DNA from: Patescibacteria group bacterium
GTDB lineage: Bacteria; Patescibacteriota; Minisyncoccia; Phycocordibacterales; UBA918
DNA: 49,287 nucleotides
Reading direction: 5' to 3'
Assembly: GCA_018608435.1 (NCBI GenBank)
Contig: JABAZV010000016.1
Coordinates: forward strand, 783-50,069
Below the pieces are notes generated by a model that saw only the letters and a list, made by a program, of their open reading frames with translations, was not told the DNA's origin and searched no databases. Positions 1-49,287 of this stretch are shown piece by piece; within the stretch, counting starts at the first letter, position 1, and each line of letters opens with the position of its first letter. A program made the translations under genes and the position numbers.

Positions 1-17
1 GGTTAGCATAGCTAACC
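1..17. terminator. Small hairpin GGTTAGC-ATA-GCTAACC followed by a weakly T-rich stretch; possible end of an upstream transcript
   Basis: Perfect 7-bp inverted repeat at the window edge; tail is GGTCTTTATTATTT. Confidence 0.35.
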
Positions 18-153
18 GGTCTTTATTATTTAATAACTTGCAAAAATTGTGTTTCGTGTTGTTTAAAATTATACAAGGTTTATTTGTGAAGTATTGACAA
101 AACTGAATTATGCTGTAGAATATAAAGAGTTCCATAAACAAAAGGGGTTTTGT

Positions 154-636
154 ATGTCAAATTTTGATGAGGATGTTAGCTTCAAAAAAGTTTTTAAAGC
201 TACACTGAACCTTAGTCCTTGGAAGGTTATTTTTATTCTAAGTTGTTATGTAACAAACATAGTATGCCTGAACTACGCAGTAGGTAAAGGTGTCGGGGAG
301 TTAGAGTATCTTAGCTGGATGATTTGTGCGGCTATTATTCTAAGCCAACCATTTTTGGCTGTTGACCGCGCTCATCTTTTAGCACTAGATGAACAATTTA
401 AACTGGCAAATACTCATATACAAGGATCTGTTTCCGTTTCACAGAAGTCGACTTTTAAAAATAAAGCAAATCGTCGACTGATTGCCTCTTGCCTTGTCGC
501 GTTTGTTTCAATACTGACTACGCAATTCACTATAATGACATTGCGAGACGAAAGCATAATAGGATCAGTAAGAACAACACCCTTGTACGAAGCCAAAGCA
601 GAAGTATTAGCTGAACTAAAAAAACCAAACCTCTAA
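154..636 (+). CDS. Hypothetical membrane protein (start re-set from 94 to 154)
   Basis: ORF with hydrophobic segments; AAAGGGG ribosome-binding site upstream of ATG 154 (MSNFDEDVSF...). Confidence 0.6.
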   Translation: MSNFDEDVSFKKVFKATLNLSPWKVIFILSCYVTNIVCLNYAVGKGVGELEYLSWMICAAIILSQPFLAVDRAHLLALDEQFKLANTHIQGSVSVSQKSTFKNKANRRLIASCLVAFVSILTTQFTIMTLRDESIIGSVRTTPLYEAKAEVLAELKKPNL

Positions 637-664
637 TCGGGATTTTCTCATCCATGGAGAAAGG

Positions 665-1018
665 ATGGCAATAGAGAATGTACAGCCGGTGAACAGAGGA
701 TTATTTCGTACCCGTCTTATTGAAAGAGCAGATAAAGCTCGTGCTGATATTGCCAAGAACGATGCTGACATCAACACAAGGCTTGCTCTCATCGGAGAGA
801 TGGAACAAGCTGAGAAAGAAGGCACAGGATCAGCTTATGCTACGATGATGAAAAAGAATAATTTGTTAATTAACATTTTATTTGCTTTTATATCAGCGAT
901 GCTGGATCTGATACCCTACCTGCTTATTAGCAGTCACATCAGCCGAGAGCTGGCTGAAAACGGAAACAAGGATCGTAATTACAGTTTCAACACTGTAAAA
1001 GTTCCAAATGTTCATTAA
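665..1018 (+). CDS. Hypothetical protein with a helical N-terminus and one C-terminal hydrophobic segment
   Basis: ORF preceded by GGAGAAAGG; followed by a clear terminator. Confidence 0.6.
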   Translation: MAIENVQPVNRGLFRTRLIERADKARADIAKNDADINTRLALIGEMEQAEKEGTGSAYATMMKKNNLLINILFAFISAMLDLIPYLLISSHISRELAENGNKDRNYSFNTVKVPNVH

Positions 1019-1035
1019 GATATAATTGTAAACGC

Positions 1036-1062
1036 CTCCCGAGTTCGCTCGGGAGTTTTTTA
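1036..1062 (+). terminator. Rho-independent terminator
   Basis: CTCCCGAG-TTCG-CTCGGGAG followed by TTTTTT. Confidence 0.9.
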
Positions 1063-1107
1063 ATGCACAACCTCGCACACGAATATACTTCGATTTGCTT
1101 TTATGTC

Positions 1108-1136
1108 TTGACAATCGTAGTATTCTGTGAAATAAT
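1108..1136 (+). promoter_or_regulatory. Candidate sigma70-like promoter for the lipoprotein gene
   Basis: TTGACA (1108-1113), 17-bp spacer, AATAAT (1131-1136). Confidence 0.45.
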
Positions 1137-1190
1137 AATAAAGGAGTACAAAAAAGTTCATCAAAATAAACCAAAAAGAGGTACGAAATC

Positions 1191-1655
1191 ATGAAAAATC
1201 TTAACCGTTTTTTCTTTGTTGTTTTTATTGTCTCTTTGCTGCAAGGCTGCGGTTCGAGCGGTGGCAATATTCCATTCGTGAATTACGATCCATTGGCAAC
1301 CACACATCTAATGAACATCAACACTGGGTGCGTGATACAAGAAAAGTGGAACAACATATACTCAACCAACCACTACACAAAAAGTACTTGCGAACAGCAG
1401 AACGAAATATTGCGAGCAGATCCTAGTTACCGCTATACATTTTATGACAATGCGCAAAAGTCCTATGGCAAGGCGGCAGAATCTGCAAACAGAGTGCGCG
1501 AAAACGACCTAAGGTTCCGCAGAGGACAATCTATGGGAAGCAGCCAAGAAGTAACCGACGGTTATCTTATCGACAATTCGGCCGGTAGCAGAAATCGAGA
1601 GGTAGCGCCTAGAAAACCAACCCATTCTGGGAATTGCTTACCACCTTTGTGCTAA
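1191..1655 (+). CDS. Hypothetical lipoprotein
   Basis: Signal peptide with lipobox LLQGC at the N-terminus. Confidence 0.65.
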   Translation: MKNLNRFFFVVFIVSLLQGCGSSGGNIPFVNYDPLATTHLMNINTGCVIQEKWNNIYSTNHYTKSTCEQQNEILRADPSYRYTFYDNAQKSYGKAAESANRVRENDLRFRRGQSMGSSQEVTDGYLIDNSAGSRNREVAPRKPTHSGNCLPPLC

Positions 1656-1668
1656 CGGGAGAATAACC

Positions 1669-2184
1669 ATGCATGAGTTACTGTGGCAGCTAATGCGCTG
1701 CATATTCATTGTCATAGGCTTTCCTTACCTTCTGCTTCATATCGACAAATTCGACGCTTGGATGGTTGAAGCCTTTGTTTTTTTACCCAGCTATGTGTTG
1801 AATTGGTTGGTCATGTCTTCGGAAGCTTTTCTGACAACAACAATTGTTTTTTTCTTGGTCTGGATTACAGAAGATCGAAAAGTTAACATAGACAACAGCT
1901 TCAAAAACACGTTGGTCAAGTACGGATGGATAATATTTTTGTATCCATTAATTCTATACCGGGTATTTCCTTCTATAGAGACAGAGGTTTTTGAATTTAT
2001 ATTGTTTTACACAAACCAGTACATTGCCGAGCACGTAATACAAAGCGTTCCTTTGCTAATAACTGTGAATGTTACTTGGATCTTTTTGCTCATGATTAAA
2101 TTCGCAAACGAAGAAAAGAATAAAAGAAAAGAAAAAGTTTCTCCAAACTTTAAGCCACCTTGGCGAAGAAGCCGAGAAGAATGA
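1669..2184 (+). CDS. Hypothetical multi-pass membrane protein
   Basis: ORF with several hydrophobic helices, 13 nt after the lipoprotein ORF; GGGAG upstream. Confidence 0.6.
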   Translation: MHELLWQLMRCIFIVIGFPYLLLHIDKFDAWMVEAFVFLPSYVLNWLVMSSEAFLTTTIVFFLVWITEDRKVNIDNSFKNTLVKYGWIIFLYPLILYRVFPSIETEVFEFILFYTNQYIAEHVIQSVPLLITVNVTWIFLLMIKFANEEKNKRKEKVSPNFKPPWRRSREE

Positions 2185-2283
2185 TCCTTTAGCAGTTCTG
2201 TACCCACCCTCCGTCACACGCAAGTGTTTCGGGGGGGTTTTATATATAGTGCTGTGTTTGGATCGTGCATAAAATAAGATATA

Positions 2284-2304
2284 GGTGGGCGCGAAGCGCC
2301 CACC
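2284..2304. repeat. GC-rich hairpin
   Basis: GGTGGGCGC-GAA-GCGCCCACC, 9-bp perfect stem between convergent genes; probable terminator without a classic T-tract. Confidence 0.5.
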
Positions 2305-2387
2305 CACTCCGCCGTCTTTACTGCGCCAATCCCTCAGCTGATCGCCCTCACTATTTTACTACTTACGCTAAAAGTAAATTTAATACT

Positions 2388-3164
2388 TTACGTCACTCCA
2401 AGTTCTCCCAGTACTCTTTGATAACGCACTATAGTTTCTCTCGCCAAACCGTGAGTTAGTATAAAATCACTTCCGTCATGGGCAATTCTGTTTCGTACTT
2501 TATGAGCTTCCCAGGCGTCATTTAAAGACGGCAGCTGATTAGTCGTCAATCCTCTGAGCCGCTCACCAAGCGAACCGCCTTTATGACCAAGATCAATCAG
2601 AGTATTGTCTAGAATAATATCCGCTTCTACAATTGCCAGCTTCCAATCACTAGGATTTTCAGATTCAATGTGAGTCAGCACGCCATCAAGCTTATTTGTC
2701 TTTACACCTCTATATTGCTCTGCGTACAACGCATCATTATCGAGAACAGCCTGAACACGCAATTCTTCATACTGCTTCTTCTGCATCGCAGCATATACAT
2801 ACAAAACTAATAGTAGTATTGAAAAAAGATAAGCCAGTATTGCATAAAAAGACCACAACCAAGACAACACATCAATAAACCCACCAAAAATGTTGCCAAA
2901 CCAAGCGGACAGATTACCAAAAAATCCGCCACCTCCGTCAAATAGAGAAAATCCGTTACCAAAAGAAGAGAGGCCTTCCCCACCAAATAATCCTTCCCTT
3001 GGCAAACTGTCACCCAAGCCATCTCCCAATCCTTCACCCAACTCTCTACTGTTCAAACCTCCGGCTGAAGTATCACCGATAGAGTTACCATTAACACGCA
3101 AACCGACTGACGGAATAACAACGGATGAAGTAGATGTTGTCGCAACTATAAGGATAGGATCCAT
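2388..3164 (-). CDS. Membrane-anchored hypothetical protein with Gly-rich N-terminus and C-terminal HEPN-like helical domain
   Basis: Hydrophobic segment FYAILAYLFSILLLVLYVYAAM; C-terminal RNRIAH matches the Rx4H pattern. Confidence 0.6.
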   Translation of the reverse strand: MDPILIVATTSTSSVVIPSVGLRVNGNSIGDTSAGGLNSRELGEGLGDGLGDSLPREGLFGGEGLSSFGNGFSLFDGGGGFFGNLSAWFGNIFGGFIDVLSWLWSFYAILAYLFSILLLVLYVYAAMQKKQYEELRVQAVLDNDALYAEQYRGVKTNKLDGVLTHIESENPSDWKLAIVEADIILDNTLIDLGHKGGSLGERLRGLTTNQLPSLNDAWEAHKVRNRIAHDGSDFILTHGLARETIVRYQRVLGELGVT

Positions 3165-3229
3165 AAAATAACTCTTTACAAATGTGTCGTAATTGTAGCA
3201 TGAGAGAAGTAGCTAGTGCGCGTGCAGCA

Positions 3230-3268
3230 AAGAACTGATCGGCTCCTTGAAGGCGCCGATCAGTTCTT
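3230..3268. terminator. Hairpin / probable terminator
   Basis: AGAACTGATCGGC...GCCGATCAGTTCTTTT, long perfect inverted repeat downstream of gatA. Confidence 0.7.
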
Positions 3269-3293
3269 TTAAAAATATATCTTATCTAGAAGA

Positions 3294-4748
3294 TTAACTA
3301 TCTAGCTTACTGTCGTACATTTCTTTTCCTAGTGCAAAGAGGCGGTCTTCCCCGCCATGAGGAGCGATGTATTGCACACCAACTGGTAATTCTATTTCTC
3401 CTTCTGCAACATTACCCATTGGGAATGTTAGAGCTGGAACTCCAGTTAAGTTTACTGGTACTGTAAACACATCTTGTTTATACATTGCTAGAGCATCTGA
3501 CTGTTCGCCAAACTTAAAGGCTGGAGTCGGTGTAGTTGGAGTAAGAATAATGTCAACCTTAGCAAACACTTCTGCCAATTCCTGACGCATTTTTTTACGC
3601 ACGAGTTCTGCCTTGCCATAATAAGCGTCATAATATCCAGAAGACAACACATAAGTACCAAGCAAAATGCGGCGCTTCACTTCTTCCCCAAATCCTTCAG
3701 CTCGACTCTTTTCATACACGTCGAGCAAATCATTACCATCGGCAGAATGTCCGTAGCGCATACCATCGAAGCGAGCAAGGTTTGACGAAACTTCCGCCGG
3801 CATAACTATGTAGTAAGCTGACAAACCTTTTTCAAAGAATGGCAGTTCAATATCAACTACTTCGTGTCCAGCTTCTTTAAGTAACTTGATATGATTTTCA
3901 AAAGTTTCAAGAATAGACGCATCTACTCCTGACTGCAGAAAACTTCGCGGTACGCCAAAGACATTTTTTTTCTTCACTTCAACTTCTCTGTACGTGTCTG
4001 GGACTATTGTTGTGGCGTCTTTTTCATCTAATCCAGAAATGACATTATGAATCAACTCAGCATCTGCCACAGTGTTTGTAAGCGGTCCAGCTTGATCTAA
4101 GCTTGATCCCATCGCAATTATCCCGTAACGCGGCACAGCACCGTAAGTTGGCTTAAAGCCGACAATACCACAGTAACTGGCTGGCTGACGAATCGATCCG
4201 CCTGTATCAGTACCAATCGCCATAGGCACTGCCCCCATAGCAACAGCCGCCGCCGAACCACCAGAAGAACCGCCAGGTACACGAGTTTCGTCGACCGGAT
4301 TTTTAGTAACACCGAACGCTGAGTTTTCGGTCGATCCACCCATAGCGAATTCATCCATATTAGTGGCACCTACAATAATCGCTCCAGCATTTTTAAGCCT
4401 CTCGACAATAGTTGCATTATAAACAGCCGTGTAGTTTTCAAGCATCTTTGAGCCAGCAGTCGCCTTTTTTCCTTTTATCAAAATATTGTTTTTGATCGCA
4501 ATCGGCACACCTAGGAGAGGTTTGTTTTCAGTTTCAGAATTTGCATAAGCTTTAGTAGCCGCTTTTGCCTCAGCTTTTGCGTCTTCATACACTGCTAAAA
4601 AGGCGTGGATACTACCGTCCTTTTCTTCGATTGTTTTAAAAGCTTCTGCAACTGCGTCAGTTGGAGTAAAGTCTCCTGCCACAAATTTGGCACGCAGGTC
4701 GAGAATGGTTGATTTTTGGATTTTGTTTTCTTTATTCATAAACAACAC
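3294..4748 (-). CDS. gatA: Aspartyl/glutamyl-tRNA amidotransferase subunit A
   Basis: Amidase signature: VPGGSSGGSAAAVAMGAVPMAIGTDTGGSIRQPASYCGIVGFKPTYG. Confidence 0.97.
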   Translation of the reverse strand: MLFMNKENKIQKSTILDLRAKFVAGDFTPTDAVAEAFKTIEEKDGSIHAFLAVYEDAKAEAKAATKAYANSETENKPLLGVPIAIKNNILIKGKKATAGSKMLENYTAVYNATIVERLKNAGAIIVGATNMDEFAMGGSTENSAFGVTKNPVDETRVPGGSSGGSAAAVAMGAVPMAIGTDTGGSIRQPASYCGIVGFKPTYGAVPRYGIIAMGSSLDQAGPLTNTVADAELIHNVISGLDEKDATTIVPDTYREVEVKKKNVFGVPRSFLQSGVDASILETFENHIKLLKEAGHEVVDIELPFFEKGLSAYYIVMPAEVSSNLARFDGMRYGHSADGNDLLDVYEKSRAEGFGEEVKRRILLGTYVLSSGYYDAYYGKAELVRKKMRQELAEVFAKVDIILTPTTPTPAFKFGEQSDALAMYKQDVFTVPVNLTGVPALTFPMGNVAEGEIELPVGVQYIAPHGGEDRLFALGKEMYDSKLDS

Positions 4749-5045
4749 TTAAGAACTTTGATCAATAATCTTTTTTACTTTCATATATCGACCTTCCGTG
4801 TGCGGCATTTCAGCCAAAATATCAGCCGTAAACTGATCTGGTTTGTTAGTCACTTCGTCTTGCCTGAAGACATTAAAGCGCGGAGTAAGCTCGGGAGCTT
4901 GATCTTTCTCATCAGCAGCAACCTCACTCACGTCTTGTACGTATTCTAAAATAGCTGGTAATTCTTTTGCGTATTCATCAAGTTCCGAATCGGAAAGACG
5001 AATGCGAGCCAAGCCCGCCAAGTGGACAATGTCATCTTTTTTCAT
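4749..5045 (-). CDS. gatC: Aspartyl/glutamyl-tRNA amidotransferase subunit C
   Basis: HLAGLARIRLSDSELDEYAKELPAILEYV; adjacent to gatA; internal ATG 5045 preferred over the long ORF start. Confidence 0.9.
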   Translation of the reverse strand: MKKDDIVHLAGLARIRLSDSELDEYAKELPAILEYVQDVSEVAADEKDQAPELTPRFNVFRQDEVTNKPDQFTADILAEMPHTEGRYMKVKKIIDQSS

Positions 5046-5179
5046 GGAAGTTAGCATACCACCAAGTGGCCGCTGAGCAAAGTATAAAAACCACTTAAAA
5101 AGCAGCATTTGCACTTACTATTAAAACAAACAGCAGGCACTTCGCACTTGCCGTCTGTTTTTATGTCAGAACATAAAAA

Positions 5180-7222
<2,043 letters not shown>

Positions 7223-7247
7223 TTAAGGAGTGTGGAGAGTTTTAACT

Positions 7248-7284
7248 GAAGAAAGGGCGGACGCAAAGCGTCCGCCCTTTCTTC
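7248..7284 (-). terminator. Strong hairpin at the end of the type IV pilus locus
   Basis: 17-bp perfect stem GAAGAAAGGGCGGACGC-AAA-GCGTCCGCCCTTTCTTC. Confidence 0.8.
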
Positions 7285-7298
7285 AAATCACCCGTAAA

Positions 7299-7907
7299 CT
7301 AATACCGCAACAACACCTCACGTTCAATAGTTCCAGGTAAAGATGTATTTGTGCATGGTCGATTATATCCTCGCACAGACAAAAGAGTACAACGACTTCC
7401 AGCCTCACAAATCTTTTCGTTATCAGGGAAGCCAGGAATGTATGTCGGCACGTTAGATAGAGTCAGGCCACTTCCGGCTAGATCAGCATTGATCACAATT
7501 GTATTTATCATACTACACCGCGAACCACCGGCCCAAGTAAAATCATATAAATACTGGTATACATCACCAACCCCTGCAGTATCGCCAGACCCAGGCGGAG
7601 GTTCAATCACAACATTTTGAGCCGGTCGACCAAAGCAGCTGGCCGAAATGTCTTCACCTAGCTCCATCAGTGCTTCATCATCAGAATTTATTTCTGATCG
7701 TCTTATGTATTGCCCACACTCCGCTCCTGCATTAGCCGCATGAAAAGCTATTTCTGACTGCTTAGCATTACTCGCCAAACGAACTTGCTTAACAGACAAA
7801 TCCAAAAGTGACAACCCAACAGACAAAACTACTCCCACTATTATGAGCGTCATGAGCAAAGCAAAACCTTGCTGGTTTTTTTTGTTTGGTTTAATTTCCA
7901 TAAACAT
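7299..7907 (-). CDS. PilX-like minor pilin / pilus assembly protein
   Basis: N-terminus QQGFALLMTLIIVGVVLSVGLSLLDLSVKQ; Cys-rich extracellular domain; in T4P locus. Confidence 0.7.
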   Translation of the reverse strand: MFMEIKPNKKNQQGFALLMTLIIVGVVLSVGLSLLDLSVKQVRLASNAKQSEIAFHAANAGAECGQYIRRSEINSDDEALMELGEDISASCFGRPAQNVVIEPPPGSGDTAGVGDVYQYLYDFTWAGGSRCSMINTIVINADLAGSGLTLSNVPTYIPGFPDNEKICEAGSRCTLLSVRGYNRPCTNTSLPGTIEREVLLRY

Positions 7908-8487
7908 TGTATAAAGATGTTTCTACGACAGCCTCCTGATCATTTCTTTGTGATCCGGTACGCCAAGTAACAGTCGACCGCACATAAACCTCGTCTGATG
8001 ATATCCACTCCAACTTTACCGATCGGTTGTAAGGTGTGGGAGTATTGCCAGCTGAGTCGTAGGTATATTTCTGACGGCCACCAGAGTCACTGTAGTAGAG
8101 GTCACAGTTATCACCGTTAGCTTCACAGCCGATACTCGATGCTTTAACTCTACCGGTTGCCGTATCAATCTCAAGCGCACAGCCATACGTACTAAACGTA
8201 CTAAAACAATTACTGTACTCAGAACCCGTAGAAAAATCTTCCCAACCGTCATCTGGATCAGAGAGAAAAGACCCTAATACTTCAGCATCTCTCATGTTCT
8301 GTGCCAACTCTGAGCCTTCCTGCGCCAAGAAGAACGCTGTCACCTGCTCACTAGAAAAACTAGTACTCTTAGCTGTTTGTGAGCTTATCTTTAAAGGGCC
8401 AACGATTACGATCAGCAAAATCGTAATCGCCACTAAAGTTTCAACTAAAGTAAAGCCCTTTTCTTTTGTGTGTAATTGCGAAATCAT
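7891..8487 (-). CDS. Prepilin-type N-terminal cleavage/methylation protein (PilV/GspI-like)
   Basis: KGFTLVETLVAITILLIVIVGPL. Confidence 0.8.
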   Translation of the reverse strand: MISQLHTKEKGFTLVETLVAITILLIVIVGPLKISSQTAKSTSFSSEQVTAFFLAQEGSELAQNMRDAEVLGSFLSDPDDGWEDFSTGSEYSNCFSTFSTYGCALEIDTATGRVKASSIGCEANGDNCDLYYSDSGGRQKYTYDSAGNTPTPYNRSVKLEWISSDEVYVRSTVTWRTGSQRNDQEAVVETSLYNVYGN

Positions 8488-9209
8488 ATATCAATTGCTC
8501 TTTGCGTGACTGAAGTTTGAATCTGATACGTTTTATCTGTATCAGGGTTACCACCATCTTCGATTGCTTCAATAAATATTGTCACCTGCGGCTGTCTTGT
8601 GTCATTAACACCTCTAAGTGTTTCGGTGCCAGTCACAAAGAACTCGGCATTTATAATATCAATTCCAGAAGATACGATCGACCGCGCTTCTTCACCATCG
8701 ATACGGCGCATTATTTGACCATCATTAGGATCACTGGGGCTACCAGCATCAAAGAAATAAACAATACGATTACCTTCAGTGCCGGTCACACTCTTTCCCC
8801 CTTCGATAAATGCCAAGCCTTGAAATCGATGGTTACTATCATTTCCATTTTCACAATCTCTGCTGGAAAATTCCATCGGGTTTTGAGGATGGTCAGTAAG
8901 GACACTATCATCTTTAAAAATAAGATAAGGCCGCCCTGAGACTATCTCCGTGTTCACACTAGGAGAAGAACCACAGTAATACCGCGTCCCGGTGCGAATC
9001 TCACGCGTCATACTGTCGAGAGCGAAAGACAGGTTGGTCATTACGCTTTGCTCATCCTGCAGCTGCTTGTTGGTGCCAATAAGCATAAGCAAAGCGCCAA
9101 CAGCAATTGTCGCCACAAAAGAAAATACTGCCAGAGAAACAATCATCTCTATTAGGGTAAAGCCTTGCTTTTTGTTTTGTCTTGCTTGCATAAGTCTATT
9201 GTACGGCAA
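8484..9209 (-). CDS. Prepilin-type N-terminal cleavage/methylation protein (PilW/GspJ-like)
   Basis: QGFTLIEMIVSLAVFSFVATIAVGALLML. Confidence 0.8.
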   Translation of the reverse strand: MPYNRLMQARQNKKQGFTLIEMIVSLAVFSFVATIAVGALLMLIGTNKQLQDEQSVMTNLSFALDSMTREIRTGTRYYCGSSPSVNTEIVSGRPYLIFKDDSVLTDHPQNPMEFSSRDCENGNDSNHRFQGLAFIEGGKSVTGTEGNRIVYFFDAGSPSDPNDGQIMRRIDGEEARSIVSSGIDIINAEFFVTGTETLRGVNDTRQPQVTIFIEAIEDGGNPDTDKTYQIQTSVTQRAIDI

Positions 9210-9807
9210 TTTGCCCGGTTGAAGTTATCTCAAGTGTGCGCACTATGTTTACCCCAGTTCCGGTTTCTCCCACTCTAGCAATATCAATTTCAATCGATGA
9301 TATATTGTTCTGTTCGCCAGAGATGTCATCTATGTAAAAGTGGCCGTCGAAGTTTGGTCTTTCAAAAACAACTGAAACCTGACTTACGTTTGGACCTCCT
9401 ACAGCCCTTACATCTCTAATCACAAACCTTGGATCTATATTACCTTGAATCCCGTAATGCTCTGTAACTACAGGCCAACCGTTTGGGGTAGTGTCAGAAA
9501 AAATAGTGAAACCGTCGTCTCCAGTACTAAATTGTAAACCTCGTCTGGTACGAAAAGTTGCACTGGAATCGTTACTGGCGCTAACAGCACTAAACTGAAC
9601 CTCTCTGGCAGTCAAAGCAATGTCGTACACTTCGTTTCGCAACAACAAAGAGCCGTTGAAAGAATCTTGGCGAGTCATAATGATTGCCGAAATAATCGCC
9701 ATGACTGAAATACTAATTAAAAGCTCAATCATTCCAAAGCCAGAATTTGTAGCTCGCCTATTTTGAGGCAACGATTTTTTATTAAAAACTGAAAAGTGAG
9801 AGGGCAT
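9196..9807 (-). CDS. Pseudopilin (GspH/FimT-like)
   Basis: SGFGMIELLISISVMAIISAIIMTR. Confidence 0.75.
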   Translation of the reverse strand: MPSHFSVFNKKSLPQNRRATNSGFGMIELLISISVMAIISAIIMTRQDSFNGSLLLRNEVYDIALTAREVQFSAVSASNDSSATFRTRRGLQFSTGDDGFTIFSDTTPNGWPVVTEHYGIQGNIDPRFVIRDVRAVGGPNVSQVSVVFERPNFDGHFYIDDISGEQNNISSIEIDIARVGETGTGVNIVRTLEITSTGQIAVQ

Positions 9808-10624
9808 TGAAGTGTGTAAATATGATGATGAGACAGCTTACTATCAAAAACGGAGCAAACGGTACAGCACTCTTCATTGTAAGTCGCCGACCGCTTAAAT
9901 GTAAGTGTTTTTTTCCCCGATTGTACAACCAGTAGCCAGCCATGATACCAAGGCTAATAGCCGCACCAACCCAAAACGACAACACCACAAAGCTAAATAC
10001 CGCCGAGGGACCAACCAAAAGCCCAAGCGGAACAGCCAGCTTAACATCGCCGAAGCCGAGCCACTTTCCTTTTGAGTACAGCCACAGAGCAAGGAAAAAG
10101 GCTGAACCAAGCAGTGCGGCAATTGTGTGACTAAGAAGGAGATCAAAAACTTCAGACCAACCTCTACCCCAATTCTCAAGCATGATCAGCGACGCAGCTG
10201 CAAAGGTGAGCGCGATTGTCAGTTCATCGGGAATAATTAAATGGTACAAATCATAAACTGTAATAACTACCAAAACCGAAAGGATAAACCACCACAGTAA
10301 AACTTCAGACAAATTTGTCGTAAGAGTAACAGTAAGCGCAAACAATATTCCGGTTAACGCTTCAACTAAAAAGTATCGAGCAGGTATACGGCAACCGCAA
10401 GTACGACACCGGAAGCGTAAAGCAAGGTAGGAAATGAGTGGGAACAATTCATACCATTTCAAAGTTCGCCCACACGATAAGCAGTGAGAGTGTCCAGCCA
10501 GCGACTTTCCGGTATGGAAACGATAGATATAGACATTCAAAAAACTACCAATCACAACACCAAAGCAAATTGCCAATACATACCACCACCAAAATGGAAT
10601 TAATAAGTCGGTAAGCTCTAGCAT
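9782..10624 (-). CDS. pilD: Prepilin peptidase / N-methyltransferase
   Basis: CxxC...CxxC zinc motif (CLSCGRTLKWYELFPLISYL...CRTCGCRIPARYFLVE), VYDLYHLIIPDE and GFGDVKLA aspartates. Confidence 0.95.
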   Translation of the reverse strand: MLELTDLLIPFWWWYVLAICFGVVIGSFLNVYIYRFHTGKSLAGHSHCLSCGRTLKWYELFPLISYLALRFRCRTCGCRIPARYFLVEALTGILFALTVTLTTNLSEVLLWWFILSVLVVITVYDLYHLIIPDELTIALTFAAASLIMLENWGRGWSEVFDLLLSHTIAALLGSAFFLALWLYSKGKWLGFGDVKLAVPLGLLVGPSAVFSFVVLSFWVGAAISLGIMAGYWLYNRGKKHLHLSGRRLTMKSAVPFAPFLIVSCLIIIFTHFNALSLFSF

Positions 10625-10630
10625 AATTTA

Positions 10631-11044
10631 TTACTCACAAGAAAGCTGACCAGCTGGAAGTGCCGCCACGTAAGTATCTTTTTTTCCCGTACTGTCGATG
10701 CACCAAAATCCATCATCTACCGGTACTGATATTGCGTACCCCAATAAACCACTATTACAACGGACAGGACTTAAAGCAAAATCATTAATCGAAGCAATCG
10801 ACCTTACAATATATGTCGAGGTTGCTTGACCATTAGAACCACACACCGAGTCATAAGAAAGAGACTCAGCGTGCTCGACAGTGGCTCTCTTAGAGATGGC
10901 GTCCATTTCGGTTTTGACCTTGGCGTCGATTCCTTGTACGCGAGCATCGTTTAAAGCAGCCAAAATTGTAGCAGCTAGAATACCAATAATGGCAATGGTT
11001 GTTAGGAGCTCTATTAAAGAAAAGCCTGATTGCGCCTTTTTCAT
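10631..11044 (-). CDS. Type IV pilin paralogue 2
   Basis: SGFSLIELLTTIAIIGILAATILAALNDAR; shares YDSVC / GYAIS.P / WC.DSTG pattern with pilin 1. Confidence 0.9.
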   Translation of the reverse strand: MKKAQSGFSLIELLTTIAIIGILAATILAALNDARVQGIDAKVKTEMDAISKRATVEHAESLSYDSVCGSNGQATSTYIVRSIASINDFALSPVRCNSGLLGYAISVPVDDGFWCIDSTGKKDTYVAALPAGQLSCE

Positions 11045-11091
11045 ATGGATATTATAACAGATTAGAAATTATTATTTAAATAATTACAAAC

Positions 11092-11121
11092 AAAAAACAC
11101 TTCCTGAAGGAAGTGTTTTTT
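11092..11121. terminator. Bidirectional intrinsic terminator between the two pilin genes
   Basis: AAAAAACACTTCC-TGAA-GGAAGTGTTTTTT. Confidence 0.9.
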
Positions 11122-11133
11122 GTAATACTTATT

Positions 11134-11595
11134 CTATTGACAAGTAATGTCAGCAGCACCTAATGTTGCGTATGTTGCGACTGGGCCAGCAAATCCTGTA
11201 CTATCCACACACCAAGATTCTCCTGCTGTTGTTACGTTAAGTGGAGCAGAAATAGCGTAACCCACACCTGAGTCATTACAGGTAACATTCAAAGTGTCTC
11301 CTGCATCGTTGTATTCAATACCTGTAGTTTCAGCTCGGTTGTCAGCCGCTGCTTGCATCAAAGTAGCGATTGGTGTCCCAGCCGTACACACAGAATCGTA
11401 TGTATATCCAGTCTGATTATAAACCAGTTCTGCTTGTGCCCTAGCGTTTCCAATCGATTGTTTAATCGATGCATCTTGTCCACTGTCTCGTGCGTCGTTT
11501 AGTGAGGCTAACACTACCGCCGCCAAGATACCAATAATTGCGATCACAACGAGAAGCTCAATAAGTGTGAAGCCTCGTTCTAACATTTTTTTCAT
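11134..11595 (-). CDS. Type IV major pilin candidate
   Basis: RGFTLIELLVVIAIIGILAAVVLASLNDAR. Confidence 0.92.
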   Translation of the reverse strand: MKKMLERGFTLIELLVVIAIIGILAAVVLASLNDARDSGQDASIKQSIGNARAQAELVYNQTGYTYDSVCTAGTPIATLMQAAADNRAETTGIEYNDAGDTLNVTCNDSGVGYAISAPLNVTTAGESWCVDSTGFAGPVATYATLGAADITCQ

Positions 11596-11701
11596 AATAC
11601 TTTATACTTTATGTAATTACCTATAAAACTTTCGTCTCTTCAGATATCAGCTGCGTATCTGAAAAAACGCAATTCCTACGTTGTACGTAGTCATACTCAC
11701 A

Positions 11702-11707
11702 ATTATA
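11702..11707 (-). promoter_or_regulatory. Candidate -10 box (TATAAT on minus strand) upstream of the pilin leader
   Basis: Perfect TATAAT hexamer about 105 nt upstream of the pilin ATG; -35 weak. Confidence 0.45.
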
Positions 11708-11822
11708 CGATGATTTAGTTGACTTGCCTTAACACTTTTGGTGGAGTTGGGGAAAAGTTTTAGCTTCTTGTTTTGCGTGCAAACTGTAGCCAACAGCCGT
11801 TCTTCACAAGCTTGAAGTTGGT

Positions 11823-11862
11823 ATTTATAAAACCTGCTACTAAAGTAGCAGGTTTTATAAAT
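11823..11862. terminator. Strong bidirectional hairpin between pilC and the pilin genes
   Basis: 19-bp perfect inverted repeat ATTTATAAAACCTGCTACT-aa-AGTAGCAGGTTTTATAAAT. Confidence 0.9.
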
Positions 11863-11882
11863 CATCATTCCAAGCAAGTTTT

Positions 11883-13100
11883 CTAAATCGTACTAGTCAA
11901 ATTGTAAATCGGCATCAAAACTGAAGCGAGTAAAACCCCAACTCCCAAGCCAAGCAGCACAATCATGATTGGTTCAATCAAACCAATCAGAGTGTCGACC
12001 GCGTTGTTTACCTCACGGCGATAGAAGTTTGAAAGCGTGGTGAGAATGTTACCCAAACTACCAGTTTCTTCACCCACCTTTGCCATCTGCGCCATCACTC
12101 CTGGAATTTCCGGATACTCAGAAATAGAATCTGCAAACGACCGACCGCCTTTCACTTCAATCAAGGCCGATTCAATAATTTCTTTATAAACTGAGTTATC
12201 AACCACGTCAGCCGTTACTTCGAGAGACTGCACGATAGACACACCACTACTAAGCATTGTAGACATGTTGTCGCAGATGCGAGTCAGGAGGAGTTTTTGC
12301 TGCAAGTCTCCCAAGTACGGGACTGAAAGAATAAATTCATCAATCGCACGCTCTCCAACCGGAGTTTTTGAAAACTTCCAAAATGCAAATCCTCCACCGG
12401 CGAGTGCAATCAATATAAGACCGATATAATTCTGCATAAACTCCGACAAACCGATTACAATCTTTGTGTAAATTGGCAGCTCTTGACCGGAGTCAATTAA
12501 GATTGCGGCAATACTTGGAATCACCAAAGTAAGCATGAGACCCATCACAACAATAAAGATACCAATCACAAAAGCAGGATAAACCAAAGCATTACGGGCT
12601 TTTGAAATAACTTCATACTGTCGATCAAGATAATCTGCCAAGTAATCAAAAGCTTTTTCGAGCGAGCCTGAATCTTCACCCGCGCGAACAAGGTTGACGT
12701 AGAAAGAAGAGAAAACTTCAGGGTGCGCAGCCAAGGCGCGCGAGATAGAACTACCTCCCTGCAAATCATCAACCACTTGATTGAGTATAGTTTGCAACTG
12801 AGGGTTCTCCACTTCAGCTGAAAGCAACCTGAAGATACGAAGTGGTGAAACTTGCGCCTGAAACAAAGTAGCAATCTGCCTTGAAAGAATAACTATCTCT
12901 TTGTTTGAAACAGACTGGAAAAATGAAAATTCAATATTAAGGAGTCCAGCAATTCCACCTTCGGCACCTTCTTGATCGATAGAAACAATCGTATAACCAC
13001 GTTTTTGCACTGCTGATATAGCTGCGTCAACCGAAGAAGCTTCGACTGTTCCTTCGCGTTGCACATTAGACTTATCGACTGCTTTGTAATTGAAAATCAT
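11883..13100 (-). CDS. pilC: Type IV pilus inner-membrane platform protein
   Basis: GspF/PilC repeats: LSRQIATLFQAQVSPLRIFRLL, VRAGEDSGSLEKAFDYLADYL, VGEETGSLGNILTTLSNFY. Confidence 0.96.
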   Translation of the reverse strand: MIFNYKAVDKSNVQREGTVEASSVDAAISAVQKRGYTIVSIDQEGAEGGIAGLLNIEFSFFQSVSNKEIVILSRQIATLFQAQVSPLRIFRLLSAEVENPQLQTILNQVVDDLQGGSSISRALAAHPEVFSSFYVNLVRAGEDSGSLEKAFDYLADYLDRQYEVISKARNALVYPAFVIGIFIVVMGLMLTLVIPSIAAILIDSGQELPIYTKIVIGLSEFMQNYIGLILIALAGGGFAFWKFSKTPVGERAIDEFILSVPYLGDLQQKLLLTRICDNMSTMLSSGVSIVQSLEVTADVVDNSVYKEIIESALIEVKGGRSFADSISEYPEIPGVMAQMAKVGEETGSLGNILTTLSNFYRREVNNAVDTLIGLIEPIMIVLLGLGVGVLLASVLMPIYNLTSTI

Positions 13101-13110
13101 ATTATAAATT

Positions 13111-14178
13111 TTAGATCAAACGCTCAAGGCCCTTTGGATTTACCGAATAAGTGAAGGCGTTTTCAACTGTGATATCACCATTTTGAACCAAACGAGCTAA
13201 CGAACGATTCATGTCAATCATTCCTTGTTCTAGTCCAGTTTCAATGACTGACGGAATTTCATGAATACGGTTCTCGCGAATAAGGTTGCTAACTGCAGTA
13301 TTATTTATAAGAAGTTCGTAAGCCGGCACCATTCCTCCAGCAATATGCGGAATCAAACGTTGAGAAAAAATAGCTACCAATGAAGACGCCAGCTGCACGC
13401 GAATTTGATCTTGCTGATTACCCGGGAAAGAGTCAACAATACGGTTGATGGTTTGCGCAGCGTCGTTTGTGTGCAGAGTTGAGTACACCAAGTGACCAGT
13501 TTCAGCCGCTGTCACAGCTGCTTCGATTGTTTCTGTGTTACGCATTTCTCCAACCAAGATAACGTCTACGTCTTGCCTAAAAGCCGCGTTAAGTGCGGTT
13601 GCAAAAGACTGTGAGTCAATCCCCACTTCACGTTGATCTATAAGGGCTTTCTCTTCGTGGTAAACGTACTCAATCGGATCTTCAATTGTAACGATGTGCT
13701 CTGCTCGAGTTTTATTGATCGTGTTGACCATTGCCGCGAGAGTCGTAGACTTACCTTGCCCCACAGGACCAACACAAAGGAAGAAACCTTGATTTCTTTG
13801 TGTAAAACTCTCAAGAATTGGCGGTAGATTTAACTCTGCAAAATCTCTTATTACATTGGGGATCAAACGTAAAGCAATTCCCACTTTACCGCGCTGATGA
13901 AAAGCATTACCACGAAATCGCACGCCTTCGGTATTCTCAAACGAGAAATCAACTTCGTTGTACTGAAGGTATTTTTCAAACTGATCTTTGCGCATAAGTA
14001 ATTTAGCAAAAGCTTCAGCATCACCCTCGGTCAAAATCGGCTTGCGGACTAATGGAATAAGCGTGCCAGAAACCCTAATCAGGGGATGAGCGCCGACTGA
14101 CAAGTGAAGGTCAGAAGCATCTTCCTGAATGATAAGTTCTATCAACGCGTTCAATTCTCTTTTGTAGTCTACAGCCAT
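13111..14178 (-). CDS. pilT: Type IV pilus retraction ATPase
   Basis: GPVGQGKSTTLAAM Walker A; ALNAAFRQDVDVILVGEMRNTETIEAAVTAAETGHLVYSTLHTNDA. Confidence 0.96.
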   Translation of the reverse strand: MAVDYKRELNALIELIIQEDASDLHLSVGAHPLIRVSGTLIPLVRKPILTEGDAEAFAKLLMRKDQFEKYLQYNEVDFSFENTEGVRFRGNAFHQRGKVGIALRLIPNVIRDFAELNLPPILESFTQRNQGFFLCVGPVGQGKSTTLAAMVNTINKTRAEHIVTIEDPIEYVYHEEKALIDQREVGIDSQSFATALNAAFRQDVDVILVGEMRNTETIEAAVTAAETGHLVYSTLHTNDAAQTINRIVDSFPGNQQDQIRVQLASSLVAIFSQRLIPHIAGGMVPAYELLINNTAVSNLIRENRIHEIPSVIETGLEQGMIDMNRSLARLVQNGDITVENAFTYSVNPKGLERLI

Positions 14179-14180
14179 AA

Positions 14181-14555
14181 TTATTCTTTAATTAATTTTT
14201 CAACTCGTTCCACCACTTCACTCGGCACAACTTCAGCTTTGATAATGTACCCAATTGCCCCTGCAGCCTTGGCTGCATTTATGTCTGACTCTTGACCCTG
14301 ATTAGACAAAACGATGCATTTAGCTTTGCTGTCAGGAAATTGTTCTTTGATAGCTTTAATAATCTCTATTCCGCTCATCGTCGGCATAATCATATCAAGC
14401 AAAACAACATCAAAATCACCTTGCTGCTGCATTTCCCTGAAAGCTACACTGGCTCTGTCTGCAGTAAATACTTTGTATCCACTTTCAGTAAATTTCATTG
14501 CGTACATGTCACGCAAAAACTGATCGTCATCAATTAGAAGTAATTTCATCATCAT
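14181..14555 (-). CDS. Stand-alone response regulator receiver domain
   Basis: LLIDDDQFLRDMY...DVVLLDMIMPTMSG...CIVLSNQ...YIIKAEV; no output domain. Confidence 0.93.
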   Translation of the reverse strand: MMMKLLLIDDDQFLRDMYAMKFTESGYKVFTADRASVAFREMQQQGDFDVVLLDMIMPTMSGIEIIKAIKEQFPDSKAKCIVLSNQGQESDINAAKAAGAIGYIIKAEVVPSEVVERVEKLIKE

Positions 14556-16365
14556 TCATTATAGCTTCTGCGATCTCAAGTTCAGGCAAGTTATCGACAG
14601 CACTGAATTCTTCCTCAGTCAGAATTTCTTCCGTGCTAACCTTAGAGCTGAATACATTCATTTCTTCATAAGGAATTTCATGTTTAAGAGCTTTGATGAT
14701 AGCGTCTTCATGCAGCGTAATAAAGCCTTTTTTTCTAGCTGAATGGAAAAATTCCTCTTCCGAAGCATTCTTAAGAATAAGTTCGCGAATTTCATCATTT
14801 ACTTCTAAAACTTCTGTAACCGCTGTTCGTCCTCTATAACCAGTCGCACAACCTGGAGTGGGTTCTGGATGCACGACAGTTTTACTTTCCGGAATACGGT
14901 CACGGTATTTACTCGGCAATGATTTAAAGGTGTCATGGATGCGCTCGTAAGTACTACCGTCAATTTTTTCTTTTTTTCCCGTGTCTTTCTTTAAAGTACG
15001 AGCAAGACGTTGAGCAATTGCCATCTTAAGAGTTGGAGCAATCAAGTACGGATCAATTCCCATATCAATAAGTCGAGGAATAACTCCGATTGCATTATTC
15101 GTGTGAATGGTTGAGAAAACCAAGTGACCAGTAAGCGCAGCCTGAATGGCGAGCTGGGCAGTTTCCCGGTCGCGGATCTCACCAACCATAATTACATCAG
15201 GGTCTTGTCGGAGTGCTGCACGTAATCCTTTAGCAAAAGTGTAGTCAATTTCAGGTCTTACCTGAGACTGGCTAACTCCAGGCATGTCATACTCAACCGG
15301 ATCCTCAAGCGACATAACGTTCTTGGTTAAGAGATCAATTTCTTGAATCATTCCACGCAAAGTCGTAGACTTACCAGAACCAGTTGGGCCAGATATCAAG
15401 ATAATTCCAAACGGTTCCTGAGCTACTCTTTCAATAATTTCATAGTTAGAGTCCGTGATTCCACTCTCTTTTAAGGTACGAACACCTTTGCTAGTATCAA
15501 GGATACGCATAACCACCTTCTCGCCATGGTTAGTTGGCAAAATAGAAACTCGAAAATCAATCTTTCGGTCATCAAAAGTAGCGGAGAAACGACCGTCTTG
15601 CGGCTTCCTCCTTTCATCGAGCCTGACAGATGAAAGAATTTTTACACGAGCTACAACTGCCATATGAATATTCCTTGGTAGCTCCAAGCTAGTTGCCAAA
15701 TCTCCATCAACGCGAAAACGCACGCTAACTTTCTCGGGGTTGGGCTCAATATGAATATCAGACGCGCTGCCATCAACCGCATAACGCAAAATCGTTGCGA
15801 CAATTTTAGTTACCGGAGCGTCTTCCTCAATATTATCTGCTAATTCTTCGGCTCCACCAGAAACCTCTTCCAAATTAGAGGCAATCTCTGCGTCCAGCTC
15901 AGTTTCAAGAGTTTCCAAAGCGTCACCCACATCGCCTTTTAAGTTGGAATAAGACTCTAGAAGTTTTGTGACGTCTTCATCTAGCAAGTAAACCAAGCGA
16001 TAAGGAATATTAAATTTTGTGCTAATGAAGTTTAATGCCTCACGCATCTGAAGATTGTCAGGATTGTTTACTCCAACCACCAAAACATCATCCTCAGTTT
16101 TAATCGGTGTCATTCTGTAGTGCTCTGCTGAACTTTCAGAGATATATTTTAGAACCTCTTGGTTTATTGTAAAAGCTTCTGGAATTTCAAACGCTGGAAC
16201 TTGGTAAAAGTCTGCCATTACCTCACGAATGGTTTCGTCAGATAATCCAAGTTCAGAAAAGACTGACTCGTATGGACGGTCAGTTTCGCTCACGATACTT
16301 TCAGCTTCCGCGATAAAAGCGCTATCGACCTCACTTCGATTTTTTAATGTCTCAAGAGGATTCAT
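14530..16365 (-). CDS. pilB: Type IV pilus extension ATPase (PilB/GspE)
   Basis: GPTGSGKSTTLRGMI; DPDVIMVGEIRDRETAQLAIQAALTGHLVFSTIHTNNA; N-terminal MshEN-like domain. Confidence 0.96.
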   Translation of the reverse strand: MNPLETLKNRSEVDSAFIAEAESIVSETDRPYESVFSELGLSDETIREVMADFYQVPAFEIPEAFTINQEVLKYISESSAEHYRMTPIKTEDDVLVVGVNNPDNLQMREALNFISTKFNIPYRLVYLLDEDVTKLLESYSNLKGDVGDALETLETELDAEIASNLEEVSGGAEELADNIEEDAPVTKIVATILRYAVDGSASDIHIEPNPEKVSVRFRVDGDLATSLELPRNIHMAVVARVKILSSVRLDERRKPQDGRFSATFDDRKIDFRVSILPTNHGEKVVMRILDTSKGVRTLKESGITDSNYEIIERVAQEPFGIILISGPTGSGKSTTLRGMIQEIDLLTKNVMSLEDPVEYDMPGVSQSQVRPEIDYTFAKGLRAALRQDPDVIMVGEIRDRETAQLAIQAALTGHLVFSTIHTNNAIGVIPRLIDMGIDPYLIAPTLKMAIAQRLARTLKKDTGKKEKIDGSTYERIHDTFKSLPSKYRDRIPESKTVVHPEPTPGCATGYRGRTAVTEVLEVNDEIRELILKNASEEEFFHSARKKGFITLHEDAIIKALKHEIPYEEMNVFSSKVSTEEILTEEEFSAVDNLPELEIAEAIMNDDEITSN

Positions 16366-16370
16366 GAAAA

Positions 16371-16685
16371 TTATATTTCGTCAGACTTGTTAACAGAAAA
16401 ACCAACCGGATCAAAAGGATTTGGTCTACCAACAGACTGCTCCACAATTGGCTCAGCAAAGCTCTGCAAGGACCGGAATTTAATGTCTTCAAGTAAAGAA
16501 ACATCCATATTAACTCCATCCAAAATTTGCCTACGCTCGATAAAAACTTGTGTATTAGCAAGCATATTTTCCAAAGTGGCATCACTCGGCATATTTGAAG
16601 AAGGCTGAGCATAAAGGTAGTAACCAATGTATGCCAAAGTTGCCAGCAAAAGAACGATTGAAATGTTTACAGATGTTTTTCCCAT
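16371..16685 (-). CDS. Small membrane-anchored protein of the T4P locus (PilP-like position)
   Basis: Single N-terminal TM; located between pilO-like and pilB genes. Confidence 0.55.
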   Translation of the reverse strand: MGKTSVNISIVLLLATLAYIGYYLYAQPSSNMPSDATLENMLANTQVFIERRQILDGVNMDVSLLEDIKFRSLQSFAEPIVEQSVGRPNPFDPVGFSVNKSDEI

Positions 16686-16708
16686 ACGAATAACTAATTA
16701 AATTTAAC

Positions 16709-17275
16709 TTATATAGTTCCAAAATAATCTTCCAGGTACGCGTATGAAAATATGCTTATATTAACACCAAGAAAATCGACACCTTGTCTATCAATGGAAA
16801 CTCCCTGCACCTCAAGAGGATAATCATTTTGCTCCATTAACTTAAATAAGTTCTTAATTTCTTCGTATGAACCTTCAGCCGACAAATCAAATGAAACAGC
16901 TTGTGGCCTAGGATTCATAGGATCTGGATCCTTTTCTATATTTTCTGCCAGTCCATTTGATTCCACGTTCATGTACTGGGCGCCAGATAAATCGGTGATA
17001 TTTTTGAGATCACGCGCTACTGCAATTTCATCTATCTCATTAGGAAGATACGTGAGCAATCTGCGCTTATCATCTATTGAGACACCGTCCATGCTTGCAA
17101 CATGTTTCGCCAGCTGAGAATTAACATAGACAACTCCAGATAATTCTGTCTGATATTTTGCAATGTCGTCTTGAATTTTTCCGATCTCATCAAAAGTAGG
17201 CTTAACGTAGGTAAAAGCAATCGCAACAGCGAGAACGATCATACTAATTTGTGAAAAAAGACCTTTCGGAATCAT
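16709..17275 (-). CDS. PilO-like inner-membrane alignment protein
   Basis: Single TM plus coiled coil; synteny pilM-N-O. Confidence 0.6.
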   Translation of the reverse strand: MIPKGLFSQISMIVLAVAIAFTYVKPTFDEIGKIQDDIAKYQTELSGVVYVNSQLAKHVASMDGVSIDDKRRLLTYLPNEIDEIAVARDLKNITDLSGAQYMNVESNGLAENIEKDPDPMNPRPQAVSFDLSAEGSYEEIKNLFKLMEQNDYPLEVQGVSIDRQGVDFLGVNISIFSYAYLEDYFGTI

Positions 17276-17278
17276 ATA

Positions 17279-18037
17279 TTAATTATTATCTACATCACTA
17301 TCATTTTCTTCTTCATTGACATCTTCGGCTGAAACAAATTCCTGCACTTCATTTTGCTCGTCCGTGGCAATGTCTATAGTTTCAAGACCAGTGTATAAAA
17401 TGGAAGACACTGGGATAATAATCTCTGCCACGAAAGCTACTGGAGCTGTAGAGTCAAGCACACTTGACTCTACACCAGTTGTTACACTAGCCCTCTGAGT
17501 CTCACGCGACCTTTCTTGCGAACGATTTATTGAAGCATTTACTTCAGTGATGTCTATACCTTCAACAGCTTCATTTTGTCTATACATACCGCGTTGAAAG
17601 ATAGTTGAATCGAAGGAATCAGTACCTATTTCTGCAGACATTAGATAATGTTCATCCATTTGACGATTGAGTTCAAACTGCTCAATTTGTACAGTTTTGA
17701 TAGTTGAATCTTCAATTGATAAAAATAATGAGTTTATAGACACGTTTGCATCTACTCTTCCTTTAGCTTGTTTGAGTCTTTTTTCGAAAGCTAGCACCTC
17801 TTGCATCTTATTTTCATCAAAGCTATTTATTGCCTTATATAGGGCTGAAACACTATCAGTCTTTTGTTTGTCTAAATAAGTTTTATACAGAAAAGACCCG
17901 CCTGCTGAAAGGAGCGCAGCAAAAAGAAGTACATAACTCACTATAGTGAAAAAATATACTTTCTGGGTTTTGTTTACCTTAGTGCGCTTGGCTGGATTGC
18001 GCTTTGGTATAAAGGAACTGTTTGGTGAACTTTGCAT
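17279..18037 (-). CDS. PilN-like inner-membrane protein
   Basis: N-terminal TM, coiled coil; synteny between pilM and pilO-like gene. Confidence 0.6.
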   Translation of the reverse strand: MQSSPNSSFIPKRNPAKRTKVNKTQKVYFFTIVSYVLLFAALLSAGGSFLYKTYLDKQKTDSVSALYKAINSFDENKMQEVLAFEKRLKQAKGRVDANVSINSLFLSIEDSTIKTVQIEQFELNRQMDEHYLMSAEIGTDSFDSTIFQRGMYRQNEAVEGIDITEVNASINRSQERSRETQRASVTTGVESSVLDSTAPVAFVAEIIIPVSSILYTGLETIDIATDEQNEVQEFVSAEDVNEEENDSDVDNN

Positions 18038-18174
18038 AAAAAGAAAATAACTTAATTATATTATAAGCTTTACTTGCTTAAAAATTTTTTTGTACTGTGG
18101 AAAGGTCAATACCTGCTTTATATACAACAGTAAGACAAATAATAATCAAATCGTCACTGTGGGACAAACACTTC

Positions 18175-19260
18175 TTACTCAAATGCGCGCAAGGCGGCAC
18201 CTAGTGCGACTGTAAAAGTTGGACCGACTTCATGCATCGTATCTTCCATAAAAGCAGGGTATGAAATCTTCGAAAAAGGATTAGATTTGAATACAGGTTT
18301 TTCAAGAGAATTCTGCAGGTGGGAATCTATACCCGGAAACAACGCACCTCCGCCAGAAAGATAAACCGTATCAATACTGACACCAGATCTCTTTTCATAC
18401 TCGGCAATAACTTGCCTAAACTCACGAAAAGCTCGATCGTAACTTCGGTTATGCGCACTTTTAATCTTAGAGAACTGATCTTCGTCGCTACTGGCCATAT
18501 ACTTCTTGTCTTCAGCGGTAGCAAAATCTATTTCCAGATCATCCGCAATAGCTTTAGTTGCTAAAGTACCTCCAGCACGAATACGATACATACGCATAAG
18601 AAGACCTTTTTGCGCTATATAAAGCTTAGCCGAAGAAGCACCCAAGTCTACAATTGCGACATGATCTTCACTTTTCCTATATAAACTACGAATAGTACTA
18701 AAGCATTCTATTTCAGTTGGAGGATTTTTCATTCCAGCGAATTGCATGAGTATTTTAAAACGCTCTAGAGCATTGTTTTGAATAGCTGCGATCAAAACGT
18801 TGTGTTTTTCATCATTAGAATCCTCAAGCTTATCAAGACCAACCTCAGCCCAGTCTAGAGTAACCTCGCTAAGAGAAGCCGGTATAACCTTACGTGCTTC
18901 AACACGAACCATGGAAGACAAATCTGAATCAGGTGGGGCATCGATACTGACATTAGTAACAAAACTAGATGACAGTGGCATAGCAAAAACTCCACTACGT
19001 GACTTTACTGCAGACTCACGAATAACATCAACCAAAGCCTGCTGCTCTTCTTTGGGTTCTAAATTTACCGATTTACCGATTTCTTTACCAACATAGGGAC
19101 CGAGCTGTATTTCACCGTACGTGAGCAAAGTTAGAACATCTTTACGATCCTCAATCTCAACTACTTTTACCGAAGAAGAACCAATATCAATACCAACAAC
19201 ACTGCTGGCTGACTGCTGGCTTTCTTTAATGGAAGAAACTATGTTGTTTAAAAAACTCAT
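18175..19260 (-). CDS. pilM: Type IV pilus assembly protein PilM (actin-like ATPase)
   Basis: VVGIDIGSSSVKVVEI ... HVAIVDLGASSAKLYIAQKG ... VYLSGGGALFPGIDSHL. Confidence 0.93.
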   Translation of the reverse strand: MSFLNNIVSSIKESQQSASSVVGIDIGSSSVKVVEIEDRKDVLTLLTYGEIQLGPYVGKEIGKSVNLEPKEEQQALVDVIRESAVKSRSGVFAMPLSSSFVTNVSIDAPPDSDLSSMVRVEARKVIPASLSEVTLDWAEVGLDKLEDSNDEKHNVLIAAIQNNALERFKILMQFAGMKNPPTEIECFSTIRSLYRKSEDHVAIVDLGASSAKLYIAQKGLLMRMYRIRAGGTLATKAIADDLEIDFATAEDKKYMASSDEDQFSKIKSAHNRSYDRAFREFRQVIAEYEKRSGVSIDTVYLSGGGALFPGIDSHLQNSLEKPVFKSNPFSKISYPAFMEDTMHEVGPTFTVALGAALRAFE

Positions 19261-19305
19261 ATGTTGATGTTATTTTAGCACGGCGAGTTGTTATACTTTT
19301 ATTTA

Positions 19306-19917
19306 ATGTTGAAGTTACTCACAGTACTGTTAGACGAAATATTTCCACCAAGCACAGAAGAGGGACTGCTTCGTGATGCTTCAAAAACTGATCTCAACCG
19401 AACCTTTCAACCAGACTGGTACAAGGGCGTACAATTTTTGGCACATTATGGAGATCCTTTAATACGTGCAGCAGTCACTGAAAATAAGTTTGGCGGGAGT
19501 GAGCGAGCAGCTTTTCTATTGTCTAGTCTATTAGAAAGATGGATTTGTTCGCACGAAAAAGCAAGCTTTACTTTTATTCCCATACCGCTTGGAAAAAAAC
19601 GTATGCGCGAGCGTGGCTATAATCAGGTAGAAAGCATACTGGATCAACTACCGGTAAATGTTACGGTAAATCGTAAATGCTTAATACGCAAAAAAGAAAC
19701 AGCACCGCAGGCAGACTTAAAGCGAAAAGAAAGATTGAGTAATTTGATTGACGCTTTTGAATGCACTATTTATGAGTCAAATTTACCAACTCCACACCAC
19801 GTCGTATTGCTCGATGATGTTGTCACTACTGGCGCAACGATGGCGGCGGCACGAGCTTCGCTCGCGCCGCACGTACCACCAAATTGTAAAATACACTGCC
19901 TTGCCATTGCACACTAA
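19306..19917 (+). CDS. comF: ComF-family phosphoribosyltransferase (without the N-terminal zinc finger)
   Basis: IPLGKKRMRERGYNQVE and PRPP motif VVLLDDVVTTGATM. Confidence 0.88.
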   Translation: MLKLLTVLLDEIFPPSTEEGLLRDASKTDLNRTFQPDWYKGVQFLAHYGDPLIRAAVTENKFGGSERAAFLLSSLLERWICSHEKASFTFIPIPLGKKRMRERGYNQVESILDQLPVNVTVNRKCLIRKKETAPQADLKRKERLSNLIDAFECTIYESNLPTPHHVVLLDDVVTTGATMAAARASLAPHVPPNCKIHCLAIAH

Positions 19918-20038
19918 ATCAAACACAAACAGCAACCTGAAACAAACCATGCACCGAAACTCTTCTTTAATCTTGCGAAACATCACTCGTCCTGTTTCTG
20001 ATTAGCTGAATAGATTTTGACCTCAACTATTTGACGGA

Positions 20039-20500
20039 TCATTCTTTTGTGCCGTCAATTATTTTTTTCGCCACGCCATAACTGCGTGTATCTTTTTTTA
20101 AATTGTATACCTTATAGATTTTGAATATCTGCAAAAAGCGTAGCAAAGCCAAACTACCAATAAAATGCGGTGCCAGCAGTGAAACGATCACCATGGCGTT
20201 GATAATAGAATATAAAGAAAGGAATTTTTTATCGGGAATGTAAACAAACACTGAACGCAAAGTAAACTCCATCAAAAAAATAATACCAAATATAATTTCA
20301 GCGTTGCGGATTAATACATGGAACGACTCACCCGCATGCAAGTAGTCAAGCGATTCAGCGACATCAAGTGCAAAAACAGCTAGCAAAAGAACATTAATAA
20401 AAAGCAATAAGTGATTGAGTAAGTAATTTTCTTTGGTGCCAATATCAAACGCTCGATCAACTGCTTCCAGAACGCGAAGCTGATTTTCAGGGAAATACAT
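20039..20500 (-). CDS. Voltage-sensor-like / ion-transporter-like 4-TM membrane protein
   Basis: LLLFINVLLLAVFALDVAES... FLMEFTLRSVF... LALLRFLQIFKIYKVYNLKK; no pore filter visible. Confidence 0.55.
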   Translation of the reverse strand: MYFPENQLRVLEAVDRAFDIGTKENYLLNHLLLFINVLLLAVFALDVAESLDYLHAGESFHVLIRNAEIIFGIIFLMEFTLRSVFVYIPDKKFLSLYSIINAMVIVSLLAPHFIGSLALLRFLQIFKIYKVYNLKKDTRSYGVAKKIIDGTKE

Positions 20501-20631
20501 AAAAAATATTTTAACACGCTGAAACTATTTGAGACACAGTTAAGCTTTAGAGTATTCATTAATATTATTTACGTAATTAGCCAGCAAACTGTTGATTAAC
20601 CCAAATAACCAGATAATGCTACTATACCCAA

Positions 20632-21852
20632 ATGACAAATCTGTACGTCAAAACATTCAGAAGTTGGTGGCAAAAACCAAAGCGCATTGCCGCTATTGAG
20701 GAAGAGCGCTCGATTAGTTTCCTTGAGATATTTAACGATTTGGCTTACGTGGTGATCGTAATTCAACTCACACATTCATTAGTTGGTCATTTGTCGTGGG
20801 AGAATGTTATTGGTTACGTTGGATTATACGCCGCTGTTTGGTTTGCCTGGGTTAATGGCAGCTTGTATCACGAGCTGCACGGCAACAACGATATTCGCTC
20901 TCGCTTTTTCACTTTTCTACAAATGTTTTTGCTTTTGTGGATGGCGGTTTTTGTGCATTCCGCACTAACACCTGAAGGCTATCAAGGATTTGCTTTTGCT
21001 TATGCAAGCTTCCTTGCCACCCTCACTTATCTTTGGTGGCGCACCGGAGTACACGATAAAGATCACCGCGAATTATCCTATCCTTACACTTTTGCTTTTT
21101 TGGGTACCACTTTGGCCATTTTGTATTCAACACAACTGCCAGTAGCGGTCGCTCATCAGGTATGGCTTGGGGCAATCGTGTTTTCTTTATGTGTCCCGTT
21201 TGTATTAATGAATCAGAAGCGAAATGTCAGCGCCGAACAAATCGAAAGCGCTCAACGAATACGATCATCGCTAGTAGAAAGATTCGGACTCCTTACCATT
21301 ATTCTACTCGGAGAGAATCTGATCTCGATTGTCACGGGAGCAACTCATATTAAATATTTCACTGCAGAATTAGTGGCGACGGTTTCACTTAGCTTAATGA
21401 TAGTCTTCGCGCTCTGGTGGGTGTACTTTGATTTCATTTCTCATCGCAAGCCAAGACAAAAAACCAACACTAGATTGACGTGGATTTATTTACACTTACC
21501 GCTCACAACCAGTATCGGTCTGACCGCCGTCGGCCTTTTAAATGTAATTGAACACCCTGATCATTTTACGCACATAGACAGATGGTTTGTGGTTGGTCCG
21601 GTAACGTTATTTTTAACTGTAGCAATGCTACTCATAAAAACGCTTGATGTGCAGAAAGAAAACTTTCCATTGTATGAGAAAGGTATCATTATGTCGTTTG
21701 TTTCAGCCATATTATTGATCCTGCTTGGAATATCAAATGCTTCACTATTACCTACCCTTGGTCTCACTCTCCTTTTCCTAATGCTGCCAGTATTCGGCGG
21801 CTTTAAGGTTTGGATAAAAAGAGCAGCGGCAAGAAAGCAGTCTGTGCAGTAA
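20632..21852 (+). CDS. Low temperature requirement protein A (LtrA) family membrane protein
   Basis: SFLEIFNDLAYVVIVIQLTHSL ... RFGLLTIILLGENLISIV. Confidence 0.85.
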   Translation: MTNLYVKTFRSWWQKPKRIAAIEEERSISFLEIFNDLAYVVIVIQLTHSLVGHLSWENVIGYVGLYAAVWFAWVNGSLYHELHGNNDIRSRFFTFLQMFLLLWMAVFVHSALTPEGYQGFAFAYASFLATLTYLWWRTGVHDKDHRELSYPYTFAFLGTTLAILYSTQLPVAVAHQVWLGAIVFSLCVPFVLMNQKRNVSAEQIESAQRIRSSLVERFGLLTIILLGENLISIVTGATHIKYFTAELVATVSLSLMIVFALWWVYFDFISHRKPRQKTNTRLTWIYLHLPLTTSIGLTAVGLLNVIEHPDHFTHIDRWFVVGPVTLFLTVAMLLIKTLDVQKENFPLYEKGIIMSFVSAILLILLGISNASLLPTLGLTLLFLMLPVFGGFKVWIKRAAARKQSVQ

Positions 21853-21947
21853 GACAAAGCATTCAGCGTATCGGGAGTAGACAGCGGTGTTCAATTAAAA
21901 CAATACAACCAGATCGTGTCTTGACTGCAGAATTATGAGCAAATTTA

Positions 21948-23444
21948 TTAACCATTAGCAGTACCCACCCCGCTCTGACTAGCCCAAAGCTTTTGGTAGG
22001 CGCCGCATGAATTTAATAATTCTTCGTGAGTACCTTCTTCTATAACCTTACCTTTATCAAGGACAACAATCTTATCAAAATCAACAATCGTTGAAAGTCG
22101 GTGAGCTATCGCGATAGTTGTTTTACCTCCTTTGGAAATCGTCTTAATCGCTTCTTGAATGCTTTGTTCAGATTTTGTATCGAGTGAAGCAGTCGCTTCA
22201 TCAAAAAGCAAAATTGGTGGATTCTTTAGCAGCATGCGTGCAATCGCAACGCGTTGTTTCTCTCCGCCTGAAAGCTTTACACCGCGCTCCCCAACTTCAG
22301 TGTCGTAGCCTTGCGGCAAACCTTCGATTAGCTCATTAATGCTCGCAAGCTTGGCTGCTTCATACACTTCTTCTTTGGTAGCGTCTGGTTTGCCGTACTG
22401 AATATTTTTAAAGATCGATTCATTGAAGAGAATACTGTCTTGCGCAACCACTCCGATGTTATTGCGCAAAGAAGTTTGGGTGATGTCTCTAATGTCGGTT
22501 CCGTCTATCGTTACCATTCCTTGATCAACATCGTAAAGACGCAACAGTAACTTTGAAACTGTCGACTTACCAGAACCAGACGCCCCAACTAGAGCCACGC
22601 TCGTGTGTGAAGGAATATCGATAGAAATACCTTTGAGAATTTGTCTGTCTTTCTTGTACGCAAACTCAACGTTCTTGATTTGTATATGACCTTTGGTGCA
22701 GCACAGTTCTGAAGCTCCTTCTTTGTCGACTACATCGTTTTCTACTTCCATCAATTTAAACATTTCATCCACGTTGGCGAGTGATTGCTTTAAACTTCGG
22801 TATAAAGCTCCGAGGAAAGAAAGTGGAATAGCCACTCGATTGAGATAGGTGGTGATGAGGACAAAATCTCCCAGTGTAGCAGCTCCGTTAAGATACTCTC
22901 GGACCGCAAGCGCCAAAAGAGCAGTTAGGTCAGCGGTAAGAATAAGACCTTGTCCCATGTTGAGATTAGCTCCTTTCTTGTTTGAGACGATTGCTGTGTC
23001 AGCCCATTTTTCGAGAGTGGATTGATATCGCTTTGATTCAAAATCTTCATTCGTAAAATACTTTACCGTTTCGTAATTCATCAAAGCATCGATCGACTGC
23101 TCACTTCCCTTATCATCACGCTTATTGGTCTCAAGCAATAATTTTTGCCGGCGGTTAGTGACAACCACCGTAAAAGTTACGTACACCAACACAAACACTC
23201 CAAAGACGGCCGCAAATATTGGCGGAAAAAACTTAATAAAAATAGCGATCACCAAACCGATTTCAATTACGGTCGGCAAGATGTTTCCTGTAAGGAAAAA
23301 GCTCAACGAACTTAAAGCGCCAGTTCCTCTGGTTACTTTTCGCGATACTCCTCCAGTAGCTTGATCGGTGTGGAACTCAACCGGCAAACTCAAAAGATGA
23401 TTAAAGACATCGAGTGAAATGAGCTGCTTTATGCCGACTGTCAC
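21948..23444 (-). CDS. ABC exporter, C-terminal part (TM3-6 plus ATP-binding domain; Atm1/HMT-like)
   Basis: GASGSGKSTVSKLLLRLY; LSGGEKQRVAIARMLLKNPPILLFDEATASLD; GTG start overlapping the upstream TGA. Confidence 0.9.
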   Translation of the reverse strand: MTVGIKQLISLDVFNHLLSLPVEFHTDQATGGVSRKVTRGTGALSSLSFFLTGNILPTVIEIGLVIAIFIKFFPPIFAAVFGVFVLVYVTFTVVVTNRRQKLLLETNKRDDKGSEQSIDALMNYETVKYFTNEDFESKRYQSTLEKWADTAIVSNKKGANLNMGQGLILTADLTALLALAVREYLNGAATLGDFVLITTYLNRVAIPLSFLGALYRSLKQSLANVDEMFKLMEVENDVVDKEGASELCCTKGHIQIKNVEFAYKKDRQILKGISIDIPSHTSVALVGASGSGKSTVSKLLLRLYDVDQGMVTIDGTDIRDITQTSLRNNIGVVAQDSILFNESIFKNIQYGKPDATKEEVYEAAKLASINELIEGLPQGYDTEVGERGVKLSGGEKQRVAIARMLLKNPPILLFDEATASLDTKSEQSIQEAIKTISKGGKTTIAIAHRLSTIVDFDKIVVLDKGKVIEEGTHEELLNSCGAYQKLWASQSGVGTANG

Positions 23445-23731
23445 TTTAGAAAGACGTAGTCTTTAACACCTCCGAGCAAGTCAGTTCCCCAGCGCAGAGC
23501 GAAGAAAAGTAACACCAAGAAAACGAGATGACGTACATCAACCGGGCTTGTCGCATGCTCGGCCAGAGCGTCTACCATTTCCTTTATGACGTAAGGGTTA
23601 GCGACAGAAAGAAGTCTTCCCGCCACGATCAATACGAGCGAGATTACAATCCGCCACTTAAATTGCAACAGGTAAGGCACGATCATGTATAAGTAGGATC
23701 GCTTTTTTGTCGAGGTGTTTTTAATATCCAT
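23441..23731 (-). CDS. ABC exporter, N-terminal part (TM1-2), separate ORF
   Basis: LQFKWRIVISLVLIVAGRLLSVANPYVIKEMVDAL...LLGGVKDYVFLK then TGA; continuation found in the next frame. Confidence 0.8.
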   Translation of the reverse strand: MDIKNTSTKKRSYLYMIVPYLLQFKWRIVISLVLIVAGRLLSVANPYVIKEMVDALAEHATSPVDVRHLVFLVLLFFALRWGTDLLGGVKDYVFLK

Positions 23732-23748
23732 AATTAAATTGTAATCAG

Positions 23749-23784
23749 GCTAGCACAAAAGCATCGCCTAGCGCTAGTTCTAAG
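23749..23784 (-). repeat. Dispersed hairpin repeat, divergent copy E
   Basis: Minus strand CTTAGAACTAGCGCTAGGCGATGCTTTTGTGCTAGC. Confidence 0.45.
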
Positions 23785-23837
23785 AAAAGTAAATACTTAC
23801 TTTCACCATAATCATACTGGTTTAATGATTTTTATTA

Positions 23838-25913
23838 CTATTCCGCTCGCCACCGCTTTAGTAATTTAGAGAGCAGGAGAGAAACCGCAAATATAACTAC
23901 CGACAACGCCAAAAAACGCGGATCGAAAGTATCGAAAGAAAGTCCATTTGCGCTGAAGTGCTCGAGGTCGAGTGCGGCGCCGAGTGCAACGAAAGTAGTA
24001 AGACCAGGAATAATACCAATAAGCGTAGCGGTGAAATAAGACGACCACTTTATCTTAAGAATACCTGAACCGTAATTAGTAAGATCAAACGGTACATAGA
24101 AAAGCCTCATAAAGAGCACGGTTCCAAACGGACGCGAACGTAAAGCTTCGACCCAATTGCCAATAACAGAATCTTCAAGCTTAATATCATGGCCGAAAAA
24201 ACGACCAATCCAATAAGCGAAGTTAGCCGAAGCGTTCTCACCAATGATGGTATAAAGCACGCCCCACCAAAAGCCAAAGAGTGTACCTGAAAGAGCTGTC
24301 AGTAACGTGGCCGGGAAAAGAATCAGAGGCCGAATTGCGTAAAGCAACATATAAGTGAGCGGACCCCAAACTGTGCTGGTGAAGAAATCGACTAGACTCA
24401 AAAGGACGTCAGAATATGAAAGCTCATTCTCAATGCGATAGTGTTGGAAAGAGTAAATAAGCGCAACCCAGAAGACAAGCGCAATCACTTTTGGCGCATG
24501 ACGCTTGAAAGCACGTTTGAGATCTGACTTTAAATCTCCCGTCTGACGCGCGAAGAATTGATCGCCGGCTTTCTTTACAATCAGTGAATACGTCGGGTAA
24601 GCGTAAATAAGCGAGCGAAGTTTCCACATTGAAATCTTCTGATCAATAGCTAGCGTAAAGAGCGCGAGCGTTTCGCCAGCAGCCGGACCGATAATATGAG
24701 CGCCGAGGACAGCTCCGCTCAAACGCCTAACAATTACAATAAGCAGCCCTGAAGTGTCGTTGTCGGTTTTGGCTCGATCGTTTCGCATAAAAGGAACTTC
24801 AATGCGCATCACACGCTCTTCACCGAATTTAGAAACAGCCTCAGACCAAGACAAACCAACCTGAGCAACTTCAGGCAAAGTGTAAGTAACCTTCGGCACA
24901 GCCTTGCGCTTGTTTACCCTAAGCAAACCATGCGAAACAACTCTGGCTACAACTTGCCGCGCAGTGTCGTCGGCGGTGTGAGTAAACTTCAACATCTGCG
25001 AAACATCGCCGACAGCGTAAACATATTTGTTGCTCGTGCGATATTGACTGTCGATCATCACGCAGTGTTTGTCGGCTTCAATACCAGCTTTTTCCAAACC
25101 TTTTGGCAGATTAGGAACTCGACCAATTGCCATTAGAACTTTATCAAACGGCACAGAAAAGGTGTCCGTTATTTCTTCACCTTCTTTACGGTCGAAAATA
25201 GCTTCGTTATTTTCAACCTTTTGAATGAAAGCATTTAGCTCAATTCTTATTCCGAGCTCTTCAAATTGCTGGCGCAAAATTGGCCTAATCGCAGAATCTT
25301 CCAAGCGTGCAAATTCAGCTTCGATGGCAGTAATAGTAACCTTGCTCCCAAGCATAGCGAGTGCTTGCCCCATCTCAAGACCGATCGGTCCAGCTCCAAT
25401 AATAAGCGTTTTTTCAGGAATTGCTTCTAGCTTAAAAATGTTTTGGTTGGTAAGAACTGTACTTTCTTCAATCCCTTGCACAGCCATCATGCGTGGGCTT
25501 GAACCGGTTGCAATGATAGCTGTCTTGTAACTATACGAATTTTCACCAACACGCACATTACATGGTGCAGTAAACTCTGCCTCGCCCATCACAACCGTTA
25601 TGCCAATCTTTTCAAAGGCGGCCGGAGTTTCTTCTTTCAAGATTTCGTCGATCTTATCTCGGACGTATGAAAACGCTGCTTTGCGGTAAGAGTCGGTTTG
25701 AGTGTTTGTGCCAGCAATCTGAGTTGCTTTGCGATAAGCTTTAGCGTGATACAAAAGAGCTTTACTTGGAATGCATCCAGAGTTCGTGCATTCACCGCCA
25801 ATATGCTCGCGCTCAACCAGTAACACACTTTTGCCAACTTTAGCAAAACCAACAGCGGCGGTAAGCCCACCCGAACCCGCTCCAATTACCACTACGTCGT
25901 ACATTGTTTTCAT
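23838..25913 (-). CDS. FAD-dependent pyridine nucleotide-disulfide oxidoreductase (mercuric reductase/Lpd-like) fused to C-terminal TVP38/TMEM64 (VTT/DedA-like) membrane domain
   Basis: GAGSGGLTAAVGFAKVG; GGECTNSGCIPSKALL redox motif; C-terminal LSGTLFGFWWGVLYTIIGENASANFAYWIGRFFG. Confidence 0.92.
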   Translation of the reverse strand: MKTMYDVVVIGAGSGGLTAAVGFAKVGKSVLLVEREHIGGECTNSGCIPSKALLYHAKAYRKATQIAGTNTQTDSYRKAAFSYVRDKIDEILKEETPAAFEKIGITVVMGEAEFTAPCNVRVGENSYSYKTAIIATGSSPRMMAVQGIEESTVLTNQNIFKLEAIPEKTLIIGAGPIGLEMGQALAMLGSKVTITAIEAEFARLEDSAIRPILRQQFEELGIRIELNAFIQKVENNEAIFDRKEGEEITDTFSVPFDKVLMAIGRVPNLPKGLEKAGIEADKHCVMIDSQYRTSNKYVYAVGDVSQMLKFTHTADDTARQVVARVVSHGLLRVNKRKAVPKVTYTLPEVAQVGLSWSEAVSKFGEERVMRIEVPFMRNDRAKTDNDTSGLLIVIVRRLSGAVLGAHIIGPAAGETLALFTLAIDQKISMWKLRSLIYAYPTYSLIVKKAGDQFFARQTGDLKSDLKRAFKRHAPKVIALVFWVALIYSFQHYRIENELSYSDVLLSLVDFFTSTVWGPLTYMLLYAIRPLILFPATLLTALSGTLFGFWWGVLYTIIGENASANFAYWIGRFFGHDIKLEDSVIGNWVEALRSRPFGTVLFMRLFYVPFDLTNYGSGILKIKWSSYFTATLIGIIPGLTTFVALGAALDLEHFSANGLSFDTFDPRFLALSVVIFAVSLLLSKLLKRWRAE

Positions 25914-26060
25914 AAATTACTCTACTTGATTTTATCGTCTTCTAATTTTATTTAACTTCTCACTCCCTAACACCAAACGGCACAACTCTTTGCTTGCGCG
26001 CCACCCGTGCTGAGTTTTTTTGGCAGAGTTTACAAATTGTAGTGTTTTGTTCTGACATGA

Positions 26061-27704
26061 TTATGGATTAATGATAGTAAGCGTGTCTGTGTGCTGCACA
26101 GCTACGCTAAACCACATTTCAAAATAGAAAGGAAAAATGTTTCCTTCATTATCTGTAATGCCTACTTCCCCATTCTCTAAAACAAGCAGCTTGTAAGCAA
26201 CATCATCTTTTTCTATTTCTGCGCTGCCGGCTTCACGTAAAGCAAGCCACGGCGCGGCAAAGGTTTCTCCATCAACGCGGAATACCACCATAATGGCTTT
26301 GGGGTCGAAAGTTCTGTCGACGTTACTTGGCTCGAAAGCGAAACGATTATTACTTTCGTAACCAGCGTATGGATTACTTCCGTAATCGCGCACATAAGAA
26401 GTATCTTCACTTAAAACCAATGCATCTGGATAAGCCTCGCGCACTTCACCAAGCGTGAGATGTTGGAATGATTCAAGCGCAAGCTCAGCTGGATGGAATG
26501 ATCCGGCCAAAGTTTTACCTGTGCTTTGTTGCCAGAGATTTTCTGTTTCTCTGTCATACATGATCATATTGCTTTCAAGCAAACTTCCGCTTACACCAAA
26601 AGTACTAACCGTGCCGTTTGGCAAAGTACGATTAAAAACAATCGCGCTACCACAAAGCGGACAAAACGTAATCGCAACTGGCGTACCTTCGAATTCATCG
26701 TTTACAATTTCATGCCAAGTAAGAATGTTGTACGGATATACCTTAGTAACATTCTCGCCGACGAGCACTATCGCCTGCACGCTGTCAGGACGATCGAAGT
26801 CACTAAGCGGCACGAAGCTTGGCTCATCAATAGCTGGAATACCGTCTTTGGGCGGACCACCGGAAATAGCACTTTCAAGCCTAGCGTCAGCTCGGCTGAA
26901 ATCAGTTTCAGGAAAATTTAACGCCAGAGCTTCTGGCACAGCAATACTTTCTCCAGAAATAGACGAATCATTTTTCTCTTCTGTTTCACTTAACAACTGC
27001 TGCTCAAAATCAAGCACACCATCTAAGTAACCTTGATCAAGCACCCAAGTTTCAAGCTTCTTGTCGAAACCAGTCACAATAAAAAGACCGACAATTAAAA
27101 ACAAAGCGCCGATTCCACGCTTCACCCAGCCATTGCTATTAGCAACAAACTGCAGCTTGCTCGTAAGCCCTTGGCCCAAAACAGCGATCAGAGATAAGAC
27201 CATTACTAGACCAGCAATATAAGCCAGCAAGTAAACCGTTCCCAAAAGAAAGCTCGCCGGCAAAACAGTTGCAAGAATAACAAAGTAAGTCGGACTACAA
27301 GATGAGAAAACCGGACCAAGTGCAGCGCCAATCATCACATCACCCCAAATACTTTTCTTTTGGTAACCTTCGCCAACTAGCTTGTTCGCCCCAACGCCAG
27401 CCTTAGCTGTGAAAGGAACAATTTCCCAAAGCTTAGGAAAAATCAAAACCAGCCCAAAAAGAACCAAGATGCCGCCTGAGATATATCCCCACACGTATTG
27501 TGGTATGGCGATAAAAGCGGTCGAGGCTTTAAGCAAATAAGTGAACAAAAGAATCGACAGCGCCAGCGAACCGATCACAATAAAAGGCGTCGCCTTACTG
27601 CGCGATCCAACACTGCTCCCGATCACAACCGGCAGAAGCGGAAGAATACACGGAGCCAGAACAGTAAGTGCGCCAGCGATGAATGATACAAACAGTAGTG
27701 TCAT
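26061..27704 (-). CDS. CcdA/DsbD-like transmembrane thiol transporter fused to DUF3179-like domain
   Basis: LAPCILPLLPVVIGSSVG and GPVFSSCSPTYFVIL (CcdA cysteines); C-terminal half with ITFCPLCGSAIVFNR...GVSGSLLESNMIMYDRETENLWQQSTG (DUF3179). Confidence 0.88.
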   Translation of the reverse strand: MTLLFVSFIAGALTVLAPCILPLLPVVIGSSVGSRSKATPFIVIGSLALSILLFTYLLKASTAFIAIPQYVWGYISGGILVLFGLVLIFPKLWEIVPFTAKAGVGANKLVGEGYQKKSIWGDVMIGAALGPVFSSCSPTYFVILATVLPASFLLGTVYLLAYIAGLVMVLSLIAVLGQGLTSKLQFVANSNGWVKRGIGALFLIVGLFIVTGFDKKLETWVLDQGYLDGVLDFEQQLLSETEEKNDSSISGESIAVPEALALNFPETDFSRADARLESAISGGPPKDGIPAIDEPSFVPLSDFDRPDSVQAIVLVGENVTKVYPYNILTWHEIVNDEFEGTPVAITFCPLCGSAIVFNRTLPNGTVSTFGVSGSLLESNMIMYDRETENLWQQSTGKTLAGSFHPAELALESFQHLTLGEVREAYPDALVLSEDTSYVRDYGSNPYAGYESNNRFAFEPSNVDRTFDPKAIMVVFRVDGETFAAPWLALREAGSAEIEKDDVAYKLLVLENGEVGITDNEGNIFPFYFEMWFSVAVQHTDTLTIINP

Positions 27705-27707
27705 AAG

Positions 27708-28301
27708 CTAAATAGTAGCTAGCACTCCCTTAAGAGTAGAAGGATGAGTAATCTTGCTTTCAGCTACACCATTGTCACCAATCTCAATTAGAGAGTGCTG
27801 AGTAGTTACGCCGTACTTCCGCTTTAGATCAGTAGACGTATCGTAGTCAATCTTAAAGATCGCTACATTAGAAGGAATACTGCCCGCATTAGCGGTAATA
27901 TCGTTATCAAGCGATCGACAGCTCGGACACCAAGTGGCGTGAAAAAAAAGAATTTTATGCTCAGCGTCACTCTCGGCAAATTTATCTGCACTGTAAGTTT
28001 CGTAAGTGCCGGCAGTATTTACTTCTGCGACAACTGGTTTTGGTGCAGGTTTTGGAACAGTTTCAGTCACTACTGCTTTAGCCTCTTTTGTCTCAGTCAT
28101 TCCAGCTTCGACTGGAGCAGTTTCTTCGGCAATAACAGCAGCAGTTTCAGTATTCATTTCGGTTTCAATAACTTCTTCGGTTCCGATTTGAACTTCAGTT
28201 TCTTGCGTAATGGCAACAGGTGCCTCAGCTTCATTGGTCACAAAATAACCAACCACGAAAATAAGAATAAGGACTCCGACAACAATTGATGCATTTTTCA
28301 T
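27708..28301 (-). CDS. Membrane-anchored thioredoxin-like protein
   Basis: N-terminal TM; FHATWCPSCRSLDNDI and KYGVTTQHSLIEIG. Confidence 0.88.
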   Translation of the reverse strand: MKNASIVVGVLILIFVVGYFVTNEAEAPVAITQETEVQIGTEEVIETEMNTETAAVIAEETAPVEAGMTETKEAKAVVTETVPKPAPKPVVAEVNTAGTYETYSADKFAESDAEHKILFFHATWCPSCRSLDNDITANAGSIPSNVAIFKIDYDTSTDLKRKYGVTTQHSLIEIGDNGVAESKITHPSTLKGVLATI

Positions 28302-28313
28302 ACTTAATGATAT

Positions 28314-28631
28314 TTATGAAATAAGTTTAATAAGTGCTTTTACCTTCGGATGGCCTGCCAGCGGCTTGTAGCAAATGGTTTGTCCCATTCGCTCACTCTC
28401 GACCAGTCCAGACATCTCCAAAATACGTAAGTGCTGTGAAGTAGCGGACATCGAAATGCCAACAATTTTGGAAAGATCGCTTACGCAAAGTTCTTTGGCT
28501 TCAAGCAGAGTCTTCATCATGCGATAGCGATTCCAGTCTCCCAGAATCCGAAACGCTTCGCACAAAGCCAGCTCTTCCTGAGAAGGTGTGACTTTCTTTT
28601 GAACGATCTTAATTTGTGATTCTGTTAACAT
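28314..28631 (-). CDS. ArsR/SmtB family transcriptional regulator
   Basis: Winged helix: LGDWNRYRMMKTLLEAKELCVSDLSKIVGISMSATSQHLRILEMSGLVESERMG. Confidence 0.9.
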   Translation of the reverse strand: MLTESQIKIVQKKVTPSQEELALCEAFRILGDWNRYRMMKTLLEAKELCVSDLSKIVGISMSATSQHLRILEMSGLVESERMGQTICYKPLAGHPKVKALIKLIS

Positions 28632-28735
28632 TATTTATTATTTGCGTAATTGCTTAAATACTAACATATAAATTATTTCACTAGCCAGAGAAATAATTTA
28701 TTATCTGTGCTTAAGTCCAATACTAATCAAGTAAC

Positions 28736-29866
28736 TTAACCGTGACTATGGCCGTGAGAATGCGAATGACCGTGTTTTGGTTTGTAGTCTTTAAGATAAA
28801 GCACTGCGAGCAAGGTAACAATTGGCACAGCCAATATCAGTCCAATACTTCCTACTATGGCACGAACTATTTCGGTGGCAAATAACTCTGTATTGATAGA
28901 CATACTCAAGCTCGACGAAGCGGTATAAAAATGAAGCAGTAGCGGCAAAGAAGCTCCAGCGTAAGCAAGCACCAAAGTATTTACTAATGCGCCAACATGC
29001 TCTCGCCCTACCCGCAAAGCCTTACGGTAAACATCCGTTCTGGTGAGAGCTGAATTACTATTAAACAACTCAGTAACTACAGCAGCCTGAGTTACCGCAA
29101 TATCATCAAGCACACCCAACACTCCGATGATCATTGCGCCAAGCAAAAGAGCCGTGAAATCGAGCGTCCCGCGCGTGTTGAAATTAAGGTAAGTAGAAGC
29201 TTCAGAAGCAAAACCAGACAAATCAGTCAGATGCACCGAAAATATCGCAAACAAACTCGTCAAGAAAACCGCAATCATAGTGCCGCCATAAGCAACCGCT
29301 GACTCCTTATTAAACCCGTGCGTAAAGAAGATCGCGGCAAACAAAATCACAGATGCAACCAACACACTAATGAGAACAGGATTTAAGCCACCTAAAATCC
29401 CCGGCATAAGAATATAGAAAATTGCAAAAAAACTTCCTGCCAAAGCAAGGAGCGAACGAACTCCTTGCCAACCACCAAAAAGAATAACAGCAAAAACAAA
29501 CACTCCAACCAAAAATAGCAATGAGCCCTTTCGGTCAACATTTATAATTCCATAATCCTCCGTGCCGTCGATATACTCATTGTGCAAGAAGTAAAACTTG
29601 TCACCCGCTTTTAGCTCAAGGTAATCATTCTCTATCGTTATAGTCTCTCCTTCTTTCGGACCGTCGAGCACTTCGGCTGTTATCGTTTGGAAAGAATGTT
29701 CCGTATCAGTGCCAGGAATTACCCTCACCTCATCACCAAGAACTTCGACCACTTGCCCGTGCCAAACGCCTTGGTTTTCGTTAAACACTTGCTGAGCTAA
29801 GCTAACCTGCGGAAGCAACAAAATGACAAAAGCTGTAAGTGACAATAAGATTGATATTCTTTTCAT
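28736..29866 (-). CDS. YibE/F family membrane protein with His-rich tail
   Basis: Multi-TM; LGVLDDIAVTQAAVVTEL; C-terminal HGHSHSHGHSHG. Confidence 0.87.
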   Translation of the reverse strand: MKRISILLSLTAFVILLLPQVSLAQQVFNENQGVWHGQVVEVLGDEVRVIPGTDTEHSFQTITAEVLDGPKEGETITIENDYLELKAGDKFYFLHNEYIDGTEDYGIINVDRKGSLLFLVGVFVFAVILFGGWQGVRSLLALAGSFFAIFYILMPGILGGLNPVLISVLVASVILFAAIFFTHGFNKESAVAYGGTMIAVFLTSLFAIFSVHLTDLSGFASEASTYLNFNTRGTLDFTALLLGAMIIGVLGVLDDIAVTQAAVVTELFNSNSALTRTDVYRKALRVGREHVGALVNTLVLAYAGASLPLLLHFYTASSSLSMSINTELFATEIVRAIVGSIGLILAVPIVTLLAVLYLKDYKPKHGHSHSHGHSHG

Positions 29867-30010
29867 AAAATAAATACTATTTAGACATAATAACAAACAT
29901 TACTTATTCTGTATTTATAGCTACCTCTAATAAAAATACACACATTTTAACTTCCTCTTATATCACTGCATTAAGTAAAATACTAACCGTACAGACGTTA
30001 TAATAAATGC

Positions 30011-31474
30011 ATGAAAAATAAATTATTACTTATCACTCTCTTGGTACTTATCGCAGTCGGAACATTTCACAACAAGAAGGAATTACCAGCGCAAGTTAGC
30101 TACGAAAGTCCAGTTTATCAAACAAACTCTGAGGACCTGCACTTTTTAAAAGACATTACTTATGTCGATGCAGAAGGTGTCAGAACTTCAGAACAAGAGA
30201 TTTTTGATGAGATATTTAGAATGATTGATGAAGCAAACGAATACATTCTGATCGACCTGTTTCTCTACAATGACTTTACCGGCACAGAAGCCTCTTCTTA
30301 CCGCGAGCTCTCTAGCGAGCTGACAGAAAAAATACTACAAAAGAAAAAAGACTTTCCTAGCATAACAATTCAGATAATCACTGATCCTGTTAATGAACTC
30401 TATGGCGGAATGATCTCAAGCCAGCTTGAAAAAATTCGATCGTCCGGAATTCCAGTAACCGTCACAGACCTGCGTCCTTTACGCGACAGCAATCCTATTT
30501 ATAGTGCTTTTTGGCGAACTGGTTTTCAGTGGTTTGGCAACAGCACTAAAGAAGGCTGGCTTCCAAATCCGCTCGACGAAGAAAGTCCTAAATTAGGAAT
30601 TCGCACTTATCTTAAAATACTAAACTACAAAGCCAATCATCGAAAAGTGGTTCTAGCTGATTACGAGAAAGACGATGGAACTGTTGGTTTATCTACTCTC
30701 ATTACTTCAGCCAACCCACATGACGGATCAAGCATGCACAGCAATATCGCCATCCGTGCTGACAAAGGCGTCTGGCAAGACATAATGAAAACTGAATCTG
30801 CGGTTGTAGAATTCTCTGGCGGTGAATTTATCTATCCAGACGAAACATTACTGCAGCAAATAGTCGAGGATTCTGAAGGAAATCTTAAAACCCAAATTTT
30901 AACCGAAGGAAAAATTAAAGAGAGAGCAATAAAAGAAATAGATTCCACAAAAGCAAGTGACACAATCGACATGGCTATGTTTTACATTAGCGATCGAGAC
31001 ATTGTAAAAGCTTTGGAGCAAGCAGACCAAAGAGGTGTGCAAAGCCGGCTATTATTTGACCCAAACAAAGACGCCTTTGGAAGAGAGAAAAACGGCATGC
31101 CAAATCGACAAGTAGCAAATGAGTTAATCAAAAACTCGAGCGGTAACACAATAGTCCGCTGGTGCGACACGCACGGCGAACAATGCCACAGCAAACTGCT
31201 CTTAATTACAAAAGAAAATGAAACTATCATGCTTCAAGGTTCAGGCAATTTCACCAAGCGTAATCTCCATGACTATAACCTAGAAACCAATATCATAGTA
31301 AGTGGTAATTCTGACGAACAAATTTTCTTGGATGTAAGTAATTTTTTCAAAACACAGTGGAATAATGAAGAAGGCAAATTTTATTCAGCACCTTACGAAA
31401 CTTACCAGGACGAAAGCATTTACAAAACTTATGTTTATATGATAAAAGAATTTACAGGGTTAAGCAGGTGGTAA
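30011..31474 (+). CDS. Phospholipase D-like / cardiolipin synthase-like protein, membrane-anchored
   Basis: Two HxK motifs: NHRKVVLAD and CHSKLLLIT...GSGNFTKRNLHDYNLE. Confidence 0.87.
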   Translation: MKNKLLLITLLVLIAVGTFHNKKELPAQVSYESPVYQTNSEDLHFLKDITYVDAEGVRTSEQEIFDEIFRMIDEANEYILIDLFLYNDFTGTEASSYRELSSELTEKILQKKKDFPSITIQIITDPVNELYGGMISSQLEKIRSSGIPVTVTDLRPLRDSNPIYSAFWRTGFQWFGNSTKEGWLPNPLDEESPKLGIRTYLKILNYKANHRKVVLADYEKDDGTVGLSTLITSANPHDGSSMHSNIAIRADKGVWQDIMKTESAVVEFSGGEFIYPDETLLQQIVEDSEGNLKTQILTEGKIKERAIKEIDSTKASDTIDMAMFYISDRDIVKALEQADQRGVQSRLLFDPNKDAFGREKNGMPNRQVANELIKNSSGNTIVRWCDTHGEQCHSKLLLITKENETIMLQGSGNFTKRNLHDYNLETNIIVSGNSDEQIFLDVSNFFKTQWNNEEGKFYSAPYETYQDESIYKTYVYMIKEFTGLSRW

Positions 31475-31563
31475 AAATTAAGAAAAAATAGACTGATTTT
31501 AAACTTAATATCAGCCGTAAATTATTGATTTGACGTAAAACGACATCGAAATTTACTAGACAA

Positions 31564-32343
31564 TCAATTTTTTGGCGGCATTGGGAAAAACGCACTTGTG
31601 CGTTTTTTGTATTCTTCAAATTTTGGATTGCCCGCAAACTTTTCTTCCAGCATCGGTATACCAGACACTTTAAGAATAAGGTACGTAATAGCAAACGGAC
31701 TAACCAGAACAAGATAGCTTAAAGGTAAAGTTACTAGCATAAGACAAATCCCCCACCACATCGTCACTTCGCCAAAATAATTTGGATGACGAGTATACTT
31801 CCACAGCCCGCTTTTAAGAACATCGCCTGGCTCAGGTTTGCCTTTTATAAAGGAATCAAGCTGCCAATCGCCAATCACTTCAAACACATACCCAACAACC
31901 CAGACAATTATTCCAAGTATAAAAAATGTTCCTACAGCTAAATTTTCTCCATAAACACTTGTGTGCACGAAAGGATATCCAACCACTATCATCAAAAAAC
32001 CTTGCAGCAAATAAACTTGAAAATAACTGCGCAAATAAAACCAAGAACCCCAAGAATCGCGCCACACTTTGTAGCGATAATCTTCAGATTTTTTAATGTT
32101 TCGCAAAAAAATACGACCAGTTAGCCTAAAACCCCAGAGGCCAGCAAGTGTGGTGATTATCAAAGTCTCAGTTGTTTGTGGTCCGTTCAAGTATCCAACT
32201 AGCGCTACGATAAATATTCCTGTACCCCAAGCGACATCTGCAACATCGTTGCGCTTAATTATGACAGACAAAACAAATAGCAAGGAAACAAAAGTGCCTA
32301 TGACAGCAGCTGTAGTTATTAAGTTTTCTAAAATCATGCTCAC
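31564..32343 (-). CDS. DUF1295 (steroid 5-alpha-reductase-like) membrane protein
   Basis: GLWKYTRHPNYFGEVTMWWGICLM ... GIPMLEEKFAGNPKFEEYKKRTSAFFP. Confidence 0.85.
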   Translation of the reverse strand: MSMILENLITTAAVIGTFVSLLFVLSVIIKRNDVADVAWGTGIFIVALVGYLNGPQTTETLIITTLAGLWGFRLTGRIFLRNIKKSEDYRYKVWRDSWGSWFYLRSYFQVYLLQGFLMIVVGYPFVHTSVYGENLAVGTFFILGIIVWVVGYVFEVIGDWQLDSFIKGKPEPGDVLKSGLWKYTRHPNYFGEVTMWWGICLMLVTLPLSYLVLVSPFAITYLILKVSGIPMLEEKFAGNPKFEEYKKRTSAFFPMPPKN

Positions 32344-32747
32344 AGGACAAATGTCTTAGCGAGATAGTAACTCACTGCAGCCACGCTTCCAGTAAGCACT
32401 GTACCCCAAGCAACATCAACAATAGTCACCAAAACAGGCCAGTCTTTCAAAGTCGCAAGATTGGTAAAGTCATAAGTTGCATAAGCAAAAAAACCAAACA
32501 AAGCGCCAAGCATGACTGCCTTACCAAAAGAATCCGACTGCAAAGCTGGGTATACAGCAAATATAATTATTCCTACTATGTATAAAAGATAGAAGATAAT
32601 CGCCGCTGTCCAATTAACAGGACCGAGCAAAAAACCAATTTGAGATTTATAAAATTTACTTGCCACTAAGCCGAGCCAAACCATATCAATAAAGAAGAAG
32701 GCTGGAATAGTTAGCAAATATATATAGATAAGTTGAATCGTACTCAT
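32340..32747 (-). CDS. DUF2177 family membrane protein
   Basis: IPAFFFIDMVWLGLVASKFYKSQIGFLL...GALFGFFAYATYDFTNLATLKDWP. Confidence 0.8.
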   Translation of the reverse strand: MSTIQLIYIYLLTIPAFFFIDMVWLGLVASKFYKSQIGFLLGPVNWTAAIIFYLLYIVGIIIFAVYPALQSDSFGKAVMLGALFGFFAYATYDFTNLATLKDWPVLVTIVDVAWGTVLTGSVAAVSYYLAKTFVL

Positions 32748-32909
32748 AAATAATCACTAGTTTAAATAAGTAATAGCTATACGCAGTATAGCAGCAAACC
32801 AGAACTGCCAAAACATACTGACTTGGCAAAGATTGATTTACAACCAAGCAATCGCTCAGCCACCGCAAGTAAGGGCATACTTTATTCAGCATTATTAGCA
32901 ACCCTCAAA

Positions 32910-33230
32910 CTATTTCCACTGGCAGTCTTGCCAGTCAGTAAACATATGAAAGAGCAAACCGGTGGCTATAACTTGAATATAGAAGTTTGGTACAAAGAGC
33001 AATAAAAAATAAAAACAAATCACCGGATAACTATGTAGTGGATGAAAGCCAATACTGCATCTATCAGAGTCAAACATCGGCTTTGCTAGCAAATGATCTA
33101 TGTCGACCAGCATGGTCGCAATCATAATTACCCACGCCATTTGCCACTGTTCGTTGAAAAATACCCAAGCAAGAATTACCGGAGCAAGGAAATGTAAACT
33201 ATAGTGAGTAATGGTTCTGAGTTTTAACAC
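32910..33230 (-). CDS. Small membrane protein, DUF6122-like
   Basis: HYSLHFLAP...DIDHLLAKP...IGFHPLHSY...LLFHMFTDWQDC. Confidence 0.55.
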   Translation of the reverse strand: MLKLRTITHYSLHFLAPVILAWVFFNEQWQMAWVIMIATMLVDIDHLLAKPMFDSDRCSIGFHPLHSYPVICFYFLLLFVPNFYIQVIATGLLFHMFTDWQDCQWK

Positions 33231-33291
33231 ATCTGTATTTTATCAATACAAACCATGCAAAGCCAGCATAAAACTGACTTTAACTAAATAA

Positions 33292-33741
33292 TTATAAGTC
33301 AGAAGGAACGCTGCACATTAGTGTAAGTCCTGTCTCTTCATCGTACGCTCTTTTTATTTCACCCGAGAAAGTTATAACATGCAGCTCCCCTGCGCCTGAA
33401 ATTTGCATGGAGAATATATGACCTCCAATAACCGACAAATCTCTTTTTCCAAAAGTGCCATGGAGATGAACAACAGTTTCGCCATCTTCTTTTACCCCGA
33501 CGTTTCCATTTAAGCTTAAGATTTCCAAGTCTTCGTTTATATTGTGTCGCTCGTATTCTTTTGTCTCAATATTATAGTAAGCGATTTCTAACGAACTGGC
33601 TGCCCCGAGACCTGATATATGCGCTGCCTTAATATTGTTTTGCACTAAATACTCTCTGAGAGCAGACATGACCTCCTCTCCTTTCTTAAAAGAGAAAGTA
33701 TAAAAGTTATTTTCTTTGTGAATTATTTCCATGATTAACAA
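33292..33741 (-). CDS. PPC/DUF296 DNA-binding-like protein
   Basis: ISGLGAASSLEIAYYNIETKEY...LHGTFGKRDLSVIGGHIFSMQISGAGELHV. Confidence 0.85.
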   Translation of the reverse strand: MLIMEIIHKENNFYTFSFKKGEEVMSALREYLVQNNIKAAHISGLGAASSLEIAYYNIETKEYERHNINEDLEILSLNGNVGVKEDGETVVHLHGTFGKRDLSVIGGHIFSMQISGAGELHVITFSGEIKRAYDEETGLTLMCSVPSDL

Positions 33742-33798
33742 TTATAACAAAAGTTACAATCTGTGTAGATGTCGTATGATTAAAACTTAGATTTATCT

Positions 33799-34668
33799 TT
33801 ACTCGACATGACCTTCATCAACATGAAAATCATATTCATCTTCTTCATGTTTGTCGTGATCATCATGATCTTCTTCTCCATACTCAACGTGCTCAGCTTC
33901 GTATTCATGCTCATGACCGTGTCCGTACTGAGAGTGCGCCAAATCTATAATTAGCGACATTCCAATAAAACCAACAAGGATCGCCAAAGTTGCGTACCAA
34001 ATATTTACATAGGTTTTCAAGTTGCCGTGAATTCGCGGTAGCATGTCGCTCGCGCCCAAGAACAAAAGTGCACCGGCAGCCAAACCTGTGAGCACCCACA
34101 CCCACTCGCCTCCTTCATTTGACACAAACAACGTGAGAGCAGTACCAACCACTACAGCTGATGATGAAAGTAAGTTACGCATCGCAGCTTGCCACCTTGT
34201 ATATCCAGCACGAATAAACACACCAAACTCCACAATCTCTTGCGGAATCTCATGCAGCGCAAGACCAATAGCTGTTGCAATTCCCACAGAAGGATCGATT
34301 AAAAATGCTCCGCCGAGAATAATACCGTCAGCCAGATTATGAAACGCGTCACCTACAAGCAACAGTCCCGCTGAAGTTTTACGGTCGCACTCCTGATCAC
34401 CAAGAGCGTGAAATCGTTTGTGTAGAAACTGCGCAAATACATAAAAAGCGATGAAGCCAACTGCCACAGCTACCCCGCCCCACTTGGGCGCAGCGGCGAG
34501 TGTTTCTGGTATCAGTTCAAGCAATACTAAACTTAAGAACATGCCAACCGCCACCGGTATGACAAACCGCTCGATACCCACCAAGCCTTTGTGACCTCCA
34601 AAAACGAACGCGCCAGTAAGTGACACAGCAGCCACAGCACAAGCTGTAAGCAAAGCTTCAATAAACAT
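33799..34668 (-). CDS. ZIP family metal transporter with acidic/His-rich C-terminus
   Basis: VGDAFHNLADGIILGGAFL ... ALHEIPQEIVEFGVFIRAG. Confidence 0.92.
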   Translation of the reverse strand: MFIEALLTACAVAAVSLTGAFVFGGHKGLVGIERFVIPVAVGMFLSLVLLELIPETLAAAPKWGGVAVAVGFIAFYVFAQFLHKRFHALGDQECDRKTSAGLLLVGDAFHNLADGIILGGAFLIDPSVGIATAIGLALHEIPQEIVEFGVFIRAGYTRWQAAMRNLLSSSAVVVGTALTLFVSNEGGEWVWVLTGLAAGALLFLGASDMLPRIHGNLKTYVNIWYATLAILVGFIGMSLIIDLAHSQYGHGHEHEYEAEHVEYGEEDHDDHDKHEEDEYDFHVDEGHVE

Positions 34669-34691
34669 AGAGAATGGTTAAATGTATAAAC

Positions 34692-34749
34692 GCAAATTAT
34701 TTGCAATTGCGAGTATAACAAAGTTTTGCTACAATGCAAATCACTTGCA
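34692..34749. promoter_or_regulatory. Two candidate Fur/Zur-type operators between zip and fur
   Basis: GCAAA-TTA-TTTGC (34692-34704) and TGCAA-ATCAC-TTGCA (34735-34749). Confidence 0.45.
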
Positions 34750-34806
34750 CTAATGGAATGGTGCGAAAAACATTCTGTTGGTCACTATTTTATTATCGCA
34801 AAAGTT

Positions 34807-35184
34807 ATGAACATTAAACTCACCAAAAAACGCCAAGCCATACTCGACCTGTTAAAGTCACACCACAGCACCATGAGTGCGGCTGACATACACACGACCC
34901 TCCAAGAGATGGACCTCGTTACTATCTACCGCACCCTTGATCTATTCACCAAAGAAAAAATAATTAAACAATTTCACCTAGCAGGAGGACAGGCACAATA
35001 CGAATACCAGTCAGAGCCACACCACCACGCTGTGTGTGTCACCTGCGAAAAAGTATTGCACTTCAAAGCTCCTGACGAAAAACTAAAGAAGCTACTCGGT
35101 ATTACTGACTTTGAAGTCGACGAGATAGAAGTAACTGTCAAAGGTACGTGTACTAAGCACGAAGTTATCAAATCACAAAAATAA
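34807..35184 (+). CDS. Fur family metal-responsive regulator
   Basis: KLTKKRQAILDLLKSHHSTMSAADIHTTL..DLVTIYRTLDLFTKEKII...EPHHHAVCVTCEKV. Confidence 0.92.
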   Translation: MNIKLTKKRQAILDLLKSHHSTMSAADIHTTLQEMDLVTIYRTLDLFTKEKIIKQFHLAGGQAQYEYQSEPHHHAVCVTCEKVLHFKAPDEKLKKLLGITDFEVDEIEVTVKGTCTKHEVIKSQK

Positions 35185-35206
35185 ACGCAACTAATAACTA
35201 AACTAT

Positions 35207-35611
35207 ATGCAAAACAAAAAAATAATCCCTGTACTAGTGGTAATCGTAGTTATAGCTGTCGCGTATTTTCTTATATCACAAAATGAAGTAGTTGCACCCA
35301 ACGAAACAGATGTGGTGGTGGCTGAAGAAATTGATGAAAATGTAAATGAGGGGAAAAATGAACCAATAACACCAATTGATAAAGCAAGTATAGAAGCACT
35401 AGATCCGCCTCCGATTCCAGATCAAATCGGAAATAATATCATCATCGGCATGACAACCGCCGAGGCAGAAGCTTATGCAGCAGCCAAAAACATCACGTTC
35501 CGTATTGGATTAATCGATAGTGAGTTCCTTCCACTGACCGCTGAATATCTTCCTGGTCGTATAACAGCCGAGATGAACGATGGTGTAGTGACTGACTTCT
35601 CAGTGGAGTAG
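35207..35611 (+). CDS. Membrane-anchored protein with C-terminal I78-inhibitor-like domain
   Basis: N-terminal TM; IIIGMTTAEAEAYAAAKNITFRIGLIDSEFLPLTAEYLPGRITAEMNDGVVTDFSVE. Confidence 0.72.
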   Translation: MQNKKIIPVLVVIVVIAVAYFLISQNEVVAPNETDVVVAEEIDENVNEGKNEPITPIDKASIEALDPPPIPDQIGNNIIIGMTTAEAEAYAAAKNITFRIGLIDSEFLPLTAEYLPGRITAEMNDGVVTDFSVE

Positions 35612-35625
35612 CAGCTATAAATCTA

Positions 35626-35670
35626 TAAATTAACACACCGCTTAGTTCATCGAAGCGGTGTGTTAATTTA
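35626..35670. terminator. Bidirectional terminator between convergent genes
   Basis: 18-bp perfect stem TAAATTAACACACCGCTT...AAGCGGTGTGTTAATTTA; contains the stop codon of the antiporter gene. Confidence 0.9.
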
Positions 35671-36834
35671 TTCTTCTTTCCTTGTCTGCAATCCAACGGC
35701 ATGCCGTCTAATCAAAATTGGGCTAAGTAACACTGTTAATACACTCAGAACCACGAGCGACGTTAACAAAGTTTGGTCAATCAATCCTAAATTAAAAACC
35801 ACGAAAGCAGTTGCCAGAGTGGTAGACAGCTGAGGCAGCGACGTGGCAGCAAAAAAATTAGACTCCAGTTTATCAAACCCAACTAATCGTGCCGCAAAAT
35901 ACCCACTGAGATACTTTGAACAAACAAGCGCAAATACTAAAGCTGTCATCGTAAGCAGTACACTGCCAATATTTGTAAATACACCTAGGTCAGTCTGCAA
36001 TCCGACCACCACAAAAAATACCGGAATAAATATGCCGTAGCTAATAGTCTTTATCTTATCTTTCAAAACCTTACTCTTAATAGAATCAGCCAAAACTAAT
36101 CCCGAGAAGAAACCAGCTACGATCGGATGCAAACCAAGCAACTCAAATGCAATCACCGTCCCGATCAAGATCAAAAAAGTCGAACGGAATTCCAGCTGGA
36201 ACAAGTCCGGGGATTTTTTAGTAACGCTGACCACCCATTCGCGTAACTTAGGAATACCTAATCGCATTGCAATCAAAACTCCAAGTAGCACTGGGTAAAA
36301 CACATACAGAGGCACCTCAGTTACAGGATCAACATTTTGTAGCAACAAAGAAAGCAGTACCAAACTGGTAATATCCTGCAAAACAGTTGTCACAATAACC
36401 GACTGTCCAAGCTTAGTCCGCAGCATACCAGACACCTCAAGAGTAGGTATCACAACCGCAATCGATGAAGACACAAATATAATCCCCACAATCAATGCGG
36501 TGATAGGCTCATAGCCCAAAGCGTACACTACCGCACCACCAACCAAAAACGGCACAAAGCCATTTATAAAAGACAGTAACAGTAAGTTGGTTCTGTATTC
36601 TTTAAATTGTGAAAACTTAGTTTCGAGCCCAGCCATGAACATAAGGAAAACCAAACCAATCTGTCCCATGAAGTCTATCGTTGGATTGAGCGATATAACA
36701 TCAAGAAAACTAGGACCAACAATTATCCCACCGATAATAAGCATAACAGCCCACGGAATGTGAGTTCGGATAGAAAGCATCGAGAAAAAAACTCCCGAAA
36801 ACACAATCAAGAAAAAAGGATAAAAATCTTCCAT
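35668..36834 (-). CDS. Cation:proton antiporter (CPA2/KefB-like)
   Basis: LIGGIIVGPSFLDVISL...GLVFLMFMAGLETKF...SSIAVVIPTLEVSGM. Confidence 0.9.
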   Translation of the reverse strand: MEDFYPFFLIVFSGVFFSMLSIRTHIPWAVMLIIGGIIVGPSFLDVISLNPTIDFMGQIGLVFLMFMAGLETKFSQFKEYRTNLLLLSFINGFVPFLVGGAVVYALGYEPITALIVGIIFVSSSIAVVIPTLEVSGMLRTKLGQSVIVTTVLQDITSLVLLSLLLQNVDPVTEVPLYVFYPVLLGVLIAMRLGIPKLREWVVSVTKKSPDLFQLEFRSTFLILIGTVIAFELLGLHPIVAGFFSGLVLADSIKSKVLKDKIKTISYGIFIPVFFVVVGLQTDLGVFTNIGSVLLTMTALVFALVCSKYLSGYFAARLVGFDKLESNFFAATSLPQLSTTLATAFVVFNLGLIDQTLLTSLVVLSVLTVLLSPILIRRHAVGLQTRKEE

Positions 36835-36916
36835 TACGTTTAGTATACCTGTTATTGATCTATAAATATCACACAGCAGTATATTTTTGTGATAAATGAA
36901 TCTTTTGTTACAACTT

Positions 36917-37732
36917 TTATTCTAGCTCTCGACTCAAGAAATCCATTGTCCTTTGCCAAGCCAACTGAGCAGCTTCTTCGTTGTAGGCTTCTTCGTTATC
37001 TTCATTGGCAAAAGCATGACCTGCATTGGGATAAATGAAAACTGAATGATCGCCTTCTAATGTCTGCAACTTTGCTTCAAACTGATTAACATCATCAACT
37101 GCAATTGACCGATCTTCTTCACCAAAGTGACCGAGGATATCAGCCCGCATCATAGACAGATCGTCTTCTAGAGAAAATCTTCCATAGTACATAACCGATG
37201 CGTCGATACCCATATTGTTGGCAGCCATGTTGTAAGCCCATTGTCCACCGAAGCACCATCCAACTGACGCTAGTCGATCTTCATCAACATTCTCAAGCTC
37301 AGCCAAATAAGCCCGAGCTGCAGCTAAGTTTGCAAACGCAGTTTCGGTATTTTCTCGCACTCCCCCTGCCAGAGCTCCCGCCTCATTTGGAGTAACTGCT
37401 ACTTCACCATCATATAAATCAACCGCCAGAGCAACGTAGCCTTGCTCAGCAAAATCATCGGCCAAATCCTTTATGTTTTCATTAAGCCCCCACCATTCGT
37501 GAACTAAAATAAGCGCCGGAAAAGGTCCACCTCCCACCGGAGTTGCCAAATAACCTGACACCTCACCATGATAAGCAACCATCTCTGACTCAACCTCAGC
37601 CACAGCATCAGGAACAGCAGTTGTTATACTGTCTACATTCTCGGCTAGGTTATTTTCTGCTCCATCAAACTGACTAGAAATAATCCAATATCCCAATCCT
37701 ACCAAAATTAGTAGTATAATAATTTTTTTCAT
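36917..37732 (-). CDS. Membrane-anchored dienelactone hydrolase family protein
   Basis: VHEWWGLNENIKDLADDFAEQGYVALAVDLYDG; ASVGWCFGGQWAYNMA; NAGHAF. Confidence 0.9.
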   Translation of the reverse strand: MKKIIILLILVGLGYWIISSQFDGAENNLAENVDSITTAVPDAVAEVESEMVAYHGEVSGYLATPVGGGPFPALILVHEWWGLNENIKDLADDFAEQGYVALAVDLYDGEVAVTPNEAGALAGGVRENTETAFANLAAARAYLAELENVDEDRLASVGWCFGGQWAYNMAANNMGIDASVMYYGRFSLEDDLSMMRADILGHFGEEDRSIAVDDVNQFEAKLQTLEGDHSVFIYPNAGHAFANEDNEEAYNEEAAQLAWQRTMDFLSRELE

Positions 37733-37821
37733 ATGACTTTATTGTAACAAGCTGTACATTTATTTACAGCTTATCAACCACTTCATGTGTAACCAGAATC
37801 ATGAGATACTGAAACACCTTT

Positions 37822-39336
37822 ATGCTTCACAAAACCCTCAAAACTTATTTTGGCTATGATCAGTTCCGCCCATTGCAGGAAGAGATTGTCACGCGTGTCC
37901 TTGAGAAAGAAGACTGCTTAGTACTAATGCCAACCGGTGGCGGTAAGTCGCTTTGTTTCCAGCTCCCTACCTTGATGCAAAATGGACTTACAATCGTGAT
38001 CTCCCCGCTTATTTCGCTCATGAAAGATCAGGTCGATGCGCTCAGGGCCAATGGTGTAAATGCCGCCTACCTCAACAGCACTTTAACCCAAGACGAAAAA
38101 GTGCAAATCCTGCGCGACGTCCAGAGCGGAACAACCAAGTTGCTCTACATTGCTCCCGAAAGACTAGGCGTCCCGCAGTTTGCAGAGCTGCTGCACAAAC
38201 TTCCTGTCAGTTTGTTTGCTATCGACGAGGCACATTGCATTTCAGAATGGGGACACGACTTCAGGCCAGACTACCGCAACCTCAATCAGTTGCGCACAAA
38301 CTTCCCTTCGATTCCAATCATCGCACTCACCGCCACCGCCACGCAAAAAGTCCGCGAAGACATCGTCAAACAACTCAAACTACCAGCACCACACATATTC
38401 ACTTCAAGCTTCAACCGCGAAAACCTGAGCTACGAAGTATTACCAAAAAAGGAATCCTTTGGCACCATCCTCGCGCTTATCGAGCTGCATCCACAAGAAA
38501 GTGTCATAATCTACTGCTTCTCCCGCAAAGACACCGAGACGCTAGCGCAAAAACTAAACGAGCAAGGCCACAACGCCGGCACCTACCACGCAGGACTAAG
38601 CGCAGACCAAAGGCGTGAGAACCAGGACAAATTCATCCGCGACGAAATCCATATCATGGTTGCAACTATTGCCTTTGGTATGGGCATCGACAAGCCCGAC
38701 GTACGTCTCGTCATCCACCACAGTCTCCCCAAATCAATCGAGGGCTATTATCAAGAAACCGGCCGTGCTGGGCGCGATGGCTTACCCGCTCGTTGCGTTC
38801 TGCTGTTCTCAGTAGCAGACAAATTTAAACAAGACTTCTTCATCAGCCAAATCAGTGACGCCGAAGAAAAAGCGCAAGCGCAAAACAACCTCGACCAAAC
38901 CCTCGACTACGGGCGACTCAATTCTTGCCGGCGCAAATTCCTTTTGGAATATTTCAACGAAGAATATCCAAAGCACAACTGTGCCAATTGCGACCAGTGC
39001 GTAGAATTTGAAGAATTAGTGCCAGTCAAAAACAAAGCCGCTTCCAAAGCAGCCACCTCAGGCTACTCATACCTGGCCGAACGTGATGGTCTAATCGACA
39101 GTGACAGCGAGTACGACTCTGACCTCTTCGACATCTTAAAACAACTCCGCATGCGCGAATCCAAACGCCTCAAAGTCGCTCCGTACATTGTCTTTGGCGA
39201 CAAAACTCTGCGCGGGATGTGTGTAAGCAAACCAACCACCAAAGCTGAGTTTCTAAGGATCAATGGCGTTGGAGAAAAGAAACTAAAGAAATTCGGCGAG
39301 AAGTTTATGGAAGCGATAAGAGAGCACGAAGGGTAA
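37822..39336 (+). CDS. recQ: RecQ-family ATP-dependent DNA helicase
   Basis: FRPLQEEIVTRVLEKEDCLVLMPTGGGKSLCFQLP; DEAHCISEWGHDFRPDY; QETGRAGRDG; C-terminal HRDC. Confidence 0.96.
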   Translation: MLHKTLKTYFGYDQFRPLQEEIVTRVLEKEDCLVLMPTGGGKSLCFQLPTLMQNGLTIVISPLISLMKDQVDALRANGVNAAYLNSTLTQDEKVQILRDVQSGTTKLLYIAPERLGVPQFAELLHKLPVSLFAIDEAHCISEWGHDFRPDYRNLNQLRTNFPSIPIIALTATATQKVREDIVKQLKLPAPHIFTSSFNRENLSYEVLPKKESFGTILALIELHPQESVIIYCFSRKDTETLAQKLNEQGHNAGTYHAGLSADQRRENQDKFIRDEIHIMVATIAFGMGIDKPDVRLVIHHSLPKSIEGYYQETGRAGRDGLPARCVLLFSVADKFKQDFFISQISDAEEKAQAQNNLDQTLDYGRLNSCRRKFLLEYFNEEYPKHNCANCDQCVEFEELVPVKNKAASKAATSGYSYLAERDGLIDSDSEYDSDLFDILKQLRMRESKRLKVAPYIVFGDKTLRGMCVSKPTTKAEFLRINGVGEKKLKKFGEKFMEAIREHEG

Positions 39337-39430
39337 GCCAACAAAGACTCTGCGCTATCAGTTGTGACATGGTACGATTGTTGTATTATCTTTGATATAA
39401 ACAAACTTAATTAATTATTACTTTTAAATT

Positions 39431-40414
39431 ATGAAGTCAATCAAACTATCTCAAACTCCCTTAATACTTTTCGGCACCTGCTTAGCACTTTTGTCAGTCT
39501 TTGCACTAGCAGCTCTACCTCAACCAGCCTCAGCCCTCAGCTGCCTCAACCCGATCGAAATGATCCCTCTCTACGCAACTGACGACTCATACACAGTAGC
39601 TGTCATAGAAGCTGTTTCAATCGAAACCGAAGGCGACATGCACGATCAAGAAGTTATAGCGCAAGAAGTATTCAAAGGTGAACTAAGTACAAACGCAACA
39701 GTAAGTTTTGCTTATGATGAAACTTGGAGCTACCTATGTGCTGGTACGCCAGCTGAAGCAGGAAGCAAAGCGCTGTACGTAATACGAGACAACCAAGTTG
39801 TTCAAGTGTTTACACCAGACTCTGAATTTTCTCAAACGCTATCTACAGAAATTGAAGTTCCAATTTACAAACCAGTTGATAAGCCGGTTATGGAACCCGA
39901 GACTCCAAGCCAAACAGAAATTGATGAAGAAGAGAGAAAAGGTCTCATGAAGCAAATCATTGTTTTACTGCAAAAACTCGTAATTCTGCTCAGCGGATCA
40001 ATTGAAGAAATTAAAGTAGCAGAGCCGCTGGAAAGCTATGTCGGAATGACCACTATCGAAGCAGTAGCCTACGCTGATAGTAAGGATGAATTATTCAGAG
40101 TAGTAGAAATAGATGGCGTGCCGCAAGCAGTAACTGAAGATTACCGAATCGGCCGCATCAACGCCGCTGTTGAAAACAATGTTGTAACTTCATACACCGT
40201 CGAAGGTCAAGAAACTGAAGATACTCTCGAATACATCGGACTCACCGCAACCGAAGCAGAAGATCTAGCCGAGGCTAATGACGTAATGTTTAGAGTCGGT
40301 ATGATCGACGACGAACCACTCCTGGTCACCATGGACTACGTTCCAGGCCGCATCACCGCCACAATCAAAAACGATATTGTGGTTGACTATACGGTTGAAG
40401 GAGGAGATGTGTAA
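39431..40414 (+). CDS. Secreted protein with N-terminal NTR/TIMP-like region and two tandem I78-inhibitor-like domains
   Basis: Signal peptide; ESYVGMTTIEAVAYADSKDELFRVVEIDGVPQAVTEDYRIGRINAAVENNVVTSYTVEG and LEYIGLTATEAEDLAEANDVMFRVGMIDDEPLLVTMDYVPGRITATIKNDIVVDYTVEG. Confidence 0.72.
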   Translation: MKSIKLSQTPLILFGTCLALLSVFALAALPQPASALSCLNPIEMIPLYATDDSYTVAVIEAVSIETEGDMHDQEVIAQEVFKGELSTNATVSFAYDETWSYLCAGTPAEAGSKALYVIRDNQVVQVFTPDSEFSQTLSTEIEVPIYKPVDKPVMEPETPSQTEIDEEERKGLMKQIIVLLQKLVILLSGSIEEIKVAEPLESYVGMTTIEAVAYADSKDELFRVVEIDGVPQAVTEDYRIGRINAAVENNVVTSYTVEGQETEDTLEYIGLTATEAEDLAEANDVMFRVGMIDDEPLLVTMDYVPGRITATIKNDIVVDYTVEGGDV

Positions 40415-40436
40415 ACATTCTTCGCACAAGTTAAAC

Positions 40437-40471
40437 AAAACCTCGAGATCATATCTCGAGGTTTTGTTTTT
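40437..40471 (+). terminator. Intrinsic terminator
   Basis: AAAACCTCGAGAT-CAT-ATCTCGAGGTTTT then GTTTTT; isolates the downstream E2/E1 operon. Confidence 0.93.
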
Positions 40472-40644
40472 ATATTTAAAATTTATACTAGGTAGATAAT
40501 GTCTAGCCTAGCATTGAAAAGGTGAAGTTTTCTTGCGACACACCAAATACCCTGATTTACTTGTGCTGTGGTTGCTATTTTTGGATATTTACGGTATTTT
40601 CGATTTAAATCTGATCTTTGAAACATTGACCATGGAGTTTTACA

Positions 40645-41208
40645 ATGAACACAATCATAGAAAAAGTACTCATTGATTATTTGCACTTATGCCGAAACCC
40701 CTTACGTGGGAAGGCCGCTTTAACGGAAGAATTTTTTGCTCTATTGCAACTGCCTAAAGTTATACAAGTGATGGTCACTCGAGATAGTAAACTTTTAATC
40801 GTAGACACAACCGACATTCACATTCAAGATGATGATACTGGTATCTGGCACAATCTTGGCGGCTACTCAATCTTCATTGAACGCATTAATCTTGGTCTTC
40901 CTCCAGTTTGGAAAGTAAAATTCTTCTTCCTAAAAAACGAGGACGATACGACTGAAAATGAGGCAGACCAAGTAAATGATTATATCATTCATCCCCATAT
41001 CACCCTCGATGATGACGAAGACGGTGAAATAAATGGTCGATTATGTATTAGTCAAGGAGGTTTTCCGATTGACCAATCAATTAGAAGTGGTGATCTAGCA
41101 ACAGCTGTATCATTATTACTTGAAATTTTAGGCACGTATCATAAAGATGTTCCGTACCGTCCATTGAGTGCGTGGCCAACTGTCTGCATTAATGAGAAGG
41201 CATCATGA
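40645..41208 (+). CDS. Prokaryotic E2 (ubiquitin-conjugating enzyme/UBC-like) family protein
   Basis: HPHITLDDDEDGEINGRLCISQGG matches E2-type HP[NH]..(x)n..G.(L/I)C with candidate catalytic Cys (codon at 41044-41046); followed by helical DLATAVSLLLEILG; GGAG ribosome-binding site. Confidence 0.72.
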   Translation: MNTIIEKVLIDYLHLCRNPLRGKAALTEEFFALLQLPKVIQVMVTRDSKLLIVDTTDIHIQDDDTGIWHNLGGYSIFIERINLGLPPVWKVKFFFLKNEDDTTENEADQVNDYIIHPHITLDDDEDGEINGRLCISQGGFPIDQSIRSGDLATAVSLLLEILGTYHKDVPYRPLSAWPTVCINEKAS

Positions 41209-41879
41209 TTAAAACAATAAACATCATTGGCTGTGGCGCCATGGGAAGCCATATCGCCACCTCGATAATCCGTGATTTTAGCTGGGGAGGCAGACTAGTA
41301 CTTATTGACTTCGATAACTACGAACCAAAAAACCTGGCCAACCAGGCCATCGCACGTTCAGCAATCTCCAAACCAAAAGTGCACGGCCTGAAACATGAGC
41401 TACTGCGCATTAATAACAAAGCCTTAATTAACTGTATCAATCGTAAAGTGGACGGTAACAAATACATCAAGGAGGCACTGAGCGGACTAGTGGTTGTGTG
41501 CGTAGACTCGATGCAGGTTCGCTATGAAATCATGCACCACTTACTGCAAGCAAACCGTCGTGTGCAGTATGTGGTTGAAACGAGAGCTGACGCTGGGGCT
41601 GGTGTATCACACGCCTTTAATCCCAACAACAAAAACCAGTGCGACTGTTGGTGGCTATACTGGCATTCAGATAATGCTGCTTGGGATCGTCTTGGGTGCA
41701 ATCAGAGCAGTCCGATTCATAGCGCAATTCTCCACACCACTGCCTTGGCGAGTAGTCAGATTAGAGCACTACTCTATGAAGAATCTGGTAATTTTAGCAT
41801 TGCTGAAAACCGGTTGTGGATGGATTTCGATTTACGACAGCAAGGCTTCGAGAACTGGCCGCTTGACAAGCCTAGGTAA
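41205..41879 (+). CDS. ThiF/E1-like adenylyltransferase
   Basis: INIIGCGAMGSHIATSIIRDF; LVLIDFDNYEPKNLANQAIARSAISKPKVHGLKHELLRIN; VVVCVDSMQVRYEIM; ATGA overlap with the E2 ORF. Confidence 0.88.
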   Translation: MIKTINIIGCGAMGSHIATSIIRDFSWGGRLVLIDFDNYEPKNLANQAIARSAISKPKVHGLKHELLRINNKALINCINRKVDGNKYIKEALSGLVVVCVDSMQVRYEIMHHLLQANRRVQYVVETRADAGAGVSHAFNPNNKNQCDCWWLYWHSDNAAWDRLGCNQSSPIHSAILHTTALASSQIRALLYEESGNFSIAENRLWMDFDLRQQGFENWPLDKPR

Positions 41880-41940
41880 AATCACATACATTGTATATTG
41901 GTCAGCATGGTGCTGCCCGCCAACAACAAAGGAGTTCACT

Positions 41941-42132
41941 ATGTCGCTCGTACTCGAACGTAAGAAAGCTCAAGCTACAACAGCTAGTGCATCCGCTGTT
42001 ACTCAAGGCATAATTGCCGGCCTCACTGGCAGCACCACAACTACCAAAAACACTGTTGGTTCCAACAATACTTACCAACAACCTACACAGCGCACCTTTG
42101 TAGGACCAAGTCACGGTCCTCGCCTCGGCTAA
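41941..42132 (+). CDS. 63-aa low-complexity protein ending ...GPRLG; candidate modifier/substrate of the E1-E2 pair
   Basis: ATG preceded by AAAGGAG at good spacing; MSLVLERKKAQATTASASAVTQGIIAGLTGSTTTTKNTVGSNNTYQQPTQRTFVGPSHGPRLG; same strand, before the operon terminator. Confidence 0.75.
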   Translation: MSLVLERKKAQATTASASAVTQGIIAGLTGSTTTTKNTVGSNNTYQQPTQRTFVGPSHGPRLG

Positions 42133-42167
42133 CCATAGTCAACGTTCTTCTGTTCTTCAACTGACCC

Positions 42168-42199
42168 GGCCCGAACACTAACACTGTTCGGGCCTTTTT
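42168..42199 (+). terminator. Intrinsic terminator of the E2-E1-small protein operon
   Basis: GGCCCGAACA-ctaacac-TGTTCGGGCC followed by TTTTT. Confidence 0.95.
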
Positions 42200-42400
42200 A
42201 ATTTTGTACATTACAGCGACATGGTGAACCAAACGAAAAGTTTTCATCAGGAAGTTTGGTCGCTGACCTTTTTCTTTAATCCTCATGTTAAATAACTACA
42301 AAAAACCAAGATCAGTTCCTCAAGCTCTTGAATGATCTTATTTCTATGAACCAAACACTTCTCCTTTGAAAATTTCGCAACGTTCCGATATACTCCAAGC

Positions 42401-43027
42401 ATGAAAAAACAAACACTTTTATTTTGGGACTTGATGGCAAAAAAATATTCTAAGTCACCAATCGCAAACGAGGCTGCGTATCAGACGAAGCTAGCCAAGA
42501 CCAGAGAATACCTTCACGCCGAGGCAAAAGTTTTTGAATTCGGATGCGGGACTGGTTCGACTGCAATTACACATGCACCACTGGTAAAGCACATTCTAGC
42601 AACTGACGGTTCAGTCGAGATGATCAAAATTGCTAAAGACAAAGCTGACGCAGCACAATTGCAAAACATCACCTTCGAAGCGAAAACCATTGATGCGTTT
42701 ACTCCAGAGAAAGAAACCTATGACGTCGTCATGGGAATGAGCATCCTGCATCTCATTAAAAACAAAGAAGAAGTGTTTACCAAAGTACACGACATGTTAA
42801 AACCAGACGGAGTCTTTATCTCTAGTACTGCGTGCTTGGGCAATACATCAATACTTATTACCCTTCTGTCCAAAGTCAGTTGGATGATTGGTATCACCTT
42901 AGATCCCTTCACTCCAGAAGAATTAAAAGCCAGTCTGGTTAATGCAGGATTTAAAATTGAGCATGATTGGTTGCCAGATGAAGACGGAATAAAAGTAGTA
43001 TTTATAATCGCAAAGAAAGTTAACTAA
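42401..43027 (+). CDS. Class I SAM-dependent methyltransferase
   Basis: VFEFGCGTGSTAITHAPLVKHILATDGSVEMI ... YDVVMGMSILHLI. Confidence 0.9.
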   Translation: MKKQTLLFWDLMAKKYSKSPIANEAAYQTKLAKTREYLHAEAKVFEFGCGTGSTAITHAPLVKHILATDGSVEMIKIAKDKADAAQLQNITFEAKTIDAFTPEKETYDVVMGMSILHLIKNKEEVFTKVHDMLKPDGVFISSTACLGNTSILITLLSKVSWMIGITLDPFTPEELKASLVNAGFKIEHDWLPDEDGIKVVFIIAKKVN

Positions 43028-43033
43028 AGATAT

Positions 43034-43279
43034 ATGAAATTTTTAAAGAAATTCTACAGCTGGGAGAAGGAGCAAACTAAGAAACCGGAAACCATGTTAG
43101 CTGTTGGGATTTCTGTCGGTGTGGTGCTAGGAATAGGAATGGATAACATTGGAGCAGGCATAGCGATAGGCGTAGCAATCGGTGTCGGCATGTACACCAC
43201 AAGCAAAAAGGCTGCTGATAAAGAGAGGAGCAAAGACGTACATGAGCCAGAAAATCGGGAGGGTGATGAAGATCAGTAG
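43034..43279 (+). CDS. Small membrane protein with Gly-zipper-like segment
   Basis: VGISVGVVLGIGMDNIGAGIAIGVAIGVGM; ORF begins 6 nt after methyltransferase. Confidence 0.6.
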   Translation: MKFLKKFYSWEKEQTKKPETMLAVGISVGVVLGIGMDNIGAGIAIGVAIGVGMYTTSKKAADKERSKDVHEPENREGDEDQ

Positions 43280-43350
43280 AACTAGACCGCAAGAATAAAC
43301 CATAAGGACAATGCACCCAGCGTTTGAATGGGTTTATTGCGGCGGAGTAA

Positions 43351-43383
43351 AACAAAAAGAGCCAGGACTATTGTCCCAGCTCT
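43351..43383 (-). terminator. Intrinsic terminator of the VUT-family gene
   Basis: Minus strand AGAGCTGGGAC-AATA-GTCCTGGCTCT followed by TTTTGTTTT (two G-U type pairs). Confidence 0.8.
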
Positions 43384-43391
43384 AAGCCCTG

Positions 43392-44045
43392 TCACACGGA
43401 GCGAGTTATTTTGACGCCACGAGTTACAACTCGAAACGGCACCAGCGCAATTAGCGCCAGAGAAAACTTCACTCCCCAATCGGCCACAGCCATAGACACC
43501 CATAACGGCGCTACTGCACCAACACCAAGCAATGGAATCATTTCATTAGCCCACGACACATCATTGCTCGACTCGACAAACACTAGCATGGCTGAAAAAG
43601 CTATAGTGAAGAACAATACTGTGTCGACAGTCGATCCGATCAAACTAGACAATAGCGGCGCCTTCCACCACCTCCTTTGACGCAGTTGGTCAAAAATGGC
43701 AACGTCCAATAACTGAGCAGATAGAAATGCAATCCCAGACCCTGCCGCAATACGAAAAGTAACCAGCGGACCAAACTCGCCCACGATCTGTGTCCCAACA
43801 AAGGAACAACTCACGCCAACAAGGAAACCGGCAAATACTACCCGACGTGCAGCAGCAGCGCCGTACAGGCGGTTCATAATGTCGGTTATAAGGAACGCTA
43901 TTGGGTACGTAAACGCACCCCACGTCAGCCAGTTACCAAACAAGAACTGCACCAAAATATTAGACACAAACACAACTGTCGCCATGAGCAATACGCCAAC
44001 TGTCATACCTTTTGAAAAATGCATTGAAATACCCCTTTCTTGCAC
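43392..44045 (-). CDS. VUT family transporter (putative queuosine precursor transporter, YhhQ-like)
   Basis: WGAFTYPIAFLITDIMNRLYGAAAARRVVFAGF ... LSAQLLDVAIFDQLR ... SSLIGSTVDTVLFFTIAF; ATG at 44024 may be the real start. Confidence 0.85.
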   Translation of the reverse strand: MQERGISMHFSKGMTVGVLLMATVVFVSNILVQFLFGNWLTWGAFTYPIAFLITDIMNRLYGAAAARRVVFAGFLVGVSCSFVGTQIVGEFGPLVTFRIAAGSGIAFLSAQLLDVAIFDQLRQRRWWKAPLLSSLIGSTVDTVLFFTIAFSAMLVFVESSNDVSWANEMIPLLGVGAVAPLWVSMAVADWGVKFSLALIALVPFRVVTRGVKITRSV

Positions 44046-44364
44046 TAGTTTAAAATATCAATCTGACGTCAGTAAACTACAGTGACAAAAATATGCAAGC
44101 AATTTGAACGCTAAACTTAACAATAAGCAAAAAGAGTCACCGATAATAAAATCAATGACCTTGTTTTCGTTAGAGAGGATAAAAAGATCTAAAAGTAAGC
44201 ATCTCTGCTGGCGAAAATTGTTGCGCACTTAAATGGGCAGACGCGCAAAAAAGAAGCTCTGAGCTAGTGCCTAAAACTTTTGCGTAAGTTTGTTGCTGCA
44301 TAATACAATTTTATGTGTTAACTTTTACATAGAAGTAAGATTGTCAGCAGAAGCAACCAAAAGG

Positions 44365-44757
44365 GTGATGGAAATGGGACAAGAACTTGTTGTTGTAAAA
44401 AAGAGTACATCCGATATATTATTTCAAGCTAAATCTTTGATGCTACAGTATGAAAGAAAATATTCTAGTAATAAGGATCGTATACAATCTAAAGTCGGCT
44501 GGTTAATTGCCATTGGTGACATATTCACAACCAGCAATGATTTACCGCCAATAAGAAATGATCTTAGCGCTGCTGGATACAAACGTGAGCTAGACATGTT
44601 TAAAAAAGAAATATACGTTTACATCTGCGCTTCCGCCGAGACACCAGAAGAAGTCGATTATATAGTTTCACAGATATATACATGGGTGACAAACTTTATT
44701 ACCACATCTGCCGAGATTCCACACCTAAAGCGTATAAATAAAACAAACAAAATCTAA
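44365..44757 (+). CDS. Hypothetical protein
   Basis: ORF; internal ATG near 44365/44374 preferred; followed by terminator. Confidence 0.5.
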   Translation: MMEMGQELVVVKKSTSDILFQAKSLMLQYERKYSSNKDRIQSKVGWLIAIGDIFTTSNDLPPIRNDLSAAGYKRELDMFKKEIYVYICASAETPEEVDYIVSQIYTWVTNFITTSAEIPHLKRINKTNKI

Positions 44758-44788
44758 ATTCATTTTCTACCCATAATGAGCACATTTT

Positions 44789-44820
44789 ACCTCGACAGCA
44801 AACACGCTGGCGAGGTATTT
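44789..44820 (+). terminator. Intrinsic terminator
   Basis: ACCTCGACAGC-aaacac-GCTGGCGAGGT then ATTTTATATT. Confidence 0.8.
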
Positions 44821-44884
44821 TATATTCTGCATACACATACTATTTTTCACCAACTGCACATGTAAGTATTATAAAAAATGATTA

Positions 44885-45598
44885 CTAAAACTTATTCTTC
44901 ACATAAAGCCCAGCCGTAACAACAATCAAACCTCCAGCCAAAATCGCAAATACACTTGCACCTCCGCTTAAGTTTGCAGCAATCACGCCAACACTTGCCC
45001 AAACCAACACCCCGCCGTACCAAGCGCTGTAGCCCGTTCTCTTGAAGTGATAAAGGGTAAAGGCTGCTATACAAGCAAACAAAAAACTATTGTTGACATA
45101 ATTAATCATCTCACTAGTAACTACCAACTGATCATTAAGTAACGCCTGAATATTTAACCAACTAGCAATGCCAGTCCACGCGGCGTACGGAAATAAAATT
45201 TCTTTAGACAGCAAGGTCTGTTTACCATTTACTCCATCACCAGCTCTTACCACGTAAGTAAAAGCAATCGCCATTATGAATAGTACAGGAATAGTAAACC
45301 AGATTGTCCAATCGGTCATACCCGCAAAATAGAGCCAGGCCAAAGAACCAACAAAACCAACCAGTGCAGGCATTCTGGTTGCAGCAAGAACAGGATTATC
45401 GTTCTTAGGAATAACTTGGTACACGGCGTAAACAAACGACAACAAGTAAATCAATCCCCAAATACTGAAAGCCCAACCGGCTGGCTGAATGAACACAGGA
45501 AGAGCTCGGTCGGTATTTTCAAACGCACCTATATTTAGATAAGCTGCTCCGACCACCTGCAAGACAGAAGCAATTAAGACAGATATTTTTAAAAACAT
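44885..45598 (-). CDS. TspO/MBR-like tryptophan-rich sensory membrane protein
   Basis: FIQPAGWAFSIWGLIYLLSFVYAVYQ; multi-TM. Confidence 0.75.
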   Translation of the reverse strand: MFLKISVLIASVLQVVGAAYLNIGAFENTDRALPVFIQPAGWAFSIWGLIYLLSFVYAVYQVIPKNDNPVLAATRMPALVGFVGSLAWLYFAGMTDWTIWFTIPVLFIMAIAFTYVVRAGDGVNGKQTLLSKEILFPYAAWTGIASWLNIQALLNDQLVVTSEMINYVNNSFLFACIAAFTLYHFKRTGYSAWYGGVLVWASVGVIAANLSGGASVFAILAGGLIVVTAGLYVKNKF

Positions 45599-45629
45599 AG
45601 ACAGACAATTAAATTAATATTAATTAAAC

Positions 45630-45935
45630 TTACCACAAGCCTATCACCATCCACACCGCATATACAGTAGCCAAATTTTGTATAATTAATAAAGGAATCC
45701 CAATCTGGAAATACCACTTCCTAGTTTTGTGGCGAAATAGAATCATACCCAAATACACCCCAACACTCCCAAACACCGTCGCCAAGAAAAACATAAAACC
45801 TTCAGGCGCTCGCTCAGCATTTTTCCCATGCACTGCCTTACGCTTATCTCGAGCCATCAAGAAAAAAGCAAAGAGGTTTATGACGGCAAACAAAGCGATA
45901 AGCACTTGTCCAGTTGTGGTGGTGAAAAACTGCAT
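45630..45935 (-). CDS. DUF1294 family membrane protein
   Basis: FLMARDKRKAVHGKNAERAPEGFMFFLATVFGSVGVYLGMILFRHKTRKWYF. Confidence 0.85.
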   Translation of the reverse strand: MQFFTTTTGQVLIALFAVINLFAFFLMARDKRKAVHGKNAERAPEGFMFFLATVFGSVGVYLGMILFRHKTRKWYFQIGIPLLIIQNLATVYAVWMVIGLW

Positions 45936-46020
45936 ATGACTTCAGTATAGCAGCTGGTAGTTTAACCCACTAAATTAAAGAACCTATCAAGTGTTTATTT
46001 GCAACTACACAATTAGAGAA

Positions 46021-46055
46021 ACTAACAAGAAACACAGTGTCTTGTGCTAAAGCCT
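46021..46055 (-). repeat. Dispersed hairpin repeat, copy C
   Basis: Minus strand TTTAGCACAAGACACTGTGTTTCTTGTTAGT. Confidence 0.6.
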
Positions 46056-46063
46056 TAGCTGAT

Positions 46064-46100
46064 CAAGATAGCTCTCGCGGGTTGAGCTATTTTGTTTTTT
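46064..46100 (+). terminator. Orphan plus-strand intrinsic terminator
   Basis: CAAGATAGCTC-tcgcgggtt-GAGCTATTTTG followed by TTTTTT; no plus-strand CDS upstream. Confidence 0.7.
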
Positions 46101-46128
46101 GCTTACTGATTTATCGTAATCTATGTAA

Positions 46129-47010
46129 TTAGGTGCTGCAGATTTTTTCGAAGTAGTCTGCATTGAGGTTGATCAAATCTACACCAGTAGCGTCTTCCTC
46201 TATATCTCCCCAGCCTGGGTTTAGGTTGATTTCAGTAAAGTAAAACTTGTCGCTATTTTTATCGAGCATAAAATCGGCTACAAATAAATTGAATTCAAAT
46301 GCCTTATAAGTTTTCACCGCTAGTTCCATAACTTTTTGTCTGTGTTCGGGTCCAGCAGCGAGCATCAAGGCGCCTTGCGCTTCATTACTTCTAAAGTCAC
46401 CATCTGCTGGAGCTTTTTTATAAACATAATCAACAGCACCATCTGTAACATGTACTCGGTATTCAAAGTCATGTGGGATGAATGATTGATATAGCAGTTG
46501 CTTGTTTGGGTATAAGTTCTGTATCCGAACAAAATCTTTAGCATCTTTAACCATGTGTACTCCTTTTCCATTAGTTCCAAAATTATTTTTAACTATGAAA
46601 GGTAGCCCGAGTGATTCACTCAGTTTTAAAAAACTGGTCGGTAAAAAAACTGACGCTGGTATCTCCAGACCATGTTTTTTTGCTTGCTGTGCTTCGAAAG
46701 ACTTGGAGTGAATCTGCGGGTACTTTGTATAGTTCAAATTAACCATTTTAACCGAACTCTTCTTAAGGAACTCTTCCAATAAAACAATCCGGCGCGAATT
46801 ACTATTAGGGTTCAACCCGGTACGATAATAGACAACATTGTAACTAACAAGCGATTGAATTTCCTGCTGTAAAATAAAACCTTTCTCTGGCAAGTTCGAT
46901 AGATCGATAATATCAACCTCGTGTCCTCGGCCTCGCAACACAGGGGCAAGTTTTTCTGTGATAGTTACGCTGTCTAATTGTGCAAGTATGGCAATGCGTA
47001 GTAATCTCAT
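46129..47010 (-). CDS. RimK-like ATP-grasp ligase
   Basis: LPFIVKNNFGTNGKGVHMVKDAKDF ... LFVADFMLDKNSDKFYFTEINLNPGWG. Confidence 0.85.
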   Translation of the reverse strand: MRLLRIAILAQLDSVTITEKLAPVLRGRGHEVDIIDLSNLPEKGFILQQEIQSLVSYNVVYYRTGLNPNSNSRRIVLLEEFLKKSSVKMVNLNYTKYPQIHSKSFEAQQAKKHGLEIPASVFLPTSFLKLSESLGLPFIVKNNFGTNGKGVHMVKDAKDFVRIQNLYPNKQLLYQSFIPHDFEYRVHVTDGAVDYVYKKAPADGDFRSNEAQGALMLAAGPEHRQKVMELAVKTYKAFEFNLFVADFMLDKNSDKFYFTEINLNPGWGDIEEDATGVDLINLNADYFEKICST

Positions 47011-47220
47011 TCTAATTATTTTTTATTCTTCGCTAGCTTCAGGCACACCCTCCTTCTTTCCCTTCTTACGCGTCACATAGCTTGGTATACACGGATCAAT
47101 ACCAAGCAAAACTCCTCCCTTCTTCCAACAAGAGAAAAGGCCTCATGCTTTTGCCACTGTGCTTTTTTCCAAGTCTAGATTGTGTTAAAGAATTTAATTC
47201 TTTAACATTAAAGTAAAACT

Positions 47221-47254
47221 GGCACAAAACGCAGTGTCTCGTGCTAGCTCTAAG
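47221..47254 (-). repeat. Dispersed hairpin repeat, copy B
   Basis: Minus strand CTTAGAGCTAGCACGAGACACTGCGTTTTGTGCC. Confidence 0.6.
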
Positions 47255-47289
47255 CTGCAGCGGATACAGCATTCAAACTCTTACTTCTT

Positions 47290-47940
47290 TTATTTTGTCA
47301 CTTTTTTGGCCGCCACTTTCTTTACTGTCTTCTTAGCCGGAGCAGACTTTTTTGCGACTACTTTTACCATCGCCTTCTTGGCAACTTTCTTTGCTGTTTT
47401 AGTAACAGCTTTAATTTCCGGAGCTTCTATCGCTGTTTTTTCTTCTTTAAACTTTTCAGCTAGATCCTTTGGCTGACTAATGATATCTAGAATACGATTC
47501 AAACGAGATTCAATTGTTTCTAGTTGTCGTTTAACTTCGATCATCTCTTTGTTGAGGTGAGCTTGTGCTCGATCATGCCGTGGCGAACGTTCGCTACGAG
47601 GTGGTTTAGAATTTTCATTCCGATTCCCACGGTCGTTACCACGTCGCCCTTCTCCTCGGTCATTGTCAGAGTTTTTCTTAGCAAAACAATCACTACAAAA
47701 TACTGATTTATCTGTAGCTGGTCGAAACGGCAATGTGCAGTCCTTGTGGCACTTTGAACACTCAGCTTTAAACAATTCAGTTTGTCGTCCTCCTGACTTA
47801 TTTCCACCAAATTTGCTACCTTCTGACTTATTTCCACCTCCTCTACCACTTCTGTTTCCTCGTCCTCCACCTCCAAACTTTGAGTTTCCACCAAAGTTAT
47901 TTCCTTTCTTCTTAAATCCTCCGTCTTTAAAGTTATTCAT
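47290..47940 (-). CDS. Basic zinc-ribbon (CxxC-x17-CxxC type) protein with RGG-like N-terminus and Lys/Ala-rich H1-like tail
   Basis: CSKCHKDCTLPFRPATDKSVFCSDCF; GGGGRGNRSGRGGGNK; KKVAKKAMVKVVAKKSAPAKKTVKKVAAKK. Confidence 0.8.
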   Translation of the reverse strand: MNNFKDGGFKKKGNNFGGNSKFGGGGRGNRSGRGGGNKSEGSKFGGNKSGGRQTELFKAECSKCHKDCTLPFRPATDKSVFCSDCFAKKNSDNDRGEGRRGNDRGNRNENSKPPRSERSPRHDRAQAHLNKEMIEVKRQLETIESRLNRILDIISQPKDLAEKFKEEKTAIEAPEIKAVTKTAKKVAKKAMVKVVAKKSAPAKKTVKKVAAKKVTK

Positions 47941-47952
47941 TGTTCGAACAAT

Positions 47953-47996
47953 GCCACAAAACTCTAATATTAGCAATAGTTCGCGCTAGTTCTAAC
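47953..47996 (-). repeat. Dispersed hairpin repeat, divergent copy D
   Basis: Minus strand GTTAGAACTAGCGCGAACTATTGCTAATATTAGAGTTTTGTGGC. Confidence 0.4.
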
Positions 47997-48103
47997 ACAT
48001 GAGATGTCTCGAGTTGACTTAATTTTAATGACCAGAGGTAATATAAAAATGGAAATACTCTGGTGGTGAGAAACTTAAGTGATCAAAGTAGCTTCAACTG
48101 TAA

Positions 48104-48685
48104 TTAAAGTGCATTTATTTCAGCGTAGTTGAACAGCACTCCAAATGGTACACACCAATGCATTACATATTTATACTCCATCAAATCAACGCCTGCTGGC
48201 ACTTTATAATTTATGTTCCCAGAAGTACCACGAATTTCTCCTAAATCAATAAAGTCATCTCCGGCTAAATCTTTACTCAAGTACAAATGCAAACTTGGTC
48301 CATTAATAGTTTTGAAATCCTCAAAACGAATAATCTGTCCTTCTGTCGTGTCAATTACTGTCACTGTTCCCTCTGCTGGATGTCCGGCAGTGTCCATCAC
48401 TGGTGAAGACGGATTTTCTATCGTCAATTCCTCTACCGAGGCTAAAATCTTCTCGTCCATCATTACTGGTTCTTCATTGTTCATTTCTTTCATCTGCTCA
48501 GTCATTTCCTTTTGCTCGACAACAGAGAGTGACTCAAAGCCACTTGCTGTTTTGTTATCTTGAGTAGAAGAAACTGCAATTGGTATAGCATCATTAACTT
48601 CAATAGTATTAAAAAGTGGCGAAATAGCATAATACGCGACTCCAAGTACCACAGCTATTATTATTGCAATAAAAAATTTATTCAT
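48104..48685 (-). CDS. Membrane-anchored DM13-like domain protein
   Basis: N-terminal TM; GTVTVIDTTEGQIIRFEDFKTINGPSLHLYLSKDL...IDLGEIRGTSGNINYKVP...HWCVPFGVLF. Confidence 0.8.
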   Translation of the reverse strand: MNKFFIAIIIAVVLGVAYYAISPLFNTIEVNDAIPIAVSSTQDNKTASGFESLSVVEQKEMTEQMKEMNNEEPVMMDEKILASVEELTIENPSSPVMDTAGHPAEGTVTVIDTTEGQIIRFEDFKTINGPSLHLYLSKDLAGDDFIDLGEIRGTSGNINYKVPAGVDLMEYKYVMHWCVPFGVLFNYAEINAL

Positions 48686-48704
48686 GTTGTAAGTATAACA
48701 AAAA

Positions 48705-48735
48705 TAGCACGAAATATAGTGTGTCGTGCTAGCTC
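48705..48735 (-). repeat. Dispersed hairpin repeat, copy A
   Basis: Minus strand TAGCACGA...TCGTGCTA then TTTTTG. Confidence 0.6.
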
Positions 48736-48761
48736 GAGAATGCGGGCAGTGTGGGACGAGA

Positions 48762-49287
48762 TTAGAATATTTTTTCAATAGCCTCTCTATATGCAGGAAA
48801 TGAAATATCGTGAGGCGCGTCTTTAACCTCTATAACTTTTACGCTCTTAGCCAACTCTTTAGTTTCCATTGCTCTGGTTTTAATTTTTGGAAACTCAGTC
48901 GCTTCTTTTTCGCCGTATAAAATAACTGTCGGAACACTAAGCTGCTTAGCCAGTTCTCTGCCGCTCCTTCTAAGACAGTCTCTCAATCTTCTAATGCCTA
49001 TATATTTTTTTATCCATTCCTGCATGTCGATTAGGTCTTCACAAAAATCCGGACTAAGGGAGCATAAGTACAGCTTATCTACCTCGAGCTTCTCTGCTGA
49101 ACTAAATGCTATAACCGCTCCATATGAAAATCCGAAAACATGATTCTCTTCTGTTTGATACTTACGATAAAAAACCTCAAACTGCTGAATGTAATCAGTC
49201 ATAGTTCTATAATTCCAAGTAATCGGAACAAGCTTTACACAGTAGCCTTTTCTTTCAAAAAATTTCTTTAAATTTTTGTAAAAGAAT
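48762..49287 (-). CDS. Alpha/beta hydrolase-like protein, 5' end truncated by the window edge
   Basis: VFGFSYGAVIAFSSAEKL nucleophile elbow, ILYGEKEA, DAPHDISFPAYREAIEKIF; the same frame is open upstream of the listed ATG (…FFERKGYCVKLVPITWNYRT-M) to the window edge. Confidence 0.75.
   Translation of the reverse strand, partial: FFYKNLKKFFERKGYCVKLVPITWNYRTMTDYIQQFEVFYRKYQTEENHVFGFSYGAVIAFSSAEKLEVDKLYLCSLSPDFCEDLIDMQEWIKKYIGIRRLRDCLRRSGRELAKQLSVPTVILYGEKEATEFPKIKTRAMETKELAKSVKVIEVKDAPHDISFPAYREAIEKIF

Follow-up and report, generated by a model that had tools for sequence, protein, structure and literature searches.

What is the small protein that a patescibacterial genome encodes just behind two putative ubiquitin-pathway enzymes, and do those enzymes act on it? 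The gene lies in a stretch of 49,287 nucleotides (the window) from contig JABAZV010000016.1 of assembly GCA_018608435.1, a genome of 0.95 Mb that is 98% complete. An earlier note, made from the letters alone, had described at 41941..42132 a 63-aa open reading frame (ORF) with a native Leu-Gly C terminus, linked it to neighboring E1 and E2 genes, and asked if it could be a Pup-like tag or a ubiquitin-like modifier made in its mature form.

Three adjacent genes in the window

The translation of 41941..42132 is identical to the one given earlier: it reads exactly MSLVLERKKAQATTASASAVTQGIIAGLTGSTTTTKNTVGSNNTYQQPTQRTFVGPSHGPRLG followed by a stop codon, is 63 aa long, and ends ...GPRLG, with the terminal Gly codon at 42127-42129. 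This gene, like every feature located here, is on the plus strand; on its translation and nine positional homologues (47-59 aa), it is read as the gene of a predicted disordered modifier. A Shine-Dalgarno sequence, AAAGGAG, is found at 41928..41934. Because the frame stays open upstream to 41524, inside the E1 gene, the start at 41941 is supported by this Shine-Dalgarno sequence and by homologue length. The 202-aa ORF that results from reading the whole open frame (41524-42132) overlaps E1 out of frame and is mechanical, not a likely product.

The small protein has no Cys, three Lys, and a net charge of +5. The residues Gly, Ala, Pro, Ser, Thr, Asn, and Gln account for 67% of it and bulky residues for 21%, and it matches nothing in Pfam, NCBIfam, or PADLOC. 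No beta-grasp fold was found in it by family matching or in an AlphaFold model, which has a helix at 3-29 plus coil, no strands, and a pLDDT of 58 (low confidence). Because this model was built from one sequence, it simply fails to support a beta-grasp fold. The first impression that the protein is not obviously beta-grasp agrees with the lack of a beta-grasp signature.

The gene at 40645..41208 encodes a 187-aa protein that can be assigned as E2 (UBC)-like with good but not full confidence. Its predicted catalytic residue, Cys134, sits in the motif HPHI...GRLC and is invariant in all 12 aligned E2s, and the protein carries a WP motif (W177, P178). With a 12-member profile searched against the PDB, the best nine matches are UBE2L3-type E2s or a UBE2L3-derived design (best E 0.15), and the alignment to UBE2L3 falls on the active-site HPNIDEKGQVC. 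The Pfam search of the E2-like protein gave no significant match, UQ_con being matched by one member only (E 0.045). In a Foldseek search with the window E2 model (pLDDT 46), the top five matches are E2s (Atg10, CdnG-E2, Pex4; E 0.1-0.4). The match to known UBC proteins is only suggestive.

The E1 gene (41205..41879) overlaps the E2 stop by 4 nt and encodes a predicted E1/ThiF-type adenylating enzyme of 224 aa, which matches the ThiF family PF00899 at E 1.7e-15, above the family cut-off. Residues were compared on the basis of the MoeB adenylation residues listed in PMC12355090. The Gly loop (G9/G11/G14), D35, N43, and K58 are found in 36 of 36 homologues, D101 in 33, and the predicted catalytic Cys165 in 35, while the position of MoeB Arg73 is Asn in the window E1 and in 22 of the 36, beta-grasp relatives included.

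The outer 5' limit of the cassette is the terminator of the upstream gene (40433..40469; 17-pair stem with a T tail), and a strong intrinsic terminator (42168..42204; hairpin z = -6.3) marks its end. Between these borders, a promoter-like TTGACA-18-TACATT for the small ORF (41863..41892) overlaps the end of E1.

Related loci and the tails of their small proteins

E1 alignments and one E2 match yielded eleven E2-E1 loci like that of the window, all from a single taxonomic order; ten are complete, and the one in G1178 is cut by the contig end. The linkage of the small ORF to the enzymes, first proposed from a single locus, recurs as the order E2-E1-small in nine further complete operons, and loci were located via E1 or E2, never via the small ORF. 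The nearest relative with the operon is a Kaiserbacteria metagenome-assembled genome (G013, MFKO01000008). A search for the E2 showed it to be rare, with matches in 2 of 50 genomes of the family, and a single query in 392 genomes of the class returned the window only. A scan of viral contigs with a two-sequence E1 alignment found no relatives.

In family f8, the elements consist of E2, E1, and the small gene only, and five genomes (G1067, G949, G1142, G1180, and G980) carry them between mscL and comEC. The same site is empty in about a dozen sister genomes, where comEC lies 30-60 nt past mscL. The exact insertion of three genes, set against these empty sites, indicates that the small gene is part of the accessory unit.

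Small ORFs were picked by eye from the Shine-Dalgarno-preceded ORFs after E1, a choice not blinded to the last residue. A Shine-Dalgarno sequence is seen in 10 of 10 loci. Frame 0 is the best match to host codon usage in 8 of 10 small ORFs, with those of G1067 and G1180 within noise. The sequences are barely alignable outside the tail. In the ten complete loci the small proteins are 47-63 aa long, Cys-free, and rich in Gly, Ala, Pro, Ser, and Thr, with 0-3 Lys. Their length and composition differ from those of beta-grasp comparators, with bulky hydrophobic residues at 12-23% versus 24-33%. Disorder scales give overlapping values for both sets, so the view that the small proteins are probably disordered is based on composition, length, and the missing fold and not on a dedicated predictor.

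A terminal Gly is strongly favored among the small proteins but is not invariant. It ends seven of nine tails without the window's own and eight of ten with it; for the latter count the binomial P is about 1.5e-6, given that Gly makes up 12% of these proteins. The two exceptions were retained in the unblinded set. The tails ending in -LG belong to the window's E1 clade, namely the window itself, G013 (...RSVTLG), G1067 (...PRVSLG), G1124 (...FHPTLG), and G980 (...RKVDLG). Those ending in -DG or -TG belong to the other E1 clade, with G254 (...RAYLDG), G949 (...RKYVDG), and G1142 (...AAVYTG). The earlier note had named orthologous ORFs without a conserved C-terminal Gly as a refutation. Most orthologous loci conserve the Gly, and two of ten, G1156 (...ARPSLW) and G1180 (...LRESGA), lack it. 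These two tails are a real weakness of the modifier model and call for caution. In the G1156 ORF (L106, 2233-2403), TGG stands for GGG, a single substitution away from the expected ...PSLG.

In all ten loci, the 140 nt preceding the small ORF contain a sigma-70-type promoter-like site, versus 2-3 of 18 beta-grasp operons (Fisher P 2e-8), in which the ubiquitin-like (Ubl) gene usually starts a few tens of nt from E1. If a modifier has to outnumber its enzymes, separate transcription would suit it. The -35 box falls within a post-E1 hairpin in several loci (G980, G1156, and G1180). The idea that the 5' UTR of the small gene forms a conserved hairpin was rejected, as the structure is clear in G980 alone (z -4.1) and most loci do no better than shuffles.

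The same taxonomic order and class also contain related operons in which a true beta-grasp modifier adjoins E1, most of them with a JAB gene. These include E2-JAB-E1-Ubl operons (L008-L010, L048, L078-L080, and L083), JAB-E1-Ubl operons (L049, L054, and L055), and JAB-less E2-E1-Ubl operons (L050, L052, L053, L057, L109, L115, and L151). In the tree of E1 sequences, those of the small-protein loci fall with L009, L010, L048, and L006, an E2-JAB-E1-Ubl operon from Bdellovibrionales, outside the phylum. Support is good (97/93) for the clade of seven that includes the window, and the tree tests neither show nor reject a single origin of all eleven small-protein E1s (p-AU 0.23). In the nearest relatives, L006, L010, and L048, a beta-grasp Ubl gene occupies the position of the small gene. 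Taken together with the tree, this gene order indicates that the small protein fills the slot of the Ubl gene.

Iyer, Burroughs, and Aravind (2006) described five operon types with an E1-like protein and a JAB, the JAB being fused to E1 or adjacent to it, and with beta-grasp proteins as standalone modifiers (PMC1779556). The cassette resembles the bacterial E2-JAB-E1-Ubl operons (types 6a-6e, PMC1779556; BilABCD; Bub) in having homologous E1 and E2-like enzymes and a modifier gene in the operon, which in the nearest relatives adjoins E1. It differs in having no JAB and in a candidate modifier that is short, poor in bulky residues, and free of a beta-grasp signature, with its own promoter-like site and with Gly mostly as the last encoded residue.

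JAB, PafA, and the mature end

The earlier observation that a JAB gene is missing extends from the operon to nearly the whole set of genomes. PF14464 alone was dropped as a test for JAB, since it barely detects the divergent JABs of the comparators, from which a dedicated profile was built. This profile found none in the 11 small-protein genomes and recovered five of five controls, two of these outside the profile. The single PF14464 match, in G1142, is about 270 nt from a separate E1 locus (L116). This 1.1-Mb genome carries three E1 systems: the small-protein cassette (L105), a beta-grasp system with a long E2 (L115), and one with a neighboring JAB (L116).

A strict rule by which lack of a JAB means a mature Gly was rejected: the JAB-less E2-E1-Ubl operons with a 460-aa E2 (L050-L052 and L057) end in Ser, and several JAB operons (L078-L081) already encode the terminal Gly. 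The modifiers ending in Ser are those of the JAB-less E1-Ubl operons L050, L051, L052, L057, L109, L115, and L013, with tails such as ..RPKSS, ..RPQGS, ..VAGS, and ..ARGS. In the Ser-tail operons whose upstream part is covered (all but L051), a long E2-like protein of about 300-475 aa precedes E1. The JAB-less E2-E1 loci L053 (G1110, 797-2372) and L151 (G1204, 933-2378) have a 68-75-aa modifier ending ...NG, and by their predicted products these form another JAB-less type in which the Gly is encoded in mature form. The L053 modifier is weakly ThiS-like.

The small protein shares with Pup (and UBact) a size of about 64 aa, predicted disorder, and a putative C-terminal attachment end. The cassette would use E1 and E2-like enzymes and no PafA ligase, and its tails of LG, DG, TG, GA, or LW lack the C-terminal Gly-Gly-Glu/Gln of Pup. 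PafA (PF03136) was absent from 11 of 11 genomes, with the positive control found. Membership in the Pup family, one way to read the earlier term Pup-like, is not supported: because PafA is absent, the candidate modifier is not Pup.

A candidate conjugation cassette and its alternatives

The reading that we consider likely is a three-gene conjugation cassette in which E1 would adenylate a short, largely disordered modifier at its ready C-terminal Gly and the E2 would transfer it to a target. The modifier would be expressed separately from the enzymes and probably more abundantly, taken up as a thioester on Cys165 of E1, handed to Cys134 of the E2-like protein, and passed to an amine or other nucleophile on the target. 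A JAB maturation protease would not be needed because the modifier would be made with its Gly already exposed. This amounts to a ubiquitin-like scheme in which a beta-grasp modifier may have been swapped for a Pup-like disordered tag. Gene order, the promoter-like site, the borders, the E1 and E2 active-site residues, the tail bias, and the absence of JAB and PafA all rest on sequence; from these we infer adenylation, the thioester relay, conjugation, the target, and the purpose.

As in the UFM1/UBA5/UFC1 and Atg8/Atg12 systems, the E1 is small with its Cys in the adenylation domain, and the mature modifier ends in a single Gly; UFM1 ends in Val-Gly (PMC12355090). The UFM1, Atg8, and Atg12 modifiers are beta-grasp folds, unlike the small protein of the cassette. 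The single Gly would also suit an Atg8-like system in which E1 and E2 join the peptide to a lipid or small molecule and not to a protein. The E2 model's best, if weak, fold matches are Atg10-type E2s, but they come from a low-confidence model, Atg10 is itself a protein-conjugating E2, and nothing else points to lipids, which leaves this option quite improbable. A sulfur carrier of the ThiS, MoaD, or Urm1 kind, its C-terminal Gly converted by E1 into a thiocarboxylate, would be in keeping with the ThiF/MoeB superfamily of the E1, to which the ThiF models are nearest in NCBIfam. It is exceedingly improbable for a protein with neither a beta-grasp fold nor a Gly-Gly tail, encoded beside an E2-like partner instead of rhodanese or cofactor-synthesis genes.

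Microcin C offers another ThiF-family enzyme with a short peptide substrate, and the E1 of the cassette might likewise adenylate a peptide C terminus, the E2-like protein would be a tailoring partner, and the resulting modified peptide might be secreted or toxic. MccB is the best PDB match of both the window E1 (E 4e-6) and the E1 profile (E 4e-15), and the peptides are short and diverse in an accessory, patchily distributed module. UBA1-type E1s match the profile nearly as well, though, and the nearest E1 relatives pair with JAB and beta-grasp Ubls, not peptides. Each E1 comes with an E2-like partner protein, encoded separately and invariant at its Cys, which MccA/MccB lacks, and the peptide is 47-63 aa instead of a heptamer. 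MccA ends in Asn, whereas the tails here favor Gly, and the three-gene cassette contains no exporter or self-immunity gene. A microcin-like role is on balance unlikely. It is very improbable that E1 and E2 serve an unlinked modifier, the small ORF having no relation to them or its transcript acting as a small RNA. The promoter-like site, the terminator, and the barely alignable low-complexity sequences would allow it, but the small gene moves with E2-E1 as one cassette that is absent from empty sites, has a ribosome-binding site in every complete locus and frame-0 codon preference in most, and carries a tail motif that tracks the E1 clade.

To our knowledge, all known modifiers passed from E1 to E2 are beta-grasp proteins. 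We lean slightly toward the conjugation cassette being a distinct class of tagging system in Patescibacteria, in which E1 and E2 would conjugate an intrinsically disordered, non-beta-grasp modifier made in mature form, a cascade without the ubiquitin fold. In the open-access literature, no description was found of a short disordered peptide paired with E2 and E1 in a cassette that lacks JAB, which is weak evidence. If this is true, E1 and E2 would recognize a tail and not a fold, a disordered substrate of 47-63 aa would suffice, and the ubiquitin and Pup strategies would be joined in one system. It would also give a phylum in which few regulatory systems have been characterized a compact, testable set of three proteins, and a clean model for modifier exchange within an otherwise conserved cascade.

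The patchy distribution and fixed insertion site fit an accessory role for the cassette, for example, in defense or stress response. Upstream of the cassette in the window, 39431-40414 encodes a 327-aa protein that looks secreted and, in its C-terminal part, weakly resembles two families of serine-protease inhibitors, I78 and potato inhibitor I (E about 0.2). The mscL-comEC gap of family f8 may be an insertion hot spot, because two genomes hold other single genes there: a 152-aa gene in G1167 (L129, 1931-2389) and a 163-aa gene in G1141 (L143, 1861-2352) that by eye is HAD phosphatase-like.
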